Assembly: GCA_019635875.1 (NCBI GenBank)
Contig: JAHBYP010000015.1
Coordinates: 1-64,000 of the forward strand
Source of the DNA: Alphaproteobacteria bacterium
Lineage (GTDB): Bacteria; Pseudomonadota; Alphaproteobacteria; Reyranellales; Reyranellaceae
Length of the DNA stretch: 64,000 bases
Direction of reading: 5' to 3'
Part shown: positions 1 through 64,000 of the stretch, piece by piece
Layout of the letters: every line of letters starts with the position of its first letter
Position numbering within the stretch: position 1 is the first letter of the stretch
Notes under the pieces: generated by a model
The model's input: the letters and a program-made list of their open reading frames with translations, nothing else
The model's database searches: none
What the model was told of the DNA's origin: nothing
Program-made: the position numbers and the translations under genes

Positions 1-1
1 C

Positions 2-400
2 GCGCTCGCGGCGGCGCACGCCACCATCGACGCCGCCAACCTGATCCGCCCCGGCCCCGGCAAGCCGCCGCCAGAGTCGCCTACAGAGTCGCCGCCCGCC
101 GAGTCGCCACCCGCCGAGTCGCCGCCTGCCGAGACGAAAGCCGAGCCGCAGCGCGTGGTCGAGCCGCAGCGCGTGGTCGAGCCGGGCATGCCGACGACGC
201 CGCCGCCGAACTTCGCGCCCGGCCTCCATTCTTACGCCCAGCTCGTCTACACAAACGGGCGCCAGCGCCGCCCGGAACCGGACTCGGGCAACGCCCGGCG
301 CGATACGGAACCCGGCGACTTCGACCCACTCGGCTATTCCCAGGAAGCCGAGGATGCCATCGCCGAACTGCAGGCCTCGATCTACGGGACAGGTGAGTGA
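2..400 (+). CDS. Terminase small subunit-like protein, C-terminal part (cut by window start)
   Basis: The reading frame is open from base 2 and ends at a TGA at 398-400; the N-terminal terminase domain lies outside the window. The visible part starts in a segment reading ALAAAHATIDAANLIRPGPG, continues into a Pro/Glu/Ser tract built of ESPPAE units, then a tandem duplicated hexapeptide QRVVEP, and a variable acidic tail. It is a paralogue of the complete gene on the minus strand at 47350-48309: the first ~150 bases are almost identical at nucleotide level while the tails differ. The duplicated QRVVEP (18 bases, about 149-184) is absent from the other copy. No large terminase, portal or capsid gene follows, so it looks like an orphan, not part of a prophage visible here. 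Family assignment is borrowed from the paralogue. Confidence 0.7.
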   Translation, partial: ALAAAHATIDAANLIRPGPGKPPPESPTESPPAESPPAESPPAETKAEPQRVVEPQRVVEPGMPTTPPPNFAPGLHSYAQLVYTNGRQRRPEPDSGNARRDTEPGDFDPLGYSQEAEDAIAELQASIYGTGE

Positions 401-449
401 GGCAGCTTCAACTTCCCCCGTGTTTGGAGGGACGAGTGACGCCTCTGCC

Positions 450-1391
450 CTACTCCGCCGCCTGCTGCATCGCCTGGCGCAGGCCGGGCATGGTGAAGCC
501 CAGCGCCTCGAGCTTGTCGATCGCCTGGCGGCCCTGCTCGGCGGTGACCTCGACCAGCGGCGGGCGCACCACCGTCCAGCCCGGATCCTGGCCGTAATGC
601 GCGATCAGGTGCTTCATCGCCGGGATCATGACGTAGCCCGACATCACGCCGCGCACGTCGTTGATCTGCTTCTGCAGGGCGTCGCCCTCTGCGGTGCCGA
701 CCTTGGCGTAGGTCTCGGCGATCGCGCCCGGGTTGATGTTGGCGGTGGCGCTGATGCAGCCGGCGCCGCCCGACTTCACGTTGTCGACCAGCGGCTTCTC
801 GTTGCCCGAGAAGACGTCGAAGCCCGACTTGGCGAAGGCGTCGATCATGCTCTTGGTGTGCGGCCAGTCGTCGGAGCTGTCCTTCATGCCGACGACCTGC
901 TGCGGGTAGGCCTTGATCAGGCGCTCGACCAGCGCATGGGTGATAGGCACCTGGGCCACCGGCGGGATGTGATAGAGATAGATGCGCAGCCGCGAGTCGC
1001 CGACGCGCTGCACGACCTCCGAGAAATGCCGGTACAGACCCTCGTCGCTGACGCCCTTGTAGTAGAAGGGCGGCAGCATCAGCACGCCGGCCACGCCATG
1101 CCTGGTGGCGTGCGCCGTGACCTTCACCGTCTCGGTCAGCGAGCAGGCGCCGGTGCCCGGCATCATGCGCTGCGGATCGACGCCCGCCGCCACCAGCGCG
1201 TCGAGCAGTTCCATGCGCTCCTCGGCCGCCATCGAGTTGGCTTCGCTGTTGGTGCCGAACACCGCCAGGCCGCAATTCTGGCTGACCAGCCACTTGCAAT
1301 GGGCGATGAAGCGCCGCGTGTCGGGGCTGTAGTCGGGCTTGAACGGCGTGACGACGGGCGACAGCACGCCCTTGATGCGGGCCTGGGCCAT
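450..1391 (-). CDS. Dihydrodipicolinate synthase/N-acetylneuraminate lyase (DapA) family protein
   Basis: A 313-residue (beta/alpha)8-barrel aldolase of the DHDPS/NAL family, the normal family length. The N-terminus reads GVLSPVVTPF, typical of the first strand, and the Schiff-base lysine is seen in VVGMKDSSDD. The family covers DapA, sialate lyases, 2-keto-3-deoxy-sugar-acid aldolases and dehydratases; the substrate cannot be read from sequence. A biosynthetic DapA role is unlikely because a second, divergent family member lies at 30310-31263 and neighbours are catabolic: the divergent gene is a FAH-family hydrolase, and such pairs often act on 2-keto-3-deoxy acids. The ATG at 1391 is preceded by GAGGAG at good spacing. 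Confidence 0.88.
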   Translation of the reverse strand: MAQARIKGVLSPVVTPFKPDYSPDTRRFIAHCKWLVSQNCGLAVFGTNSEANSMAAEERMELLDALVAAGVDPQRMMPGTGACSLTETVKVTAHATRHGVAGVLMLPPFYYKGVSDEGLYRHFSEVVQRVGDSRLRIYLYHIPPVAQVPITHALVERLIKAYPQQVVGMKDSSDDWPHTKSMIDAFAKSGFDVFSGNEKPLVDNVKSGGAGCISATANINPGAIAETYAKVGTAEGDALQKQINDVRGVMSGYVMIPAMKHLIAHYGQDPGWTVVRPPLVEVTAEQGRQAIDKLEALGFTMPGLRQAMQQAAE

Positions 1392-1496
1392 GGAAAGCTC
1401 CTCAGCAGGGTCACGGCTGGATTGCCACGCCCGATGCGCGCCGTCCAGAGCGCTTGCTTGCAGGCGGTCGAGACGACACGATCAAGTCTCATTCCC

Positions 1497-1574
1497 GTCA
1501 TTCCGAGCGCAGCGAGGAATCTCCCTGGAACGGGCGCTCCTTCTCGGGAGATCCCTCGCTGCGCTCGGGATGAC
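1497..1574. repeat. Family A palindromic element, copy 1
   Basis: Imperfect inverted repeat with arms of the type CCGAGCGCAGCGAGGRATC and its complement ending GGGATGAC, separated by a ~40-base centre. It sits between divergent genes (450-1391 minus and 1598-2791 plus). Five further copies occur at 13080, 14028, 20902, 26032 and 45467. Confidence 0.85.
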
Positions 1575-1597
1575 GAAGTGTCCAGGAGAATTCGTCC

Positions 1598-2791
1598 GTG
1601 ACCCAGAAGCTCAGCCTCGCCGGCCATCCCATCCTGCCCGATGACGGCACCACCGGCACGCTGGTGGGCCGCGTCTGGCGACCGGCGCATGGCGCCTGGC
1701 CGGCCGGTCCCAGCGTCGTGGCGATCCGCGCCCGCGGCGTCTTCGACATCTCGCGCGCCGTGCCGACCATCGCCGACCTGCTGGCGCAGGCGAACCCGGC
1801 GGAAGTGGCGGCCCACGCCACCGGCGATCGCATCGGCTCGCTGGAGGAGATCGTCGCCAACACCGTGGCCGACCAGCCCTCGCCCGAATTCCCCACCCTG
1901 CTGGCGCCGGTCGACCTGCAGGCGGTGAAGGCCGCCGGCGTCACCTTTGCCGTGAGCCTGCTGGAACGGCTGATCGAGGAGCAGGCCAAGGGCGACCCCT
2001 CGCGCGCCGCCCAAGTGCGCGCCGAACTCGGCACAGCCATCGGCGGCGACATCGCGCGCGTGAAGCCGGGCTCGCCCGACGCCGAGAAGCTGAAGCAGGC
2101 GCTGATCGCCAAGGGCATGTGGTCGCAATACCTCGAGGTCGGCATCGGCCCGCATGCCGAGATCTTCACCAAGGCGCCGCCCATGGCCTCGGTCGGCTAC
2201 GGCGCCGAGGTCGGGCTGCGCGACGATGCCGAGTGGACCAACCCCGAGCCCGAGGTGGTGCTGGTGGTCACGCCCGATGGCCGCATCGTCGGCGCGACGC
2301 TGGGCAACGACGTCAACCTGCGCGACATCGAGGGCCGCAGCGCGCTGCTCCTGGGCAAGGCCAAGGACAACAACGCGTCCTCCGCCATCGGCCCGTTCAT
2401 CCGCCTGTTCGATGCGACCTACTCGCTCGACGACGTGCGCAAGGCCGAGGTGTCGCTGGAGATCACAGGCACCGACCAGTTCCGGCTCACGGGGCGCAGC
2501 GACCTCACCCAGATCAGCCGCGATCCCACCGAGCTGGTGGCGCAGACCATCGGCGCCAATCACCAGTATCCCGACGGCGTGGTGCTCTACACCGGCACCC
2601 TGTTCGCGCCGACGCAGCAGCGCGGCTCGGGCGGCAAGGGCTTCACCCACGAGGTCGGCGACATCGTGTCGATCCGCTCGCCCAAGCTGGGCGCGCTGGT
2701 CAATCGGGTGAACCTCTGCAAAGCCGTGCCGCCCTGGACCTTCGGCGCGCGCGATCTGATGCGCAACCTCGCCGCCCGCGGGCTGCTCTGA
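1598..2791 (+). CDS. Fumarylacetoacetate hydrolase (FAH) family protein
   Basis: A 397-residue protein with the FAH-family core in its C-terminal half: a metal-site segment GYGAEVGLRDDAEW followed by EPEVVLVV, then GATLGNDVNLRDIEGRSALL and a KDNNASSAIGPF stretch, the order seen in 2-keto-3-deoxy-arabinonate dehydratase-like members. The family hydrolyses or dehydrates 2-keto acids using a divalent metal. The start is GTG at 1598 with AGGAG at 1584-1588; the upstream palindrome excludes a longer protein. It runs with a GNAT (one base apart) and an amidase as a probable operon, opposite a DapA-type lyase, which favours sugar-acid catabolism. The exact substrate is an inference. Confidence 0.85.
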   Translation: MTQKLSLAGHPILPDDGTTGTLVGRVWRPAHGAWPAGPSVVAIRARGVFDISRAVPTIADLLAQANPAEVAAHATGDRIGSLEEIVANTVADQPSPEFPTLLAPVDLQAVKAAGVTFAVSLLERLIEEQAKGDPSRAAQVRAELGTAIGGDIARVKPGSPDAEKLKQALIAKGMWSQYLEVGIGPHAEIFTKAPPMASVGYGAEVGLRDDAEWTNPEPEVVLVVTPDGRIVGATLGNDVNLRDIEGRSALLLGKAKDNNASSAIGPFIRLFDATYSLDDVRKAEVSLEITGTDQFRLTGRSDLTQISRDPTELVAQTIGANHQYPDGVVLYTGTLFAPTQQRGSGGKGFTHEVGDIVSIRSPKLGALVNRVNLCKAVPPWTFGARDLMRNLAARGLL

Positions 2792-2792
2792 G

Positions 2793-3569
2793 ATGAATCC
2801 TGTCGTCGAAGCGCTGGAGCGCGAGCCGCTGCGCAACATCGTGCTGCTCAAGCACCTGGACGCGTACCCTGACCACACAACGCTACATCGCGTCGAACGC
2901 GACGGCGGCGCTGCCACGATGGTGCTGCTGGAGGTGGCGGCCAGCGCCTACGACCTGCGCACCTATCCCGGGGCACGCTACGCCGCGTTGATCTCCAGCG
3001 ATGGCCCCGACCTCACGCGCGAGCTGATCGAGGCGGTACCGCGCAAGGAGGGCGTGGTGTTCAAGCTCTCCAGCGACGCCGACCGCGATGTCGTGGCGTT
3101 GTCGTTCCCCCACCTGCAACGCACGACGGCCGTCTTGTCGTTCACCTGCGACCCCGAGTTCGTCCGCGACGACTCCGTGCGGACGACCATGACGCCATCC
3201 GATGCGGTGTTCGCCTGTTTCGAGTCGCAGAAGCACGGTAGGGATTGGCTCAAGCCCCTGCTCCACACCGGTCGTGCCTTCATCTGCGTGACCGGGCCGG
3301 ACGAGCAGCCGCATGCGGTCTGCTTCGCCTTCGAGAACTACCGCCGGATCTGGGAGATCGGCGGTGTCTTCACGCCGCCGGAGGTGCGCGGCCGAGGCTA
3401 CGCCGCGCGTGTCGTGCGCACAGCGTTGGCCGAGCTGGGCGCGCGCCGCCTGTCGCCGCGCTACCAGGTGCACGACGACAACATCCCTTCCATCCGCCTG
3501 GCCGAATCGATCGGCCTGACGCGCTTCCTCGAGACCACGCATTTCCTCTACACGCCGGGAGCCGCCTGA
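2793..3569 (+). CDS. GNAT family N-acetyltransferase
   Basis: A 258-residue protein whose C-terminal third carries the GNAT acetyl-CoA site: GGVFTPPEVRGRGYAARVV (motif A, RGRGYA) and the following NIPSIRLAESIGL (motif B). The N-terminal ~130 residues are a family-specific extension. The start ATG lies one base after the stop of the FAH gene and its stop is two bases before the amidase start, so translation is probably coupled. Acceptor substrate is unknown; no ribosomal-protein or antibiotic specific motif was recognised. Confidence 0.82.
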   Translation: MNPVVEALEREPLRNIVLLKHLDAYPDHTTLHRVERDGGAATMVLLEVAASAYDLRTYPGARYAALISSDGPDLTRELIEAVPRKEGVVFKLSSDADRDVVALSFPHLQRTTAVLSFTCDPEFVRDDSVRTTMTPSDAVFACFESQKHGRDWLKPLLHTGRAFICVTGPDEQPHAVCFAFENYRRIWEIGGVFTPPEVRGRGYAARVVRTALAELGARRLSPRYQVHDDNIPSIRLAESIGLTRFLETTHFLYTPGAA

Positions 3570-3571
3570 TC

Positions 3572-4996
3572 ATGTCCTCCGAACTCTGGCAGCTCACGGC
3601 CGAGACCCTGCGCGGCATGATCGCCAGCAGGCAGGTCTCGCCGGTCGAGGTCACCAAAGCCGTGCTGGCGCGCATCGACGCGCTGCAGCCGAAGCTCAAC
3701 TGCTTCATCACCGTGTGCCACGAGCATGCGCTGGCGCAGGCGCGCTGGGCCGAGGAGACGGTGATGCGCGGCGGCGCGCTGGGCCTGCTGCACGGCGTGC
3801 CCTATCACGTGAAGGATCTGGTCAACACCGCCGGGGTGCGCACGACCTTCGGCTCGCTGCTGCACGAGAGCAACGTGCCCAAGACGGACGCGGCGGCGGC
3901 GGCGCGCGTGAAGGCGGCCGGCGGCATCCTGGTAGGCAAGACGACGACCCCGGAGTTCGGCCACAAGGCGCTGAGCGACGGCCCGCTGTTCGGCAAGTGC
4001 CACAACGCCTGGGACCAGAGCCGCACGTCCGGAGGCTCCAGCGGCGGCTCCGCCGTCGCCGTGGCCGCCGGCCTGGCGCCGATCGGCATCGCCACCGATG
4101 GCGGCGGCTCGACGCGCATCCCGGCGGCCTGCAACGGCATGGTCGGGCTGAAGCAGAGTAACGGCGTGATCCCGCACAGCCAGGCGCCCGACGCCTTCGG
4201 CAACTACACCTATGTCACGCCGATGACGCGCACGGTGATGGACACCGCGCTGATGCTGCAGGCCATGGCCGGCGAGGACGCCAGCGATCCCTGGTCGATC
4301 GGCGTGCCGGTGCAGGACTACGTCGCCGCCGCGCGGCCCGAGGGTGACCTCGGGGGCAAGCGCGTCCTCTTCGCCGCACGGCTGGGCAACACGGTGGTGG
4401 CGCGCGACGTCGAAGCTGCCTTTCGCGCCGCCGTCCAGCGGCTGGAATCGCTGGGCGCCATCGTCGAGGAACTGCAGGACATGCCACCGTCGAACTACGA
4501 GGTGTGGCAGATCATCAACCACAGCACCTGGCGGGCGCGCTTCGCCGACATGGTGGCGCGCGACGGCAACCGCATGACGCCCTCGCTCGTGCGCCAGGTG
4601 CAGATGGCCGCCGACTGGAGCGCCGCCGACTACCAGAAGGCGATGTTCGCGCGCGGCGAGCTGTTCCGTCACATCCAGGGCTGGTTCGAGCGCTACGACT
4701 ATTTCGTCACGCCGACGCTGTCGCGCACCGCGCTGCCGGTCGATCACGACCTGTTCGACCCGATCGAGATCGACGGCCAGGTCGTCGGCGAGCTGCGCCA
4801 GAGCCTGTTCCCCTACACCATGCCGTTCAACATCACCGGCCATCCGGCGATGAGCATTTGTTGCGGCTTCGCATCGGACGGCTTGCCGATCGGCCTCCAG
4901 CTGGTCGGCCGCTTCCGCGACGAGGCATCGGTGCTGCGGCTGGGCGCGCTCTACGAGGCAGCCACCGACTGGCATCGACGCTGGCCGGCCCTGTAG
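3572..4996 (+). CDS. Amidase (amidase signature family)
   Basis: A 474-residue amidase-signature enzyme. The catalytic Ser-cisSer-Lys triad is visible: lysine in HGVPYHVKDLVNTAG, the cis-Ser in SRTSGGSSGGSA and the nucleophile in IATDGGGSTRIPA. The family hydrolyses amides, including GatA, indole-acetamide hydrolase and aryl-amidases; GatA is unlikely without GatB/GatC. The ATG at 3572 follows the GNAT stop by two bases; the longer open frame upstream belongs to the overlap with that gene. Third gene of the 1598-4996 operon. The natural substrate is not evident. Confidence 0.9.
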   Translation: MSSELWQLTAETLRGMIASRQVSPVEVTKAVLARIDALQPKLNCFITVCHEHALAQARWAEETVMRGGALGLLHGVPYHVKDLVNTAGVRTTFGSLLHESNVPKTDAAAAARVKAAGGILVGKTTTPEFGHKALSDGPLFGKCHNAWDQSRTSGGSSGGSAVAVAAGLAPIGIATDGGGSTRIPAACNGMVGLKQSNGVIPHSQAPDAFGNYTYVTPMTRTVMDTALMLQAMAGEDASDPWSIGVPVQDYVAAARPEGDLGGKRVLFAARLGNTVVARDVEAAFRAAVQRLESLGAIVEELQDMPPSNYEVWQIINHSTWRARFADMVARDGNRMTPSLVRQVQMAADWSAADYQKAMFARGELFRHIQGWFERYDYFVTPTLSRTALPVDHDLFDPIEIDGQVVGELRQSLFPYTMPFNITGHPAMSICCGFASDGLPIGLQLVGRFRDEASVLRLGALYEAATDWHRRWPAL

Positions 4997-5068
4997 CGGA
5001 GGTGCGATACAAACGATACCAATTTCCGTTGCAGAGAAACGCCGCCGATACGCTCGACGCGCATGGTG

Positions 5069-5089
5069 CCCTCCGACAGCAACGGAGGG
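5069..5089 (+). promoter_or_regulatory. Hairpin that pairs with the ribosome binding site of the M23-like gene
   Basis: A perfect 7-bp stem, CCCTCCG (5069-5075) against CGGAGGG (5083-5089), with a 7-base loop. The right arm contains the GGAGGG Shine-Dalgarno sequence four bases before the ATG at 5094, so the folded RNA would hide the binding site. Seen directly in the sequence; a regulatory role is inference. Confidence 0.55.
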
Positions 5090-5093
5090 TTCC

Positions 5094-5819
5094 ATGCACT
5101 TTCCCATCGCACCAGGCCACGGCTACACCAAGAAGTGGCGTACCGCAGGCAGCTCCGCTGGCTTCGGCGCGGATCGCAAGGGCCGTCTGCACGCCGGCTG
5201 CGACATCGGCGCGGCCCACGGCACCCCGGTGATCGCGATCGAAGGCGGCAAGGTCGTGGAACGCGGCACCAAGCCGTTCATCGCGGGCACGATGCTCTTC
5301 GCCATCGCGATCAAGCACGATTCGGGCTTCGTGGGGCGCTACACCGAGATCAACGGCATCCCGGAGAGCCTGCAGACGGGTGCCTCCGTCAGCGCCGGCC
5401 AGGAACTCGGATACACCCAGCAGGGTGGCGAGAAGTGCATGCTGCACTTCGAGCTCTATCGCGGCACCCGCAAGGGCTCGCTGAGCTGCCCCAAGGCCAA
5501 GCTGCCCAAGGGCAAGAGACCCAACGAGTACACCGAGGCCGAGGCCGCGGCGATCCGTGCCGCCGGCTACCTGCCGATGTACGGCCGTCGCGACGATGTG
5601 CTCGATCCGCGCGACTTCCTGCTCAAGCTCGAGAAGGGCTCGGCGGCCGGTGCACAGGACATTCTCAAGGGCTCGGCCAACGGGCTGGGCGCCGGCACGG
5701 TGATCGACACGGCGCAGAACCTCGCCAGCACGATCTACAAGGGCATCTCATCGCCCTTCAACCAACTGCTCGCGCTGGACTTCTTCGGCGCCACCGACCA
5801 GCACGAGATGGCCGACTGA
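5094..5819 (+). CDS. M23-like (LytM fold) protein, catalytic histidines missing
   Basis: A 241-residue protein with an M23/LytM domain in its first ~140 residues. Two zinc-ligand sites are present: HxxxD in GRLHAGCDIG and the last His in CMLHFELYRG. The two residues that act as catalytic histidines in LytM are replaced: the usual YAHL reads YTEI (His to Glu) and the usual HLHFE reads MLHFE (His to Met). There is no signal peptide or membrane segment. The C-terminal ~100 residues are unfamiliar and contain a Lys/Pro-rich stretch and a Gly/Ala-rich helix. It is therefore probably a zinc-binding but non-hydrolytic LytM homologue; divisome activators such as EnvC are the known precedent, but they are exported. 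The gene stands alone between the amidase and the minus-strand dioxygenase. Confidence 0.65.
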   Translation: MHFPIAPGHGYTKKWRTAGSSAGFGADRKGRLHAGCDIGAAHGTPVIAIEGGKVVERGTKPFIAGTMLFAIAIKHDSGFVGRYTEINGIPESLQTGASVSAGQELGYTQQGGEKCMLHFELYRGTRKGSLSCPKAKLPKGKRPNEYTEAEAAAIRAAGYLPMYGRRDDVLDPRDFLLKLEKGSAAGAQDILKGSANGLGAGTVIDTAQNLASTIYKGISSPFNQLLALDFFGATDQHEMAD

Positions 5820-5834
5820 ACGCCCGGGAGCGCA

Positions 5835-6677
5835 TCACGCCGGCCGGTCTCCGGCCAGCGTGATGCGGTGCAGGATGCGGCGATAGCCGTGATAGTCGTT
5901 GATCGCGTTGTGCATGGCGCAGCGATTGTCCCACAGCGCCAGCGAGCCCGGCCGCCAGCGGAAGCGGCAGGTGAGCTCCGGCCGGATCTGGTGCTCGAAC
6001 AGGAAGGCCAGCAGGCCGGCACTCTCCTGCTCGGTCCAGCCCCTGATCCGCACGGTGTGGCCGATGTTCAGGTACAGCGCCTTGCGTCCGGTCTCCGGAT
6101 GCGTGCGCACGATCGGGTGCTCGGCCTCAAGCGGCCTGACCTCGACACCGGCGGCCTTCAGCCTGTCCTCGCGCGTCTTCGACGCCTCGGCCTTCGTCGA
6201 GGAGCTGACGCCGACCAGCCCGTCGAGCATCGCGCGCATGCCCTCCGACAGCGTGTCGTAGGCCAGGTACTGGTTGGCGAACTCGGTGTCGCCGCCGACC
6301 GGCGGCAGCTCGATGGCGTAGAGCATGCTCGCCATCGGCGGCACCTGCAGATAGGTCGTGTCGGAGTGCCAGACGCCGCCGAAATTGTTGCGCTCGTTCT
6401 CCAGCTTGACCACGGGCGTGATCATCGGGAAGTCGTCGAGGCCCCTGAGCTGGGGATACTCGATCGGTTCGCCCAGCCGCCGCGCGAACGCCAGCTGCTG
6501 CGCCGGCGTGATCTTCTGGTCGCGGAAGAACACCACGAGATGGTCGAGCCAGGCCTGGCGGATCTCCGCAATCACGTCGTCGCCCAGGTCGCGGGCCAGA
6601 TCGACGCCGTGCAGTTCCGCCCCCAGCGCGCCGGCGACGCGCCGGACCTCGAAGTGCCTGAAATTGCGCCGTGCCAT
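5835..6677 (-). CDS. TauD/TfdA family Fe(II)/2-oxoglutarate dioxygenase
   Basis: A 280-residue member of the TauD/TfdA family. The iron triad is visible as HxD in WHSDTTYL and the distal His in NRCAMHNAIND, with the 2-oxoglutarate-binding Arg in RRILHRITL near the C-terminus. Relatives oxidise taurine, 2,4-D and alkyl sulfonates. I chose the ATG at 6677 because AGGGG sits eight bases upstream; a GTG nine bases further up is possible. The neighbours give no substrate clue, and the gene is divergent from the signalling operon across ~130 bases. Confidence 0.88.
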   Translation of the reverse strand: MARRNFRHFEVRRVAGALGAELHGVDLARDLGDDVIAEIRQAWLDHLVVFFRDQKITPAQQLAFARRLGEPIEYPQLRGLDDFPMITPVVKLENERNNFGGVWHSDTTYLQVPPMASMLYAIELPPVGGDTEFANQYLAYDTLSEGMRAMLDGLVGVSSSTKAEASKTREDRLKAAGVEVRPLEAEHPIVRTHPETGRKALYLNIGHTVRIRGWTEQESAGLLAFLFEHQIRPELTCRFRWRPGSLALWDNRCAMHNAINDYHGYRRILHRITLAGDRPA

Positions 6678-6806
6678 CCTTACCACCCCTGGTCCTGCCC
6701 GATCATTAGAGCAGTCGCGCCGGGCCGGAAACAGCGTCCTGTCAGGTTTGCTGGATTGCGCGGGACGGCCGGCTCCTAGAAGCTGGAGGGGTCAAGGGGG
6801 GCAACG

Positions 6807-7778
6807 ATGAGAAGACGGCATCTCCTGGCAATGTCGGGCGGCCTGGCGGGCGCTTCTCTCCTTCCCGCGCGCCACGGCCTCGCCGCCAGCCGGACGATCG
6901 GCTGGATCGCCCCCGAGCCACAGAGCACGATCGCGCCCTTCCTCGAGGCCTTCAAGGCCGGCATGCGAGTGGCGCCCGGTGGCGAGCAGGTCCGCATCCT
7001 CGAGCGCTACGCCGTCAGCGGCCCCGACAGCATCGTCGCGGCGGTGCATGAACTGCAGAACCAGGGCGTCAGCCTGATCGTGACCCAGGGCGCCGCGACC
7101 CCGGCCGCGGCGCGCGCCAGGCCGACCGTGCCGATCGTCTTCGGCTTCAGCGCCGACCCGGTGGCCGCCGGCATCGCCCAGTCGCTCGCCCGCCCCGGCG
7201 GCAATTTCACCGGCGTCACCTTCATGTCGGTGGAGCTCAGTCCCAAGCGCATCGACCTGCTGCGCGCCGCCCTGCCGGACTGCCGCAGGATGGGCCTGCT
7301 CTCCAACACGATGCACGCCGGCGAGGAGAACGAGATTGCCGCCTGCCAGAAGGCGGTGCAGTCGGTCGGCATCTCGCTCGACGCCTATCGCGTCGCCGGC
7401 GCCGGTCAGATCCAGCCAACCGTGGCGCGCGCCCTCGACGACGGCATCCAGGCGCTGATCGTGCTGCCGAGCTCGACCATGGTGCGGCAGGCCGCGGCGA
7501 TCGCCGCGCAGTGCCTGGCACGCAAGGTGCCGATCGCCTCCGGCTGGGCCTCGATCGCGCAGGCCGGCGCCCTGCTGACCTACGGGCCGAACCTCACCGA
7601 GGCCTACAAGCGCGTCGCGCTCTACGCGATGCGGATCCTCAACGGCGCCGCGCCCGGCAGCCTGCCGATCGAGCAGCCCAGCGTGCTCGAGCTGGTCGTC
7701 AACCTGAAGACCGCCGGAGCGCTGGGACTTAGGCTGCCGCCCAGCCTTCTCGCGCAGGCCAACGAGGTGATCGAATGA
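6807..7778 (+). CDS. ABC_sub_bind-type periplasmic binding protein (first of two)
   Basis: A 323-residue protein of PF04392 (ABC transporter substrate-binding protein, TrpX/YtrF-like). It begins with a twin-arginine-like leader (MRRRHLLAMSGG) and an Ala-rich cleavage zone near residue 27, so it should be exported. Family signatures are RPTVPIVFGFSADPVAAGI, LARPGGNFTGVT, and the C-terminal LRLPPSLLAQANEVIE. No permease or ATPase gene is nearby; the next genes are a second such protein and a sensor kinase, joined by four-base ATGA overlaps. That context suggests a sensory ligand-binding role. Start supported by an AAGGGGGG ribosome binding site. Confidence 0.88.
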   Translation: MRRRHLLAMSGGLAGASLLPARHGLAASRTIGWIAPEPQSTIAPFLEAFKAGMRVAPGGEQVRILERYAVSGPDSIVAAVHELQNQGVSLIVTQGAATPAAARARPTVPIVFGFSADPVAAGIAQSLARPGGNFTGVTFMSVELSPKRIDLLRAALPDCRRMGLLSNTMHAGEENEIAACQKAVQSVGISLDAYRVAGAGQIQPTVARALDDGIQALIVLPSSTMVRQAAAIAAQCLARKVPIASGWASIAQAGALLTYGPNLTEAYKRVALYAMRILNGAAPGSLPIEQPSVLELVVNLKTAGALGLRLPPSLLAQANEVIE

Positions 7779-8727
7779 GGCGCCGGCTCCTCGTCACCGG
7801 CGCAGCCGCGGCGATCGCCGCGGGAGCCCGCGCGCCCGCGCTGGCGCAGCGCACCGGGACGGCACGTGTCGGCTTCCTGATCGCCGGCGACGCCGAGCCC
7901 GGCTGGTCGCTCTTCCGCAAGGCGATGACGGCGCTCGGCCATGTCGAAGGCCAGACCATCCACTACGAGTTCCGTGCCTCGGATGCCAATCGCGCCCGCC
8001 TGGCCGCGCATGCCCAGTCGCTGGTCGATGCCAGGGTCGACGTCATCGTCGCCGTGCTGACGCCGGCGATCCTTGCGGCGAAGCGGGCGACCAGCACCAT
8101 CCCGATCGTCTTCAACGGTGGCGCGCCCGAAACGGGAATCGTCAGCAACATCGCTCGCCCCGAGGGCAATCTCACCGGCGTCGGCGGCGCCTCGACGGAA
8201 CTCGCCGGCAAGAGCATCCAGCTCTTCCGCGACATCAAGCCCGCGACCAAGGCTGTGGGTGTCCTGCTGAACGCGCCCGATCCGTTCAACGTGCCGCTGC
8301 GGCGCGAGATCGACGCCGCCGGCAGGGCGCAGCAGATCGAGATCGTCGCACAGATGGTGTCGACACCGCAGGATCTGGCGCCGGCCTTCGAAGCGCTGGC
8401 GCAGCGCGGCGTCGACGGCGTCGTCGTTCAGCCCAGCCTGCCGGTCCAGGAAGCCGCCAGACTTGCCATCCGTCACCGCCTGCCGTCGGTGTCGTATCGC
8501 CGGCAGTTCGCCGATGCCGGCGGACTCTTCACCCTGGGTGCCGATCAGGCCGAGCTCTATCGCATCCTCGCCGGCTACGTCGACCGGGTGCTGAAGGGCA
8601 CCCCCACCGCCGATCTGCCCGTGCAGAAGGCCACGCACTTCGAGCTCGTGCTGAACCAGAAGACTGCCAAGGCGATCGGCCTGTCATTCACGCCGATGTT
8701 CCTCGCGCGCGTCAACGAGGTGATCGA

Positions 8728-8731
<4 letters not shown>
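7775..8731 (+). CDS. ABC_sub_bind-type periplasmic binding protein (second of two)
   Basis: A 318-residue paralogue of the upstream protein with its own export leader (MRRRLLVTGAAAAIAAGARA, cleavage near ALA-Q). It keeps the same family landmarks: ATSTIPIVFNGGAPE-type strand, ARPEGNLTGVGG, and the ending FTPMFLARVNEVIE. Its ATG overlaps the previous stop by four bases and its own stop overlaps the GTG of the sensor kinase, so the three are almost certainly translated together. Two divergent binding proteins suggest either two ligands or a heteromeric sensor. Ligand unknown. Confidence 0.87.
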
Positions 8732-11594
<2,863 letters not shown>

Positions 11595-11598
<4 letters not shown>

Positions 11599-11960
11599 GC
11601 AAGAAGATCCTTGTCGTCGAGGACACCGAGGACAACCGCCAGATCCTGCGCGATCTGCTGGGCCTGGCGGGCTACGACCTGGTCGAGGCGCATGACGGCG
11701 CCGAGGGCGTGGCCAGGGCGAGCGAGCACAGGCCCGACCTGATCCTGATGGATATCCAGATGCCGGTCATGGACGGCTACGAGGCGACGCGGCGCATCAA
11801 GGCCGATCCGGCGCTCAAGGCCATCCCGGTGATCGCCGTGACCTCCTATGCGCTGTCCGGTGACGAGGAGAAGGCCCGCGCCGCCGGCTGCGACGGCTAC
11901 ATCGCCAAGCCGTTCAGCCCGCGCCAGATGCTGGCCAAGGTGCGGGAGATCCTCGGCTAG
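11595..11960 (+). CDS. Single-domain response regulator (DivK-like)
   Basis: A 121-residue stand-alone receiver. Phospho-acceptor Asp53 lies in LILMDIQMP, the acidic pocket is VVEDTED at residues 7-13, and the conserved Thr and Lys are in VIAVTSYA and IAKPFSP. It has no output domain, like DivK/CheY-type relays. Start overlaps the kinase stop (ATGA) and the receiver-cyclase begins directly after its stop, so it probably relays phosphate between kinase and cyclase or competes with the second receiver. Confidence 0.93.
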
Positions 11961-13118
11961 ATGCGCGATCCGGCCCGCATCCTCGTCGTCGACGACGTCG
12001 CCGACAATGTCGAGATCCTGCGCATGCGGCTGTCGAGCCTTGGCTACGAGGTGGTGACGGCGTCGGACGGCGAGCAGGCGCTCGCCGCGGTGCGCGAGCT
12101 TCTGCCCGATCTGGTCCTGCTCGACATCATGATGCCGAAGATCGACGGGCTCGAGGTCGTGCGGCGGCTCAAGGCCGACAAGACCCTGCCCTTCATCCCG
12201 GTGATCCTGGTGACCGCCAGGGCGCAGCCGAAGGAGGTGATCGCCGGCCTCGACGCGGGCGGCGACGACTACCTCACCAAGCCGGTCGATCACGGCGCGC
12301 TGGTGGCGCGCGTGCGCGCCATGCTGCGCATCAAGGCGCTGCACGACGAGATCGAGACGCTCAATCGCGGGCTGGAGCGGCGCGTGCAGGAGCAGGTGGC
12401 CGAGCTGGAGCGCGCCAACCAGCTGCGCCGCTTCCTCGCGCCGCAGCTTGCCCAGGCGATCGTCTCGGCGGGCGACGACGATGTCCTGAAGAACCATCGG
12501 CGCGAGATCGTGGCCCTGTTCTGCGACCTGCGCGGCTTCACCACCTTCTCGGAAACCGCCGAGCCCGAGGACATCATGACGTTGCTGGGCGAGTTCCACG
12601 GCGCGGTGGGCCCGCTGATCCGCCACTACGAAGGCACGCTGGACCGCTTCCTGGGCGACGGCCTGATGGTCTTCTTCAACGATCCCCTGCCCTGTCCCGA
12701 CGCGCCGGCGCGCGCCGCGAAACTGGCGCTGGAGATGCGTGGGGCCGTCCAGGCGCTGATGCCGCGCTGGATCCGGCGCGGCCATCGCCTCGGCTTCGGC
12801 ATCGGCATGGCCCAGGGCTACGCCACGCTGGGCCGCATCGGCTTCGAGGATCGGCTCGACTACACGGCGATCGGCGCCGTGGTGAACCTCGCGGCGCGGC
12901 TCTGCTCGGAAGCCAGGGATGGCGAGGTGCTGCTGAGCGGCCGCCTCGCCGCAGCCGTCGAGGAGTTCGCCGAACTGCAGGATTTCGGCGAGCGCGAGGT
13001 GCGCGGCATGAGCCGGCCGGTGGCGGTCTGCAACCTCGTGGCACTGAAGGTGACCGATACTGCGGCGTCGTACGAGAATGTCATCCCGAGCGGCAGCGAG
13101 GGATCCAGGACTTCATAG
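11961..13118 (+). CDS. Response regulator with class III adenylate/guanylate cyclase output
   Basis: A 385-residue protein: receiver ~5-122 with Asp55 in LVLLDIMMP, a coiled linker ~128-160, then a class III cyclase domain ~170-355. Metal-binding aspartates are seen in LFCDLRGFTTFS and FLGDGLMVFF; the base-recognition segment reads DYTAIGAVVNLAAR, where the Asp before Tyr-Thr fits adenylate rather than guanylate cyclases. It would make cyclic nucleotide in response to the upstream kinase. The last ~12 residues (VIPSGSEGSRTS) are encoded by a palindromic repeat, so the original C-terminus has been altered. Start ATG follows the previous stop with no gap. Confidence 0.92.
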   Translation: MRDPARILVVDDVADNVEILRMRLSSLGYEVVTASDGEQALAAVRELLPDLVLLDIMMPKIDGLEVVRRLKADKTLPFIPVILVTARAQPKEVIAGLDAGGDDYLTKPVDHGALVARVRAMLRIKALHDEIETLNRGLERRVQEQVAELERANQLRRFLAPQLAQAIVSAGDDDVLKNHRREIVALFCDLRGFTTFSETAEPEDIMTLLGEFHGAVGPLIRHYEGTLDRFLGDGLMVFFNDPLPCPDAPARAAKLALEMRGAVQALMPRWIRRGHRLGFGIGMAQGYATLGRIGFEDRLDYTAIGAVVNLAARLCSEARDGEVLLSGRLAAAVEEFAELQDFGEREVRGMSRPVAVCNLVALKVTDTAASYENVIPSGSEGSRTS

Positions 13119-13144
13119 ATCCCTCGCTGCCGCTCGGGATGACA
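13080..13144. repeat. Family A palindromic element, copy 2 (between convergent genes)
   Basis: Near-perfect inverted repeat with ~27-base arms (gtcatcccgagcggcagcga and complement). It overlaps the 3' end of the cyclase gene, supplying its stop codon, and ends just before the convergent enoyl-CoA hydratase gene. As RNA it would form a strong hairpin from either strand, so it may serve as a bidirectional terminator or mRNA stabiliser. Confidence 0.88.
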
Positions 13145-13147
13145 GGG

Positions 13148-13984
13148 CTATCGGCCGTCCCGCGGCACCCAGGGCGGACGCTGCTTCTCCAGGAATGCCT
13201 TCATGCCGGCGCGTGCCGGCGCACCGCGCAGCAGGCGGATCAGGTCGAGCGCCGCTGCGTCGAGCACCGCCGCGTCGCTCTCGGTGGCGCACATCAGCAC
13301 CAGCCGCTTCACTGTCGCCACCGCGCCGGGCTCGCCGCGCCTGATGTCGTCGAGCGTGCGCGCCAGGACCGCCTGGATCGCCGCCTCGTCAGCGCACAGA
13401 TGGCGACCGACGCCGACCTCCAGCGCCTCGCGCGCGTCCATCATGCGCGTCGTCAGTGCCAGCTCGCGCGTCGCGCCCTCGCCGATGCGCCGCGCGATCA
13501 GCGGCAGGACCTGCGAGGGGATGAACCCGGCGCGCGGCTCCGGGATTCCGAACCGCGCACTTTCGTGCATGATCACCACGTCGGAAGCGCAGGCCATGCC
13601 GAAGCCACCGCCTGCCGCCGGGCCGTCGACGATGGCGATCACCGCCAGCGGCAGGCGATTGAGCTCCAGCAGGGTGTCGCCGAAGGCGCGATAGGGCGCC
13701 ACCAGCGGATCGCGCCGGCCATCCGCCGGCGCCGGCGGCAGCTCCTTCATGAAGCCGATATCGCCGCCGGCGCAGAAGAAGCCGCCGGCGCCGCGCAGCA
13801 CCAGGGCGCGCAGGCCGATGGGGTCGCGCTCGACCTCCGCCGCGATGCGCGCGAAGGCGTCGGACAGTTCCTGCATCATCTCGTGGGTGAGCGCATTGCG
13901 GCGCTCCGGACGATTGAAGGTCAGGCGCGCGACGTCGCCGTCGCAGGTCGCCAGCAGGCAGCGGTAGTCGGGAAAGGCCAGCAT
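13148..13984 (-). CDS. Enoyl-CoA hydratase/isomerase (crotonase) family protein
   Basis: A 278-residue crotonase. The oxyanion-hole segments are GGFFCAGGDIGFM and the second PAAGGGFGMACASDV; the catalytic-loop region reads IPEPRAGFIPSQVLP, with a Glu in the PEP position. Family members hydrate enoyl-CoAs or isomerise, hydrolyse or decarboxylate acyl-CoAs; the FIPSQVLP/ARRIGEGATRELALT variant resembles isohexenylglutaconyl-CoA hydratase-like sequences but that is a weak call. It is a single gene, convergent with the signalling operon and divergent from mepA, so context gives no pathway. Confidence 0.87.
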   Translation of the reverse strand: MLAFPDYRCLLATCDGDVARLTFNRPERRNALTHEMMQELSDAFARIAAEVERDPIGLRALVLRGAGGFFCAGGDIGFMKELPPAPADGRRDPLVAPYRAFGDTLLELNRLPLAVIAIVDGPAAGGGFGMACASDVVIMHESARFGIPEPRAGFIPSQVLPLIARRIGEGATRELALTTRMMDAREALEVGVGRHLCADEAAIQAVLARTLDDIRRGEPGAVATVKRLVLMCATESDAAVLDAAALDLIRLLRGAPARAGMKAFLEKQRPPWVPRDGR

Positions 13985-14027
13985 CGCCGCGACTCTAGAA
14001 CAACGCGCATAATGGCGAAATCACGCT

Positions 14028-14092
14028 GTCATCCCGAGCGCAGCGAGGGATCCATGTGCAGCCTGGATCCCTCGCTGCGCTCGGGATGACAG
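14028..14092. repeat. Family A palindromic element, copy 3
   Basis: Inverted repeat with arms tcatcccgagcgcagcgagg / complement and a short centre; lies in the 197-base divergent gap between the crotonase gene and mepA. It may carry no promoter function itself; nothing else recognisable is in this gap. Confidence 0.88.
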
Positions 14093-14181
14093 AGGCATCC
14101 GATCCATTGGGCGTTGTCGCAGACACACGCCGACCAACGGAAGTCCGTGCGCGAAGTGCCGAGTTGCGGCATCATGCCGGG

Positions 14182-15003
14182 ATGCGTCCCAGCGTCCTGC
14201 TCGCCTGCCTCGCCCTCCTCGCGATCACGACTTCAGCCCGCGGGCAGGACATCCCGACCACGCCCGCGCCCGGGCCGCAGCGCATTTTCGGCATCTACAT
14301 GAACGGCTGCATCGCCGGTGCCGGCGCCCTGCCGCTCGAAGGGCCGGGCTACGAGGTGGTCCGCGTCAGCCGCAATCGCTACTGGGGCCACGACCGCGCC
14401 ATCCGCTTCGTGCAGGAGTTCGGCCGGCGCATCGAGGCACTCAAGCTGCAGCACGTCTATATCGGCGACATTTCCCAGCCACGCGGCGGGCGCATGAGCT
14501 TCGGCCATGCCAGCCACCAGGTCGGCCTCGACGTCGACATCTGGTTCGAGCAATCCAAGCGGCCGCGTCTTGCGGCGGCGCTGCGCGAATCGCCGGTGCT
14601 GCGCTCGCTGGTGCTCAAGGGCGAGGCCGGCATCGACGAGGCCGTCTGGCTGCCGGCGCACGCGACCCTGCTGAAGACGGCCGCGAGCTTCCCCGAAGTC
14701 GACCGCATCTTCGTCAACAAGCTCATCAAGCAGCGTCTGTGCCAGACGGCGACGGGCGATCGCGCCTGGCTGCGCAAGATCGTGCCGTGGTTCTACCACG
14801 ACGCCCATTTCCACGTGCGGCTGCACTGCCCGCCGGGCGATCGTGGCTGCCAGGCGCAGGCCCCGGTGCCGCCGGGCGACGGCTGCGGCAAGGCGCTCGA
14901 CGACTGGTTCGCCCTGCCCGATCCCGACACGATCCCCCGCGGACCGCCACCACCGCGACCGAAGCCGCCGGCGGCGTGCCTGTCGGTGACCAGCGCGCGG
15001 TAG
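14182..15003 (+). CDS. mepA: Penicillin-insensitive murein endopeptidase MepA (peptidase M74)
   Basis: A 273-residue secreted LAS-type metallopeptidase that cuts D-Ala-mDAP cross-links in peptidoglycan. Signal peptide residues 1-21 (ends SARGQ). Zinc and catalytic residues match MepA: GHASHQVGLDVDIWF (His109, His112, Asp119) and His209/His211 in AHFHVRLHC. The paired cysteines typical of the family are present around CQTATGD and CPPGDRGC. The C-terminus ends in a Pro-rich run. The ATG at 14182 was chosen because it begins the signal peptide; the longer open frame runs through the upstream palindrome. Confidence 0.95.
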   Translation: MRPSVLLACLALLAITTSARGQDIPTTPAPGPQRIFGIYMNGCIAGAGALPLEGPGYEVVRVSRNRYWGHDRAIRFVQEFGRRIEALKLQHVYIGDISQPRGGRMSFGHASHQVGLDVDIWFEQSKRPRLAAALRESPVLRSLVLKGEAGIDEAVWLPAHATLLKTAASFPEVDRIFVNKLIKQRLCQTATGDRAWLRKIVPWFYHDAHFHVRLHCPPGDRGCQAQAPVPPGDGCGKALDDWFALPDPDTIPRGPPPPRPKPPAACLSVTSAR

Positions 15004-15056
15004 AGCGGCGACCCGAGGCTATCGCGTAGCGCCCCAACCCGGCGCACGAGGCTTGA

Positions 15057-15854
15057 TCACTCGCCCTGTTGCAGCAGGGTCCCCTTGCGGCGCGACGACT
15101 TGAAGAACCACAGGAAGATCCTGAAGCCGATCGCCAGGTAGACGATCGCCAGCCCGAACGCCGGCGCCATCAGGTCCCAGCGCACGACCTGCTGGGTGAG
15201 GATGGTGCGCATGCCCTCGAAGACATAGGCCGTGGGCAGGCACCAGGCGATGTACTGCAGCCAGGTCGGCAGGGCCGAGACCGGATAGTAGACGCCGCTC
15301 ACCGGCAGCAGGATGAAGATACCGGCCCAGGCGAAGGTCTCGGCGCTGAGCCCCAGGCGCATGATCATGCCCGACATTGACAGGCCGACCGACCAGCCGA
15401 ACATCTGCAGCACGAGGAAGAAGGCGATCAGCGGTAGGCCGAGGTCGTAGACCGAATAGCCGAAGAAGGCCCAGGCCATCAGCGACACCGGGATCATGCC
15501 CAGCAGCGTGCGCAGCAGCGAGACGGTGACGATGCCGGCCGCCATCTCGAAGGGCCTGAGCGGGCTGACGAAGAGATGGCCGAGATTGCGCGACCACATC
15601 TCCTCGAGGAAGGCGATCGACAGCGAGAGGTTGCCGCGGATCAGCACCTCCCACAGCAGCAGGCCCGAGAGCAGCACGCCGAAGGCCTGCGCCACGTAGT
15701 TGGTCTGGCTCGACAGGAACTGCGTGAGGAAACCCCACATCACCATCTGCACGGCGGGCCAGTAGATCGAATCGAGGATGCGCAGCCAGGAGGTCCGGAA
15801 CAGGTAGAGGTGGCGCAGCACCACCGCGTAGATGCGCCGAACGGAAGCAGCCAT
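15057..15854 (-). CDS. ABC-2 type exporter permease
   Basis: A 265-residue inner-membrane protein with about six hydrophobic helices and the ABC-2 membrane organisation: N-terminal cytosolic segment MAASVRRIYAVVLRHLYLFR, conserved MWSRNLGHLFVSPLRPFEM and the late SALPTWLQYIAWCLPTAYVFEGMR, as in NodJ/DrrB-type exporters. It pairs with the ATPase gene three bases upstream. Such two-gene exporters move polysaccharides, drugs or lipids; nothing here identifies the cargo. Confidence 0.9.
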   Translation of the reverse strand: MAASVRRIYAVVLRHLYLFRTSWLRILDSIYWPAVQMVMWGFLTQFLSSQTNYVAQAFGVLLSGLLLWEVLIRGNLSLSIAFLEEMWSRNLGHLFVSPLRPFEMAAGIVTVSLLRTLLGMIPVSLMAWAFFGYSVYDLGLPLIAFFLVLQMFGWSVGLSMSGMIMRLGLSAETFAWAGIFILLPVSGVYYPVSALPTWLQYIAWCLPTAYVFEGMRTILTQQVVRWDLMAPAFGLAIVYLAIGFRIFLWFFKSSRRKGTLLQQGE

Positions 15855-15857
15855 CGC

Positions 15858-16619
15858 CTACTCCGCCACCTTCTTCAGATCGTCGAGCCCGCGCTGGCGG
15901 CCGCGTGCCATGTCGAGGAACACCTCCTCCATGTCGTTGCGGCCGAAGCGCGCGATCAGATCGTCGGGCGCGCCGCGCTGGAAGACCTTGCCCTGCTGCA
16001 TCATGATGACGTCGTCGCACAGCCGCTCGACCTCGGTCATGTTGTGCGAGGCGAGCAGGATCGTCGCACCCGTGCGGCGCTGGTAGTCCTTCAGCAGCGT
16101 GCGCACCCAGTCGGCGGTGTCGGGATCGAGCGATGCCGTCGGCTCGTCGAGCAGCAGCACGTCGGGCTTGTTGATCAGCGCCTTGGCCAGCGCCACGCGC
16201 GTCTTCTGGCCGGCCGACAGCGCGCCTGCGGGGCGCTCCAGCATGTCGCCGATCTGCAGGGTCTCGGCGATCTCGGCCAGCCGCTTCGTCAGGTCGGGCA
16301 CGCCGTAGAGCCGGCCGTAGAAGTCGAGGTTCTGCTGCACCGTCAGGCGATGCGGCAGGTCGACATAGGGCGAGGAGAAGTTCATGCGCGGCAGCGCCTT
16401 GAAGCGCTGCGTCAGCATGTCGATGCCCAACACCCTGACCGAGCCGGAGGTCGGCTCGAGCAGGCCCAGCAGCATGGAGATTGTCGTCGTCTTGCCCGCG
16501 CCGTTGCCGCCCAGCAGGCCGAGCACCGCCCCGCCGGCGACGGTGAACGACAGATCGTCGACGGCGACGATCGTGCCGTACTCCTTGCGCAGGTGCGCGA
16601 CCTCGATGGCGTGGGTCAT
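15858..16619 (-). CDS. ABC-2 type exporter ATP-binding protein
   Basis: A 253-residue ATPase: Walker A GLLGGNGAGKTTT, signature LSAGQKTRVALAKAL, Walker B VLLLDEPTASLDPDTADW, H-loop LLASHNMTEVE. The C-terminal tail is the extended type of NodI/CcmA-like exporters. The ATG at 16619 begins the family-typical MTHAIEVAHLRKEYG; the longer frame would translate the upstream palindrome. Encoded just before its permease partner; both end before mepA on the other strand. Confidence 0.93.
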   Translation of the reverse strand: MTHAIEVAHLRKEYGTIVAVDDLSFTVAGGAVLGLLGGNGAGKTTTISMLLGLLEPTSGSVRVLGIDMLTQRFKALPRMNFSSPYVDLPHRLTVQQNLDFYGRLYGVPDLTKRLAEIAETLQIGDMLERPAGALSAGQKTRVALAKALINKPDVLLLDEPTASLDPDTADWVRTLLKDYQRRTGATILLASHNMTEVERLCDDVIMMQQGKVFQRGAPDDLIARFGRNDMEEVFLDMARGRQRGLDDLKKVAE

Positions 16620-16631
16620 GGCCGTATTCCT

Positions 16632-16757
16632 ACCTTCTCCCGGAGGGGGAAGGTGGCGCGCAGCGCCGGATGGGGGATGTCGAAGGCGAACCCCTGCGTT
16701 CGGCTTCGACATCCCCCTTCCGCCCTTCGGGCACCTTCCCCCTCCGGGGGAAGGCAA
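16632..16757. repeat. Family B compound palindrome, copy 1
   Basis: About 125 bases built of two hairpins (CCTTCTCCCGGAGGGGGAAGG at one end, CCTTCCCCCTCCGGGGGAAGG at the other) enclosing inner inverted arms GGGGGATGTCGAAG / CTTCGACATCCCCC. The whole unit is an inverted repeat. It fills the gap between the aminotransferase gene and the ABC ATPase gene. A second full copy is at 53448-53576. Confidence 0.88.
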
Positions 16758-16775
16758 GAGCATGGTTGCGCACCA

Positions 16776-17969
16776 TCAGTTCGCCTTGATGCCCGCCTCG
16801 ATGCGGTCCATGGCGCGGCTCAGGCGCTCGGCGCCCGACGCGAAGCACAGGCGGAAATTGCCCTCGCCGCCGGCGCCGAAGGCCACGCCCGGCGCGATGC
16901 CGACCTTGTAGTCGGTCACCAGCTTCGAGGCGAATCCCAGGCTGTCGTCGATGCCATCGATCGAGAAGAAGGCGTAGAACGCCGCCTCCGGCCGCGCCAC
17001 GCGCACGCGCGGCAGCGCCGTGAGGCGCTGGTACACCAGCTCGCCGCCGGCGCGGCAGCGCTCGACCATCTCCTTCACGAAAGGCTCGCCCTGCTCGATC
17101 GCCGCCAGCCCGCCGCACTGGATGAATTCCGGCGTGCCCGAGATGTTGAACTGCACCAGCTTGGCCAGCTCCTCGCCGAAGCCGTGCGGCGAGGTCATCC
17201 AGCCCAGGCGCCAGCCGGTCATCGCCCAGGGCTTGGAGAAGCTCTGCAGCGAGATCACCGGGTCATCGGGGCTGGCATGCTCGAGGAACGACGGCGCATA
17301 CGGGCGGTTGTAGACCAGCCGCGTGTAGACCTCGTCGGCCATGATCCAGATGCGGCGCGTGCGGGCGAAATCGAGCAGCGCCTTCTGCTGCTCCGAGGGC
17401 ATCATCCAGCCGGTGGGATTGCCCGGCGAGTTCACGAAGATCGCGCGCGTACGATCATCGACCGCGTCGAATACCTTCTGCAGGTCGAGCGAGAAGCGGC
17501 CGTCCTCGGAGCGGTCGAGTGTCACGGGCCTGGCTTGCGCGCGGGTGACGTTCACGGCAGCGGTGATGTTGGGCCACACCGGCGAGACGACGACGATGTT
17601 GTCGCCGGCGTCGAAGATCAGCTGGCTGGCGAGCGCGATGGTCTGCATGCCCGAGCTGGTGACGGTGATGCGATCGGCCGCGCAGGAAATGCCGTAGAGC
17701 TCGCTCTGGTACCTGGCGATCGCCGCGCGCAGCTCGGGAATGCCGCGCTGCCAGGTGTAGAAGGTGCGGCCCGCGCGCATCGCCTGCTCGGCGGCGTCCA
17801 TGATGAAGGACGGCGTCACCAGATCGCCCTCGCCGAACCACAGCGGGATCACGTCGGGGTCGCCGCGGCCGAGCGTTGCGACGTCTCCGATGCGCGAGGT
17901 CGGCATGGCCGCGACGTAGCCGCTCACCGAAGCCTTGGTGCCGGGCAGGATGGTACGCGCGGGAATCAT
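16776..17969 (-). CDS. Class I/II pyridoxal-phosphate aminotransferase
   Basis: A 397-residue fold-type I aminotransferase. Landmarks: FYTWQRGIPELRAAIARYQ, NSPGNPTGWMMP, ADEVYTRLVY, and the PLP lysine in SFSKPWAMTGWRLGW; the substrate carboxylate Arg is in GNFRLCFAS near the C-terminus. This is the AspC/alanine-transaminase-like branch. The ATG at 17969 begins MIPARTILPGT; the longer open frame upstream runs through the neighbouring kinase gene in the wrong frame. Substrate is not evident; the next gene upstream is an APH-type kinase in the same direction. Confidence 0.92.
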   Translation of the reverse strand: MIPARTILPGTKASVSGYVAAMPTSRIGDVATLGRGDPDVIPLWFGEGDLVTPSFIMDAAEQAMRAGRTFYTWQRGIPELRAAIARYQSELYGISCAADRITVTSSGMQTIALASQLIFDAGDNIVVVSPVWPNITAAVNVTRAQARPVTLDRSEDGRFSLDLQKVFDAVDDRTRAIFVNSPGNPTGWMMPSEQQKALLDFARTRRIWIMADEVYTRLVYNRPYAPSFLEHASPDDPVISLQSFSKPWAMTGWRLGWMTSPHGFGEELAKLVQFNISGTPEFIQCGGLAAIEQGEPFVKEMVERCRAGGELVYQRLTALPRVRVARPEAAFYAFFSIDGIDDSLGFASKLVTDYKVGIAPGVAFGAGGEGNFRLCFASGAERLSRAMDRIEAGIKAN

Positions 17970-18051
17970 CACAAATCCTGATATTTCAAAGAGTTGCGGC
18001 CGCACGTGGCGGCCGCGAAGGGGCGCACTATGGCAAGGTCGGGCGCGAACC

Positions 18052-19071
18052 TCAATGACCCCAGGGGAAGGGCACCAATGGCGGCACGGGAGCGCCGGTG
18101 AGGAAGCCCCGGAGGTACAGTTTGCCGCTGGCGTGCAGCGCCGCTGGTCCCATGCAGGGCATCCGCTCCACAGCGAGATCCGTGTCCGGCTCGGCACGCC
18201 AACCCGACGCTGCCGAGCCACTGAGAAAGAAACCAGCGAAATAGAGCCGCGTAAGCGCACGTGCCGTTTGAAGGCGCTGATGGTCATCCGCGTCGAGATC
18301 GCGGCCGAGGCAGGCGCGCAGCACCACCGCCTCCAGCTCCGCCGACGGCGCGACGTTGTCGAGCAGAATCGCCACGTCGACGAACGGATCGTTGCGATAG
18401 GCCGATTCCCAATCGACCAGCCACAGCCGCTCGCCGTCGAACAGGAAATTGCCGGGATGGCAGTCGTTGTGACTGGAGACCAGGCGCGCCGGATCGCGAT
18501 CCCAGGCCGCGCGAATCTGCTCCAGCCGATCCCAATGCGGATCGAGCACGCCCGCAGCGAACAGGCCGGTGCGGCGCACATGGGCGAAGAGTCGCGCCAC
18601 CATGTCGGGATAGTCGACGAAGGCCGGGATGGCGGGCGATGCCTGCAACCGCGCGATGATCGCGCCCATCGCCTCGACCAGCGCGGCGGGGCCACCGGGG
18701 TAGTCGTCCAACTCTCGCTGCTCGATGAAGTCCATCACGGCGACCCCGGCGGTCGCATTCACGTAGTGGACACGGGGCGACAGGCCTGCTTCGGCCGCCA
18801 TGCACATGGCCTCGTACTGGGTCGGAACGCGCAGTGGGCTGCGCTCTCCTTCGATACGCAACAGATAGCGACTCGAGGCGAGATCGACCTGAAACAGCGA
18901 TGCCGGCGACGCGCCACCTCTCACCGCCGTCACGTTGGTCTTCACTCCGCCAAACGCCTCGAGCAGGGCCTTGCGCGCCAGCTCGCGCCGTTCCTCCGGA
19001 AGGTCGGCAAACGAATCGCTACTGGGCACGGAAGGCGTCGACGATCTCGCTGCCGGTGGCCTGCCAGACAT
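18052..19071 (-). CDS. Aminoglycoside phosphotransferase/choline kinase family protein
   Basis: Up to 339 residues with an APH-fold kinase domain. The Brenner motif is SSHNDCHPGNFLF (catalytic Asp, Asn) and the metal Asp lies in LWLVDWESAY, as in choline/ethanolamine kinases and LicA-like proteins. The ATG at 19071 overlaps the upstream deacetylase by 53 bases and has no clear ribosome binding site; a GTG at 19029 (protein starting PSSDSFADLPEE) would reduce the overlap to 11 bases and may be the true start. Its position directly downstream of two deacetylases suggests one transcript. Substrate unknown; an antibiotic-resistance role is not supported. Confidence 0.82.
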   Translation of the reverse strand: MSGRPPAARSSTPSVPSSDSFADLPEERRELARKALLEAFGGVKTNVTAVRGGASPASLFQVDLASSRYLLRIEGERSPLRVPTQYEAMCMAAEAGLSPRVHYVNATAGVAVMDFIEQRELDDYPGGPAALVEAMGAIIARLQASPAIPAFVDYPDMVARLFAHVRRTGLFAAGVLDPHWDRLEQIRAAWDRDPARLVSSHNDCHPGNFLFDGERLWLVDWESAYRNDPFVDVAILLDNVAPSAELEAVVLRACLGRDLDADDHQRLQTARALTRLYFAGFFLSGSAASGWRAEPDTDLAVERMPCMGPAALHASGKLYLRGFLTGAPVPPLVPFPWGH

Positions 19072-19912
19072 CGCTGAACGTCGCCAGGCGCCGCACCGCC
19101 TCTTCGAGATAGCGGATGCGCTGCGCCATGCCCATCAGCCAGGGATGCACGGCCAGGCAGAAGGTGCGGCCGCCCTCCGCGTGCAGCGTCTCGAAGGCCT
19201 CGGCGACGATGTCGGGATAGCGCCAGCTCGGCACGCGCCGCAGCCACAGCTGCTGCACGTCGTCCCATTCCGGTTGCGTCGGCAGCGACACCAGCGGCGG
19301 CTGGCCGACCTTCATCGCATAGGGCTGATCGTCGTTGGGCCAGTCGGCGACGTAGTCGAGCCCCGCTTCCGCCAGCAGCGCCGGCGTGCGCGCCGACTCG
19401 CCATAGTCCTGGCCGTGCCAGCCGCGCGGGCGCCTGCCGGTGGCGCGCTCGACGGCGCGCAGGGCGCCGGCGATCTCCGCGCGCTCCTCCTCCTCGCCCA
19501 GCTTCGAGGTCAGCATGCGCGTGGCGTGGCTGCCGTGGCCGATGAACTCGTAGCCGCGCTTCGTACACTGCTCGACGAGGTACGGATTGGTGGCCGCGAC
19601 ATGGGCGTTGATCGCCACCGTGGCGCGGATGCCATGGCGGTCGAAGCTCTCCAGCACGCGGAAGATGCCGACGCGGTTGCCGTACTCGCGCTGCGTCCAG
19701 GTGCGATAGTCCGGCTCGTAGGTGCCGAACTCGCCGACATAGCGCGGGTCGCGCTTTGCCTCCTTCGGCGGCGTGAGCTCCCAGTGCTCCAGATGCAGCA
19801 TCACCCAGCAGGCGATGCGCTTGCCTTTGGGCCAACGGATCGGCTTGCGCCGGTCGATCGGCGAATAGTCGTAATGCGGGTTGTCCATGCCCGCGGGAAT
19901 CGGATCAGGCAT
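19019..19912 (-). CDS. Polysaccharide deacetylase family protein, PuuE-like (downstream copy)
   Basis: A 297-residue NodB-fold protein. The YGNRVGIFRVLESFDRHGI and ATVAINAHVAATNP segments are those of PuuE-type allantoinases/chitin-deacetylase relatives; GHGSHATRM supplies the conserved His pair. The usual CE4 metal motif TFDD is replaced (LHLEHWE), as in the PuuE group. No signal peptide, so it should act in the cytosol. The ATG at 19912 lies two bases after the stop of the adjacent paralogue. PuuE converts allantoin to allantoate, but these two have no purine-pathway neighbours except amide/ureide hydrolases a few kb away; function remains open. Confidence 0.85.
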   Translation of the reverse strand: MPDPIPAGMDNPHYDYSPIDRRKPIRWPKGKRIACWVMLHLEHWELTPPKEAKRDPRYVGEFGTYEPDYRTWTQREYGNRVGIFRVLESFDRHGIRATVAINAHVAATNPYLVEQCTKRGYEFIGHGSHATRMLTSKLGEEEERAEIAGALRAVERATGRRPRGWHGQDYGESARTPALLAEAGLDYVADWPNDDQPYAMKVGQPPLVSLPTQPEWDDVQQLWLRRVPSWRYPDIVAEAFETLHAEGGRTFCLAVHPWLMGMAQRIRYLEEAVRRLATFSDVWQATGSEIVDAFRAQ

Positions 19913-19914
19913 GA

Positions 19915-20817
19915 TCAGGCCTCCGCGCCGAGGTGCTGCTGATAGGCCGCCATGCCATGGGCGATGTACCAGTCGGCGATCTCCTCGCCCGTGGTGATCC
20001 AGGCATCGCTGTGCGAGCGGATATAGGCCAGCGCGCGGTCGAGATGCTTCACGCGATGCGGCGCGCCCATCATGTACGGGTGCAGCGCGATGCACATCAC
20101 GCGCGGCTGCGTGGCACCTTCGCGGTAGAGCGTGTCGAACTGGTCGACGATCATGCGCGCGAACTCGGCCGCCTCGAAGGGCTGGCGGTAGATCATCGCG
20201 TCGTTGATATCCATCGAGTACGGGATCGAGACCAGCCTGCCCTTGCGCACCTTCAGGGGCGTCGGCTGGTCGTCGTGATAGAAGTCGCAGTAATAGGTGA
20301 TGCCGGCCTCGGCGATCAGATCGGGCGTGTTGTGCGTGAACGACACCGCCGGCGAGAACCAGCCGCGCAGCTTGCGCCCGGTGCAGCGCTCGTGGATCTC
20401 CTGGCAATGGGCGATGGCGGCGCGCTCCTCCTCCTCGCTGTAGCCCCAGTGGTAGCGCGTGTTGAGCAGGCCGTGGCTCATGTACTCCCAGCGCCGCGCC
20501 TCCATCGCCTCGAGGATCTGCGGGTACATCTCGATCACCGACAGCGACAGCGAGACGGTGCAGCGTATGTCGTGACGGTCGGTAACCTCGAACATGCGCC
20601 ACAGGCCGACACGGTTGCCGTAGTCGCGCCCGCCATAGCCCAGGATGTCCGGATGCGGGCTGCGCGGCCACGGATTGCGCACCCGCACCTCGGCCGGCAG
20701 GTACTCGTAATGCTCGATGTTGGGCACCACCCAGACGGCGATCCGCGCGTCGTTGGGCAGCGTCCATTTCGGACGCTCGACGATCGGCGAATAGCGGAAG
20801 CGGTCGGGTTCGGTCAC
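19915..20817 (-). CDS. Polysaccharide deacetylase family protein, PuuE-like (upstream copy)
   Basis: A 300-residue paralogue of the next gene, with the matching segments YGNRVGLWRMFEVTDRHDI, MSHGLLNTRYHWGYSEEEE and CIALHPYMMG. As in its partner, the TFDD motif is absent (PNIEHYE). I start it at GTG 20817 because GGAG lies exactly eight bases upstream; the ATG at 20907 lies inside a palindromic repeat and has no binding site. Tandem arrangement with two-base spacing suggests that the two paralogues act together, possibly as a hetero-oligomer or on sequential ureide substrates (inference). Confidence 0.83.
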   Translation of the reverse strand: MTEPDRFRYSPIVERPKWTLPNDARIAVWVVPNIEHYEYLPAEVRVRNPWPRSPHPDILGYGGRDYGNRVGLWRMFEVTDRHDIRCTVSLSLSVIEMYPQILEAMEARRWEYMSHGLLNTRYHWGYSEEEERAAIAHCQEIHERCTGRKLRGWFSPAVSFTHNTPDLIAEAGITYYCDFYHDDQPTPLKVRKGRLVSIPYSMDINDAMIYRQPFEAAEFARMIVDQFDTLYREGATQPRVMCIALHPYMMGAPHRVKHLDRALAYIRSHSDAWITTGEEIADWYIAHGMAAYQQHLGAEA

Positions 20818-20901
20818 AGGCACGGCTCCAGTCTGGCGACACGCATCGTGGCCCGGTCGCTTGCCAAATTCTAGCGCAGCATCCGGGCAGGTTGGATTTC
20901 C

Positions 20902-20968
20902 TGTCATCCCGAGCGCAGCGAGAGGTCCAGGCGGCTTCCCTGGATCCCTCGCTGCGCTCGGTGTGACA
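20902..20968. repeat. Family A palindromic element, copy 4
   Basis: Inverted repeat tgtcatcccgagcgcagcga / complement ending gtgtgaca, between the end of the ABC permease gene (20998) and the start of the deacetylase pair, all on the minus strand. Likely marks a transcript boundary. Confidence 0.85.
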
Positions 20969-20997
20969 ACCCTGATTCAACCTGCCCGGAGGTTGCT

Positions 20998-21663
20998 CTA
21001 GCGCCGAGCGGCCAGCGCGCGGTTTTCCAGGCGGCTGAGCAGGCGTACCAGGGGCCAGAGAATCAGGAAGTAGATCACCGCGGCCATGACGATCGGTGTC
21101 GGGTTGTAGGTCACGCTCTGCGCCTGGCGGGCCTGGAACAATAGTTCGGGAACAGCCACGACGCTGCCCAGCGAGGTGAGCTTCACGACCTCCAGCGTGT
21201 TGGACATCAGGTCGGGCAGAACGTTGCGCACGGCTTGCGGCAGCACGACATGGGCCATGGCCTGCAGGCGCGACAGGCCGGTCGAGCGTGCGGCTTCGAT
21301 CTGGCCCGACGGCACCGAGTCGATGCCGGCGCGCAGGATCTCGCCGTAGTAGGCGCCGGTGTTGAGGAAGAAGGCGATGGCGACGCAGGCGAAGCCGCCC
21401 AGTTCCAGGCCGGCGAAGGGCAGGCCGGCGAACAGCAGCACCAGCAGGACCAGCGGCGGGAAGGCGCGGAAGAAGTCGACCCAGGCCATCAGCGGCCAGC
21501 GCACCAGCGGGTGGCGGATGCTGGCGAGCAGCGCCAGGATCAGGCCGCCGAGCAGGCCCAGCGGCACCACCAGCAGCGACAGCAGGATCGTGTTGAGCAG
21601 GCCGGCCAGCACGATCGGCATGGCGGCGGCGGCGATCTCGGCGTTGAAGAAGCTCTGGATCAT
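20998..21663 (-). CDS. Polar amino acid-type ABC transporter permease (second)
   Basis: A 221-residue HisM/GlnP-family permease with five membrane helices; the EAA loop reads GQIEAARSTGLSRLQAMAHVVLPQ. Its ATG at 21663 overlaps the stop of the partner permease by four bases. The longer open frame on this strand joins it artificially to the preceding gene. Together with 21660-22340, 22414-23154 and 23168-24010 it makes a complete importer of the His/Gln/Arg type. Confidence 0.92.
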   Translation of the reverse strand: MIQSFFNAEIAAAAMPIVLAGLLNTILLSLLVVPLGLLGGLILALLASIRHPLVRWPLMAWVDFFRAFPPLVLLVLLFAGLPFAGLELGGFACVAIAFFLNTGAYYGEILRAGIDSVPSGQIEAARSTGLSRLQAMAHVVLPQAVRNVLPDLMSNTLEVVKLTSLGSVVAVPELLFQARQAQSVTYNPTPIVMAAVIYFLILWPLVRLLSRLENRALAARR

Positions 21664-22340
21664 CGCTTCCACGCGAACTTGGTCTCGATCCAGCGGCCGG
21701 CCACGACCACCGGAAAGAACAGCACGATGTAGGCGGCCGCCCCCATCATCAGCGGCGAGGGATTGTAGCTGTTGGACACCGCCGAGGACGCCTGGCCGAG
21801 GATCTCCGTCACCGCCACCACCGTGCCCAGCGCCGTGCCCTTGGTGATGGCGATGGTGCGGTTGGTGAGCGGCGGGATGGTGAGCCTCAGCGCCTGCGGC
21901 AGGATCACGTTGATCAGCGTCTGGCCGTAGGATAGGCCGGTCGAGCGCGACGCCTCCCACTGACCCTTGGGGATCGACGTGATGCCGGCCCAGAAAATCT
22001 CCTCGGAGAACGCCATCAGCACGAAGGCCAGCGACAGCCAGGTCGAGACGAAGCCCGAGGGTGAGATGTCGGCCGCCGGCAGGCCGAAATACATCAGCAC
22101 GATGATCACCAGCGGCGGCAGCGAACGGAACAGGTCGACGACAAAGATGATCAGCCAGTTCAGCGGCCGAAAGCCCAGGCTGCGGATGAGCGCGAGCGCA
22201 AGGCCCGAGGCGAGGCCCGTGAGCACGATCAGCACCGCCAGCTCGATGGTCACCACCACGCCGGACAGGATGTCCGGCAGGTAGCGCGCCATGACCTTGG
22301 CGTTGAAGAACGTGTCGAGGAACCGCTCCCATGTGGTCAT
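21660..22340 (-). CDS. Polar amino acid-type ABC transporter permease (first)
   Basis: A 226-residue HisM/GlnP-family permease, five predicted helices, EAA loop GQWEASRSTGLSYGQTLINVILPQ-like (seen around 21890-21970). Starts MTTWERFLDTFF; upstream lies a short family-B-like hairpin (22361-22383) between it and the ATPase gene. Forms the membrane channel with the next gene. Ligand not readable; the divergent hydantoin racemase next to the binding-protein gene makes hydantoins or N-carbamoyl amino acids possible substrates (inference). Confidence 0.92.
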   Translation of the reverse strand: MTTWERFLDTFFNAKVMARYLPDILSGVVVTIELAVLIVLTGLASGLALALIRSLGFRPLNWLIIFVVDLFRSLPPLVIIVLMYFGLPAADISPSGFVSTWLSLAFVLMAFSEEIFWAGITSIPKGQWEASRSTGLSYGQTLINVILPQALRLTIPPLTNRTIAITKGTALGTVVAVTEILGQASSAVSNSYNPSPLMMGAAAYIVLFFPVVVAGRWIETKFAWKR

Positions 22341-22360
22341 GAAGTGCGCCACGCCTTCAT

Positions 22361-22383
22361 ACCTTCCCCCGGAGGGGGAAGGC
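22361..22383. repeat. Family B half-element (single hairpin)
   Basis: Single hairpin ccttcccccggagggggaagg between the ATPase and permease genes of the ABC operon. It equals one outer hairpin of the family B elements. Confidence 0.8.
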
Positions 22384-22413
22384 AGGAGACAGATGAAGTC
22401 CCGCCGCACATCG

Positions 22414-23154
22414 TCAATGCCGCTGGATCTGGCTGATGAAGGCGCGCGTGCGTTCGTGGCTGGGGTTCTCGAAGATCGTCGCGGGCGACCCCTGCTCCAC
22501 CACAACGCCGTGGTCCATGAACAGCACGCGATCGGCCGCGGCGCGCGCGAAGCCCATCTCGTGGCTCACCACCACCATGGTCATGCCGTCGTCGCGCAGG
22601 TCGCGCATCACGCCCAGCACCGAGCCGACGAGTTCCGGATCGAGCGCGCTGGTCGGCTCGTCGAACAGCATGACGCGCGGCTCCAGCGCGATGGCGCGCG
22701 CGATCGCCACGCGCTGCTGCTGGCCGCCGGAGAGCTGGCCCGGCGTGTGGCCGGCGCGATCGGCCAGCCCCACCCGCTCCAGTGCCCCCCGACCGATGGC
22801 ATCGGCCTCGGCGCGCGACTTGCCGGCAACCTTGCGCAAGGCCAGGGTGACGTTGCCCAGGGCCGTCATGTGCGGATAGAGGTTGAACGACTGGAACACC
22901 ATGCCGATGCGCTGGCGCGCATGGTTGATGTCAGTCCTGGGATCGAGCAGGTCGATGCCGTCCACCACGACGCTGCCCGAGCTGGGCTCCTCCAGCCGGT
23001 TCAGGCAGCGCAGCAGCGTCGACTTGCCGGAGCCCGACGGGCCGATCACGAACACAAGCTCGCGCTCGGCCACCGTCAGGTCGACGCCCTTCAGCACATG
23101 AAGGGCGCCGAAATGCTTGTGCAGGCCGCGTGCCTCGACGATCGCCTTGGCCAT
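22414..23154 (-). CDS. Polar amino acid-type ABC transporter ATP-binding protein
   Basis: A 246-residue GlnQ/HisP-type ATPase: Walker A IGPSGSGKSTLLRCLN, Q-loop MVFQSFNLYPHMTA, signature LSGGQQQRVAIARAIA, Walker B VMLFDEPTSALDPELV, H-loop VVVSHEMGFA. The ATG at 23154 is preferred to a TTG one codon earlier. It sits 13 bases after the binding-protein gene and precedes both permeases, a standard PAAT operon order. Confidence 0.94.
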   Translation of the reverse strand: MAKAIVEARGLHKHFGALHVLKGVDLTVAERELVFVIGPSGSGKSTLLRCLNRLEEPSSGSVVVDGIDLLDPRTDINHARQRIGMVFQSFNLYPHMTALGNVTLALRKVAGKSRAEADAIGRGALERVGLADRAGHTPGQLSGGQQQRVAIARAIALEPRVMLFDEPTSALDPELVGSVLGVMRDLRDDGMTMVVVSHEMGFARAAADRVLFMDHGVVVEQGSPATIFENPSHERTRAFISQIQRH

Positions 23155-23167
23155 CAACGTCCGGTCA

Positions 23168-24010
23168 TCAGCACTTCAGCTCGTGCGGCGTCGGATCGTA
23201 GCCCGGCATGCCCGGCACGCCGTAGCCCGGCGTGATCACCCGCTCCAGCCCGTCGGCCGGCGGCTCGCGGCCGAACCACTTGGTCGACAGCTTCACGATC
23301 GTGCCGTCCTTCTTCATGCAGTCGATCGCGTCCTGCAGCTCCATGCGCAGCTTCGGGTTGGTCTTGGGCACCGGCGCCGCCCAGTGCGCGCGCGTCTCCT
23401 TGAGCTCGAGGTCGGCGACGAATTGCGGGTTCTTGCTGGCGGCGTAGACGATGGTGGTGTTGCCGCCCAGGGTGGCGTAGGCACGGCCCGAGATCACGGC
23501 CTGCGTGGCGTCGGGCTGGGTGTCGTAGACCTGCACGGTGAAGCCGTGCTTCTCGCCCATCTCCTTGCTGAGCCTCTCGTAGGGCGTGCCTTTGTTGACC
23601 GACACCGCCTTGCCCTTGAGATCCGCCCAGCCCTTGATCGGCGCCGAGCCTTTCTTGATGCCGAACTGGAAGGCGGTCCACAGATAGCCGGCGGTGAACA
23701 GCATGTTCTCGGCGCGCTCCTTCGTGACCGTAGTCGGCGCGGCGATGAAGTCGTAGCGGCCGGCCTGCATGCCCGGGATCAAGGTCGAGAAGCTTACGGA
23801 ATCGATGGTGATCTCGCGCTTCATGCGCCTGGCCACCTCGGTGAAGAGGTCGATCTGGAAGCCCTCCGTGCCGCCGCCCAGCTTGGGCATGGCGTGCGGC
23901 GCGAAGGTGCCGTCGACGCCGGTACGCAGCGGCGGCAGCTTGTCCTGGGCGAAGGCGGGAGCCGCGAGGATCAGCGCGGCGGCCGCGGCTGCGGCAATTC
24001 GGTTCAGCAT
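23168..24010 (-). CDS. Amino acid-type ABC transporter substrate-binding protein (SBP_bac_3)
   Basis: A 280-residue periplasmic binding protein with signal peptide 1-22 (ends APAFAQ). The family-3 pattern is clear: GFQIDLFTEVARRMKREI, AGRYDFIAAPTTVTKERAE, LKGKAVSVNKGTPYERL and a C-terminal region with a single Cys pair. The ATG at 24010 has GGGGGAA upstream; the longer frame has no support. It is divergent from a hydantoin racemase gene across ~130 bases, which suggests shared control. Ligand unknown. Confidence 0.92.
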   Translation of the reverse strand: MLNRIAAAAAAALILAAPAFAQDKLPPLRTGVDGTFAPHAMPKLGGGTEGFQIDLFTEVARRMKREITIDSVSFSTLIPGMQAGRYDFIAAPTTVTKERAENMLFTAGYLWTAFQFGIKKGSAPIKGWADLKGKAVSVNKGTPYERLSKEMGEKHGFTVQVYDTQPDATQAVISGRAYATLGGNTTIVYAASKNPQFVADLELKETRAHWAAPVPKTNPKLRMELQDAIDCMKKDGTIVKLSTKWFGREPPADGLERVITPGYGVPGMPGYDPTPHELKC

Positions 24011-24141
24011 GACAATTCCCCCGTCGAACACACCTGGCAAACGTTGCAGCGCCCGCCGCAGCGGCGCAAGCCGACAATGAGCCGGAGATTGCAATTCAGG
24101 TGCCAAGCTTGGACAATCCTCGCCGACAAAGTGAGGCGCCG
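24011..24141. promoter_or_regulatory. Divergent control region, ABC importer / hydantoin racemase
   Basis: 131 bases between divergent starts at 24010 (minus) and 24142 (plus). It must hold promoters for the PAAT importer operon and for the racemase operon; I do not see a clear operator palindrome. Sharing suggests co-regulation. Confidence 0.45.
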
Positions 24142-24807
24142 ATGCCCGAGCGAATCCTGGTCATCAACCCCAACTCCACCGAGGCCGTGACCCGCGGCAT
24201 CGACGACGCGATGGCGCCGTTGCGCATGGCCGGTGGGCCGACGATCGAGTGCATGACGCTGAAAGAAGGCCCGCCGGGCATCCAGAGCCAGGCCGACGTC
24301 GAGAGCGTGGTGCAGCCGATCGGCCGCACCGTGTCGGCGCGCGACAATGACTGCGCCGCCTTCGTCATCGCCTGCTTCAGCGATCCCGGCCTGCATGCCG
24401 CGCGCGAGGCCACGGCCAAGCCGGTGCTGGGCATCGCCGAATGCGGCGTCCTTACCGCCATGACGCTCGGCCAGCGCTTCGGCGTCATCGCCATCCTCGA
24501 CCGCTCGATTCCCCGCCATCTGCGCTACATCAGGCAGATGGGCGTGCAGGACCGCTTCGCCGGCGACCGCGCCATCGGCCTGGGCGTGGTCGAGCTCAGC
24601 AACGAGGACCGCACGTTCAGCCGGATGGCGGAGGTCGGCACGGAGCTGCGCCGGCGCGATGGCGCCGACGTGCTGGTGATGGGCTGCGCCGGCATGGCGC
24701 GCTATCGCGACCGCCTGCAACGCGAGGTCGGCGTGCCGGTGGTCGAGCCGACGCAGGCCGCCGTCGCCATGGCCATCGGCCAGGCGCGGCTCGGCTGGGC
24801 GGGCTGA
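24142..24807 (+). CDS. Asp/Glu/hydantoin racemase family protein (probable hydantoin racemase)
   Basis: A 221-residue racemase. It begins ILVINPNSTEAVT, typical of hydantoin racemase, and carries the two catalytic cysteines of this family: Cys78 in IACFSDPGL and Cys182 in VMGCAGM. Hydantoin racemase interconverts D- and L-5-substituted hydantoins so that a D-hydantoinase can use both; allantoin racemase is the close alternative. A D-hydantoinase (28839-30305) and an N-carbamoyl-D-amino acid hydrolase (26761-27714) lie within 6 kb. The ATG at 24142 follows GTGAGG; a longer start at 24100 is less likely. Confidence 0.88.
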   Translation: MPERILVINPNSTEAVTRGIDDAMAPLRMAGGPTIECMTLKEGPPGIQSQADVESVVQPIGRTVSARDNDCAAFVIACFSDPGLHAAREATAKPVLGIAECGVLTAMTLGQRFGVIAILDRSIPRHLRYIRQMGVQDRFAGDRAIGLGVVELSNEDRTFSRMAEVGTELRRRDGADVLVMGCAGMARYRDRLQREVGVPVVEPTQAAVAMAIGQARLGWAG

Positions 24808-24809
24808 CC

Positions 24810-26018
24810 GTGCGCCTGTCGCGACGCTCGGCGCTGGCTGGAGCCGCGGCGCTCGCCGCGGGCGGCACATCGCGCACCTGGGCGCAGCCGCGCGGCCAGG
24901 TGGGTGAGCGGCTGTACAAGCTGGTGGAGGCCTACAGCAGGCTGCCGCACCACCGCAGCGCCACGCCCCAGGGCCGCAACACCGTCACCTTCATCGACAC
25001 CGAGCTCAAGCGGCTGGGCGCGCCAACCAGGCGCATCCCGTACCTGTTCGAGCGCTACGAGTTCTTCGTCGAGGTCAAGGCCAGGGGCCGCCTGCTCGAG
25101 GCGCTGCCGCTGTTCTACGAGGCCTTCAACCAGGTCAGCTCGACGACGCCGATCATCCGGCCCGTGACCCTGGAGAACAACGTCGACCGCAAGGAGATCG
25201 CCGGCTCGATCAGCTCACCGCCCAACGCCAAGTCGCCGATCGTTCTGCTGCCGACCTTCGGCAGGTTCGGCAGCGAGCCGCCCAGGGGCATGCTGATCGG
25301 CGTCGACGCCGATCCCGGGCGCAAGGGCAGCGGCATCCCCACCGTGATGATCTCGGGCGAGCACCTGGAGCTCCTGAAGGCGGGCGGCGTGTCCGTGGAG
25401 TTCCGCGCGCGCCGCGTGTCGGATCGCGACGAGACCGTGATCGGCGAGCTGGGCGCCGGCGGCCTGCGGCCCCTGGTGATCACCACGCCGATCGGCGGCT
25501 GGTTCGCCGCCGCCGGCGAGCGCGGCACCGGCATCGCCATCGCGCTGGAGCTCGCCGCGCATTTCGCACGCGACATGCCGGTGATCTTCATCGCCACCAC
25601 GGGCAACGAGCTGGAGTTCAACGGGCTGAAGAACCTGATCAAGTGGGGCTACCAGGTCGAGCCCTACGGCGTGGTGCATATCGGCGCGGCGGCCGGTGCC
25701 GGCGTGAAGAAGCCGGGCGAGCGCAACCTGTCCCTGGCGCCCACGCGCGTGGCGATGTCGACAAAGCCCGCCGGCCCGAACACGGGCATGGGCGCCGCAT
25801 TGAAGGCCGGCAACTTCGCCGGCACCGAGCGCTTCACCGACGAGGGCGCGATCTGGCGCGAGTTCCTCGGCAAGGACGTGCCGCTGCTGTCCTTCGACGG
25901 CACCTTCCCGCTGATGCGCACGCCCGACGACGTGCCCGACCTCGTCACGTCGCCGGCGCTGATGGACATCGCCTACAGATCGATCTTCCAGGCGACGCGC
26001 TCGTTGCTGGCGGCTTGA
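24810..26018 (+). CDS. Exported M28-like peptidase homologue lacking the metal ligands
   Basis: A 402-residue protein starting at GTG 24810, three bases after the racemase stop. It has a twin-arginine-like leader (LSRRSALAGAAALAAGG, cleavage near WAQ). The C-terminal half follows the M28 aminopeptidase pattern: a strand, then GERGTGIAIALELAAHFA, then MPVIFIATTGNELEFNGLKNLI. In active M28 enzymes the equivalents are a His-x-Asp site, a Gly-Ala-x-Asp-Asn site and an EE pair; here they read TTPIGG, GERGTG and NE, so most zinc ligands are gone. Probably a non-catalytic binding relative. It is cotranscribed with the racemase. Family call is moderate, based on my own reading of fold landmarks. Confidence 0.6.
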   Translation: MRLSRRSALAGAAALAAGGTSRTWAQPRGQVGERLYKLVEAYSRLPHHRSATPQGRNTVTFIDTELKRLGAPTRRIPYLFERYEFFVEVKARGRLLEALPLFYEAFNQVSSTTPIIRPVTLENNVDRKEIAGSISSPPNAKSPIVLLPTFGRFGSEPPRGMLIGVDADPGRKGSGIPTVMISGEHLELLKAGGVSVEFRARRVSDRDETVIGELGAGGLRPLVITTPIGGWFAAAGERGTGIAIALELAAHFARDMPVIFIATTGNELEFNGLKNLIKWGYQVEPYGVVHIGAAAGAGVKKPGERNLSLAPTRVAMSTKPAGPNTGMGAALKAGNFAGTERFTDEGAIWREFLGKDVPLLSFDGTFPLMRTPDDVPDLVTSPALMDIAYRSIFQATRSLLAA

Positions 26019-26031
26019 AGCGCAGCAAGCC

Positions 26032-26093
26032 TGTCATCCCGAGCGCAAGGGATCCAGGTCATTCTGGATCCCTCGCTGCGCTCGGGATGACAG
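26032..26093. repeat. Family A palindromic element, copy 5 (between convergent genes)
   Basis: Inverted repeat tgtcatcccgagcgcaaggg / complement with centre gatccaggtcattctggatc, itself palindromic. Lies between the M28-like gene (plus) and the flavin reductase gene (minus); suited to act as a bidirectional terminator. Confidence 0.88.
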
Positions 26094-26111
26094 GCCCGCA
26101 GGCAGATCGCC

Positions 26112-26732
26112 TCAGCCGTCGCGGCGCGGCCCCTCGGCGGCCGGGAACAGCAGGCGATCGTCGGTCCTGCAGTAGCGATCGGCGAACATGCGGCCCACCG
26201 GGTGGTACTTGTCCATCAGCACGCGCATCGCCTTGGGATCCCACAGCTCGTCGCGCACGTGGAAATGCACGCCCTCGCCGATGATCAGCTGGCGGTCGTC
26301 CTTGACGGTGATCACCTGCCAGATCCTGCACTCCAGCGACCACGGCGCCGCGGCGAGACGCGGCGGCTTGATCGCGGTCGAGGGCGACAGGCCTAGCTTG
26401 AGGTAATCGGGCTCGCCGATATCAGGCGGAAAGTCGCCGCTCGATTCGTGCATCGCCTGCGCCAGCGGCTCGTCGGTGAGGTTCACCACGAACTCGCCGG
26501 TGCGCTGGATGTTGCTCCAGGTGTCCTTGATCCGCCCGTCCGGCCGCTTGTTGATCGCGAACATGCACAGCGGCGGGTCCTCGGCGAAGACGTTGAAGAA
26601 GCTGAACGGCGCGGCGTTGACTACGCCTGAGGAACCGATGGTGGTCACCCAGGCAATCGGCCGCGGCAGCACGAAGGAGATCAGCAGCTTGTAGCGCTCG
26701 TGGGCGCTGAGCTCGGAAGCGGCGTATTGCAT
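26112..26732 (-). CDS. Flavin reductase-like domain protein (DIM6/NTAB family)
   Basis: A 206-residue FMN-binding split-barrel protein. Typical segments are LPRPIAWVTTIGSSGVVNAAPFSFFN, which forms the flavin phosphate site, and a GEFVVNLTDEPLAQAMHES stretch. Members act as flavin reductases for two-component monooxygenases or bind FMN without known partner. The ATG at 26732 (MQYAASELSAHERYK) has GGGGA upstream. It lies 28 bases downstream of the N-carbamoyl-D-amino acid hydrolase gene on the same strand, so likely the same transcript; no monooxygenase partner is visible. Confidence 0.88.
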   Translation of the reverse strand: MQYAASELSAHERYKLLISFVLPRPIAWVTTIGSSGVVNAAPFSFFNVFAEDPPLCMFAINKRPDGRIKDTWSNIQRTGEFVVNLTDEPLAQAMHESSGDFPPDIGEPDYLKLGLSPSTAIKPPRLAAAPWSLECRIWQVITVKDDRQLIIGEGVHFHVRDELWDPKAMRVLMDKYHPVGRMFADRYCRTDDRLLFPAAEGPRRDG

Positions 26733-26760
26733 CGTCCCCTGCTTTGCTTGCTTGCGTGGG

Positions 26761-27714
26761 CTATCTGCGTGTTGGGGGCGGCGGCTCGGCGCCGACGCGT
26801 TCGGTGATGAGCTTATAGTGCTCGGGCCGGCGGTGCCTGGCGAAGTTGAAGACGTTCTGCCTAATTGACTCGCCAAGGGACAAGTCGGCGTCGAACATGA
26901 TCAGCTCGTCGTCCTCGCTCATCGCCTGCGCGGCGATCTCGCCGGTCGGCGCCACGATCACCGAGGCGCCGTACATGCCGAAGCCGTCCTCCTTGCCCGC
27001 CTTGGCGGTGGCCACGATCCAGGTACCGTTCTGGTAGGCATTGGCCTGCACCGACAGCAGGTGATGGAACACGCGACGATAGGGCGGCTCGTGGAAATAG
27101 ATGTTGTCTGTGGGCGTGTTGTAGCCCAGTGCCACCATCTCGACGCCCTGCAGACCCATGACGCGGAAGGTCTCCGGCCAGCGCCGGTCGTTGCAGATGC
27201 ACTGGCCCATGACGACGTCCTCGTCGAACATGCGCCAGACGTTGAAGCCGAGATTGCCGACGTCGAAATAGCGCTTCTCCAGATGCTGGAACGGCGCCTT
27301 GGGCAGGTGGTCGGAATGGCCCGGCAGATGCACCTTGCGGTACTTGCCGACGATCCTGCCGTCGGCACCGACCAGGATCGACGTGTTGAACCGCCTGGTC
27401 TTGCCCTCCTCCTCGGTCAGCTCGGCATAGCCAAGGTAGAAGCCGACCTTCTTCTCCCGCGCCAGCTCGAACAGCGGCAAGGTCTCCGGGCTGGGCATCT
27501 GCGCCTCGAAGAACCGGTCGATCTCGGCTTGATCCGTCATCCACCAACGCGGAAAGAACGTCGTCAGCGCCAGCTCGGGAAACACCACGAACCTGCAGCC
27601 CGAGTCAGCCGCCTCACGCAACATCGCCAACATGCGCTTCACCGCCGACGCCTTGCTGTCGGCGAGATGGATCGGCCCGAGCTGGGCAGCGGCGACTTTC
27701 AGGTGGCGGGACAT
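26761..27714 (-). CDS. N-carbamoyl-D-amino acid hydrolase (carbon-nitrogen hydrolase superfamily)
   Basis: A 317-residue nitrilase-superfamily enzyme very close to D-carbamoylase of Agrobacterium. The Glu-Lys-Cys triad is Glu47 in VVFPELALTTFFPRW, Lys127 in KYRKVHLPGH and Cys174 in CNDRRWPETFRVMGL. Further diagnostic segments are FQHLEKRYFDVGNLGF, GYNTPT, FHHLLSVQANAYQNG and IVAPTGEI. It hydrolyses N-carbamoyl-D-amino acids to D-amino acid, CO2 and ammonia, the last step of hydantoin use. D-hydantoinase and hydantoin racemase genes are close by. Glu47 and Lys127 share even the numbering I recall for the Agrobacterium enzyme. Confidence 0.9.
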   Translation of the reverse strand: MSRHLKVAAAQLGPIHLADSKASAVKRMLAMLREAADSGCRFVVFPELALTTFFPRWWMTDQAEIDRFFEAQMPSPETLPLFELAREKKVGFYLGYAELTEEEGKTRRFNTSILVGADGRIVGKYRKVHLPGHSDHLPKAPFQHLEKRYFDVGNLGFNVWRMFDEDVVMGQCICNDRRWPETFRVMGLQGVEMVALGYNTPTDNIYFHEPPYRRVFHHLLSVQANAYQNGTWIVATAKAGKEDGFGMYGASVIVAPTGEIAAQAMSEDDELIMFDADLSLGESIRQNVFNFARHRRPEHYKLITERVGAEPPPPTRR

Positions 27715-27728
27715 GCGGGAGTTCCTCG

Positions 27729-28055
27729 TTACTGCTCGGCGAGCCTGTACTCGAACGGATCAGATAGCAGATGTCGCGCCGGGTCGCGAACGCCAGGCAG
27801 AAACCGGATCACGCGGATGCCGGCGGGGACGATGATGTAGTAGATGATGTGGGAGCCGCTGGGTGTGCTGCGATAACCAGGGCCGAGGTCCGGGCGCGCC
27901 GGCGCACTGAACGGGAACGACGCCAAGCGGTCGAGCCGCACCCTGAGACTCGCGATATAGCGGCTCTTCTGATCCGGCCCCCATCGCAGCAGCGATTCAA
28001 CACCGGCCTCGATGATGTCCTCGACGGCCGCCTGCGTATACTCGATCTCGCCCAC
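27729..28055 (-). CDS. RelE/ParE family toxin
   Basis: A 108-residue ParE/RelE-fold protein (EYTQAAVEDIIEAGVESLL..., with the C-terminal strand pair HIIYYIIVPAGIRVIRFLPG). Start is GTG at 28055, three bases after the antitoxin stop. ParE toxins poison DNA gyrase, RelE toxins cleave mRNA; the YRSTPSGSHIIYY pattern fits ParE better. Forms a type II toxin-antitoxin module with 28059-28307. Confidence 0.85.
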   Translation of the reverse strand: MGEIEYTQAAVEDIIEAGVESLLRWGPDQKSRYIASLRVRLDRLASFPFSAPARPDLGPGYRSTPSGSHIIYYIIVPAGIRVIRFLPGVRDPARHLLSDPFEYRLAEQ

Positions 28056-28058
28056 GGA

Positions 28059-28307
28059 CTATGCCCGCTTGCGCGCCCGTCGATCAATTTCCCTGTTGAT
28101 GTCATCGAGCGTCCACCCGGTCGCGACGCCACTCTCCTCGCCCTCGCGCAGGGCGTTGCGCAACCGCTTCAGGTCCCGCTTTTCGGAGTCGCGTTCCTGC
28201 ATCGCACGCAGGGCCTCGCGAATCACTTCGCTCGCATTGTTGTAATCGCCAGATTTGACCTTGGCCTTGACGAAGCCCTCAAGCTTGGCGGTCAACGAGA
28301 TGTTCAT
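28059..28307 (-). CDS. ParD-like antitoxin (ribbon-helix-helix)
   Basis: An 82-residue protein: MNISLTAKLEGFVKAKVKSG is the ribbon-helix-helix N-terminus of ParD/CopG antitoxins, followed by NNASEVIREALRAM and an acidic/basic C-terminal helix that would wrap the toxin. The ATG at 28307 was chosen because it starts the DNA-binding strand; the longer frame has no support. ParD proteins repress their own promoter; the ~110 bases upstream hold that promoter and the 3' end of the OmpA-like gene. Confidence 0.85.
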   Translation of the reverse strand: MNISLTAKLEGFVKAKVKSGDYNNASEVIREALRAMQERDSEKRDLKRLRNALREGEESGVATGWTLDDINREIDRRARKRA

Positions 28308-28420
28308 GGTGAACCTCAGCCGGAGCATACTTTGGCAATGATTGTTATCAGTCTGGCTCGGGAAGGGCAATGACAACGGCGGTAGCGACGCTCAAACGGC
28401 GGCTCATTCGATGCACCTAT

Positions 28421-28828
28421 TTACTGCCGCACAAACCACTCCACCCGACGATGCTGTGGCTCGCCGACGCATTCACTGAGTTGGATCATCGGCAATCGGT
28501 CCCGCTGGTCTCGGATCACAACCGCGGAAAGTGGAACACTCAACTCCCTGAGATATCCATACACCGCCAGTGCGCGACGCTCGCCGAGCCCCGTTGTCAC
28601 CTTTTCCTCAGCGCAGTCGGTGTGACCGATGATCACTAGATCCCGAAACGTGCAGGTCTTCGGGCACCAACGCTTGAAGGCAGCTGAAACGGTGCGCTTC
28701 GATTCATGCGTCAGCTCGTATGATCCAGACGCAAAAAAGACCGAATTGACCCAAGACTCTGCTAGCGCGTCTCCCGCCAGCAGTAGGAGAATCGGACCTA
28801 CCGAGATCAGGCGGGGGAATCCGCGCAC
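28421..28828 (-). CDS. Exported OmpA-domain protein (minimal, 135 residues)
   Basis: Starts at GTG 28828, with AGGAG seven bases upstream; the ORF could extend to a GTG at 28858 but lacks a binding site there. Residues 1-23 form a signal peptide (LISVGPILLLLAGDALA). The rest is one OmpA/MotB C-terminal peptidoglycan-binding domain: VFFASGSYELTHES, IIGHTDCAEE and LGERRALAVYGYL, the usual Asp and Arg that bind diaminopimelate. There is no lipobox cysteine and no beta-barrel, so it would be a free periplasmic protein. Two extra Cys (CPKTC) may form a disulfide. The gene begins 10 bases after the D-hydantoinase stop. Confidence 0.75.
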   Translation of the reverse strand: MRGFPRLISVGPILLLLAGDALAESWVNSVFFASGSYELTHESKRTVSAAFKRWCPKTCTFRDLVIIGHTDCAEEKVTTGLGERRALAVYGYLRELSVPLSAVVIRDQRDRLPMIQLSECVGEPQHRRVEWFVRQ

Positions 28829-28838
28829 ATCAATGCTC

Positions 28839-30305
28839 CTAAAACAACGGTCGCGCACCGAAGCTCGCCATCTTCGTCATCTCAGGCGCCGCACGGCCGA
28901 GCGGGCGCGAGGCGTCGGGGGTGACGCATTTGAGGAACTGGCCGCTGCCCTTCTCGGCGTTGAGCGTGCCGTTCTCGACCACGACGCGGCCACGGCTGAT
29001 CACGGTGGTCGGCCAGCCGGTGATGCGGCGGCCTTCGTAGGGTGAGTAGCCGACATTGTCGTGCAGGTCGGTCCAGCGCACAGTGACGTCCTTCTGGGCG
29101 TCCCAGATCGCGAGGTCGGCGTCGGAGCCGACGACGATCGTGCCCTTGCGCGGGTAGAGGCCGTAGAGCTTGGCGTGATTGGTCGACGACAGCGCCACGA
29201 ACTGGTGCAGGTCGATGCGGCCCTTCTGCACGCCCTCGGAGAACAGCAGCGGCAGGCGCAGCTCGAGGCCGGGCACCCCGTTGGCCATCTCCTTGAACGT
29301 GGTCTTCAGCCCCTTGGGGATCTTGCCGCCCTCGTTGAACTGATAGGGCGCGTGGTCGGAGGAGAAGACGTCGAAGGTGCCGTCTTTCAGCGCCGCCCAC
29401 ACCGCCTCCTGGGCCGCCTGATCGCGCGGCGGCGGGCTGCAGCACCACATCGCGCCCTGGACGTCGGGCTTGTCGAGATCGTCGGCGGTGAGCGCGATGT
29501 ATTGCGGGCAGGTCTCGGCGAAGATCTTCAGGCCCCTGGCGCGCGCCTGGCGCACCGTCTCGATCGCCTCGATCTCCGACATGTGCACGATCAGCATCGG
29601 CGCGTCGACCAGGCGGGCGAGCGAGATCGCGCGGTTGGTCGCCTCGGCCTCAGCGATTCGGGCATGGGCGATGGCGTGGTACCTGGGCGCGACGTGGCCC
29701 TGCTCGACCAGGTGATGCGCCAGCCACTGGATCATGTCGTGGTTCTCGGCGTGCACCATCACCAGCGCGCCTTCCCTGCGCGCCAGGGCGAGGATGTCGA
29801 GCAGCTGGTAGTCGCTGACCTTCAGCGCGTCGTAGGTCATGTAGATCTTGAACGAGGTGTAGCCGTCCTTGATCAGTGCCGGCAGCTCCTGGCCCATCAC
29901 CTGCGGCGAGGGATCGGAGATGATCAGGTGAAATGCGTAATCGATCAGCGCCTTGGGCGTGGCCTCCTCGTGATAGTCCTGCACCACCTTGCGCAGCGAC
30001 ATGCCGCGATGCTGCGCGGCGAAGGGAATGATCGTCGTCGTACCGCCGAACACGGCGGAGCGCGTGCCGGTGTAGAAATCGTCGGCGCACATGATGCCCA
30101 TGCCCGATTTCTGCGCGACGTGCACATGGCTGTCGACGCCGCCGGGCAGCACGAACTTGCCGCCGGCGTCGATCTCGCGCGCGGCGTCGCCGCTGACCTT
30201 GCCGATGGCGGCGATCACGCCGTCCTTCACGGCGATGTCGCCCTCGGTAACCGCCTCGACGGTGACGATGCGGGCGTTGCGGATGATCAGGTCGTGAGTG
30301 GGCAT
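28839..30305 (-). CDS. hydA: D-hydantoinase / dihydropyrimidinase
   Basis: A 488-residue cyclic amidohydrolase. The binuclear zinc site is visible: His60 and His62 in GGVDSHVHVAQ, carbamylated Lys153 in SFKIYMTYDAL, then MVHAENHDMI, MLIVHMSEIEA and the Asp in VFSSDHAPYQF. It opens hydantoin or dihydropyrimidine rings to N-carbamoyl amino acids in the cytosol. The presence of a D-carbamoylase and a hydantoin racemase gene nearby favours the hydantoin route; dihydropyrimidinase of pyrimidine catabolism is the alternative, but no dihydropyrimidine dehydrogenase or beta-ureidopropionase is in the window. Confidence 0.92.
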   Translation of the reverse strand: MPTHDLIIRNARIVTVEAVTEGDIAVKDGVIAAIGKVSGDAAREIDAGGKFVLPGGVDSHVHVAQKSGMGIMCADDFYTGTRSAVFGGTTTIIPFAAQHRGMSLRKVVQDYHEEATPKALIDYAFHLIISDPSPQVMGQELPALIKDGYTSFKIYMTYDALKVSDYQLLDILALARREGALVMVHAENHDMIQWLAHHLVEQGHVAPRYHAIAHARIAEAEATNRAISLARLVDAPMLIVHMSEIEAIETVRQARARGLKIFAETCPQYIALTADDLDKPDVQGAMWCCSPPPRDQAAQEAVWAALKDGTFDVFSSDHAPYQFNEGGKIPKGLKTTFKEMANGVPGLELRLPLLFSEGVQKGRIDLHQFVALSSTNHAKLYGLYPRKGTIVVGSDADLAIWDAQKDVTVRWTDLHDNVGYSPYEGRRITGWPTTVISRGRVVVENGTLNAEKGSGQFLKCVTPDASRPLGRAAPEMTKMASFGARPLF

Positions 30306-30309
30306 CTGC

Positions 30310-31263
30310 CTACTCCGCCGCCAGCGGTCGCGCCTTGCCGGCCGCGGCGAGACGGCGTTCGAGGCGTGCGATCAGGTTGTCCAGCTCGACCACGTCGGCG
30401 GCGGTCAGCGACGAGCCCGGCGCACGTTGCTTCGCGCTCTTGATTGCACCGCGGCGGCGCAGGACTTCCTTGCGCAGCGCCAAGCCGATGCCCGGCTGCA
30501 CCTCGTGGCGCACGAGCGGCAGGTAGATGTCGAACAGGTCCTCGCCCTCCTCCGCCTTCCCGGCGGCGAACAGCGCATGCACCTGCACCAGCATCTCGGG
30601 CCAGGCGAAGCCGGTCATCGCGCCATCGACGCCGCGGCGCAGCTCCTGCGGATAGTAGATGCCGCCATTGCCGACCAGGATCGACACACGCCGCTGTCCC
30701 TTGGACTCTGCCTCGCGGATGCGGGTGATCTTGTTCAGCGCCGGCGCATCCTCGTGCTTGAGCATCACCAGCTGCGGGAACTCCGCCACCATGCGGTTGA
30801 ACAGCGGCACCGGCAGGAACACGCCGGTGGCCTGCGGGTAGTCCTGGTAGACCACGGGAACGTCGGGGCCGAGCGCCTCGAACACCTGCCTGTAGTAGCC
30901 GTAGAGCGCATCATCGCCCTTCAGCCCCGGCGTCGGCGCCACCATCACGCCGGCGGCGCCGGCCGCCATCACCTCGTGCGACAGGCGGCGCAGCGGATCG
31001 ATCGCGGCGTGGCTGACGCCGACGATCACCTTGCGCCCGCCGGCGCGCGTGATCACGCGCTTGACCACGGAAAGCGACTCGTCGGGCGTCAGCTTGTGCG
31101 CCTCGCCCATCATGCCCAGCAGGGTGAAGCCGTGCACGCCGCAGCCGATATAGAAGTCGGTCAGCGAATCGACGCTGTCGTAGTCGACCGCGCCCGCATC
31201 GGTGAACGGCGTGGCGGCGATGATGAAGACGCCCTTGGCGGTTTCGTCGAGGCGCGCGGACAT
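30310..31263 (-). CDS. Dihydrodipicolinate synthase family protein (second)
   Basis: A 317-residue DHDPS/NAL-family lyase with Schiff-base Lys in LVMLKHEDAPAL and the phosphate/carboxylate loop LLGMMGEAHKLT (the usual TTGE region reads MMGE). The C-terminal ~40 residues form a helical extension rich in Arg/Ala. It is divergent from an AtzA-like amidohydrolase and lies four bases before the D-hydantoinase gene on the same strand, so it is probably cotranscribed with it. Substrate unknown; differs clearly from the copy at 450-1391. Confidence 0.86.
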   Translation of the reverse strand: MSARLDETAKGVFIIAATPFTDAGAVDYDSVDSLTDFYIGCGVHGFTLLGMMGEAHKLTPDESLSVVKRVITRAGGRKVIVGVSHAAIDPLRRLSHEVMAAGAAGVMVAPTPGLKGDDALYGYYRQVFEALGPDVPVVYQDYPQATGVFLPVPLFNRMVAEFPQLVMLKHEDAPALNKITRIREAESKGQRRVSILVGNGGIYYPQELRRGVDGAMTGFAWPEMLVQVHALFAAGKAEEGEDLFDIYLPLVRHEVQPGIGLALRKEVLRRRGAIKSAKQRAPGSSLTAADVVELDNLIARLERRLAAAGKARPLAAE

Positions 31264-31363
31264 CGGATACTCCAGGCGGACAGTCGCGGCCGATCATGCC
31301 ACCCGTGGCGCGGGCCGCCTACGCGTATATCATCGCGCCGACCGCCGATTCCTGGGAGCAGCC

Positions 31364-32833
31364 ATGAGCGACAGCATCACCCTCATCCGCGACCTCGATG
31401 TCGTCGTCGCCTGGGACGAGTCCGAGGGCCGGCATGTCTATCTCCAGCGCGCCGACTTCGTCTTCCGCGGCAACGAGATCGTGCATGTCGGCCCGGGCTA
31501 TGCCGGTGCGACCGACACCACCGTCGAAGGCCGCGGCCTGATGGCCATGCCCGGCCTGATCAACGTGCATACCCATCCGTTCTCGGAGCCCGGCAACAAG
31601 GGCCTCACCGAGGAGGTCGCCAGCGACAAGCTGGGCCAGAGCTCGCTCTACGAGTTCCTGCCGGTCTTCGGCATGGAGGCGGACGCCGCCGGTGCCTCCT
31701 CGCGGGTGGCGATCTCCGAGCTCCTGAAAAGCGGCGTCACCACGGTCACCGACCTGTCGATCGCGCGCGAGGGCTGGATCGACGATCTCGCCTCGACCGG
31801 CATCCGCGCCGTGCTCTGCCCGATGTTCCGCTCGGGCTACTGGTACACGAAGAACGGCCACGTCGTGGACTACGCCTGGGACATCAAGGCGGGCGAAGCA
31901 GCCTTCGCCGCCGCGCTCAAGACCATCGACGCCGCCATGGCCCATCCCAGCGGCCGGCTGTCGGGCATGATGGGCCCCTCGCAGATCGACACCTGCACCG
32001 AGGGCCTGTTCAGGGACGCGCTGGCCGAGGCGCGCCGGCGAAAGATCCCGTTGCAAACCCATGCCGGCCAGGCGGTGGTCGAGTTCAACGAGATGACGCG
32101 GCGCCACGGCCGGACGCCGATCGAATGGCTCGACGACATCGGCGTGCTGTCGCCCGACCTGATCATCGGCCACTGCATCTTCCTCAACGATCACCCGCAG
32201 CTGCACTGGCCGCACAGCGACGACTTCAGGCGGCTCAAGGCGTCGGGCGCGGCGGTGGCGCATTGCCCGACGGTCTTCGCGCGCCGCGGCATCGCGCTCA
32301 ACAGCATGGGCCGCTACATGGAAGCCGGTATCCCGCTGGGCATCGGCACCGACACCTTCCCGCACAACATGCTCGATGAGCTACGGCTGGCCTGCTACCT
32401 CGGCCGCGTGGTGAGCGGCAACTACAAGATGGGCATGACGCGCCATGCCTTCGAGGCGGCCACCGTCGGCGGCGCGAGGATCCTGCGACGGCCCGATCTC
32501 GGCCGCCTACTGCCGGGCTGCAAGGCCGACTTCTCGCTCATCGACATGACCCATCCCTACATGCAGCCGGCGATCGAGCCGGTGCGCAGCCTGATCTTCT
32601 CTGCCGCCGACCGCGCCGTGCGCCACGTCTACATCGACGGCACCCAGGTCGTGCGCGACGGCAGGGTGCTGACCGTCGACGTCGAGTCGATGACCGAGAA
32701 GCTCGTCGCCGGCCAGGCCAGACGCATCGCCACGGTGCCGCAGCGCGACTGGGCGGGGCGCACCGCCGAGCAGCTGGCGCCGCCGGTCTACGGCAAGCGC
32801 GATCGCCTGCCGCAAGCGCGGCCGGTGCACTGA
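31364..32833 (+). CDS. Amidohydrolase (AtzA/TrzA, chlorohydrolase-like) family protein
   Basis: A 489-residue metal-dependent hydrolase. Mononuclear metal site: HTHPFSE, His in LQTHAGQAVVEF, His in IIGHCIFLND and Asp in GIGTDTFPHNM. The family includes cytosine deaminase, S-adenosylhomocysteine deaminase, guanine deaminase and atrazine chlorohydrolase. The ATG at 31364 has GGGAG upstream. It shares a ~100-base divergent control region with the DapA-type gene and is followed by an RraA-like gene. Substrate is likely a heterocyclic amine or ureide (inference). Confidence 0.88.
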   Translation: MSDSITLIRDLDVVVAWDESEGRHVYLQRADFVFRGNEIVHVGPGYAGATDTTVEGRGLMAMPGLINVHTHPFSEPGNKGLTEEVASDKLGQSSLYEFLPVFGMEADAAGASSRVAISELLKSGVTTVTDLSIAREGWIDDLASTGIRAVLCPMFRSGYWYTKNGHVVDYAWDIKAGEAAFAAALKTIDAAMAHPSGRLSGMMGPSQIDTCTEGLFRDALAEARRRKIPLQTHAGQAVVEFNEMTRRHGRTPIEWLDDIGVLSPDLIIGHCIFLNDHPQLHWPHSDDFRRLKASGAAVAHCPTVFARRGIALNSMGRYMEAGIPLGIGTDTFPHNMLDELRLACYLGRVVSGNYKMGMTRHAFEAATVGGARILRRPDLGRLLPGCKADFSLIDMTHPYMQPAIEPVRSLIFSAADRAVRHVYIDGTQVVRDGRVLTVDVESMTEKLVAGQARRIATVPQRDWAGRTAEQLAPPVYGKRDRLPQARPVH

Positions 32834-32897
32834 GCTTGAACCCGGCGCGCATGCGCGACACAGTGCGCGCGTCCTATCGACTCCGAGGAATGTGCCA

Positions 32898-33605
32898 ATG
32901 CCCGCGTTAGACGCCAGAATCCTGAAGACCCTGCAGAAGTTCGACACGCCGACGATCTGCAACGCGCTGGAGATCGTGGCGCCGCAGCGCCGCCTGCACG
33001 GCTACAATGTCGAGCCGCTGCAATGCGTCTATCCCGACCTGCCGCCGATCGTCGGCTACGCGCGCACCGGCACGATCCGCTCCTGCGAGCCCTCGTTCCG
33101 CTCGCCGGCCGAAGACCGCGACATGCGGCTGAAGTGGTACAAGTACGTCGACCAGGGCGGGCCGAAGCCCTCGATCATCGTGCTGCAGGATCTCGACGGC
33201 ATCCGCGCCGGCTACGGCTCGTTCTGGGGCGAGGTCAACAGCCACGTGCATCGCGGCCTGGGCGCGCTGGGCGTCGTCACCAATGGCTGCATCCGCGACG
33301 TGCCGATGAACGCCACCAAGTTCCAGATGCTGGCCGGTTCCATCATGCCGAGCCACGCCTATGTCCATGTCGTCGATGTCGGCGTGCCGGTGACGATCTG
33401 CGGCATGTCGGTGCGCGACGGCGATCTGATGCACGCCGACATGCACGGCGCGGTGATCATCCCGCACGAGGTCGCCGGCAAGATCGCCGGCGCCGTCGAC
33501 CTGCTGACGCGCAAGGAGAAGGTGATCATCGACGCCTCGAAGAAGAAGGGCTTCTCCTTCGCCGTGCTCGAGAAGGCGCTGAAGCAGTCGGCAGACATTC
33601 ATTGA
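32898..33605 (+). CDS. RraA-like family protein (4-hydroxy-4-methyl-2-oxoglutarate aldolase fold)
   Basis: A 235-residue RraA/HMG-aldolase fold protein. The active-site segment is SFWGEVNSHVHRGLGALG followed by VVTNGCIRDV (Arg and Asp that bind substrate and metal), and the late GDLMHADMHGAVIIP. True RNase E inhibitor RraA is ~160 residues; this longer form resembles catabolic aldolase or decarboxylase relatives. ATG at 32898 with GAGGAA seven bases upstream. Runs with the amidohydrolase. Confidence 0.85.
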   Translation: MPALDARILKTLQKFDTPTICNALEIVAPQRRLHGYNVEPLQCVYPDLPPIVGYARTGTIRSCEPSFRSPAEDRDMRLKWYKYVDQGGPKPSIIVLQDLDGIRAGYGSFWGEVNSHVHRGLGALGVVTNGCIRDVPMNATKFQMLAGSIMPSHAYVHVVDVGVPVTICGMSVRDGDLMHADMHGAVIIPHEVAGKIAGAVDLLTRKEKVIIDASKKKGFSFAVLEKALKQSADIH

Positions 33606-33924
33606 TCGTCCGTCTCCCCGCTTGCGGGGAGACGGCGCCGAGCGCTGGCGAGGCGGATGGGGGGCTTCAATCCTCTCATCCGCCTCAAGTTCGTTGGAGC
33701 GCTGTCGGCCCCCTCGCGCGCCGGCGGAGGAGTAGCGTCCGATCGCACTGGGATCGACATCTGTGACCCTGAATATGGGTGGACCGGCGATTGGCGATGG
33801 GGTTAGCATCGCGACGCGAGCGCCGACCAACAGGCGCCGCTTTAGGGCCTTCCATCCGATCGCCAACTGGCGACGGCTCATGAGAACGCCGGTGTCGCCC
33901 GGCCGTCTGGAGGAGGAAACGCAC
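33606..33924. other. Non-coding stretch with a degenerate family C element
   Basis: About 320 bases without a supported gene. The first part (33610-33690) holds a hairpin cgtctccccgcttgcggggagacg followed by the GAGGCGGATGGGGGGCTTC arm known from the family C element at 62760, but the second half is missing. The rest should contain the promoter and leader of the sugar ABC operon; a strong AGGAGGAA lies at 33911-33918. Confidence 0.7.
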
Positions 33925-35265
33925 ATGACCACAAGTAAAGTCACGCGTAGATTCGTCGCCAAGACGGCGGCCGCTTCGAGCGCCCTGATCGCCGCGCCGT
34001 TCGTGCGCGGCGCTTTCGCCGCCGGCAAGCTGTCGATCGGCTTCTGGGACCATTGGGTCCCGGGCGCCAACAAGGGCGCCGAGGCCACCGCCAGGGCCTG
34101 GGCGGAGAAGGAGAAGGTCGATCTCTCGATCGATTTCATCACCTCACAGGGCAACAAGCTCATTTTGACGGCCGCCGCAGAATCGCAGGCCAAGTCAGGC
34201 CACGACATTCTGGCGCTCGGCAGCTGGGATCCGGCGCGCTACGCCGACCAGCTCGTGCCGGTCGATGACATCATGGGACCGCTGGTCAAGGCAAACGGCA
34301 AGGCCAGCGCTATCACGACCTATCTCGGCAATATCGACGGCAAGTGGCGCGCCGTGCCGGCGACGCCCGGCGCCCAGTTCAAGGGCCCCTGCTCGCGCAT
34401 CGACCTGCTGAAGCAGCATGCCGGCATCGACATCCAGGCGATGTATCCCGCGGGCGGGCCGCCCAAGGCGGATGCCTGGACCCTGGATGCCTTCCTCAAG
34501 GCGGCGGGCGCCTGCCACAAGGCCGGCGTTCCCTTCGCCATCGGGTTGGGCACCACGGCCGACTCGGTCGACACCTGCGGCGCGATCTTCCAGAGCTTCG
34601 GCGCCGAAGTGGTCAACGCCAAGGGCGACATCACGGTCAAGTCCGACAAGGTCAAGCAGGCGCTGGAGTACTGGAAGCAGCTCGCCGCCTTCCTGCCGCC
34701 GGATGCGCCGTCCTACGACGACGCCACCAACAACCGCGCCTTCGTCGCCGGCAAGACGGCGCTGATCATGAACCCGCCCAGCGCCTGGGCGGTGGCACGC
34801 CGCGACCAGCCGAAGATCGCCGAGCAGACCTGGCACCACGGCATGGCGGCCGGACCGGCCGGCCGCTATGGGCCATTCACCACGCCGTTCTGGGGCGTCT
34901 GGAACTTCGGCAAGAACCAGTCGGCGGCAAAGAGCCTGCTGACGGCGCTGTCGCAGTCGTCGGCGATCGAGACAATGGTCACGGCCAGTGCCGGCTACGA
35001 CATCCCCGCTTTCGCCAACCTGACGACAATGAAGGTGTGGGCGGAAGAGGGTCCGCCGAAGGGCACGCTCTATCACTACCCGAATCCCTACGACCACCAG
35101 ATCCTGTCGATCGCCGCGGCGCCGGCCCCGCACAAGATCGCCGTGCAGATCTACCGGCACGGCCTGCAGACGCAGATGGTGGTGCGCTACGCCATCAAGG
35201 GCGAAGCGATGGACAGGGTACTCAGCTGGGCCGAAGGCGAGCTCGAGGGCTTCATGCGCAGCTGA
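33925..35265 (+). CDS. Extracellular solute-binding protein of a sugar (CUT1) ABC transporter
   Basis: A 446-residue family 1 solute-binding protein (UgpB/MalE type). It begins with a twin-arginine leader TTSKVTRRFVAKTAA and an Ala-rich cleavage region near residue 32, so it is probably exported folded. Typical segments are SGHDILALGSWDPARYADQLVPVDD and FVAGKTALIMNPPSAW. The AGGAGGAA site at 33911-33918 fixes the start. A 13-bp hairpin follows the gene. Next genes are two permeases and an ATPase. The ligand may be a sugar or polyol. Confidence 0.9.
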   Translation: MTTSKVTRRFVAKTAAASSALIAAPFVRGAFAAGKLSIGFWDHWVPGANKGAEATARAWAEKEKVDLSIDFITSQGNKLILTAAAESQAKSGHDILALGSWDPARYADQLVPVDDIMGPLVKANGKASAITTYLGNIDGKWRAVPATPGAQFKGPCSRIDLLKQHAGIDIQAMYPAGGPPKADAWTLDAFLKAAGACHKAGVPFAIGLGTTADSVDTCGAIFQSFGAEVVNAKGDITVKSDKVKQALEYWKQLAAFLPPDAPSYDDATNNRAFVAGKTALIMNPPSAWAVARRDQPKIAEQTWHHGMAAGPAGRYGPFTTPFWGVWNFGKNQSAAKSLLTALSQSSAIETMVTASAGYDIPAFANLTTMKVWAEEGPPKGTLYHYPNPYDHQILSIAAAPAPHKIAVQIYRHGLQTQMVVRYAIKGEAMDRVLSWAEGELEGFMRS

Positions 35266-35273
35266 CCTGCTGG

Positions 35274-35303
35274 AGAACCGGGGCGCCCCGGCGCCCCGGT
35301 TCT
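35274..35303 (+). terminator. Intercistronic hairpin after the binding-protein gene
   Basis: Perfect 13-bp inverted repeat, agaaccggggcgc against gcgccccggttct, with a 4-base loop, eight bases after the stop of the solute-binding gene and ~30 bases before the first permease. No U-tract follows, so it is more likely an mRNA-stabilising or attenuating hairpin that raises binding-protein output over permease output. Confidence 0.7.
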
Positions 35304-35334
35304 GCCGCACTCACCGATACGCCAGGAGCACCCG

Positions 35335-36264
35335 ATGGCCGATACCGCCCTGAGGGCCGCCGATACCGCGGGCACCGACAAGCGCAGCAGTCTGCATCGG
35401 CTCATGCAGCGCAAGTCGACCATCGCCTTCCTGATGACCCTGCCACTGATTCTGCTGATCCTCATCCTGGTGGCGTATCCGGCAGCCTACGCGATCTATC
35501 TCGCCATGCTCAACAAGGGCATGACCAAGTTCGTCGGCTTCGGGAACTTCGACTTCCTGTTCGGCCGCGAGACCTTCTGGATGGTGGTCTGGCAGTCCTG
35601 CCTGTTCGCCATCTCGGCCGTGATCTTCAAGGCCCTCATCGGCTTCATCGTCGCCCATCTGGTCAACAACGTCCCGGGCAGGAAGCAGCGCAAATGGCGC
35701 GGCATGCTGCTGGTGCCGTGGGTCATCCCGGCGGCGATGAGCACCCTGTCCTGGCTGTGGCTCTTCGATCCCGCCTACAGCGCCTTCAACTGGCTGCTGG
35801 CACCGCTGGGCATCGGCCCGATCCCCTGGCTCGGCGAGACCGCGTGGGCGCGCTTCTGCGTCATCCTGGTCAACGTCTGGATCGGCGCGCCGTTCTTCAT
35901 GATCATGTACCTGGCAGCGCTGAAATCCGTGCCCGAGCAATTGCACGAGGCCGCCGCGATCGATGGCGCCAGCTGGTGGCAGCGCATCTGGTACATCAAC
36001 CTGCCGATGATGCGAAACATCATCGCCATCACGGCGCTGTTCTCGACCATCCTGACATTCGCCAATTTCGACATCGTGCGCGTGCTGACGCGCGGCGATC
36101 CGCTGAACTCGACGCATCTGTTCGCGACCTGGGCATTCAGGCTGGGCATCGAAAGCGGCGACATCCCGCTGGGCGCCGCGGTATCGCTGTTCATGGTTCC
36201 GATTCTCGCCATCGCCGCGACGGTGATCTTGCGCGACATCAACAAGCGCGGGAGTGAGGTCTGA
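35335..36264 (+). CDS. Sugar ABC transporter permease (MalF/UgpA type)
   Basis: A 309-residue permease with six membrane helices and a long cytosolic N-terminus. The EAA loop reads EQLHEAAAIDGASWWQRIWYINLP. CUT1 family. Its stop shares one base with the start of the second permease. It forms the channel with that protein and docks with the ATPase at 37185. Confidence 0.92.
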   Translation: MADTALRAADTAGTDKRSSLHRLMQRKSTIAFLMTLPLILLILILVAYPAAYAIYLAMLNKGMTKFVGFGNFDFLFGRETFWMVVWQSCLFAISAVIFKALIGFIVAHLVNNVPGRKQRKWRGMLLVPWVIPAAMSTLSWLWLFDPAYSAFNWLLAPLGIGPIPWLGETAWARFCVILVNVWIGAPFFMIMYLAALKSVPEQLHEAAAIDGASWWQRIWYINLPMMRNIIAITALFSTILTFANFDIVRVLTRGDPLNSTHLFATWAFRLGIESGDIPLGAAVSLFMVPILAIAATVILRDINKRGSEV

Positions 36265-37178
36265 TGGCCACCGACACCGCGATCGCCACATCGGGGGCGC
36301 CGACGCGCGTCCGCTACGGCAGCATGAGCCGCGACCGGCGCTGGGCGCTGCGCTGGTCGTACTTCTTCCTGATCCTGTTCGCGATCTTCTTCCTCACGCC
36401 CCCGGTCTACATGTTCGTCACCTCGATCAAGACGAGCGCGGAGATGTCGGCCGAGATCAATCCGTGGTGGGTCTACGAGCCGACCCTCTCGAACTACGAA
36501 GCGCTGCTCACCAACAACGAGTTCCTGGGCTTCTTCCGCAACTCGGCGCTGATCGCCATCTGCGTCGTGACCATCACCATGCTGATCAGCGTCGTCGCCG
36601 CCTTCGCGCTCGCGCGCATGAAGTTCTGGGGCTCGGCGACGCTCGCTACCGGGGTGTTCCTCACCTACCTGATCCCCGAGACCCTGCTGTTCATCCCGTT
36701 GTTCAAGATGTTCGCCTGGGTCTACGACCTCACCGGCATCCAGTTGCTCAACAACTGGTGGACGATGATCATCCTCTATCCGACGCTCACCGTGCCGTTC
36801 TGCACCTGGATCATGATCGGCTACTTCGCCTCGATCCCCAAGGAGCTCGACGAGGCGGCCCTGATCGACGGCGCCACATGGTTCCAGACGCTGACCAAGA
36901 TCTTCATCCCGGTGGCATTGCCCGGCATCATCGCGGCGACCATCTTCGCCTTCACCGTGTCGTGGGCGCAGTTTCTCTATCCGCTGGCCTTCACCACGTC
37001 GAACAGCGATCTGGTGCTGCCGGTCGGCATCATCAGCACCCTGATCAAGGGCGACGTCTTCAACTGGGGGCAGATCATGGCCGGCGCCCTGCTCGGCGCC
37101 GCGCCGCCGCTGATCATCTACGCCTTCCTGATGGACTATTACATTGCGGGCCTGACGGCCGGCGCCACGAAGGGTTAG
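36264..37178 (+). CDS. Sugar ABC transporter permease (MalG/UgpE type)
   Basis: A 304-residue permease, six helices, EAA loop KELDEAALIDGATWFQTLTK. The helix-rich stretch ARMKFWGSATLATGVFLTYL and the ending YYIAGLTAGATKG are typical for MalG-type proteins. Starts at the last base of the previous stop; the ATPase gene begins six bases downstream. Confidence 0.92.
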   Translation: MATDTAIATSGAPTRVRYGSMSRDRRWALRWSYFFLILFAIFFLTPPVYMFVTSIKTSAEMSAEINPWWVYEPTLSNYEALLTNNEFLGFFRNSALIAICVVTITMLISVVAAFALARMKFWGSATLATGVFLTYLIPETLLFIPLFKMFAWVYDLTGIQLLNNWWTMIILYPTLTVPFCTWIMIGYFASIPKELDEAALIDGATWFQTLTKIFIPVALPGIIAATIFAFTVSWAQFLYPLAFTTSNSDLVLPVGIISTLIKGDVFNWGQIMAGALLGAAPPLIIYAFLMDYYIAGLTAGATKG

Positions 37179-37184
37179 TCGGCC

Positions 37185-38285
37185 ATGGCTCAGGTAACGT
37201 TGCGCAAGGTCATCAAGAAGTACGACGAGGTCCTGGCCGTCCGCGGCATCGACCTCGACATCATGGACAAGGAGTTCGTCGTCCTCGTCGGTCCCTCGGG
37301 CTGCGGCAAGAGCACGACCCTGCGCATGATCGCCGGCCTCGAGGAGATCACCGGCGGCGACATCGCCATCGGCGGCGACGTGATCAACGACGTGCCGCCG
37401 AAGGACCGGGACATCGCCATGGTGTTCCAGAACTACGCGCTCTACCCGCACATGAACGTCTACGAGAACATGTCGTTCGGGCTGAAGCTCAAGCGCACGC
37501 CCAAGGACATCATCGACCAGCGGGTGCGCCAGGCGGCGCAGATCCTCGACATCACCGAGCTGCTCGACCGCAAGCCCAAGCAGCTCTCCGGCGGCCAGCG
37601 CCAGCGCGTCGCCATGGGCCGGGCCATCGTGCGCGACCCCAAGGTATTCCTGTTCGACGAACCGCTCAGCAATCTCGACGCCAAGCTGCGCGTGCAGATG
37701 CGCACCGAGATCAAGAAGGTGCACCAGAAGGTGCGCACTACCACGGTCTACGTCACCCACGACCAGATCGAGGCGATGACCTTGGCCGACCGCGTGGTGG
37801 TGATGAACGGCGGCAACATCGAGCAGGTCGGGCCGCCCAACGAGCTCTACCACTCGCCCAAGACCAAGTTCGTCGCGGGCTTCATCGGCTCGCCGGCGAT
37901 GAACATGCTGTCCTGCCAGCTCGAGGGCTCGGGCGATGCGCTGAAGGTCAGGCTGTCGGACACGATCAGCCTGGCGGTGCCGGCCTCGCGCGCGGCGCGC
38001 TACCGCGCCCATGTCGGCAAGCCCGGCCTGCTGTTCGGCCTGCGGCCGGAGCACCTCACCGAGACGCGCCCGCATCTCGAGGCCGACATGCAGACCTTCG
38101 ACGTCAGGCTCGACGTCACCGAGCCGATGGGCATGGAGACGCTGGTCTATTTCGCGGTCAACGGCGTCGACGTCTGCGGCCGGGTCAATCCCAATTCCGG
38201 TGCGCGCGAGGGCGAGTCCATGAAGCTGTGCGCCGACATGGCCAACATGCATCTGATCGACGACAAGACCGAGCAGGTTCTCTGA
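37185..38285 (+). CDS. Sugar ABC transporter ATP-binding protein (MalK/UgpC type)
   Basis: A 366-residue ATPase: Walker [22 protein letters not shown]-loop [18 protein letters not shown], signature [20 protein letters not shown], Walker [21 protein letters not shown], then a TOBE/OB regulatory domain from ~240 ([27 protein letters not shown]). Completes the CUT1 importer with 33925-37178. A hairpin terminator candidate follows. Confidence 0.94.
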
Positions 38286-38305
38286 GCGTCGTCGGCGATT
38301 CCCAG

Positions 38306-38333
38306 GCGGCGCCCCAGCGGCGCCGCTTTGCGT
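38306..38333 (+). terminator. Candidate rho-independent terminator
   Basis: Stem gcggcgcc (38306-38313) / ggcgccgc (38319-38326), 5-base loop, then tttgcgttt. It follows the sugar ABC ATPase gene by ~20 bases and precedes the SDR gene, whose own binding site (GAAGGGAGAAG) lies further downstream. The T-run is short, so partial read-through is likely. Confidence 0.5.
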
Positions 38334-38364
38334 TTGCGGCAATCCGGTCGAAGGGAGAAGCATC

Positions 38365-39135
38365 ATGGGCGCGTTGAACGGCAAGGTCGCATGGGTCACC
38401 GGTGCGGGCAGCGGCATCGGTCAGGCCGCCGCCATCGCGCTGGCCGGTGAAGGTGCCACGGTGGTGCTGACCGGAAGGCGCAAGGAGCCGCTGGAGGCGA
38501 CGGCCGCGACCATCAAGCGGGCCGGCGGCAAGACCGTGGTGCAGGCCGGCGACCTGATGAAGGCGAGCGTGGTGACGCGCATCGCCGCCGGCATCGAGAA
38601 GCGGTTCGGCCGCTGCGACATCCTGGTCAACAACGCCGGGCTCAACATCCTGGAGCGCAGCTGGAAGCAGCTGACGCCGGCCGGCGCCGAGCAGGTGATC
38701 GACGGCAACCTGTCGAGCGCGTTCTACTGCGTCAGCGCCGTGCTGCCGATGATGCGCAAGCGCGGCGACGGCGTGCTGATCCACACCTCCTCGATGGCCG
38801 GCCGCCAGCCCAGCGTGCTGAGCGGTGCCGCCTACTCCGCCGCCAAGCACGGCGTGGTGGCGATGAGCCACACCATCAACATGGAGGAGTGCGTCAACGG
38901 CATCCGCTCCTGCGTCGTCTGCCCCGGTGAGGTGGCCACTCCGATCCTCGACAAGCGGCCGGTGCCGGTGAGCAAGGCGGATCGCGCGAAGATGGTGCAG
39001 TCCGAGGATTGCGGCGATCTGATCCGCTACATCGCCTGCCTGCCGCCGCACGTGGTGATCAACGAGGTGACGATCACGCCGACACACAACAGGGGCTACA
39101 TCGCCGGCCTGCGCCAGCCGCACGTCAAGGCATAA
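38365..39135 (+). CDS. Short-chain dehydrogenase/reductase
   Basis: A 256-residue classical SDR: cofactor loop TGAGSGIGQAAAIA, NNAG motif in ILVNNAGLNIL, catalytic Ser in HTSSMAG and Tyr-Lys in AAYSAAKHGVV. The basic TGRRKEP after strand 2 favours NADP(H). It follows the sugar importer and could oxidise the imported polyol or sugar, though a candidate terminator lies between. Substrate not determined. Confidence 0.92.
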   Translation: MGALNGKVAWVTGAGSGIGQAAAIALAGEGATVVLTGRRKEPLEATAATIKRAGGKTVVQAGDLMKASVVTRIAAGIEKRFGRCDILVNNAGLNILERSWKQLTPAGAEQVIDGNLSSAFYCVSAVLPMMRKRGDGVLIHTSSMAGRQPSVLSGAAYSAAKHGVVAMSHTINMEECVNGIRSCVVCPGEVATPILDKRPVPVSKADRAKMVQSEDCGDLIRYIACLPPHVVINEVTITPTHNRGYIAGLRQPHVKA

Positions 39136-39146
39136 GGTTTTTTGTT

Positions 39147-39268
39147 CCCTCTCCCCGCCTGCGGGGAGAGGGTTAGGGTGAGGGGCTGCACCAGGTGTCG
39201 CACCGTCGTCGTGCGCAACCAGAAACTGCCCCTCACCCCGACCCTCTCCCCGCAAGCGGGGAGAGGGA
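39147..39268. repeat. Family C compound palindrome, copy 1 (between convergent genes)
   Basis: Two hairpins ccctctccccgcctgcgggg-agaggg and its reverse-oriented partner (ccctctccccgcaagcggggagaggg), joined by GGGTGAGGGGC / GCCCCTCACCCC inner arms, so the whole unit is an inverted repeat. Lies between the SDR gene (plus) and the desaturase gene (minus). Confidence 0.88.
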
Positions 39269-39273
39269 GAACC

Positions 39274-40323
39274 TCACGCCGCGACTACGTCCTTCATGCC
39301 CTCGGGCATCGGCCGCACGATGCGGTTGTGCAGGCGGAACCTGCGGCTGAAGAGGACGTGGAACAGCAGCCTGGTCCACGACCGGTGGTGATAGAGGTGG
39401 TCGTAGAACTCCGGCGCCGCGGCGCGCACATCAGGCAGGCGCGACCACGGCACCTGGGGGAAGTCGTGGTGCTCGTTGTGGTAACCCATGTTGAACGACA
39501 GCTTGTTGAGCGGGCCGTAATAGGAATAGGTCTCCTGCCCCTCCTTGAACACGTAGTGCTCCTGGATCCAGCGCGCGCCCACCGGGTGCACGCCCAGCGA
39601 GAACAGGGTGGAGATGAACAGGTAGGCAACCGGCCACCAGCCGAAGAACCAGACGATCGGCGCCATCGCCGCGGCCATGGCGACAGCGTTGAACACCACC
39701 CAGCCGTCGACGGTGCGGATCGCCTTCACCGTGGTCGGCCGCAGGATGCCCTGCACCGCCCAGAACATGGAAAGCCAGAAGGTCTTGCGCCACCAGCTGT
39801 TGCCCACCCAGCGCGCCTCGGTCGGCGTCGGCACGTCGGCGTCCAGCCCGGGGATGCCGAGATACTTGTGGTGCAGCAGGTGGTAGTTGCGGAAGCCGAT
39901 CGCCGCCGGGAAGACGATGGCGATGTTGGCGAAGATCGAGCCCAGCCGGTTGGCGTTGGCGGTCCTGAACACGGCGTTGTGCGTGTAGTCGTGGATCAGC
40001 ACGAAGAGCGCGTGATTGACGAAGGCGCCGACGGCGTAGGCTGCGATGACGATCGCCCACCACGGCGCGTCGAGCACGGCAAGCCCGATGGCGATGGCGA
40101 CCTGCAGCGCCACCAGCAGCACCGTCCACAGCGCCGACCATGGGTCGCGCTCGAACAGCGCGCGCACCCCAGGGTGCGCGGCGAGAATCTGCTTCGCCCG
40201 CTCCGGGTGCGGCAGCGGCGTCTCAGTCTGCGTGAACGCCGCGTTGGGCGCTGTCTCGGCGACCATCCGGTCAGTCCTCATCAAGGGGACTTCCATATAG
40301 GCTGAACGCCGTTCAACGTCCAT
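39274..40323 (-). CDS. Fatty acid desaturase family, dihydroceramide delta-4 desaturase (DEGS)-like
   Basis: A 349-residue membrane di-iron desaturase. Three histidine boxes: HDYTH (111-115), HLLHH (148-152), HNEHH (282-286). Beyond the boxes the sequence tracks eukaryotic DEGS1/DES: ERAKQILAAHPGVRALFERD before the first helices, VFKEGQETYSYYGPLNKLSF and GYHNEHHDFPQVPWSRLP, then APEFYDHLYHHRSW. In eukaryotes this enzyme inserts the 4,5-trans double bond in dihydroceramide. Helices lie at ~65-85, 90-110, 185-230 and 235-250. Start at 40323 with GGGGA upstream; it diverges from an Ldh2-type gene by 35 bases. No serine palmitoyltransferase or ceramide synthase gene is in the window, so a sphingolipid substrate is inference. 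Confidence 0.88.
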   Translation of the reverse strand: MDVERRSAYMEVPLMRTDRMVAETAPNAAFTQTETPLPHPERAKQILAAHPGVRALFERDPWSALWTVLLVALQVAIAIGLAVLDAPWWAIVIAAYAVGAFVNHALFVLIHDYTHNAVFRTANANRLGSIFANIAIVFPAAIGFRNYHLLHHKYLGIPGLDADVPTPTEARWVGNSWWRKTFWLSMFWAVQGILRPTTVKAIRTVDGWVVFNAVAMAAAMAPIVWFFGWWPVAYLFISTLFSLGVHPVGARWIQEHYVFKEGQETYSYYGPLNKLSFNMGYHNEHHDFPQVPWSRLPDVRAAAPEFYDHLYHHRSWTRLLFHVLFSRRFRLHNRIVRPMPEGMKDVVAA

Positions 40324-40358
40324 TCACCATCCCCTACACAGTGTGACGAGCCTGGTCC

Positions 40359-41447
40359 ATGGTCACGATCAAAGCATTGAATCTCAAGGAATTTGTCCGC
40401 GACATCTTCGCGTCCGCGGGGTGCTCGGCGGCCGAGGCCCAGCGCATCGGCCACTACCTGGTCGAATCCAACCTCACCGGCCACGACAGCCACGGCGTCA
40501 TCCGCGTGCCGCGCTACGTCAGGAACCTCGCCGACAAGCTCACCCGGGCCGATGTCGAGGTCGAGGTGCTGATCGACACGCCGGTGCTGGCGGTGGTCGA
40601 CGGCAAGTTCGGCTTCGGCCAGACGGTGGGCCCGCAGGCGGTGCGCATCGGCATCGACAAGTGCCGGCGCAACGGGCTGTCCGCCGTGGCCCTGCGCAAC
40701 GCCGGCCATACCGGCCGCACCGGCGACTGGGCCGAGATGGCCGCGGCCGAGGGCCTGGTCTCGGTGCACTTCGTCAACGCCGCCGGCTCGGTGCTGGTGG
40801 CGCCCTATGGCGGCGTCGACCGGCGCTTCTCGACGGCGCCCTACTGCGTCGGCATCCCCCGCCCCGGCCGCGAGCCGCTGGTGCTCGACTTCGCCACCTC
40901 GATCGTCGCCGAGGGCAAGGTTCTGGTCGCCAGCCAGGGCGGCAAGAAGGTGCCCGACGACGCGCTGATCGACCAGGACGGCAAGGCCAGCGGCGATCCG
41001 CACATTCTGTACGGCGCGTACACGCCCGAGGGCCCGCGCGATCACCGCAAGAGCAAGGGCGCGATCCGCGCCTTCGGCGAGCACAAGGGCTCGGGACTGG
41101 CCTTCATGTGCGAGCTGCTGGGCGGGGCGCTCTCCGGCAACGGTGCCACCCGGTTCGACCGGCCCTTCGCCAACGGCATGTTCTCGTTCTACGTCGATCC
41201 CAGGGTAATCGACCCTACCGGCTTCTTCGGCCCCGAGGTCGACCGCTACACCGACTTCGTGAAAGGCTCCAAGCCGGTGAGCGCCGGCGAAGAGGTGCTG
41301 GTCCCCGGCGAGCCCGAGGCGCGCTACCGGGCCAGGCGCACCGCCGAAGGCATCCCGCTGCCTGACGACACCTGGGCCAGCCTTGTGGTCTGCGCCCGCT
41401 CCGTGGGCCTCGACGAACGCCGTATCCAGCGCGCTACTATGCCGTAG
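40359..41447 (+). CDS. Malate/L-lactate dehydrogenase (Ldh2) family oxidoreductase
   Basis: A 362-residue NAD(P)-dependent oxidoreductase of the Ldh_2/YlbC family: HDSHGVIRVPRYV, the catalytic His in RNAGHTGRTGDW, APYGGVDRRFSTAPYCVGIP and the C-terminal GEHKGSGLAFMCELLGGALS. Members reduce or oxidise 2-keto/2-hydroxy acids, including 2,3-diketo-L-gulonate and ureidoglycolate. It runs 20 bases ahead of an IlvD/Edd dehydratase, and together these would convert sugar acids through 2-keto-3-deoxy intermediates (inference). Confidence 0.9.
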   Translation: MVTIKALNLKEFVRDIFASAGCSAAEAQRIGHYLVESNLTGHDSHGVIRVPRYVRNLADKLTRADVEVEVLIDTPVLAVVDGKFGFGQTVGPQAVRIGIDKCRRNGLSAVALRNAGHTGRTGDWAEMAAAEGLVSVHFVNAAGSVLVAPYGGVDRRFSTAPYCVGIPRPGREPLVLDFATSIVAEGKVLVASQGGKKVPDDALIDQDGKASGDPHILYGAYTPEGPRDHRKSKGAIRAFGEHKGSGLAFMCELLGGALSGNGATRFDRPFANGMFSFYVDPRVIDPTGFFGPEVDRYTDFVKGSKPVSAGEEVLVPGEPEARYRARRTAEGIPLPDDTWASLVVCARSVGLDERRIQRATMP

Positions 41448-41467
41448 GGATCAAGGAGGAAACCGAG

Positions 41468-43237
41468 ATGGCCAAAAGCACGAAGAAGAGCGCCGCATCG
41501 AAGTCGGCGAAGCCTCGCAAAAAGGCGCTGCGCAGTTCCGCGTGGTTCGGCCATTCCGATCGCGACGGCTACACCCATCGCAGCTGGATGAAGAACCAGG
41601 GCCATCCCTCGCATCTGTTCGACGGCCGCCCGGTGATCGGCATCTGCAACACCTGGTCCGACCTGACGCCGTGCAACGCGCATTTCCGCACCCTGGCCGA
41701 GCACGTGAAGCGCGGCGTCTACGAGGCCGGCGGCTTCCCGCTGGAGTTCCCCGTGTTCTCGACCGGCGAGACCCTGCTGCGGCCCACCGCGATGCTCTAC
41801 CGCAACCTCGCCAGCATGGATGTCGAGGAGGCGATCCGTGCCAACCCGCTGGACGGCGTGGTGCTGATGGTCGGCTGCGACAAGACCACCCCCGCCCTGC
41901 TGATGGGCGCGGCGAGCTGCGACCTGCCCAGCATCGCGCTGTCGGGCGGGCCGATGCTCAACGGCCACTACAGGGGCGAGCTGATCGGCTCGGGCACGCA
42001 TGTCTGGAAGTTCAGCGAGATGGTGCGCGCCGGCGAGATGACCCTGCAGGATTTCATGAACGCCGAGGCCGCCAACTCGCGCAGCGCCGGCCATTGCATG
42101 ACCATGGGCACCGCCTCGACCATGGCCAGCATGGTCGAGTCGCTGGGCATGGGCCTGCCGACCAACGCCGCGATCCCCGCCGCCGACTCCCGCCGCTATG
42201 CGCTCGCCTTCATGGTCGGCCGCCGCATCGTCGAGATGGTCAAGCAGGACCTCAGGATGTCCAAGGTGCTGACGAAGGCGAACTTCGAGAACGCGATCCG
42301 CGTCAACGGCGCGATCGGCGGCTCGACCAACGCGGTGATCCACCTGCTGGCGCTCGCCGGGCGCATGGGCATCGACATCACGCTCGACGACTGGGACCGG
42401 CTGGGCCGCGACATTCCCTGCCTGGTCAACCTGATGCCGTCGGGCGAGTACCTGATGGAGGATTTCTACTACGCCGGCGGCGTGCCCGCGGTAGTGCGCG
42501 AGCTGGGCGAGGCCGGCCTGCTCGACAAGAAGGCGGTGACGGTCAACGGCGAGACCCTGTGGAACAACAGCAAGGACGCCGAGGTCTGGAACCGCAAGGT
42601 GATCTTCCCGGTCAGCAAGCCGTTCAAGCCCAATGGCGGCGTCGCTGTGCTGCGCGGCAACCTCGCCCCCGACGGCGCCATCCTCAAGCCTTCGGCCGCG
42701 ACGCCCAGGCTGATGAAGCATCGCGGCCGCGCCATCGTCTTCGAAAGCATCGAGGACCTGCGCGCGCGCACCGACGATCCCAGGCTCGACGTCGACGAGA
42801 ACAGCGTCATGGTGCTGAAGTACTGCGGGCCCAAGGGCTATCCCGGCATGGCCGAGGTCGGCAACATGCCGCTGCCCAAGAAGCTGCTCGAGAAGGGCGT
42901 CAAGGACATGGTGCGCATCTCCGACGCACGCATGTCGGGCACCGCCTACGGCACGGTGGTGCTGCACGTGGCGCCCGAGGCGGCGGCCGGCGGTCCGCTG
43001 GCGCTGGTGAAGACCGGTGACTGGATCGAGCTCGACGTGAAGAAGCGCCGCCTGCATCTCGACGTGCCGGAGGAAGAGCTGGAAAAGCGCCGCAGGGCCT
43101 GGAAGGGCTTCGCCTCACCGCATCTCAGCGGCTACGCCAAGCTCTACGTCGACCACGTCACCCAGGCCGACAAGGGTGCCGACCTCGACTTCCTGGCCGG
43201 CAAGCGCGGCGCGGCGGTACCGCGCGAATCGCACTAG
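41468..43237 (+). CDS. IlvD/Edd family dehydratase (sugar-acid dehydratase-like)
   Basis: A 589-residue Fe-S dehydratase. Cluster cysteines are seen in GICNTWSDLTPCNAHF, MVGCDKTTPA and GHCMTMGTAST; C-terminal KPNGGVAVLRGNLAPDGA and RISDARMSGTAYGTVVLH are family signatures. The Lys-rich N-terminal extension (residues 1-25) and the FGHSDRDGYTHRSWMKNQG start are those of arabinonate/xylonate-type dehydratases rather than biosynthetic IlvD. AGGAGG lies upstream of ATG 41468. Its stop overlaps that of the convergent TRAP permease gene. Confidence 0.9.
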   Translation: MAKSTKKSAASKSAKPRKKALRSSAWFGHSDRDGYTHRSWMKNQGHPSHLFDGRPVIGICNTWSDLTPCNAHFRTLAEHVKRGVYEAGGFPLEFPVFSTGETLLRPTAMLYRNLASMDVEEAIRANPLDGVVLMVGCDKTTPALLMGAASCDLPSIALSGGPMLNGHYRGELIGSGTHVWKFSEMVRAGEMTLQDFMNAEAANSRSAGHCMTMGTASTMASMVESLGMGLPTNAAIPAADSRRYALAFMVGRRIVEMVKQDLRMSKVLTKANFENAIRVNGAIGGSTNAVIHLLALAGRMGIDITLDDWDRLGRDIPCLVNLMPSGEYLMEDFYYAGGVPAVVRELGEAGLLDKKAVTVNGETLWNNSKDAEVWNRKVIFPVSKPFKPNGGVAVLRGNLAPDGAILKPSAATPRLMKHRGRAIVFESIEDLRARTDDPRLDVDENSVMVLKYCGPKGYPGMAEVGNMPLPKKLLEKGVKDMVRISDARMSGTAYGTVVLHVAPEAAAGGPLALVKTGDWIELDVKKRRLHLDVPEEELEKRRRAWKGFASPHLSGYAKLYVDHVTQADKGADLDFLAGKRGAAVPRESH

Positions 43238-45435
43238 GCGGGAGCCGCCGCCCGTCTCGCCTTGACGATCTGGCTGACTAGCACCGGCGCGCCCGCCGCC
43301 AGCCCGACCAGCGTCGGGGTCAGGCCGGGCGCGACCACCGGCAGCGAGGCGATGCCGATCAGCCACCGCTCCCATTGCGACATGTGGGTGAACAGCCAGC
43401 CGGCGAAGGCGGCCGACAGCATGGCGATGCCGATCAGGCAGCCGCCGACGGTGACGATGAACTCGCCCCAGTGGAAGCCGGGCAGCACGATCATCATCAC
43501 GGGCGAGTAGACGAAGACGAAGGGCACCAGCGCCTTGCCCAGGGCGAGGCGGAAGGCGGTGTTGCCGGTCTTGAACGGATCGGCGTTGGCCATGCTCGCG
43601 GCCGCGTACGCGGCAACCGCCACCGGCGGCGTGATGTCGGCCAGCACCCCGTAGTAGAAGACGAAGAAGTGGCTCACCAGGTCGGGCACGCCCAGCAGCT
43701 TCAGCGCCGGCGCGGCGACCGCGACCATGATGATGTAGGTCGAGGTCGTGGGGATGCCGCAGCCCATCACGATGCAGACCATGGCGATCAGCACCAGGGT
43801 GAAGAACAGCACGAGCGCCTGCTCGCCCGAACCGTAGCCCAGCAGGCCGGCGACCGCGGTGACCGGCGCGCTCTCGGACAGCGCTCTCGCCGCCTCGACG
43901 GTGATGAAGGCGATCTTGAAGCCGACGCCCGTGAGCGTGACGATGCCGATGATGATGCCGACGCAGGCCGCCGCCGCACCGACAGCGAGCGCGTACTTGG
44001 CGCCGACGACGAAGCCGTCGAACAGCTCCGTCCAGGGCTGCCTGGGCGCCTTGTTAAGCCGCCACAGCACGAGCAGCAGCGCGATCATCAGCAGCCCGCT
44101 GACCATCTCGAAGTGATCGAGCACGATCGGCGGCAGGAAGGATCGCCCCTTGAAGAAGAAGACGAACCACAGCGCGACCAGCACGGTCTCGACGATCGGC
44201 GGCCGACCGTCGCTGCGGCGCGCCAGCCCCACGACCAGGCACAGCAGGATGCCGGTGAAGGCGGCCACGTAGGGCGTGAAGTCGGCGAACAGCACGATCA
44301 GCAGGCCGAACAGCGGTATCAGGGTCGGCCAGTCGCGCCGGAGCGATTGCCGGAGGTTCGGCAGGTCCTCCGGCGCCACGCCGCGCAGGCCATGGCGCTT
44401 GGCCTCGAAGTGCGTCTGCACGAAGACGCCGAAGAAATGCATGGCGGCCGGCAGGGTCGCGGCGATGATGATCGTCTGGTACGGCAGGCCAAGGTACTCG
44501 ATCATGAGGAAGGCGGCGGCGCCCATGACCGGTGGCGTGATCTGCCCGCCGGTGCTGGCGGTCGACTCGACGCCGGCCGCGAAGTGCCGCTGGTAGCCCA
44601 GCCGAGTCATCATCGGGATGGTCAGCGAGCCCACAGTCACGGCGTTGGCCACCGACGAGCCGGAGATCATGCCGAACAGTCCCGAGCCGAAGATCGACAC
44701 CTTGGCCGGCCCGCCGGCGTAGCGGCCGGCGGCCGCCATGGCGAGATCGAGGAAGAGCTGGCCCAGGCCGATGCGCATGGCCAGCACGCCGAACAGCACG
44801 TAGTGGAAGACGTAGGTCGCCACCACGCCGATCGGGATGCCGTAGATTCCCTGGCTGGTGAGATAGAGGTGGTTCACCACCTCGTTCCAGGTCGCGCCGG
44901 GGTGCACCAGGATGCCGGGCATCCACGGCCCGACCAGCGCGTAGACGATGAAGACGCCGGCGATGATCACCAGCGGCCAGCCCATGGTGCGCCGCGTCGC
45001 CTCGAGCACCGCCCCGATCAGCACCGTGCCCATGACGACGTCGATGAGCAGCGGATTGCCGACGCGGAACGCCAGGTCATGGAAGACGAACGGGATGTAG
45101 AGCGCCGCCGCCACAGTCGCGGCCATCAGCAGCCAGTCGAACAGAGGCACGCCGCCGGGCGCCAGCAGGCTCGCCGGACGCCCGCGATCGGCCTGGCTGC
45201 GCGCCAGCGCGAAGACCAGGAAGATCAGGCCGATGACGAAGGCCATGTGGATGCCGCGATGCGTCGTCTCGCGCAGCAGCCCGAAGCCCGCGGTGTAGAA
45301 ATGGAAGCACGACAGGACGAACAGCAGGCCGGCGACGATCCACGACGCCGGCGGCAGGATGGGGCGGAAGCGGACCTCGGTATCGAACTTCCGCTCGAGC
45401 TCCTCCGCCTTCTTGAGGTCGATGTCGGTGGTCAT
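43234..45435 (-). CDS. TRAP transporter fused permease (4TM-12TM)
   Basis: A 733-residue integral membrane protein with about 18 hydrophobic helices, the fused DctQ-DctM form that goes with TAXI-type binding proteins. Landmarks: LFDWLLMAATVAAALYIPFV near the N-terminus, SGSSVANAVTVGSLTIPMM, ASTGGQITPPVMGAAAFLM and GCGIPTTSTYIIMVAVAAPA. It imports substrate using an ion gradient. The partner binding-protein gene lies upstream at 45559, separated by a palindromic element. Convergent with the IlvD-like gene with a four-base CTAG overlap of the stop codons. Confidence 0.95.
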   Translation of the reverse strand: MTTDIDLKKAEELERKFDTEVRFRPILPPASWIVAGLLFVLSCFHFYTAGFGLLRETTHRGIHMAFVIGLIFLVFALARSQADRGRPASLLAPGGVPLFDWLLMAATVAAALYIPFVFHDLAFRVGNPLLIDVVMGTVLIGAVLEATRRTMGWPLVIIAGVFIVYALVGPWMPGILVHPGATWNEVVNHLYLTSQGIYGIPIGVVATYVFHYVLFGVLAMRIGLGQLFLDLAMAAAGRYAGGPAKVSIFGSGLFGMISGSSVANAVTVGSLTIPMMTRLGYQRHFAAGVESTASTGGQITPPVMGAAAFLMIEYLGLPYQTIIIAATLPAAMHFFGVFVQTHFEAKRHGLRGVAPEDLPNLRQSLRRDWPTLIPLFGLLIVLFADFTPYVAAFTGILLCLVVGLARRSDGRPPIVETVLVALWFVFFFKGRSFLPPIVLDHFEMVSGLLMIALLLVLWRLNKAPRQPWTELFDGFVVGAKYALAVGAAAACVGIIIGIVTLTGVGFKIAFITVEAARALSESAPVTAVAGLLGYGSGEQALVLFFTLVLIAMVCIVMGCGIPTTSTYIIMVAVAAPALKLLGVPDLVSHFFVFYYGVLADITPPVAVAAYAAASMANADPFKTGNTAFRLALGKALVPFVFVYSPVMMIVLPGFHWGEFIVTVGGCLIGIAMLSAAFAGWLFTHMSQWERWLIGIASLPVVAPGLTPTLVGLAAGAPVLVSQIVKARRAAAPA

Positions 45436-45466
45436 CAGGACTTCGGACAGATTGACTCAAGGGCCT

Positions 45467-45532
45467 CTCATCCCGAGCACAGCGAGGGATCTAGTGGTTG
45501 TCCTAGATCCCTCGCTGCGCTCGGGATGACAG
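45467..45532. repeat. Family A palindromic element, copy 6
   Basis: Inverted repeat ctcatcccgagcacagcgag / complement with centre ggatctagtggttgtcctag, inside the TRAP operon between the binding-protein and permease genes. Position suits differential expression of the binding protein. Confidence 0.88.
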
Positions 45533-45558
45533 ATGGTACCGTGTGTGGCCCCGTGGCC

Positions 45559-46563
45559 CTATTTCTTCAGCCCCTTCTCCTTGTAGAACTTCTCGGCGCC
45601 GGGATGCAGCGGGATGCCGATGCCGGTGAGTGCCGTTTCCAGCTTGATCTCTTTGCCCTTGGCATGGCCGGCGTCGAGCAGCTTGCGGGTGTTGGCGTTC
45701 CACAGGGCCTGGACGATGCCGTAGACCAGCGCCTCGGACTGCTTGGTCGAGGTCAGCCACTGGGCGTTGACGCTCACCGTCTTGACGCCGGCGACGCCCT
45801 TGTAGGCGGTGTCCGGAATCGCGTCCTTGGCGAAGAAGCTGTACTGCGCCAGCAGCTTGTCGACCGCCGGTCCCTCGATCGGGATCAGCTCGATGCCCGC
45901 GGTTGCGGCCAGCTCGGCGATGGCGCCTTGGGGATAGCCCGAGACGCTGATGAAGGCGTCGATCGCGCCGTCCTTGAGCTTGTCGGCGGATTGCTGGGGC
46001 TTGAGATACTCGGCCTTGACATCCTTTTCCGTCATGCCGAAGGCGGCGAGGATCAGGCGGGCATCGACCAGCGTGCCGGAGCCCGGCTCGTCGAGCGACA
46101 CCCGCTTGCCCTTCAGGTCGGGCACGCCCTTGATGCCGCTGCCCTTGCGCGCCACCAGGTGGAAGCTCTCGGGATAGAGGTTGGCGATGGCGCGCAGCGT
46201 GTCGACCTTGGGCTTGCCTTCGTAGATGCCGGTGCCGGTATAGGCCCAGAAGGCGACGTCCGACTGCGAGAACCCCGACTCGAGGCTGCCGCCGGCGATG
46301 CCGTTGACGTTGGCCACCGAGCCGTTGGTCGCCACCGCCGTGGCCACCAGACCGGGCACGCCGCACGAGCCCCCGGCGTCGCAGGCCCGGCTGCCCGGCG
46401 GGTTCGAAACCGCATTGGCGATCACGCCGGCAAGCGGATAGTACGTGCCGGCCGTGCCGCCCGTGCCGATGCGGAAGAATTGCAACTGCTGCGCCGACGC
46501 GACGCTCGTCATGGCGCCGAACGCGACGGCCGCCACGACAGTGGTCCATCTGGCGAAGTTCAT
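45559..46563 (-). CDS. TAXI family TRAP transporter solute-binding subunit
   Basis: A 334-residue exported protein with signal peptide 1-24 (ends ASAQ). The TAXI family start FFRIGTGGTAGTYYPLAGVIANAV and the later DVAFWAYTGTGIYEG, LDEPGSGTLVDARLIL and GYPQGAIAELA are diagnostic. An unusual insert with two cysteines (RACDAGGSCGVPG) near residue 60-70 may form a disulfide. Delivers substrate to the fused permease at 43234. Known TAXI ligands include glutamate-like acids; the ligand here is unknown. Confidence 0.94.
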   Translation of the reverse strand: MNFARWTTVVAAVAFGAMTSVASAQQLQFFRIGTGGTAGTYYPLAGVIANAVSNPPGSRACDAGGSCGVPGLVATAVATNGSVANVNGIAGGSLESGFSQSDVAFWAYTGTGIYEGKPKVDTLRAIANLYPESFHLVARKGSGIKGVPDLKGKRVSLDEPGSGTLVDARLILAAFGMTEKDVKAEYLKPQQSADKLKDGAIDAFISVSGYPQGAIAELAATAGIELIPIEGPAVDKLLAQYSFFAKDAIPDTAYKGVAGVKTVSVNAQWLTSTKQSEALVYGIVQALWNANTRKLLDAGHAKGKEIKLETALTGIGIPLHPGAEKFYKEKGLKK

Positions 46564-46679
46564 GGCGTTATCCCCTCAGGTTGTCAGATTGCGATTAAAC
46601 CTGCCTGCTAGCGTGCTGGCAATCGACACGCGTACGGCGCGATGTCGTCACGCTCACAGCTGGACGGGAGAGGCAATCG

Positions 46680-47276
46680 ATGGCCGGACACGGGCACGCA
46701 CCGCACGAGCAGGCGGAGCACGCCGAGCATCACGGCGCCAGCAACAAGCAGATCGCCCTGATCATTTCCATCCTCGCGCTCCTGCTGGCGATCTCCGAGA
46801 CGCTGGGCAAGGCGGCCCAGACCACGACCCTGGCGCAGAACATCGAGGCGGCCAATTTGTGGGGCTATTTCCAGGGCAAGACCGTGCGCCTGACCGTGGT
46901 GCGCGCGCAGATCGAGGACACCGAGATCGCGATGCACGCCATGACCAACGAGGCGCAGCGCGAGGCGGCCCGGCGCGGCATCGAGCACTGGAAGCGCCAG
47001 ATCGCGCGCTACGAGAGCGATCCAAAGGAGAACGATGGCCGCCGCGAGCTGACCACGCGAGCCAAGGCGGCGGAAAAGAAGCGCGACGACGCCGCGGCGG
47101 CGCATCACCACTACGAGGTGGCGTCGGCCTCCATCCAGATCGCCATCGTGCTCGCTTCGGCCGCGATCATTACCGGCATCGGCATGCTGGTCTGGTTCGC
47201 CGTCGGTCTCGGCGCGGTCGGGGCCGCCTTCGCCGCCATCGGTCTCTTCGCGCCGCACGTGATTCATCTGTTTTGA
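46680..47276 (+). CDS. DUF4337 family membrane protein
   Basis: A 198-residue protein of DUF4337: His-rich N-terminus (HGHAPHEQAEHAEHHG), membrane helix ~25-43 (IALIISILALLLAISETLG), a cytosolic or periplasmic helical region with EAANLWGYFQGKTVR and charged coiled coil ~85-145, then two C-terminal helices ~150-196. Function of the family is not known. GGGAGAGG precedes ATG 46680. It is divergent from the TAXI gene. Confidence 0.88.
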   Translation: MAGHGHAPHEQAEHAEHHGASNKQIALIISILALLLAISETLGKAAQTTTLAQNIEAANLWGYFQGKTVRLTVVRAQIEDTEIAMHAMTNEAQREAARRGIEHWKRQIARYESDPKENDGRRELTTRAKAAEKKRDDAAAAHHHYEVASASIQIAIVLASAAIITGIGMLVWFAVGLGAVGAAFAAIGLFAPHVIHLF

Positions 47277-47283
47277 GTCTCTC

Positions 47284-47309
47284 TTCCCCAGCCTCCCCCG
47301 GAGGGGAAG
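47284..47309. repeat. Family B-like hairpin fragment
   Basis: cttccccagcctcccccggaggggaag, an imperfect single hairpin between the DUF4337 gene and the convergent terminase-like gene; resembles one outer arm of family B. Confidence 0.55.
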
Positions 47310-47349
47310 CTTGAGAGCCGGGCGCGGCGCCAGACCTGTCATCGCCGCG

Positions 47350-48309
47350 TCATTGTTCCGGCCCGTACAGCCAGTCCGGCAGATCGTCGTCGGTGTCCTC
47401 GGCTTGCATGGCATAGCCGGGCGGGTCGAAGCCGCCGGGTTTCATGTCGCGCAGGGCGTCGGCCCAGTTCGGCCCGAGCCGGGTCCCGCTGCGTTGGATC
47501 ATCTTGCCGTTGAGGTGGCCGGGCGTGTAATCCGGCGGCGGCGTCGTCGGCATGCCCGGCTCGACCACGCGCTGCGGCTCGGCTTTCGTCTCGGCAGGCG
47601 GTGACTCGGCGGGCGGCGACTCGGTGGGTGGCGACTCTGTAGGCGACTCTGGCGGCGGCGGCTTGCCGGGGCCGGGGCGGATCAGGTTGGCGGCGTCGAT
47701 GGTGGCGTGCGCCGCCGCGAGCGCGGCGCGCACCTCCTCGAGCTCCTGGCGCCAGCGCCGTTTCTCTTCATCTCTATGGTCGAGCCCGCGCTCGTAGCCG
47801 GCGATGCGCTCCTCGTAGCGCTCGCGATCCTCCGGCGTCAGCCCCGGCTTCGGCTTGGCCACCAGCAGGCCGACCTGCTTCGTCAGCATGTTCAGCGCCT
47901 GCAGCTTGCCGAGCTTCAGGGTCACGGTCTGCTCTTGTTTGCCATGGTTGCTGACCTTCAGCTCGACGATGCTGGCGCACTGCGCCTGGCTCGCCTTCAT
48001 CAGGTCGACGCGCACCCGGCCGTCGGCCTCGACGGTGAGGAAGTCCACGACATTGGCGAAGGCGATCCTGGCGTATTCCTGGGCCAGGCGGGTGACGTCG
48101 ACCTCGAGGGCCTGGGCCATGCGCGCCCGGCCGGCGGCGATGGCGGCCTCAATCTTGGGGTCACGCAAGAGCCGGGAGGCGCTGGGCTGGGCGCCGCGCG
48201 GCGAATAGCCGGCGCGGACATAGGCCTGGGTGGCATTGCCGTCCTTGAGGAACTCCAGGACGAAGCGCTCGTGGCGCGGCGAGAGAGGGGGTGTGGTTTC
48301 CGTGCTCAT
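47350..48309 (-). CDS. Terminase small subunit-like protein (orphan)
   Basis: A 319-residue protein starting MSTETTPPLSPRHERFV at ATG 48309; the open frame continues upstream without support. Residues ~12-145 match the Terminase_2 small-subunit pattern (ERFVLEFLKDGNATQAYVRA, ASRLLRDPKIEAAIAAGRAR, VVDFLTVEADGRVRVDL), followed by a charged helix ~165-215 and a Pro-rich ESPTESPP/AESPPAE tail. In phages this protein selects DNA for packaging. No other phage gene is nearby. Part of its 3' half is nearly identical to the partial gene at 2-400 on the other strand. A role outside phage packaging, or a domesticated remnant copied in the genome, is possible. Confidence 0.82.
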   Translation of the reverse strand: MSTETTPPLSPRHERFVLEFLKDGNATQAYVRAGYSPRGAQPSASRLLRDPKIEAAIAAGRARMAQALEVDVTRLAQEYARIAFANVVDFLTVEADGRVRVDLMKASQAQCASIVELKVSNHGKQEQTVTLKLGKLQALNMLTKQVGLLVAKPKPGLTPEDRERYEERIAGYERGLDHRDEEKRRWRQELEEVRAALAAAHATIDAANLIRPGPGKPPPPESPTESPPTESPPAESPPAETKAEPQRVVEPGMPTTPPPDYTPGHLNGKMIQRSGTRLGPNWADALRDMKPGGFDPPGYAMQAEDTDDDLPDWLYGPEQ

Positions 48310-48440
48310 GGCGGCGAAGCTACACCTCTCGCCGCCGGGAGCAATTTTAACCCCTACGCGTGTCGCCGACGCCCCTTTGGTGCAAGTGGGACAGGGATTA
48401 TTTAGATTCCTAGCCGTGCTCGGCGTGGCAGCACCGCTTA

Positions 48441-48465
48441 CCTTCTCCCACTGGCGGGGGAAGGC
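48441..48465. repeat. Degenerate hairpin related to families B/C
   Basis: ccttctcccactggcgggggaagg, a decayed single hairpin in the 180-base gap between the sirtuin gene and the terminase-like gene. Nothing else recognisable lies in that gap. Confidence 0.5.
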
Positions 48466-48488
48466 ATGACCTGTTCCCTTGGGGAAGC

Positions 48489-49235
48489 CTAGTTCACCCC
48501 AACGGCCCGGCTCATGATCGGGCCGATCTCGTCGTGCACGACAAGGTCGGCGATCCTGTCCTGGTCGGTGGGATCGCGATTGATGATCGCCAGCTTCGCG
48601 CCGTTGCGCTTGGCCATGGTCGGGAACGCCGCCGCCGGATAGACCACCAGCGAGCTGCCGAGCACGATGAACAGGTCGGCCGCCATCGTCTCTTCCTGGG
48701 CGCGCGCCATCGGCACGACGGGCATCGCCTGCCCGAACGAGATCGTCGCGGTCTTGATGATGCCGTCGCACTTGCGGCATTCCGGCAGCGTCTCGTCCCT
48801 GCCGAACACCTTCCTGATGTCGTCGAGCTCGTGGCGCTCGCCGCAATCGAGGCAGGTGGCGTAGGTCGAGTTGCCGTGCAGCTCGATCACCTTCGAGTCG
48901 GGAACGCCCGACGCCTGGTGCAGGCCGTCGACGTTCTGGGTGATGATGGCGCTCATCTTGCCCATCTCGACCAGCCGCGCCATGGCGCGATGGCCGGCAT
49001 TGGGCGTCGCCTTGCGCATCACCTCGTCGGTGGCGAACTTGCGCCGCCAGGATTCGCGGCGCATCTCCTCGGAGGCCATGAAGTCCTGGAACTGGATCGG
49101 CTGGTAGCGCGTCCAGATGCCGCCGGGCGAGCGGAAGTCTGGAATGCCCGACTCGGTCGAGATGCCCGCGCCCGTGAATCCCACGATGCGCGTGGCGTTC
49201 TCGAACAGCTTGCGGAGATCGTCGTGGGCTGCCAT
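48489..49235 (-). CDS. cobB: Sir2 family NAD-dependent protein deacylase
   Basis: A 248-residue sirtuin. NAD site GFTGAGISTESGIPDFRSPGG, catalytic TQNVDGLHQASG and His in ELHGNSTYATC, zinc Cys pairs CLDCGE and CRKCDG, and LFIVLGSSLVVYPAA. Removes acyl groups from protein lysines, consuming NAD. It is the last gene in the direction of the Liv-type operon, 29 bases after livF. In CobB-type proteins this often controls acyl-CoA synthetases by deacetylation; an acyl-CoA ligase is in the same operon, which fits that link (inference). Confidence 0.94.
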   Translation of the reverse strand: MAAHDDLRKLFENATRIVGFTGAGISTESGIPDFRSPGGIWTRYQPIQFQDFMASEEMRRESWRRKFATDEVMRKATPNAGHRAMARLVEMGKMSAIITQNVDGLHQASGVPDSKVIELHGNSTYATCLDCGERHELDDIRKVFGRDETLPECRKCDGIIKTATISFGQAMPVVPMARAQEETMAADLFIVLGSSLVVYPAAAFPTMAKRNGAKLAIINRDPTDQDRIADLVVHDEIGPIMSRAVGVN

Positions 49236-49264
49236 GGCGGCAGTATAGCCGCCTCAGGCGCGCT

Positions 49265-50059
<795 letters not shown>

Positions 50060-50080
50060 GGCCCTTGCCTTGACTGTCTG

Positions 50081-50112
50081 CTCCCTCTCCCCGCTTGCGG
50101 GGAGAGGGAGAG
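50081..50112. repeat. Family C half-element (single hairpin)
   Basis: ctccctctccccgcttgcgg-ggagagggag hairpin between the Liv-type binding protein and livF genes. Confidence 0.8.
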
Positions 50113-50155
50113 AAGAAGAGGCGGAGCCCGAGGGCCCCGCCCCGCCCATGTGTCG

Positions 50156-51412
50156 TCAGGACTTCTTGGCGTCGGCCTCGATGTGCTTTTTGATCACGTC
50201 GGGGTACGCGCGGAACCAGTCCGAGGCCTTGGTCAGCTTGCCGCCCTTGACCGTGAAGATCTGAACCCAGCCGCCACCCTCGTGGTCGGTCGGCGTCAGC
50301 TCCATCGGCGGCATCAGGCCGCCCAGCGTGACACCCTTGATCTTCTCGAAGCCGTTCTTGACGTCCTCGCCGGTGATCTGCGCGTTGGCGCCCTTGGCCT
50401 TCAGCGCGTTGCGGATCGCCTCGACATGCGTCGCCATGTGGAAGATGCCGCGGTTGTAGTACACCGTGGAGGCCATCTCCTTGGGCGGCTGCTTGCCCTG
50501 CTTCTTGTACATCTCGGCGATGTCCTTGTGCACCTGGTAGTCGGTGCCCACGCCGGCGAACTGGATGGTGTTGTAGCCTTCGGCGATGGCGCCGCCGCCG
50601 GCCGCCGCGAGGTCAGCCTCGGCGCCGCCCCACACCAGCGACACGACCTTCGACAGCGGATAGCCGACGCGCTTGAACTCCTTGATCGACACCGACGGCG
50701 AGCGGCCGAACAGGTGGGCGATCACGTAGTCGGCGCGGAAGCGCTGGGCGATGTCGAGCACCTGCGGCCCCATCTCGACGCCCGGCGCCGGCACGGCGAA
50801 GGTCCTGAGCTCGAAGCCCTCCAGCTTGGCGAGGTCCTCGAGGATCACCAGCGGTTCCTTGCCCGCCGGGTTGTCGTAGAACAGGTAGGCGATCTTCTTG
50901 CCCTTGAGGTTGCCGCCCAGCTTGTCCTTGGTGAACTTCACCGCGGCGGCCGCCTGCGACCAGTAGGTCGCGGCCACCGGGAACAGGTACGGATAGCGCT
51001 GGCCGTCGGCGCCCGCGGCGCTGCCGAAGCCGGGCGACGTGCCGGGGATCTTGTCCTCGCGCATCTTCGCCGTCAGCGCCTGGGTGTGCGGCGTGCCGTA
51101 GAGCAGGATGCTCACGGCGCCTTCCTTCTTGTGGCGCTCGTAGGACTCGACGCCCTGCGGCACCTTGTACTCGTGGTCGATCTCGATCGCCTTGATCTGC
51201 CGGCCCTCGACGCCGCCGCGCGAGTTGATCAACGCGACGTAGTCGTGGTTGCCCGGGCAGAACACGACGCCCACCGTCTGCGTGGCACCGGTGCGGTCGC
51301 ACTGGACGCCGACGACGATCTCCTTCTGCTGCGCCATGGCCGGCAGGGCCAGCCCCAGCGTGAGGGCGCCCGCCGCGATGGCTGCGGCGCCAGATAGCCG
51401 AACACTCAGCAT
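50156..51412 (-). CDS. Liv-type ABC transporter substrate-binding protein
   Basis: A 418-residue periplasmic binding protein (Peripla_BP_6) with a signal peptide (1-27, ending PAMAQQ). It starts QKEIVVGVQCDRTGATQTVG and has SPGFGSAAGADGQRYPYLFPVAATY, AYLFYDNPAGKEPL and ADYVIAHLFGRSPS. The ATG at 51412 has GGAGGGTG upstream. Homologues encoded with acyl-CoA ligases typically bind aromatic or aliphatic carboxylates instead of leucine; ligand not proven here. Confidence 0.92.
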   Translation of the reverse strand: MLSVRLSGAAAIAAGALTLGLALPAMAQQKEIVVGVQCDRTGATQTVGVVFCPGNHDYVALINSRGGVEGRQIKAIEIDHEYKVPQGVESYERHKKEGAVSILLYGTPHTQALTAKMREDKIPGTSPGFGSAAGADGQRYPYLFPVAATYWSQAAAAVKFTKDKLGGNLKGKKIAYLFYDNPAGKEPLVILEDLAKLEGFELRTFAVPAPGVEMGPQVLDIAQRFRADYVIAHLFGRSPSVSIKEFKRVGYPLSKVVSLVWGGAEADLAAAGGGAIAEGYNTIQFAGVGTDYQVHKDIAEMYKKQGKQPPKEMASTVYYNRGIFHMATHVEAIRNALKAKGANAQITGEDVKNGFEKIKGVTLGGLMPPMELTPTDHEGGGWVQIFTVKGGKLTKASDWFRAYPDVIKKHIEADAKKS

Positions 51413-51442
51413 GTCACCCTCCCTCTTTGAAACGCACGACAT

Positions 51443-52531
51443 TCAGTACGAGAACGGCCAGACGCGGAAGTAACTTCGCACATTGCGCCATAGCCTGTTC
51501 AGCCCCTCCGGCTCGAGCACCAGGAAAATGATGATCAGAAGGCCGAAGGCGCCCAGACGCACCGCAGGAATGATATTGTTGAGCTCCGCCGTGGTGAACA
51601 GCAGCGTGCCGAAATTCTCCATGCCCAGCCGGATCACGATCGGCAGCAGGGTGACGAAGATCGCGCCGAAGATCGAGCCCAGAACCGAGCCGAGTCCGCC
51701 GATGATGATCATCGCCAGGTAGTCGATCGAGGTCGTGATCAGGAAGTTCTCGTAGTTCGCGATCCCCAGGTAGTAGGTGTACAGCACGCCGGTGACCCCG
51801 GCGTAGAACGAGGAGATCGCGAAGGCGATCAGCTTGTACCTGAAGATGTCGATGCCGATGATCTCGGCGGCGATGTCCTGGTCGCGGATCGCCACGAAGG
51901 CGCGGCCGATGCGGCTGCGCACCAGGTTCAGGGTGGCGACCACCGCGATCACGGCGAAGAACAGCAGGAAGTAGTAGAGGTCGCGCTGGGTCTTGACCTC
52001 GTAGCCGAAAACCGTCGGCCGCGGCACCTCGATCGAGGCCTGCGATCCGCCGGAGATCCACGGCACGTGGTTGATGACCCACTCGATGATCAGCTGGGCC
52101 GCCAGCGTGGCGATGGCAAGGTAGAGGCCCTTGATGCGCAGCGAGGGGATGCCGACCAGCCCGCCGATCGCCGCCGCCATGAAGCCGCCGGCCGGCAGGG
52201 TGATCCAGAACGGCAGGTCGAGCCGCACCGCCAGGTTGGCCGCGGTGTAGGCGCCGACCGACATGAAGGCGGCGTGACCGATCGAGATCTGGCCGGTGTA
52301 GCCAACCAGGATGTTGAGCCCCAGCGCGCCGACCACGGCGATCATGATGATGTTGAGGATCGACGTGTAGTACTCGGCCGACTGCCCGCCGCCCGCCGCG
52401 GTGAGCAGCGGCGGCAGGACGAGGAAGACAAGCGCCAGCAATCCGACGGTCCAGCGCGCGACCGGCAGCGGGTAGAGCGCCTGATCCGCCTTGTAGGTCG
52501 TCTTGAAGTAACCGGACTCGCGATGAAACAT
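51443..52531 (-). CDS. livM: Liv-type ABC transporter permease LivM
   Basis: A 362-residue permease with about 8-10 helices: GLNILVGYTGQISIGHAAFMSVGAYTA, GLYLAIATLAAQLIIEW and YAGVTGVLYTYYLG, then IIIGGLGSVLGSIFGAIFV. Its ATG shares one base with the livH stop. The C-terminal tail (RLWRNVRSYFRVWPFSY) is aromatic-rich and longer than usual. Confidence 0.93.
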   Translation of the reverse strand: MFHRESGYFKTTYKADQALYPLPVARWTVGLLALVFLVLPPLLTAAGGGQSAEYYTSILNIIMIAVVGALGLNILVGYTGQISIGHAAFMSVGAYTAANLAVRLDLPFWITLPAGGFMAAAIGGLVGIPSLRIKGLYLAIATLAAQLIIEWVINHVPWISGGSQASIEVPRPTVFGYEVKTQRDLYYFLLFFAVIAVVATLNLVRSRIGRAFVAIRDQDIAAEIIGIDIFRYKLIAFAISSFYAGVTGVLYTYYLGIANYENFLITTSIDYLAMIIIGGLGSVLGSIFGAIFVTLLPIVIRLGMENFGTLLFTTAELNNIIPAVRLGAFGLLIIIFLVLEPEGLNRLWRNVRSYFRVWPFSY

Positions 52532-53415
52532 CAGACGCGCTCGATCTTGCGTTTGCCGAAGATGCCGTAGGGCCTGACCATCAGCGCCAAGATCATCAGC
52601 ACGTAAGGTGCGAAGTCCTTGGTGCCGCCGCCGACATAGGGGTCGAGATAGCCGGCGGCGACGTTCTCGACGATGCCGATGATCAGGCCGCCGACCACGG
52701 CGCCCGGGATCGAATCGAGCCCGCCCAGGATCACCACGGGAAACACCTTCAGTCCCACCAGGGCCACGTGCACGTCGATGCCCAGCATCGAGCCCCAGAC
52801 GATGCCGCCGAGCGCGGCGACGATGCCGGCCATCGCCCAGGCCAGCGCGAAGTAGCGCTCGACGTTGATGCCCATCGCCGAGGCGACCTGCTGGTTGTCG
52901 GCGACGGCGCGCATCGCCACACCCATGCGGCTCTTGAGGAAGAACCAGGTGAATCCGCCGAGGAACATCAGAGCGACCAGCGCGCCGGTGAGCTGCACCG
53001 GCTGCAGGAAGAATGGACCGAGAATGATCGGATCGTCGCTCACCGGCAGGGAGATCGAGCGTGTCTCGACGCCGAAGATGAACGGGCCCAGGCCGCGCAG
53101 GATCGCCGCCAGGCCGATGGTCGCCATGATCACCGCGACGATCGGCCGGCCGAGCAGCGGGCGCAGCACGACGCGCTCCAGCCCGAAGCTGAATCCGATC
53201 ATTGCCGCCAGCACGATCAGGACCGCGATCCAGAACGGCAGCCCGGCGACCACGATCACCGCGCCGGCGATCAGGGCGGAAAGCATGACGAACTCGCCCT
53301 GGGCGAAATTGATCGCGTCGGTCGCCTTGTAGACCAGGACGAAACCCAGCGCGATCAGCGAGTACATCAGGCCGATCAGGATGCCGTTGCCCATCAGCAG
53401 CAGGAAGAACTCCAC
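52531..53415 (-). CDS. livH: Liv-type ABC transporter permease LivH
   Basis: A 294-residue permease with eight helices: LIGLMYSLIALGFVLVYKATDAINFAQGEFVML is the LivH start region, followed by RAVADNQQVASAMGINVERY (EAA-type loop) and VVILGGLDSIPGAVVGGLIIG. It lies downstream of the acyl-CoA ligase gene, with a family B palindrome in the gap. Confidence 0.94.
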   Translation of the reverse strand: MEFFLLLMGNGILIGLMYSLIALGFVLVYKATDAINFAQGEFVMLSALIAGAVIVVAGLPFWIAVLIVLAAMIGFSFGLERVVLRPLLGRPIVAVIMATIGLAAILRGLGPFIFGVETRSISLPVSDDPIILGPFFLQPVQLTGALVALMFLGGFTWFFLKSRMGVAMRAVADNQQVASAMGINVERYFALAWAMAGIVAALGGIVWGSMLGIDVHVALVGLKVFPVVILGGLDSIPGAVVGGLIIGIVENVAAGYLDPYVGGGTKDFAPYVLMILALMVRPYGIFGKRKIERV

Positions 53416-53447
53416 GCTATCCCTCCCTACGTTCCAGGCGATCCGCC

Positions 53448-53576
53448 TTGCCTTCCCCCGGAGAGGGAAGGTGGCGCGCAGCGCCGGAAGGGGGATGTCG
53501 AAGACGAGCGCCGGAGTCGGTCTTCGACATCCCCCTTCCGCCCTTCGGGCACCTTCCCCCTCCGGGGGAAGGCAAG
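53448..53576. repeat. Family B compound palindrome, copy 2
   Basis: Same architecture and nearly the same sequence as 16632-16757: outer hairpins ccttcccccggagagggaagg and ccttccccctccgggggaagg, inner arms gggggatgtcgaag / cttcgacatcccccttccg. It sits inside the Liv operon between the acyl-CoA ligase and livH. Confidence 0.88.
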
Positions 53577-53614
53577 ATCCTGTCGCGGCGATTGCAGGTC
53601 ACTTGTGCCCACTC

Positions 53615-55558
53615 CTACGCCGCGCGCCGCGCGGCACCGGCCGCGGGCACGTCGTGGATCGCGATGGTGTTGCGCAGGGTGCTGCGCCTGCCGTCCTCGA
53701 AGGTGATCTCCATCGTCACCTCGACATCGGCCTTGCCGCCGTAGAAAGCCTCGATCACCGGCGCGTACTTCTCGGCGACGAACCGGCGGCGGACCTTGCG
53801 GGTGCGGGTCATCTCGGCGTCGTCCGCCTCGAGCTCCTTGTTGAGCAGCAGCACGCGCCTGACCTGCGCCGCCTCCGGCAGGCCGACGTTGCACTTGCCG
53901 ACCTCCTCGAGGATCAGCGCGGCGACCTCGGGCTTGCGGCTGAGGTCCATGAAGCTGGTGTAGGCGAGATTGCGCTTCTCGGCCCAGGTCCCGACCGTGT
54001 TGAGGTCGACGGCGATCATCGCGGCGACGAACGGGCGCTGGTCGCCGAAGGCCACGACCTCGCGGATGAACGGGCTGAACTTCAGCTTGTTCTCGACGAA
54101 TTGCGGCGCGAAGGGCGTGCCGTCCGACAGCTTGCCGACATCCTTGGCGCGATCGATGATCACGACGTGGCCCTGCGGATCGACATAGCCGGCATCGCCG
54201 GTCTTCAGCCAGCCATCCGCGGTGATGGTCTCGGCGGTCACGTCGTCCTGCTTGAAGTAGCCCTTGAAGATGTTGGGGCCCTGGACATGCACCTCGCCAT
54301 TCTCGGCAACGCGCACCTGTACGCCCGGCAGGGTGCGGCCGACGGTGTTGGGGTTGGCCTCGGCATTGGGCTGCACGGCGATCAGCGCGCTGGCTTCGGT
54401 GGCGCCATAGACCTGCTTGAGGTTGACGCCGAAGGAGCGGAAGAAGCGGAAATTGTCAGGTCCCAGCGGCGCGCCGCCGGTGTAGCAGGTGCGCGCGTTG
54501 CGCAGCCCGAGCTGGTCGCGCACCGGACCGAAGACCAGGAACTCGCCGAGCGCGTAACCCAGCCGGTCGACGGCCGAGACCGGCCTGCCCTCCGAACGCG
54601 CCAGCTCGACCCGTTCGGCCAGGCCGCGGAAGCGCTCGAACACCCACTTCTTCAGCCGGGTCGAGTCGCCGCTCTTGACCTGCAGCGTGGTGAGCATGTT
54701 CTCCCAGATGCGCGGCGGCGCCAGCAGCGCGTCGGGGCCCAGCTCGCGCAGGTCGCGCTGCACGGTCTCGGGGTTCTCCGGGCAATTGCCGATGATCGGC
54801 ACGACGAGGCCCAGCCCGACTGTGAAGGTCGTATCGCCGACCCAGGCCATCGGCAGGTAGGACAGCCAGTTGTCGCCCGGCTTGATCCCCTCGGCAGCGG
54901 CGAAGCCTTCCGAGATCGAGATCATGTTGCGGTGCGAGAGCATCACGCCTTTCGGGTTGCCCGTGGTGCCCGAGGTGTAGGCGATCATCGCCAGATCGTC
55001 GGCCTGGCCCTTCTTCAGCTCGGCCTCGAAGGCGGCGACACCGGATGCGCCCTGGCCGCGGCCGGCTTCCTGCACCGAGGCAAAGGAGCGGATGAAATCG
55101 TGGCCGGCGTAGCCCGTCATGCCGCGGGCGTCATCATAGATCACCCAGCGCAGATTGGGCAGCTGGTCGCGCAGCGACAGGATCTTGTCGACCTGCTCCT
55201 GATCCTCGGCGACGACCACCGAGACCTCGGCGTGATTGAGCACGTAGACCAGCTCACTGGCGATCGAGTCCTGGTAGACCGGGACCGAATAGCCGCCCAG
55301 CGCCTGCGCGGCGATCTGCGCGAAATAGAGCCTTGGCCGGTTGTCGCCGACCACGGTGAGCTTCTCGCCGCGCTTGAAGCCCAGCGCCATCAGGCCGAGC
55401 GCGAAGTCCCTGGTCTGCTCCTGGTACTCCGCCCAGCCGCAGGTGCGCCAGATGCCGCGATCCTTGCCGCGCAGGGCCGGCATCGTTGGCCACTGTCGGG
55501 CGTTGCGCGCCATCAGCTTGGGCAGGGTGTCGGTGTCGGTCGATTGCAGGACGCTCAT
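53615..55558 (-). CDS. AMP-binding acyl-CoA synthetase (long-chain type)
   Basis: A 647-residue ANL-superfamily ligase: P-loop AYTSGTTGNPKGVML, YGATEASALIAVQP, LKTGDAGYVDPQGHVVIIDR and DVGKLSDGTPFAPQ, the form found in FadD15/AAE-type long-chain acyl-CoA ligases. It activates a carboxylic acid with ATP and CoA. The start overlaps the livG stop (ATGA). Encoded inside a Liv-type import operon, so import and CoA activation are probably linked (vectorial acylation-like, inference). The catalytic C-terminal Lys region is RRFVAEKYAPVIEAFY or nearby and could not be pinpointed. Confidence 0.92.
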   Translation of the reverse strand: MSVLQSTDTDTLPKLMARNARQWPTMPALRGKDRGIWRTCGWAEYQEQTRDFALGLMALGFKRGEKLTVVGDNRPRLYFAQIAAQALGGYSVPVYQDSIASELVYVLNHAEVSVVVAEDQEQVDKILSLRDQLPNLRWVIYDDARGMTGYAGHDFIRSFASVQEAGRGQGASGVAAFEAELKKGQADDLAMIAYTSGTTGNPKGVMLSHRNMISISEGFAAAEGIKPGDNWLSYLPMAWVGDTTFTVGLGLVVPIIGNCPENPETVQRDLRELGPDALLAPPRIWENMLTTLQVKSGDSTRLKKWVFERFRGLAERVELARSEGRPVSAVDRLGYALGEFLVFGPVRDQLGLRNARTCYTGGAPLGPDNFRFFRSFGVNLKQVYGATEASALIAVQPNAEANPNTVGRTLPGVQVRVAENGEVHVQGPNIFKGYFKQDDVTAETITADGWLKTGDAGYVDPQGHVVIIDRAKDVGKLSDGTPFAPQFVENKLKFSPFIREVVAFGDQRPFVAAMIAVDLNTVGTWAEKRNLAYTSFMDLSRKPEVAALILEEVGKCNVGLPEAAQVRRVLLLNKELEADDAEMTRTRKVRRRFVAEKYAPVIEAFYGGKADVEVTMEITFEDGRRSTLRNTIAIHDVPAAGAARRAA

Positions 55559-56379
55559 GCCGCGTCGCCCCCCTTCGCCGTGCCGAGATAGGCTTCGATC
55601 ACCTTGGGGTCGCGCTGGACCTCTTCGGGCGTGCCGCCGCCGATGCGCCGGCCGCGGTCAAGCACGACGACCTCGTCGGAGATGTCCATCACCACGCCCA
55701 TGTCGTGCTCGATCAACACGACGGTGACGCCGCGCTCCTGATTCACGTCGAGGATGAAGCGCGCCATCTCCTCCTTCTCTTCCTGGTTCATGCCGCCCAT
55801 CGGCTCGTCGAGCAGCAGCACCTGCGGCTCAAGCGCCAGCGCGCGGCCGAGCTCGACGCGCTTGCGCAGGCCGTACGCCAGCGCCGCCGTCTGCTGCTTG
55901 CGCAGGTCCTGCAGCTTGAGGAACTCGATGATTTCCTCGCAGCGCTCGCGGTGCGCGACCTCCTCCTTCTGCGCCCAGCCCCAGTACAGAGCGCTGGCGA
56001 AGACGCCGGACTTCATGCGCACATGGCGGCCCAGCATCAGGTTGTCGAGCACGGTCAGGCCGCTGAACAGCGCGATGTTCTGGAAGGTGCGCGCGATGCC
56101 CATGGCCGCGATCTGATTGGGCTTCTTGTAGGTGATGTCCCGGCCGTCGAGGTGGATGTAGCCGGTGTCGGGCTTGTAGAAGCCCGAGATCATGTTGAGC
56201 AGCGACGTCTTGCCGGCGCCGTTCGGACCGATGACGGAGTAGATGCGGCCCCTGGGCACGCGCACCGACACCCCGTCGACGGCCGTCACGCCACCGAACT
56301 TCTTGGAGACATTCGCGATATCGAGGACGACCTTCGCTTCCTGCGCGCTGCCCGCGCTGGACGCCGACGCTTCCGTCAC
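55555..56379 (-). CDS. livG: Branched-chain amino acid-type ABC transporter ATP-binding protein LivG
   Basis: A 274-residue LivG-type ATPase: Walker A IGPNGAGKTSLLNMISG, MGIARTFQNIALFSGLTVLDN, LAYGLRKRVELGRALALEPQ (signature in the LSYG form), Walker B VLLLDEPMGGMNQEEKEEMA and VVLIEHDMGVVMDISD. First gene of the operon livG-ligase-livH-livM-binding protein-livF. Its divergent neighbour is a CE4 deacetylase gene; the 270 bases between should carry both promoters. Confidence 0.93.
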   Translation of the reverse strand: MTEASASSAGSAQEAKVVLDIANVSKKFGGVTAVDGVSVRVPRGRIYSVIGPNGAGKTSLLNMISGFYKPDTGYIHLDGRDITYKKPNQIAAMGIARTFQNIALFSGLTVLDNLMLGRHVRMKSGVFASALYWGWAQKEEVAHRERCEEIIEFLKLQDLRKQQTAALAYGLRKRVELGRALALEPQVLLLDEPMGGMNQEEKEEMARFILDVNQERGVTVVLIEHDMGVVMDISDEVVVLDRGRRIGGGTPEEVQRDPKVIEAYLGTAKGGDAA

Positions 56380-56651
56380 GGCGCTAGCCCCGTCCTGCCG
56401 CGGCCGACGAATTGTGCAACACCAACCCTGCTCCTCCCATCCGGACCGGCCGCCGCCGCCTCGTTGTCACCGGGAAAGTCCCGGCGCCGTGCGTTCGTTC
56501 GCCCGCGTTCTGCCCACCTGTCGCCACGGATCATGCGGTGTCCGCAAGGGAAAGACAACATGTAGCTGGCCGTGGGATCGCCATGCGGGTTGTCGCCTCG
56601 CCCTTCGGACCATACCATCGCATCGGCCCCACGTCAGCGGGAGACGCCGCC

Positions 56652-57506
56652 ATGCGCCGCTACATCGTCTGCCTGACTTTCGACCACGACCACATGTCCG
56701 GCTTCATCTCGCGTGGCATGACCTCGCCGACGCCGATCTCGCGCGGCGAGTACGACCTCGTCGCCATCCCGCGCATCGTCGAGCTGCTCAGGCGCTACGA
56801 CATCAAGGCGACCTTCTTCACGCCCGGCCACACCATCGAGAGCGCGACCGCCAGCGTCGAGTCGTACGTCGCCGCCGGCCACGAGCTGGCGCATCACGGC
56901 TGGACGCACCGCCTGCCGGTGTCGCTCAGCCGCGAGGAGGAGGAAGAGGAGATCGTGCGCGGCAACGAGGCGATCAGGCGCGTGTCGGGCAAGACCGCGC
57001 GCGGCTACCGCTCGCCGGCCTGGGATCTCAGCCCGCACAGCATTGAGCTGCTGCTCAAGCACGGCATGCGCTACGACAGCTCGATGATGGGCGACGACTA
57101 CGACTGCTACTGGGCGCGCCAGGGCGACCAGGTCGAGCTGCTCAAGCCCTTCGTGCGCGGGCGAGAGACGTCACTCCTGGAGATGCCGATCTCGTGGTCG
57201 CTCGACGACTTCCCGCACTTCGAGTACATGCGCAATCCCAACGGCGGCGTGCAGCAGGGCCTGATGAACGCCTCGGCCGTGCTCGACAATTTCGTCGACG
57301 ACTTCGTCTACATGACCCGGGTACGCGAGCGCGGCATCCTGACCTACACCTTCCATCCGCACGTCATCGGCCGCGGCCATCGCATGATGATGATGGAGCG
57401 CCTGATCCAGAAGCTGATGGAGCACGGCGCGGTGTTCATGACCATGGAAGCCGCCATGGCCGAGTGGCTGTCGTGGCGGCCCGGCAAGCGCGAAGCGGCC
57501 GAGTGA
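56652..57506 (+). CDS. Polysaccharide deacetylase (CE4/NodB homology) family protein
   Basis: A 284-residue NodB-fold protein that, unlike the pair at 19-21 kb, keeps the metal site: Asp-His-Asp in CLTFDHDHMSG and the two His of AGHELAHHGWTH; GYRSPAWDLSPHS supplies the catalytic Arg/Asp region. It resembles HpPgdA-like cytosolic CE4 proteins. No signal peptide. ATG 56652 with GGGAG upstream. Substrate not known; it may be a cyclic imide or N-acetyl sugar. Confidence 0.88.
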   Translation: MRRYIVCLTFDHDHMSGFISRGMTSPTPISRGEYDLVAIPRIVELLRRYDIKATFFTPGHTIESATASVESYVAAGHELAHHGWTHRLPVSLSREEEEEEIVRGNEAIRRVSGKTARGYRSPAWDLSPHSIELLLKHGMRYDSSMMGDDYDCYWARQGDQVELLKPFVRGRETSLLEMPISWSLDDFPHFEYMRNPNGGVQQGLMNASAVLDNFVDDFVYMTRVRERGILTYTFHPHVIGRGHRMMMMERLIQKLMEHGAVFMTMEAAMAEWLSWRPGKREAAE

Positions 57507-57534
57507 GATTGGGACCGCCGGCGTCCCAGGAAGC

Positions 57535-58356
57535 CTAACGGATCGCCAGCCTGAGCATGCGGCAGATGCTGGACATCTTGCCGATCGGGTGATCGACGAA
57601 CAGCGCGATCGACTTGTGGGCTGCCGCGCGCTCGCCCGCCGGCAGATCGGCGGGCCGCAACCGGCCGGCCAGGACGCTGGCGCGGGCCTTGGCGGTGGCG
57701 AGGTTGTCGGCGATGGCGCCGCTCAGGCTGCCGTCGGAATCGGCCGGCGCCAGCAAGGCCCAGACGACGCCCAGCACGCCCGGCCAGTGCGCGAGATGGC
57801 GGTACATGCTGGCCAGCACCCTGCCCTCGTCGCGCTCGCCCAGCATGTTCAGGCGCAGCACAAGCGCCCAGGTCTGCGGGCTCACGTCGGCTTCGGAGAG
57901 CAGCTTGGGCATCGCCGCCCCGGCACCGCCCACCCGCCCCGTGGCGAGCTGGGCGCCCGGCACGACATTGCCCTCGAGGCTCGCCTGCAGCGCCGACAGC
58001 GCCAGCAGGTTCATGGTGTTGCTGATGTCGTAGGTCGCCAGCACCGTCTTGACGCCGGCCAGCGCCGTGGCGTCGAGGCCGACGGCGACCAGCACCTCCG
58101 GCGGCACGCGCGGCAGATCGAGCAGACGCATGCGTTCGCGCAGGCGCTCGGCCTCGCCCTCGATGATGCCCTCGGCGTAGAGCGGTCGCACCGCGGACCA
58201 CGCCCAGGGCAGCGCACCGTCGATGGTCGCAAGGTGGCGCCAGATCAGGTTGACGACGCCGACGCCGAGCGTGGCGCGGATGTCAGCGTAGAGCGCTGCG
58301 ATGTCGCCGGTGGCCTCGGCCTCGGTGATCGCCGGGACGGGATCGCCGGCGCTCAC
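57535..58356 (-). CDS. DehI-like (halocarboxylic acid dehalogenase group I) helical protein
   Basis: A 273-residue, all-helical protein with two similar halves. Segments IAALYADIRATLGVGVVNLIWRHLATIDGALPWAWSAV and the later MYRHLAHWPGVLGVVWALL resemble each other, as in the internally repeated DehI fold of group I 2-haloacid dehalogenases. I recognise the family with moderate certainty only; many genome homologues are annotated as hypothetical. It overlaps the upstream PhyH dioxygenase gene by four bases, so both likely serve one pathway. Confidence 0.5.
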   Translation of the reverse strand: MSAGDPVPAITEAEATGDIAALYADIRATLGVGVVNLIWRHLATIDGALPWAWSAVRPLYAEGIIEGEAERLRERMRLLDLPRVPPEVLVAVGLDATALAGVKTVLATYDISNTMNLLALSALQASLEGNVVPGAQLATGRVGGAGAAMPKLLSEADVSPQTWALVLRLNMLGERDEGRVLASMYRHLAHWPGVLGVVWALLAPADSDGSLSGAIADNLATAKARASVLAGRLRPADLPAGERAAAHKSIALFVDHPIGKMSSICRMLRLAIR

Positions 58357-59234
58357 TCGGCGGCGGCTTTCGCCGAGTCCTGGCCGAGCACGGTGAAGAA
58401 CGAGGCCGATTTCGGCTGCTGCGGCAGCTCCACCTGCCCCGCCTGCAGGCGCGCGAAGCGCGCCGGCTTGCCGCGCACGATCTCGCCCTCATGGGTGCTG
58501 GGCATCGGGTTGCGCGCGATCGGCACGGCGTCGGCGGCAGTGTAGACGCAGATATAGAGGCCGCGCGAGCGATCGCTGCGGTTGGGCTGCGAGCCATGCG
58601 CCAGCTTGGTGTGCATCAGGCAGACCGAGCCGGCCTTGCCGTAGCACGGCACGCTCCTGGCCTTGAGATCCTCCTCGACCTTGGGATCGACCGCACCGGT
58701 GAAGCGCTCGTCCTGGAACAGCGACAGCATCGGCCCCTTGTGCGAGCCGGGCACCACGGTCAGCGCGCCGTTGGTCGCGTCGTTGTCGTCGAGGAACAGC
58801 AGCGCCGTGACGATGTCGTCGTTGGTGTGCGGCGTGTAGGCGAAGTCCTGGTGATAGTCGACCTGGGTACGCGCGCCGGGCAGCTTCAGGTTGATCTTGC
58901 AGTGGTGGAACTTGACGTCCGGGCCGATCAGGTCGGCCACCATGTCAACCGTGCCGGCGTCGCGCATGACCTCGAGATAGGCCGCGGAGATGTCCGACGG
59001 ATTGTTGATGCGCCTGAGCGCCGGCCTGGCCGCGCTGTGCTCGGTGCCCATGTCGAAGCGCGGTCTTCCGTCGACCGTCGGCGGCCCGAACGGCTGGGTA
59101 TGGGCGCGGCTCTGCTCGACCCAGCCGTCGATCTCGGCGCGCAGCGCGGCGAGCTGGCTGGGCGACACGGCGTCCTCGACCACGAGATAGCCGTCGCGCC
59201 AGAACTCCTCGACCTGCTCACGGGTCAACCGCAT
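58353..59234 (-). CDS. Phytanoyl-CoA dioxygenase (PhyH) family protein
   Basis: A 293-residue Fe(II)/2-oxoglutarate dioxygenase. Iron ligands: HxD in VDYHQDFAYTPHTND and the distal His in KLAHGSQPNRSDRSRG, where the following Arg binds 2-oxoglutarate. VVPGSHKGPML is a family signature. The family hydroxylates phytanoyl-CoA, ectoine, halogenated or phosphonate substrates. Start ATG 59234. Downstream overlap (ATGA) with the DehI-like gene. Substrate unknown. Confidence 0.88.
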   Translation of the reverse strand: MRLTREQVEEFWRDGYLVVEDAVSPSQLAALRAEIDGWVEQSRAHTQPFGPPTVDGRPRFDMGTEHSAARPALRRINNPSDISAAYLEVMRDAGTVDMVADLIGPDVKFHHCKINLKLPGARTQVDYHQDFAYTPHTNDDIVTALLFLDDNDATNGALTVVPGSHKGPMLSLFQDERFTGAVDPKVEEDLKARSVPCYGKAGSVCLMHTKLAHGSQPNRSDRSRGLYICVYTAADAVPIARNPMPSTHEGEIVRGKPARFARLQAGQVELPQQPKSASFFTVLGQDSAKAAAE

Positions 59235-59245
59235 AGTTTGCCTCC

Positions 59246-59602
59246 CTAGCGACGCAGCGTGATCATCAGCTGGTCGGGATAGGTGTAGTTACGCGCGTCG
59301 AGCTGCGGCGGCTGGCCGCCGCTGGCGGTGAAGAGCTGGTTGCCGAGGAAACGCGCCTCGAAGCCGCCGCTGATGGTCTCGTAGCCCGCCGCCGAACAGG
59401 CGACGATCAGGGGCGCGATGCCCTTGGAAACCGTCAGGCTGCCCGGCGTCTGGGGCACGGTGCCGAGATCCAGGTTCTCGCGCGTCACCTGGCAGGAGGC
59501 GCCCGGTGGGTCGGACGTCACCCTTACCACCTGGTCAGCCGCCTCATCGGCGCAGGCCGACAGGCACAGCGCCAGCACCATCCATCCACTCGCTCGTCGC
59601 AT
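59246..59602 (-). CDS. Small lipoprotein with PEGA-like domain
   Basis: A 118-residue protein starting at ATG 59602, with GAGGA six bases upstream. The lipobox is LALCLSAC (acylated Cys at residue ~17 after MRRASGWMV). The rest, VRVTSDPPGASCQVTREN...GSLTVSKGIAPLIVACSAAGYE, has the PEGA pattern of a surface-exposed beta domain. It lies 11 bases upstream of the PhyH start region and 96 bases beyond the DprE2 stop. Function unknown. Confidence 0.75.
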   Translation of the reverse strand: MRRASGWMVLALCLSACADEAADQVVRVTSDPPGASCQVTRENLDLGTVPQTPGSLTVSKGIAPLIVACSAAGYETISGGFEARFLGNQLFTASGGQPPQLDARNYTYPDQLMITLRR

Positions 59603-59698
59603 CACCGATCCTCGCAGGCCATGCATCCTTCTATCTTACCTTCGGCATCCGGGAAATCCTGTCGCACCCGCGCCGCTCGCAATTTCACCCCACGGCGG

Positions 59699-60445
59699 TC
59701 AGATCGGCAGCCTGCGGAAGATGCGGTAGGGCACCGACTTGATGATGGCCATGATGACGAACCAGAACCACGGGAAATAGGACTCGCCCGCGCCCCTGCC
59801 CTCGGCCAGCTTCAGCGCCCGCTCGGCCAGAGCCCTGGGCGTGGCCATCAGCGGGCCGTCCTTGACGTTGCCCCAGCTCATGCTGGTGTCGATGAAGCCC
59901 GGCTTGATGTTGATCACCCGCACGCCGGCGCGATCGAGCACGATGCGCAGCCCCTGCAGGAAGGTGTGCAGCCCCGCCTTGGCTGAACCGTAGGTGTAGT
60001 TCGACGCCCGCCCGCGGTCGCCGGCCACCGAACCGAGCACCACGACCACGCCCTTGCGCGCCTCCAGCACCGGCTTGAGCCACAGCAGGATGGAGGCCGC
60101 GCCGGTGAAGTTGGCGTTGATGACATGCGCGCCGAGCTCGGGCGCGGCGTCGATCTCGGCCTGCGAAGGCATGAAGCCGAAGGCGACGAAGACGCCGAGC
60201 GGTCCCTCGCCTTCCGCCGCGACGCGGCGCACGAAGGCCTCGTGCGAGGCCATGTCGAGCGCGTCGAACTCGACCACCGACACGGCGTGGCCGCCGCGGA
60301 TTCGCAGGTCGGTGGCGCTGCGCTCCATGTCCTCGAGGTCGCGGCCGGCGAGCACGACGTCGACGCCGCGCGCGGCGGCGAGCCGCGCGAACTCGCGCGC
60401 GATCGGCGAGGTGGCACCCAGGATCAGCCAGCGGGACATGGTCAT
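59699..60445 (-). CDS. dprE2: Decaprenylphospho-beta-D-erythro-pentosid-2-ulose 2-reductase-like SDR (DprE2)
   Basis: A 248-residue SDR: LILGATSPIAREFARLAA cofactor loop, FGFMPSQAE region, SYG-type catalytic site NYTYGSAKAGLHTFLQGL and the C-terminal KSVPYRIFRRLPI that ends as mycobacterial DprE2 does (IFRKLPI). DprE2 reduces the 2'-keto intermediate to polyprenyl-phospho-D-arabinose with NADH. The start ATG overlaps the DprE1 stop (ATGA), as in mycobacteria, where the two enzymes act as a pair. The protein also has a C-terminal hydrophobic stretch (FVIMAIIKSV) that may bind the membrane. Confidence 0.87.
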   Translation of the reverse strand: MTMSRWLILGATSPIAREFARLAAARGVDVVLAGRDLEDMERSATDLRIRGGHAVSVVEFDALDMASHEAFVRRVAAEGEGPLGVFVAFGFMPSQAEIDAAPELGAHVINANFTGAASILLWLKPVLEARKGVVVVLGSVAGDRGRASNYTYGSAKAGLHTFLQGLRIVLDRAGVRVINIKPGFIDTSMSWGNVKDGPLMATPRALAERALKLAEGRGAGESYFPWFWFVIMAIIKSVPYRIFRRLPI

Positions 60446-61767
60446 GGCGCGCCTCCGCGGATCGCCAGTCGTCGCGACATGCTCGAGCCCAGCCGCCGCT
60501 GCGGATCGACGCGCTCGAGCACGTCCAGGAACGCCGGCAGCCGCCGATACATCGCGGCGAAGCCCTGCGGCGAGAGGCAGGAATCCTTGGCGAGATAGAC
60601 GCGCCCGCCGTGGTCGAGCGTGATGCGCTCCAGATCGCCCAGCAGCTCGACGATGCCCGGCTTGTTGGGGAAGTCGAGCGCCACGCCATAGCCCGGCATC
60701 GGGAAGGACAGCATGCCGGTTCCGGCCGGCCCCATCGCCTTGAGCACCGCAAGGAACGAGCCGGCACGCGACTCGCGGATGCGCTCCAGCAGCGGCACCA
60801 GCGCCGCGGCCGGCACGATGCTCTGGAACTGGCGGAAGCCACGCTTGCCGTACATGCGGTTCCAGCCCAGCAGCGAGTCGAGCGGAAACAGGAATGCATC
60901 GTAGCCGCGCAGGCTCTCGCGCCCGGCCGCCGGCACGCGGGCGCGATAGAGGGCGTTGAAGGCGCGCACCGAGAGCGGATTGAGCACCAGCGACGGCGGC
61001 GTGACCGGCAGGGATTTCGGACTGCGCTTCTTGACCCGGATGTCGGTCGGCGACGGCGTCGCCGTCTCGACGATGCCGCGGCCGAGATTGCCGTCGCTCG
61101 CCAGGGCGTCGAACCAGGCCACCGAATAGGTGGCGCCCACCTCCTCGTGCAGCCTGGCCAGCAGTGCGTCGAGATCCGGCACCGGTCGCTCGCGCACGAT
61201 CAGCGCGTTCGACGGAACGCGGGCAAGGCGCAGGCAGGCGGTGACGATGATCCCCGTGAGCCCGATGCCGCCGACCGTGGCGTCGAACAGCGCCGGATCG
61301 CTGTCGCGCGACACGCGCACGATCTCGCCGCTGGGCAGCATCAGCTCGAACCAGGCGACATGGGCGCCGAAGGCGCCGTCCTTCTCGTGGTTCTTGCCGT
61401 GCACGTCGTTGGCGATCGCGCCGCCCACCGTGACATAGGCGGTGCCCGGGCAGACCGGCACCATCAAGCCGCGTGGCAGGAAGACGTCGAGCAGGCTGCG
61501 AAGGCTGATGCCGGCCTCGACCACGACCTCGCCCGACTCGGCGTCGAAGGCGACGAGGCGATCGAGCCGTTCGGTCATCACCAGGCGGCCGCCCTCGTTG
61601 ACGGCGCAATCGCCGTAGCTGCGGCCCAGGCCGCGCGCGATCAGGCTGCCCGGCCCGCTTCCCGTCATCGCCGCCCGCAACTGGCTGAATCGCTCCGGTC
61701 GCGTCGCCTCGCTGGTGCCGTAGGGCAGCCGGCCCCAGCCGCTGAATGCGGCTGTCTTCCACATCAT
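60442..61767 (-). CDS. dprE1: Decaprenylphosphoryl-beta-D-ribose 2-oxidase-like FAD enzyme (DprE1)
   Basis: A 441-residue FAD oxidoreductase. The FAD domain has GLGRSYGDCAVNEGG and VTVGGAIANDVHGKNHEKDG (the mycobacterial active-site His region, DIHGKNH). The substrate domain has LSFPMPGYGVALDFPNKPG and GGRVYLAKDSCLSP, the latter with the Lys equivalent of Lys418 of M. tuberculosis. At the position of Cys387, the residue hit by benzothiazinones, this protein has Ala. It oxidises the ribose 2'-OH of polyprenyl-phospho-ribose; DprE2 completes the epimerisation. ATG 61767 overlaps the flippase stop. Confidence 0.9.
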   Translation of the reverse strand: MMWKTAAFSGWGRLPYGTSEATRPERFSQLRAAMTGSGPGSLIARGLGRSYGDCAVNEGGRLVMTERLDRLVAFDAESGEVVVEAGISLRSLLDVFLPRGLMVPVCPGTAYVTVGGAIANDVHGKNHEKDGAFGAHVAWFELMLPSGEIVRVSRDSDPALFDATVGGIGLTGIIVTACLRLARVPSNALIVRERPVPDLDALLARLHEEVGATYSVAWFDALASDGNLGRGIVETATPSPTDIRVKKRSPKSLPVTPPSLVLNPLSVRAFNALYRARVPAAGRESLRGYDAFLFPLDSLLGWNRMYGKRGFRQFQSIVPAAALVPLLERIRESRAGSFLAVLKAMGPAGTGMLSFPMPGYGVALDFPNKPGIVELLGDLERITLDHGGRVYLAKDSCLSPQGFAAMYRRLPAFLDVLERVDPQRRLGSSMSRRLAIRGGAP

Positions 61768-62750
61768 GCCGTCGCCTCCCGAGTGACGCGCCGCATGGCG
61801 AGCGGCAGGCAGCCCATGCCCAGCGCGACCGAGAACCACAGGGTGGTGAGCCGCACCAGCGCCGTGGCCGTCACCGCGATCTCGAACGACACGCCGCGCT
61901 GGGTCAGCAGCGCCACCATGCCGATCTCGGTGCCGCCCAGCCCGCCGGGCAGCATGGTGGCCGACCCGACCACCATCGACACCGCGAAGGCGACGGCCGC
62001 GCCCCAGATGTCGATCGCGCCACCCAGCGCGCGCACCACCCACCAGACCTGCACCGCCTCGGCGAACCAGCCCAGCAGCGACAGCAGCAGCGCCGCCAGC
62101 AGGCGCCACGGCGAGCCGAGCTTGGCGAGCTGATTGACCGCGATGCGCAGGCGACCGAACAGCCTTGGCTTGCGCCGCACCACGCCGTATCCCCAGCCGA
62201 CCATGATGGCGAGGTAGCGCGGCCGGACCATCAGGAACACCGCGACCAGGGTAATCGCCGCCATCGGCACGATGGCGCTGACGCTGGCCTGCAGCAGCGC
62301 GATGCCGAGCAGCGCGATGATCACCAGCGCCGCGGCATCGGCGATGCGGTCGGCGGCCACCAGCGCCAGCGTGCGCTCGTAGCCGTGGCCATGCCCGCGC
62401 CGCAGGAACCACAGGCGCAGCGCCTCGCCGATCTTGCCCGGCGTCACGGTCATCGAGAAGCCGGCGACGTAATAGAGCGTGTCGCGCGGCAGGCTGACGC
62501 CCAGCCCCAGGCCGCGCGTGTAGAGATGCCAGCGGATCGCGCGCGTGACGTAGTTTACCAGCGACAGGCCGAGGCAGCCCAGCACGACGCCGGGGCTGAT
62601 GCGCGAAAGCGTCTCGAGCATGGTCTGCGACTCGCCCAGGGCGAAGACGGCAGTGGCAACCAGCATCGACGCCAGCAACCCGCCCGCCAGCCACAGCAGG
62701 GCGCGCCGCCGCCAGGCGGTGCCGACATCGGGTCCGCTGGAACGGCTCAT
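61764..62750 (-). CDS. Flippase-like (LPG synthase TM, UPF0104) integral membrane protein
   Basis: A 328-residue membrane protein of PF03706: about eight helices, with RAIRWHLYTRGLG, YVAGFSMTVTPGKIGEALRLWFLRR, ADRIADAAALVIIALLG and MLPGGLGGTEIGMVALL as family landmarks. Some relatives translocate or modify lipids. Its position between the UbiA-type and DprE1 genes suggests transport of the polyprenyl-phospho-sugar across the inner membrane (inference). In mycobacteria another protein class does this. Confidence 0.85.
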   Translation of the reverse strand: MSRSSGPDVGTAWRRRALLWLAGGLLASMLVATAVFALGESQTMLETLSRISPGVVLGCLGLSLVNYVTRAIRWHLYTRGLGLGVSLPRDTLYYVAGFSMTVTPGKIGEALRLWFLRRGHGHGYERTLALVAADRIADAAALVIIALLGIALLQASVSAIVPMAAITLVAVFLMVRPRYLAIMVGWGYGVVRRKPRLFGRLRIAVNQLAKLGSPWRLLAALLLSLLGWFAEAVQVWWVVRALGGAIDIWGAAVAFAVSMVVGSATMLPGGLGGTEIGMVALLTQRGVSFEIAVTATALVRLTTLWFSVALGMGCLPLAMRRVTREATA

Positions 62751-62759
62751 CTGTCATAT

Positions 62760-62914
62760 CCTTCTCCCCGCGCAGGCGGGGAGAAGGTGCCGAGCGCCAG
62801 CGAGGCGGATGAGGGGCTTCCTCGCGCAACGACTACCGTCGGTGCCGCAGGGACTCCGCGAAGCCCCTCATCCGCCCTTCGGGCACCTTCTCCCCGCCTG
62901 CGCGGGGAGAAGGA
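62760..62914. repeat. Family C compound palindrome, copy 2
   Basis: About 155 bases: outer hairpins ccttctccccgcgcaggcgg-ggagaagg and ccttctccccgcctgcgcgg-ggagaagg, inner arms GGCGGATGAGGGGCTTC / GAAGCCCCTCATCCGCC. The complete form of this family. Inserted within the arabinose cassette between the UbiA and flippase genes. Confidence 0.9.
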
Positions 62915-62918
62915 AATC

Positions 62919-63797
62919 CTAAGCGAAGCGGCCATAGATCAGCACCGCAAAGGTCGCCAGCCAGCCGATCACGCACCACAGGATCATGCGGTCGGTGAGT
63001 AGGATGCGGGTGGGCGATCCCGAGCGCTCCTCGACCATGGTGATCTGCAGGTAGCGCAGGATGCCGGCGACCACGAAAGGCGTGGTGTAGAACACCTTGG
63101 TCGTGCCCAGGCGCTGCATCACGTTGGTGTCGGTGGCGTAGATCAGGTAGGTCACCAGCAGCGCGCCCAGGATGACGGCGATGATCGAATCGAGGAACGG
63201 CTTGCTGTAGCCCTCGATGCTCTTGCGATGCGAAGCGTCGAGGCCCTGCACCAGATCGTCGCGCCGCTTGGCGACGGCGAGGAACAGCGCCAGCAATCCC
63301 GTGGCGATCACCAGCCAGGCGCTGGCCTCGATGCCGATCAGGAAGGCGCCGCCCTCGACACGCAGGACGAAGCCCAGGGCGATCACCATCACGTCGAGGA
63401 TCGCCACCGATTTCAGGCCGAAGGTGTAGGCGACGTTGAGCGCGAAATAGACCGTCACGATCCAGAAGAAGGCACGCGGCAGCCAGAGGAACGAGCCGGC
63501 CAGCGCGAAGGCCAGCAGCGCCGCCATCAACGCGAAGGCAAACGGCACGGCCACCGTACCCGCCGCCAGCGGCCGGCTCTTCTTGCGCGGGTGCACGCGG
63601 TCCGATTCGCGATCGCGGTAATCGTTGAGCACATAGACCGCGCTGGACACGGCGCAGAAGCAGGCGACGCCCAGCGCGACGTTGCGCAGATTGGCGGCGC
63701 TGAGCGCCGCGGGCGTAAAGAACAGGGGCGCGACGACAAACGCGTTCTTTACCCACTGCTCGGGCCGCAGCAGCCTGATGATCGCCAGAACGCTCAT
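62919..63797 (-). CDS. UbiA-type decaprenyl-phosphate phosphoribosyltransferase-like protein
   Basis: A 292-residue membrane prenyltransferase-fold enzyme with about eight or nine helices. It starts LLRPEQWVKNAFVVAPLFF and has the Mg/diphosphate motif NDYRDRESDRVHPRK followed by SRPLAAG, and the second LDVMVIALGFVLRVEGG. These match Rv3806c-type decaprenyl-phosphate 5-phosphoribosyltransferases rather than ubiquinone UbiA. It transfers phosphoribose from PRPP to polyprenyl phosphate, the first step toward polyprenyl-phospho-arabinose. First gene of the cassette; its 3' neighbour is a palindrome. Confidence 0.88.
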   Translation of the reverse strand: MSVLAIIRLLRPEQWVKNAFVVAPLFFTPAALSAANLRNVALGVACFCAVSSAVYVLNDYRDRESDRVHPRKKSRPLAAGTVAVPFAFALMAALLAFALAGSFLWLPRAFFWIVTVYFALNVAYTFGLKSVAILDVMVIALGFVLRVEGGAFLIGIEASAWLVIATGLLALFLAVAKRRDDLVQGLDASHRKSIEGYSKPFLDSIIAVILGALLVTYLIYATDTNVMQRLGTTKVFYTTPFVVAGILRYLQITMVEERSGSPTRILLTDRMILWCVIGWLATFAVLIYGRFA

Positions 63798-63945
63798 GGG
63801 GCTCCCTGCGGTCTCGCTGTGGGCATACTACACCATGGGCCCGAACGCCAGTCAGACACTAGGGGCGGTATTGCGTGTCTCGCCGGCGCCCTCGCTTCGT
63901 CCGAGACGAGGGCGTAGGCTTGCCTTCGTCATCAGGGAGACAACG

Positions 63946-64000
63946 ATGAAGCTCTACATGCACCCGGTTTCGACCACGAGCCGTCCCGTGATGCAGTTCA
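63946..64000 (+). CDS. Glutathione S-transferase N-terminus (cut by window end)
   Basis: Only 18 codons are visible, reading MKLYMHPVSTTSRPVMQF, the first strand and catalytic-Ser turn of a GST N-terminal thioredoxin fold. AGGGAG precedes the ATG. Short but characteristic; class cannot be decided. Confidence 0.6.
   Translation, partial: MKLYMHPVSTTSRPVMQF

Follow-up and report, generated by a model that had tools for sequence, protein, structure and literature searches.

A bacterial protein of the sphingolipid delta-4 desaturase family in a genome with a candidate ceramide pathway

Introduction

Descriptions of bacterial sphingolipids generally present them as saturated dihydroceramides. The 4,5-double bond, which separates dihydroceramide from bioactive ceramide, is treated as a hallmark of eukaryotes, and the DES family of enzymes includes bifunctional desaturase/hydroxylases. 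The eukaryotic proteins DES/DEGS1 and DEGS2 share with the bacterial protein analyzed here the Lipid_DES motif, three His boxes, the ETYSYYGPLN...HNEHHDFP stretch and overall size, although their first His box reads HEIAHN, whereas ours reads HDYTHN. In addition, eukaryotic DES belongs to an ER pathway, while the bacterial protein would act beside a bacterial pathway of SPT, bCerS, CerR and acyl-ACP.

The second system for comparison is the Caulobacter ceramide pathway (spt, acpR, aasR, cerR, and bcerS), and the genome studied here has a candidate for each of these five gene types. As described, that pathway ends at saturated dihydroceramide, whereas in this genome a DES is added to it. LptF/LptG-type transporters are found near spt here, and the gene arrangement around spt resembles that of Caulobacter (PMC11324152). 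Caulobacter also encodes a DesA-type desaturase/hydroxylase, CC_0202, which hydroxylates the acyl chain and not the base (PMC11324152).

Results

The gene was read on the reverse strand at positions 39274..40323 of the window, by which we mean the whole stretch of 64,000 nt that was analyzed, as 349 codons with no internal stop. The first-pass annotation was right in that this ORF is real and intact, but it placed the start at 40323, and this ATG is probably not the start. Translation more likely begins at Met20 (position 40266), giving a product of 330 aa, since in a congener two in-frame stops directly precede the codon corresponding to Met20, the orthologs start close to Met20, and AF2 confidence is lower than 50 for residues 1-27. 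Within the genus, orthologs are 91-93% identical to the window protein and lie in the same gene order.

The three His boxes named in the first-pass annotation were all found on this strand: HDYTHN (residues 111-116, 39976..39993), HLLHH (residues 148-152, 39868..39882), and HNEHHD (residues 282-287, 39463..39480). Across 18 bacterial homologs with 45-72% identity to the window protein, every His-box histidine is invariant (H111 and H115; H148, H151, and H152; H282, H285, and H286), as are N283, E284, and D287, so that box 3 is conserved in full and the motifs of this ORF go far beyond chance. The ETYSYYGPLN-KLSFNMGYHNEHHDFP stretch and the APEFYDHLYHH-SW tail were likewise found as claimed. 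The signature ETYSYYGPLN itself (residues 264-273, 39505..39534, reverse strand) also occurs in the human DEGS1 sequence used here and, in exact or close form, is common to most bacterial DES homologs. Nearer the N-terminus, residues 33-62 (40138..40227, reverse strand) match the Lipid_DES motif (PF08557) with 27.6 bits against a curated cut-off of 23, a score that is modest beside the 74 bits of this DEGS1 sequence; the same motif is detected in 17 of the 18 homologs at E 0.001 or better.

The Pfam FA_desaturase model matches the window protein with 102.7 bits (cut-off 29.7), and no NCBIfam model reaches its cut-off on it. As a yardstick we took a sequence representing human DEGS1; with 74 bits against Lipid_DES and 91 against FA_desaturase, it can be regarded as a good DES at the least. 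The alignment of the window protein to this yardstick runs end to end over 316 aa, with 37% identity and an E of 2.7e-71, while the three other desaturases of the genome align with the yardstick over short stretches around the His boxes only (best E 0.003). An ordinary acyl-CoA or acyl-lipid desaturase, DES-like in its His boxes only, would share the FA_desaturase domain as well; this reading is very improbable for a protein whose similarity to DES runs end to end, includes the N-terminal DES motif and sets it clearly apart from the three paralogs. We tested the window protein for grouping with ordinary acyl-lipid desaturases and found none: it passes the DES-specific Pfam model while the paralogs match in fragments, and we rejected this alternative on the full-length similarity and the behaviour of those paralogs. 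As judged from sequence, these results support the assignment of the window protein to the sphingolipid delta-4 desaturase (DES/DEGS) family as a bacterial member.

The AF2 model of the protein (pLDDT 87, pTM 0.84) has the predicted fold of the membrane diiron desaturases and AlkB. Fold searches returned AlkB alkane monooxygenase with a Z of ~15, SCD1 with 6-7, and a subunit of a chloroplast FtsHi complex with 19; no DES-named structure is among the matches listed. AlkB and SCD1 share the predicted fold of the window protein with 14-17% identity, and belong to different families. A sequence search of the PDB revealed no relative of the window protein. We also rejected a viral origin or viral relatives, since two scans of viral contigs gave no relative and the fold matches in BFVD are generic desaturases.

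The genome was searched for a sphingolipid pathway, and both an SPT and a ceramide-synthase-type GNAT were found. More specifically, an alpha-oxoamine synthase (AOS) model detected two genes, an ALAS and a serine palmitoyltransferase (SPT); the latter scores 644 bits (cut-off 500), with the SPTs of Sphingomonas as its closest solved structures. It lies in a row behind genes for an aasR-type AMP-binding ligase, a cerR-type NAD Epimerase and a PP-binding ACP (L015, 5758-10090), a cluster of the bacterial ceramide type in which, as in Caulobacter and Sphingomonas, spt adjoins acpR, cerR and aasR. Downstream of spt are a CDP-alcohol phosphatidyltransferase gene and then LptF/LptG genes. FA_hydroxylase genes are also present in this genome.

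A GNAT gene located away from this cluster (contig C10:161065-162186, L117; L123:15554-16696, reverse strand), next to genes for an ACP and a ketoacyl synthase (KAS), was located by its similarity to a GNAT that neighbors DES in an alphaproteobacterial relative (L039). Among 308 sampled Alphaproteobacteria, 39 carry both this GNAT and SPT, one each carries a single one of the two, and 267 carry neither (Fisher p 3.5e-47, a value that ignores kinship between genomes); in 24 of the 39, the two genes are within 20 kb of each other. This occurrence profile, matching that of SPT, makes the GNAT a strong candidate for the bacterial ceramide synthase (bCerS). A PF04339 gene (L007) that had been considered for the same role was set aside, as NCBIfam gives it no family and the GNAT has the SPT-matching profile. 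The genome thus holds a complete candidate pathway for bacterial ceramide, with SPT, ACP, acyl-ACP ligase, CerR-type epimerase, and bCerS-type GNAT.

The DES gene lies outside the ceramide cluster of its own genome, being on contig C15 while spt is on contig C1. It is flanked by an SDR gene on one side and an Ldh2 gene on the other, with sugar-ABC-transporter genes around, and this order is kept in the genus and in one sister genus. In the order of the window organism, SPT was found in 75 of 76 genomes and DES in 6, namely all genomes found in the genus of the window organism, one sister genus and one genome of another genus. DES is thus an accessory step, dispensable for the pathway.

When species genomes of bacteria and archaea were scanned, at least 564 DES relatives came out, in about ten bacterial phyla; the best 80 include Pseudomonadota, Bdellovibrionota, Myxococcota, Acidobacteriota, Verrucomicrobiota, Bacteroidota, Ignavibacteriota, Nitrospinota, and KSB1. 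Mucilaginibacter species (M. hurinus, M. gossypii, and M. myungsuensis) are among the carriers. Twenty of 80 DES loci have an SPT-family gene within 5 kb of DES, where less than 1 would be expected by chance on the rough assumption of three SPT-family genes per genome. Because most of these loci share one Verrucomicrobia-type operon, the number of independent arrangements comes to about five and not 20 (Verrucomicrobia, Acidobacteria L054, Methylovirgula L110, Nevskia L112, and Bacteriovorax L100). The recurrent Verrucomicrobia-type operon (L062, L070, L090, L092, and others) contains DES, an FA_hydroxylase (PF04116), an AOS, a CDP-alcohol phosphatidyltransferase and a GNAT. In the clearest case, Nevskia L112, DES is located within a canonical ceramide cluster, where it follows aasR, cerR, spt (678 bits), and a glycosyltransferase-like gene, with LptF further on; in Acidobacteria L054, DES is beside SPT, and in Bacteriovorax L100 it is near SPT-GNAT-cerR. 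That SPT-family genes are linked to DES homologs in more than one phylum independently supports a ceramide-type substrate.

Some of these loci have features of their own. The Verrucomicrobia-type operon resembles a bacterial set of DEGS, FA2H and SPT, and it was also found in a MAG labelled Acidobacteria, through transfer or misbinning. In Methylovirgula L110 (1515-5085), DES is near an AOS for which BioF is the top-scoring model, under the BioF cut-off; this DES branches elsewhere in the DES tree and possibly acts on another lipid.

The co-occurrence of DES with SPT was also considered at the level of whole genomes. A gene at the level of the SPT models is present in 35 of 46 DES-carrying genomes of many phyla, against 13% SPT carriers in the sampled Alphaproteobacteria, of which 1 in 308 has DES. 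These 35 comprise 8 genomes over the NF047599 SPT cut-off and 27 with a gene of at least 437 bits to NF047600; as most NF047600 matches fall below the strict cut-off (640), the calls in the 27 genomes are probable and not certain. In the sampled members of the latter group, the SPT model outscores the BioF/Kbl models, while two genes of 397-398 bits to NF047600 are Kbl-type. In 8 more genomes (six Verrucomicrobia-type and two Methylovirgula), an SPT-family gene is beside DES in the genome itself or in a near relative. As a side observation on the models, the Escherichia coli control genome also matches NF047599, apparently above cut-off.

The remaining 3 of the 46 DES genomes, where a convincing SPT is absent, would fit an alternative in which the target is not the sphingoid base but the fatty acid in amide linkage, or else some other N-acyl or long-chain lipid (e.g., a sulfonolipid or aminolipid). 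In the window genome DES and the spt cluster lie apart, which would fit it too, as would the AOS genes of the Verrucomicrobia operon, for which the SPT, BioF, and Kbl models give about the same score. We regard this alternative as rather improbable, given the clear SPT of the window genome itself and the genes linked to DES in Nevskia, Bacteriovorax and Acidobacteria, which are of the SPT and cerR types.

Discussion

The reading that we favor, and consider probable, is that the window protein is an integral inner-membrane diiron enzyme of the DES family that acts at C4 of dihydroceramide or 3-oxo-dihydroceramide, most likely to introduce a 4,5-double bond. The reading is based on the family by sequence, the intact ligands, the predicted fold, the candidate pathway and the linkage of homologs; from these we infer the substrate, the C4 position, a double bond over a hydroxyl, the electron donor, and action and topology at the inner membrane. 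The proposal of the first-pass annotation, a substrate type shared with eukaryotic DES, is supported as far as sequence goes by the pathway in the genome, the DES-specific match, and the linkage. Against the desaturase reading are the unlinked position of the gene in the window, its 6 carriers in 76 genomes, the modest Lipid_DES score, and topology.

In the proposed mechanism, SPT, acyl-ACP, ceramide synthase and ceramide reductase would provide dihydroceramide or 3-oxo-dihydroceramide as substrate. The diiron site would then attack C4 of the sphingoid base with O2 and two electrons, the likeliest product being the 4,5-double bond of ceramide. The window protein has no fused cytochrome b5 domain, and its electron donor would probably be of the ferredoxin type. 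The ceramide reductase of Caulobacter is periplasmic (PMC11087976), so that it is uncertain whether a diiron site facing the cytosol could reach finished dihydroceramide. A desaturase facing the cytosol may therefore use 3-oxo-dihydroceramide or dihydroceramide that has returned, unless the order of the steps differs in this lineage.

The main rival keeps the same family and substrate, and has C4 hydroxylation of dihydroceramide to phytoceramide as the principal reaction, as in DEGS2-type enzymes. Bacteriovorax, with its linked DES homolog (L100), speaks for it, as C17 phytosphingosine reportedly dominates the sphingophosphonolipids of Bacteriovorax stolpii. We consider hydroxylation unlikely as the main reaction of the window protein. 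The sequence features used here do not tell the two activities apart. Either way, desaturation or hydroxylation, some bacteria probably have ceramides that resemble ours in being unsaturated (or 4-hydroxylated).

DES enzymes form a known family; what appears new to the open literature that we searched is their place in bacterial ceramide operons. In the openly licensed literature, we found no paper on bacterial DES, which is weak evidence of absence. The presence of DES in such operons makes the production of sphingosine-type lipids by bacteria directly testable, and bacterial homologs are now on offer for an enzyme whose relatives we did not find among the sequences of solved structures.

The bacterial family is also relevant to where the eukaryotic gene came from. 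In our trees, which contain a single eukaryotic sequence (DEGS1) and have no usable root, the window clade consists of 7 alphaproteobacterial rows with support of 100/100 and forms a separate deep bacterial branch. DEGS1 joins by a long branch beside the Nevskia/Bacteriovorax clade (91/86 with outgroups), a position that depends on that lone eukaryotic sequence and on outgroups with very long branches. The trees are consistent with a grouping of the window protein with eukaryotic DES and do not prove it. The patchy presence of DES within the order might suggest a recent transfer of eukaryotic DES into the genus of the window organism. We find such a transfer scarcely credible, since bacteria of about ten phyla hold many deep branches of the tree, of which the window clade is one, and since the bacterial relatives of this clade outside the genus share 45-72% identity with the window protein as against the 37% of DEGS1. 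A broader view, that these roughly ten phyla make sphingosine-type ceramides by means of an old, operon-borne bacterial DES, from which the eukaryotic DES may derive, is one that we put forward tentatively, as possible and short of probable.

A separate observation concerns the large genus g3 of the same order, whose sole DES (L013 / L023, genome G039) groups with that of Mucilaginibacter. The contig that carries it has a lower GC3, about 0.75 compared to 0.9, pointing to a transfer or to a contaminant contig.

Follow-up and report, generated by a model that had tools for sequence, protein, structure and literature searches.

An MprF-fold membrane protein in the flippase position of a predicted polyprenyl-phosphate D-arabinofuranose donor cassette from a Reyranellaceae bacterium

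The mycobacterial DPA pathway for a polyprenyl-phosphate-linked D-arabinofuranose (D-Araf) donor comprises Rv3806c, Rv3790 (DprE1), Rv3791 (DprE2), the GtrA/SMR protein Rv3789 and the phosphatase Rv3807c. More generally, three-component pentofuranose systems have been described that consist of a polyprenyl-phosphate-ribose synthase, a flippase and a GT-C, with DprE1/DprE2 added for Araf, and homologues of DprE1/DprE2 track Araf-containing glycans in general (Kelly et al. 2024, PMC11127046). Similar genes have been linked to D-Araf on the pilin of Pseudomonas paraeruginosa pili (PMC12369383) and to the Nod factors of Azorhizobium (PMC2443382). Because the literature links such genes to D-Araf in pili, Nod factors and glycans, the cassette described here is of an already known type. 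Such cassettes are fairly common in Proteobacteria and have been described or proposed in other species. A DprE1 relative (E≤1e-30) occurs in 54 of 385 sampled Alphaproteobacteria, so that the first-pass annotation needs the correction that the cassette is not rare. Near full-length relatives were present in about 20 of 100 Pseudomonadota, and 64 plasmid records, 34 of them from Rhizobium, carry a DprE1 relative. D-arabinose donors, regarded as a mycobacterial signature, are thus spread over many Alphaproteobacteria, and for most of those with the donor genes we know of no described arabinosylated molecule. A literature search on Reyranella and arabinose returned nothing relevant, and D-arabinofuranose, lipopolysaccharide and Alphaproteobacteria were never found together in the literature searched.

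The window, i.e. the whole stretch of 64,000 nucleotides that was analysed, comprises bases 1-64000 of contig 15 of a 6.2-Mb genome (G000); the contig ends at 70349. Gene calls outside the cassette were mostly transport and catabolic genes. All four cassette ORFs were recovered on the minus strand in the ORF calls of the window, with the following features:

62919..63797, minus strand: predicted UbiA-family polyprenyl-phosphate 5-phosphoribosyltransferase (Rv3806c-like), 292 aa; NF008977, PDB 8j8j, NDYRDRESDRVHPxKxxRP motif
62751..62918, no strand: spacer containing an inverted pair of 33-bp repeats, at 62759-62791 and at 62882-62914
61764..62750, minus strand: LPG_synthase_TM/YbhN membrane protein resembling flippases, 328 aa; candidate flippase for polyprenyl-P-arabinose; PF03706, TIGR00374, MprF-domain model match
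60442..61767, minus strand: DprE1-like FAD oxidase, 441 aa; profiles, M. tuberculosis DprE1 match, active-site residues
59699..60445, minus strand: DprE2-like SDR reductase, 248 aa; YxxxK and C-terminal IFRRLPI
59246..59626, minus strand: small lipoprotein-like ORF adjoining DprE2, 126 aa; kept in both genera with a YbhN-type cassette

These coordinates confirm the annotated arrangement of four genes on one strand with the last three joined by ATGA, the 4-bp overlaps being located at 61764-61767 (YbhN/DprE1) and 60442-60445 (DprE1/DprE2). The motifs quoted in the first pass (DVHGKNH, AKDS, NDYRDRESDRVHP and C-terminal FRRLPI) are all present in the cassette proteins. The UbiA and YbhN genes are separated by a gap of 168 bp which contains the two inverted repeat copies; a 45-bp stretch at 33624-33668 of the window is related to this repeat. 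Among genomes of the window's genus, the four ORFs are intact, 85-93% identical and conserved in order, and they are conserved in a second genus as well. The UbiA protein of the closest named relative, a Reyranellaceae MAG, is 93% identical, and one scan for relatives using the UbiA protein returned only 7. The lipoprotein-like ORF matched no Pfam or NCBIfam profile; together with genes for a PhyH dioxygenase and a polysaccharide deacetylase, it forms a region (56652-59626) beside the cassette that is kept in both YbhN-type genera. In two sister genomes, an ORF that we judged by eye to be terminase-small-subunit-like is located between DprE2 and the lipoprotein gene (L008 14314-15222, L009 12496-13359), and an ORF at 47350-48309 of the window resembles it.

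The identity of the three enzymes was assessed by profile, structure-database and tree comparisons. UbiA passed the NCBIfam equivalog model NF008977 (250.8 bits, cut-off 234), fell narrowly below the related model NF008978 (206.3 versus 207 bits) and matched the solved phosphoribosyltransferase PDB 8j8j with 123 bits (E 1e-34). In a quick tree in which two outgroup rows were very long-branched, it grouped with Rv3806c and away from the other UbiA-family enzymes of G000. DprE1 matched its M. tuberculosis counterpart with 275 bits (E 1e-80) and 39% identity (173 of 448 aligned positions), and residues H123, K125, Q313, Q315 and K394 correspond to H132, K134, Q334, Q336 and K418 of the M. tuberculosis enzyme. 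Position C387, to which benzothiazinones attach in the M. tuberculosis enzyme, is replaced by alanine (A363), so covalent inhibition by these compounds is not expected. DprE1 scored below the cut-off of the mycobacterial equivalog NF053785 (403.4 versus 500 bits), which was still by far its best family (next 65.5); it belongs with M. tuberculosis DprE1 to the broad DprE1-like family outside other FAD_binding_4 oxidases, with His132, Lys134 and Lys418 kept. DprE2 matched the solved DprE2 with 102 bits (E 3e-28) and shares with it YxxxK and the C-terminal IFR(R/K)LPI; it remained below the cut-off of NF053786 (170.5 versus 250 bits) and scored better on a generic SDR model (239 bits, likewise below cut-off). 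Since both proteins miss the strict mycobacterial cut-offs, we refer to them only as DprE1-like and DprE2-like, in the case of DprE2 on account of the operon and the C-terminal match. Homology and conserved active-site residues thus provide good support for the predicted UbiA and DprE1/DprE2 steps, and the assignment to a polyprenyl-P-D-arabinose donor pathway made in the first pass is upheld by profiles, outgroup trees and catalytic residues.

The trees which the first-pass annotation had named as a test of this assignment placed DprE1 apart from unrelated FAD oxidases and UbiA apart from ubiquinone prenyltransferases. A quick maximum-likelihood tree, built from 93 proteins of DprE1-like and outgroup type, set the DprE1 family apart from other FAD oxidases with an SH-aLRT of 77. 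The window DprE1 fell into a 24-member alphaproteobacterial clade (SH-aLRT 98) with 12 YbhN-type and no GtrA-type loci, distinct from the group holding M. tuberculosis DprE1 and GtrA-type cassettes. The UbiA tree yielded a similar clade, both trees being limited by long outgroup branches. Hence, the label 'mycobacterial-type' appears to be correct for the predicted reaction and incorrect for the ancestry. In g69, the large sister genus within the family (L065, L068), the cassette is a different one that belongs to the other DprE1 clade and is often GtrA-type.

The flippase step is seldom assigned in lipid-linked sugar pathways, and PF03706 proteins are widespread with mostly unassigned substrates. 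The cassette would link one such protein to one lipid of defined chemistry, polyprenyl-P-Araf, making the assignment testable. The YbhN protein scored 143.9 bits against PF03706 (LPG_synthase_TM; gathering threshold 33.4) and 89.7 bits against TIGR00374. Its predicted structure, modelled from 5 sequences with a mean pLDDT of 72, matched the MprF flippase domain with Z of 20-22 over 260-267 residues, the next fold reaching 6.4; a PDB sequence search with the protein gave no relevant match. The neighbourhood of DprE1 was examined at 81 loci chosen by similarity to the window DprE1, to UbiA or to plasmid matches. Within 4 kb, 26 loci had only GtrA, 15 only YbhN (PF03706), none both and 40 neither, in a count in which near-identical sister loci were scored separately (L014 and L062 being one contig), the profiles had been trained using some of these loci and neighbours could be hidden by contig ends. 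As 40 of the 81 loci have neither gene nearby, GtrA or YbhN is not strictly needed in cis. YbhN density was 24.5 per Mb at ≤3 kb from DprE1 and 2.3 beyond; all 14 matches within 3 kb share the strand of DprE1, and overlaps or short gaps between genes were found in most YbhN cassettes. These cassettes occur mostly in the window's DprE1 clade and additionally in L021 (outside the class) and L180; because the latter two fall outside the clade, the association arose at least twice and probably three times. In G016, the cassette has no YbhN; the closest relative of the clade's YbhN proteins in this genome sits at another place, next to a relative of the GT-C that adjoins the G016 cassette.

A flippase role for proteins of this family was put forward by Makarova et al. 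PF03706 proteins of solved structure include MprF, which flips aminoacyl-phosphatidylglycerol. The analysis, from 2015, proposed pfam03706 proteins as flippases in glycosylation (PMC5898192). Its place in the operon, the mutual exclusion with GtrA, the recurring association and the modelled fold indicate that the YbhN protein probably acts as the flippase of the pathway, and export of lipid-linked arabinose is its likely, predicted function. A second YbhN gene of G000 adjoins a GT2 synthase gene, with a PMT_2 GT-C and a methyltransferase-like ORF close by (L111 9000-13406, about 273-277.4 kb of contig 1), a cluster that is possibly a second lipid-linked sugar system of this genome.

With respect to the remaining steps, the window's gene calls and the remaining 6.3 kb of the contig yielded neither a GT-C nor a PAP2-like membrane protein, in agreement with the absence of an arabinosyltransferase and a phosphatase from the window noted in the first pass; a HAD phosphatase of the PRP type was not found in the G000 genome. 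Many cassettes elsewhere are accompanied by a GT-C, but those of the window's genus and of the sister genus have none next to them. The recommended search beyond the window failed for the contig remainder and the sister loci, where, as in the window, no complete D-arabinosylation system with a linked GT-C was detected, and yielded only unlinked candidates, a 471-aa GT-C-like protein and a GT87 pair. The former (contig 3, 67860-69272; FDDEI...HPPLS motif) occurs in only four of 75 family genomes (G000, G100, G101 and G103), which are the YbhN-type cassette genomes of the family minus one 67%-complete MAG. This distribution alone carries little weight since the genera sharing the protein are close relatives. 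In the G375 operon, a homologue overlaps DprE2. The protein is rare: of 385 Alphaproteobacteria only 3 had it, including G188, in which no DprE1 was detected, and the remaining YbhN-type lineages of the sample lacked it. Searching PDB sequences with the GT-C profile and with the GT87 protein gave no relevant match. Judged from its distribution and the one operon elsewhere, the 471-aa protein is the best unlinked GT-C candidate and might carry out the transfer step. In both genera its gene overlaps or adjoins a 142-aa ORF and lies near two genes (L144 8857-18482, L199 3037-12478) that we judged by eye to be alpha-2-macroglobulin-like, this one being large, and PBP1C-like. Two further groups were discarded: the GT-C family of L016, L153, L065, L068 and L019 has no match in G000 and one in G103, and the PMT_2 GT-Cs of G000 are located in other clusters.

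Several other explanations were weighed. The donor pathway could operate as proposed with the tandem GT87 pair (contig 3:625623-627922) as transferase instead of the 471-aa GT-C. Over 98% of its length, the GT87 protein shares 37% identity with a GT87 adjoining a UbiA-GtrA-DprE cassette in G224, and GT87 genes also occur near cassettes in G366 and Indioceanicola. However, relatives are present in 35 of the 75 family genomes, both with and without a cassette, too widespread for a cassette-specific transferase, and none was found in the cassette genome G100; we consider this explanation unlikely. The lack of a GT-C in the window and around the cassettes of sister genomes, with transferase and phosphatase missing alongside, might also mark a decayed leftover without use. 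Four intact ORFs with conserved order, the 85-93% identity and the retained active-site residues argue against decay, which we regard as highly improbable.

A further explanation leaves the donor pathway in place and gives the YbhN protein another cargo, for example a phospholipid as in MprF, with polyprenyl-P-arabinose exported by an unlinked GtrA. Two GtrA genes are indeed present elsewhere in G000 (C3:309601 and C4:111798), and the solved members of PF03706 provide a precedent for phospholipid flipping. Yet the YbhN gene has its place inside the operon, flanked by UbiA and DprE1 and with overlaps; at none of the 81 loci does it occur together with GtrA within 4 kb, and it accompanies the cassette again in separate lineages, so that we hold a different cargo to be rather doubtful. 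Less probable still is a lipid-linked sugar other than D-arabinose, the DprE pair yielding another pentofuranose or acting on another polyprenyl-P sugar. The scores of DprE1 and DprE2 below the curated mycobacterial cut-offs would allow for it, as would Citrobacter ORF13-type epimerases, which yield xylofuranose (PMC11127046). Against it, the key active-site residues of DprE1 are conserved, DprE1/DprE2 homologues track Araf glycans, and xylofuranose is made via a single, different SDR epimerase (PMC11127046).

Taken together, the cassette likely serves both to synthesise and to export a D-arabinofuranose donor linked to polyprenyl phosphate, a reading that includes flipping by YbhN and an unlinked GT-C. 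Following the UbiA reaction, an unlinked phosphatase would take off the 5-phosphate; DprE1 with FAD would oxidise C2 and DprE2 would reduce it back, inverting ribose to arabinose. The YbhN/MprF-fold protein would then take the part of the usual GtrA/SMR protein and flip the lipid-arabinose to the periplasmic side, where an unlinked GT-C, most likely the 471-aa protein, would transfer the sugar to a glycan, a lipid or a protein of the envelope. The first-pass annotation rightly offered a D-arabinose product as inference, and we likewise infer the presence of D-arabinose, its acceptor and the glycosyltransferase. A broader proposal, which may well prove wrong, is that in one alphaproteobacterial branch MprF-fold (PF03706) proteins are dedicated polyprenyl-P-arabinofuranose flippases that have replaced GtrA/SMR more than once and feed a rare GT-C putting D-arabinose on an undescribed envelope molecule.

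Compared to the described systems, the locus has UbiA and DprE1/DprE2, including key residues, in common with the mycobacterial DPA pathway. It differs in having a YbhN/MprF-fold protein in place of the SMR-type Rv3789, in lacking a linked phosphatase or arabinosyltransferase, in the Cys387 to Ala exchange and in its separate DprE1 clade. The D-Araf pilin cassette of P. paraeruginosa PA7 (PSPA7_6245-6251, TfpW; PMC12369383) is likewise a Gram-negative polyprenyl-P-Araf donor pathway. Its known components include TfpW, a GT-C specific for pilin, as well as a separate phosphatase; neither is linked in the window. Within the three-component scheme (PMC11127046), the prototype flippase is MATE and the mycobacterial one SMR-type, whereas the putative one of the window is MprF-type, and the window lacks the fused HAD phosphatase. 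The noeCHOP genes of Azorhizobium (PMC2443382), likened here by description, are also alphaproteobacterial and similar to the mycobacterial arabinose-donor genes, but belong to a Nod factor cluster. Finally, the usual alphaproteobacterial HAD-UbiA/GtrA/DprE1/DprE2 cassettes (L018, L019, L083 and L084) have the same donor enzymes in similar order, while the window has YbhN for GtrA and a UbiA without the HAD domain. The new element is the MprF-like YbhN protein that occupies the slot of the usual flippase.
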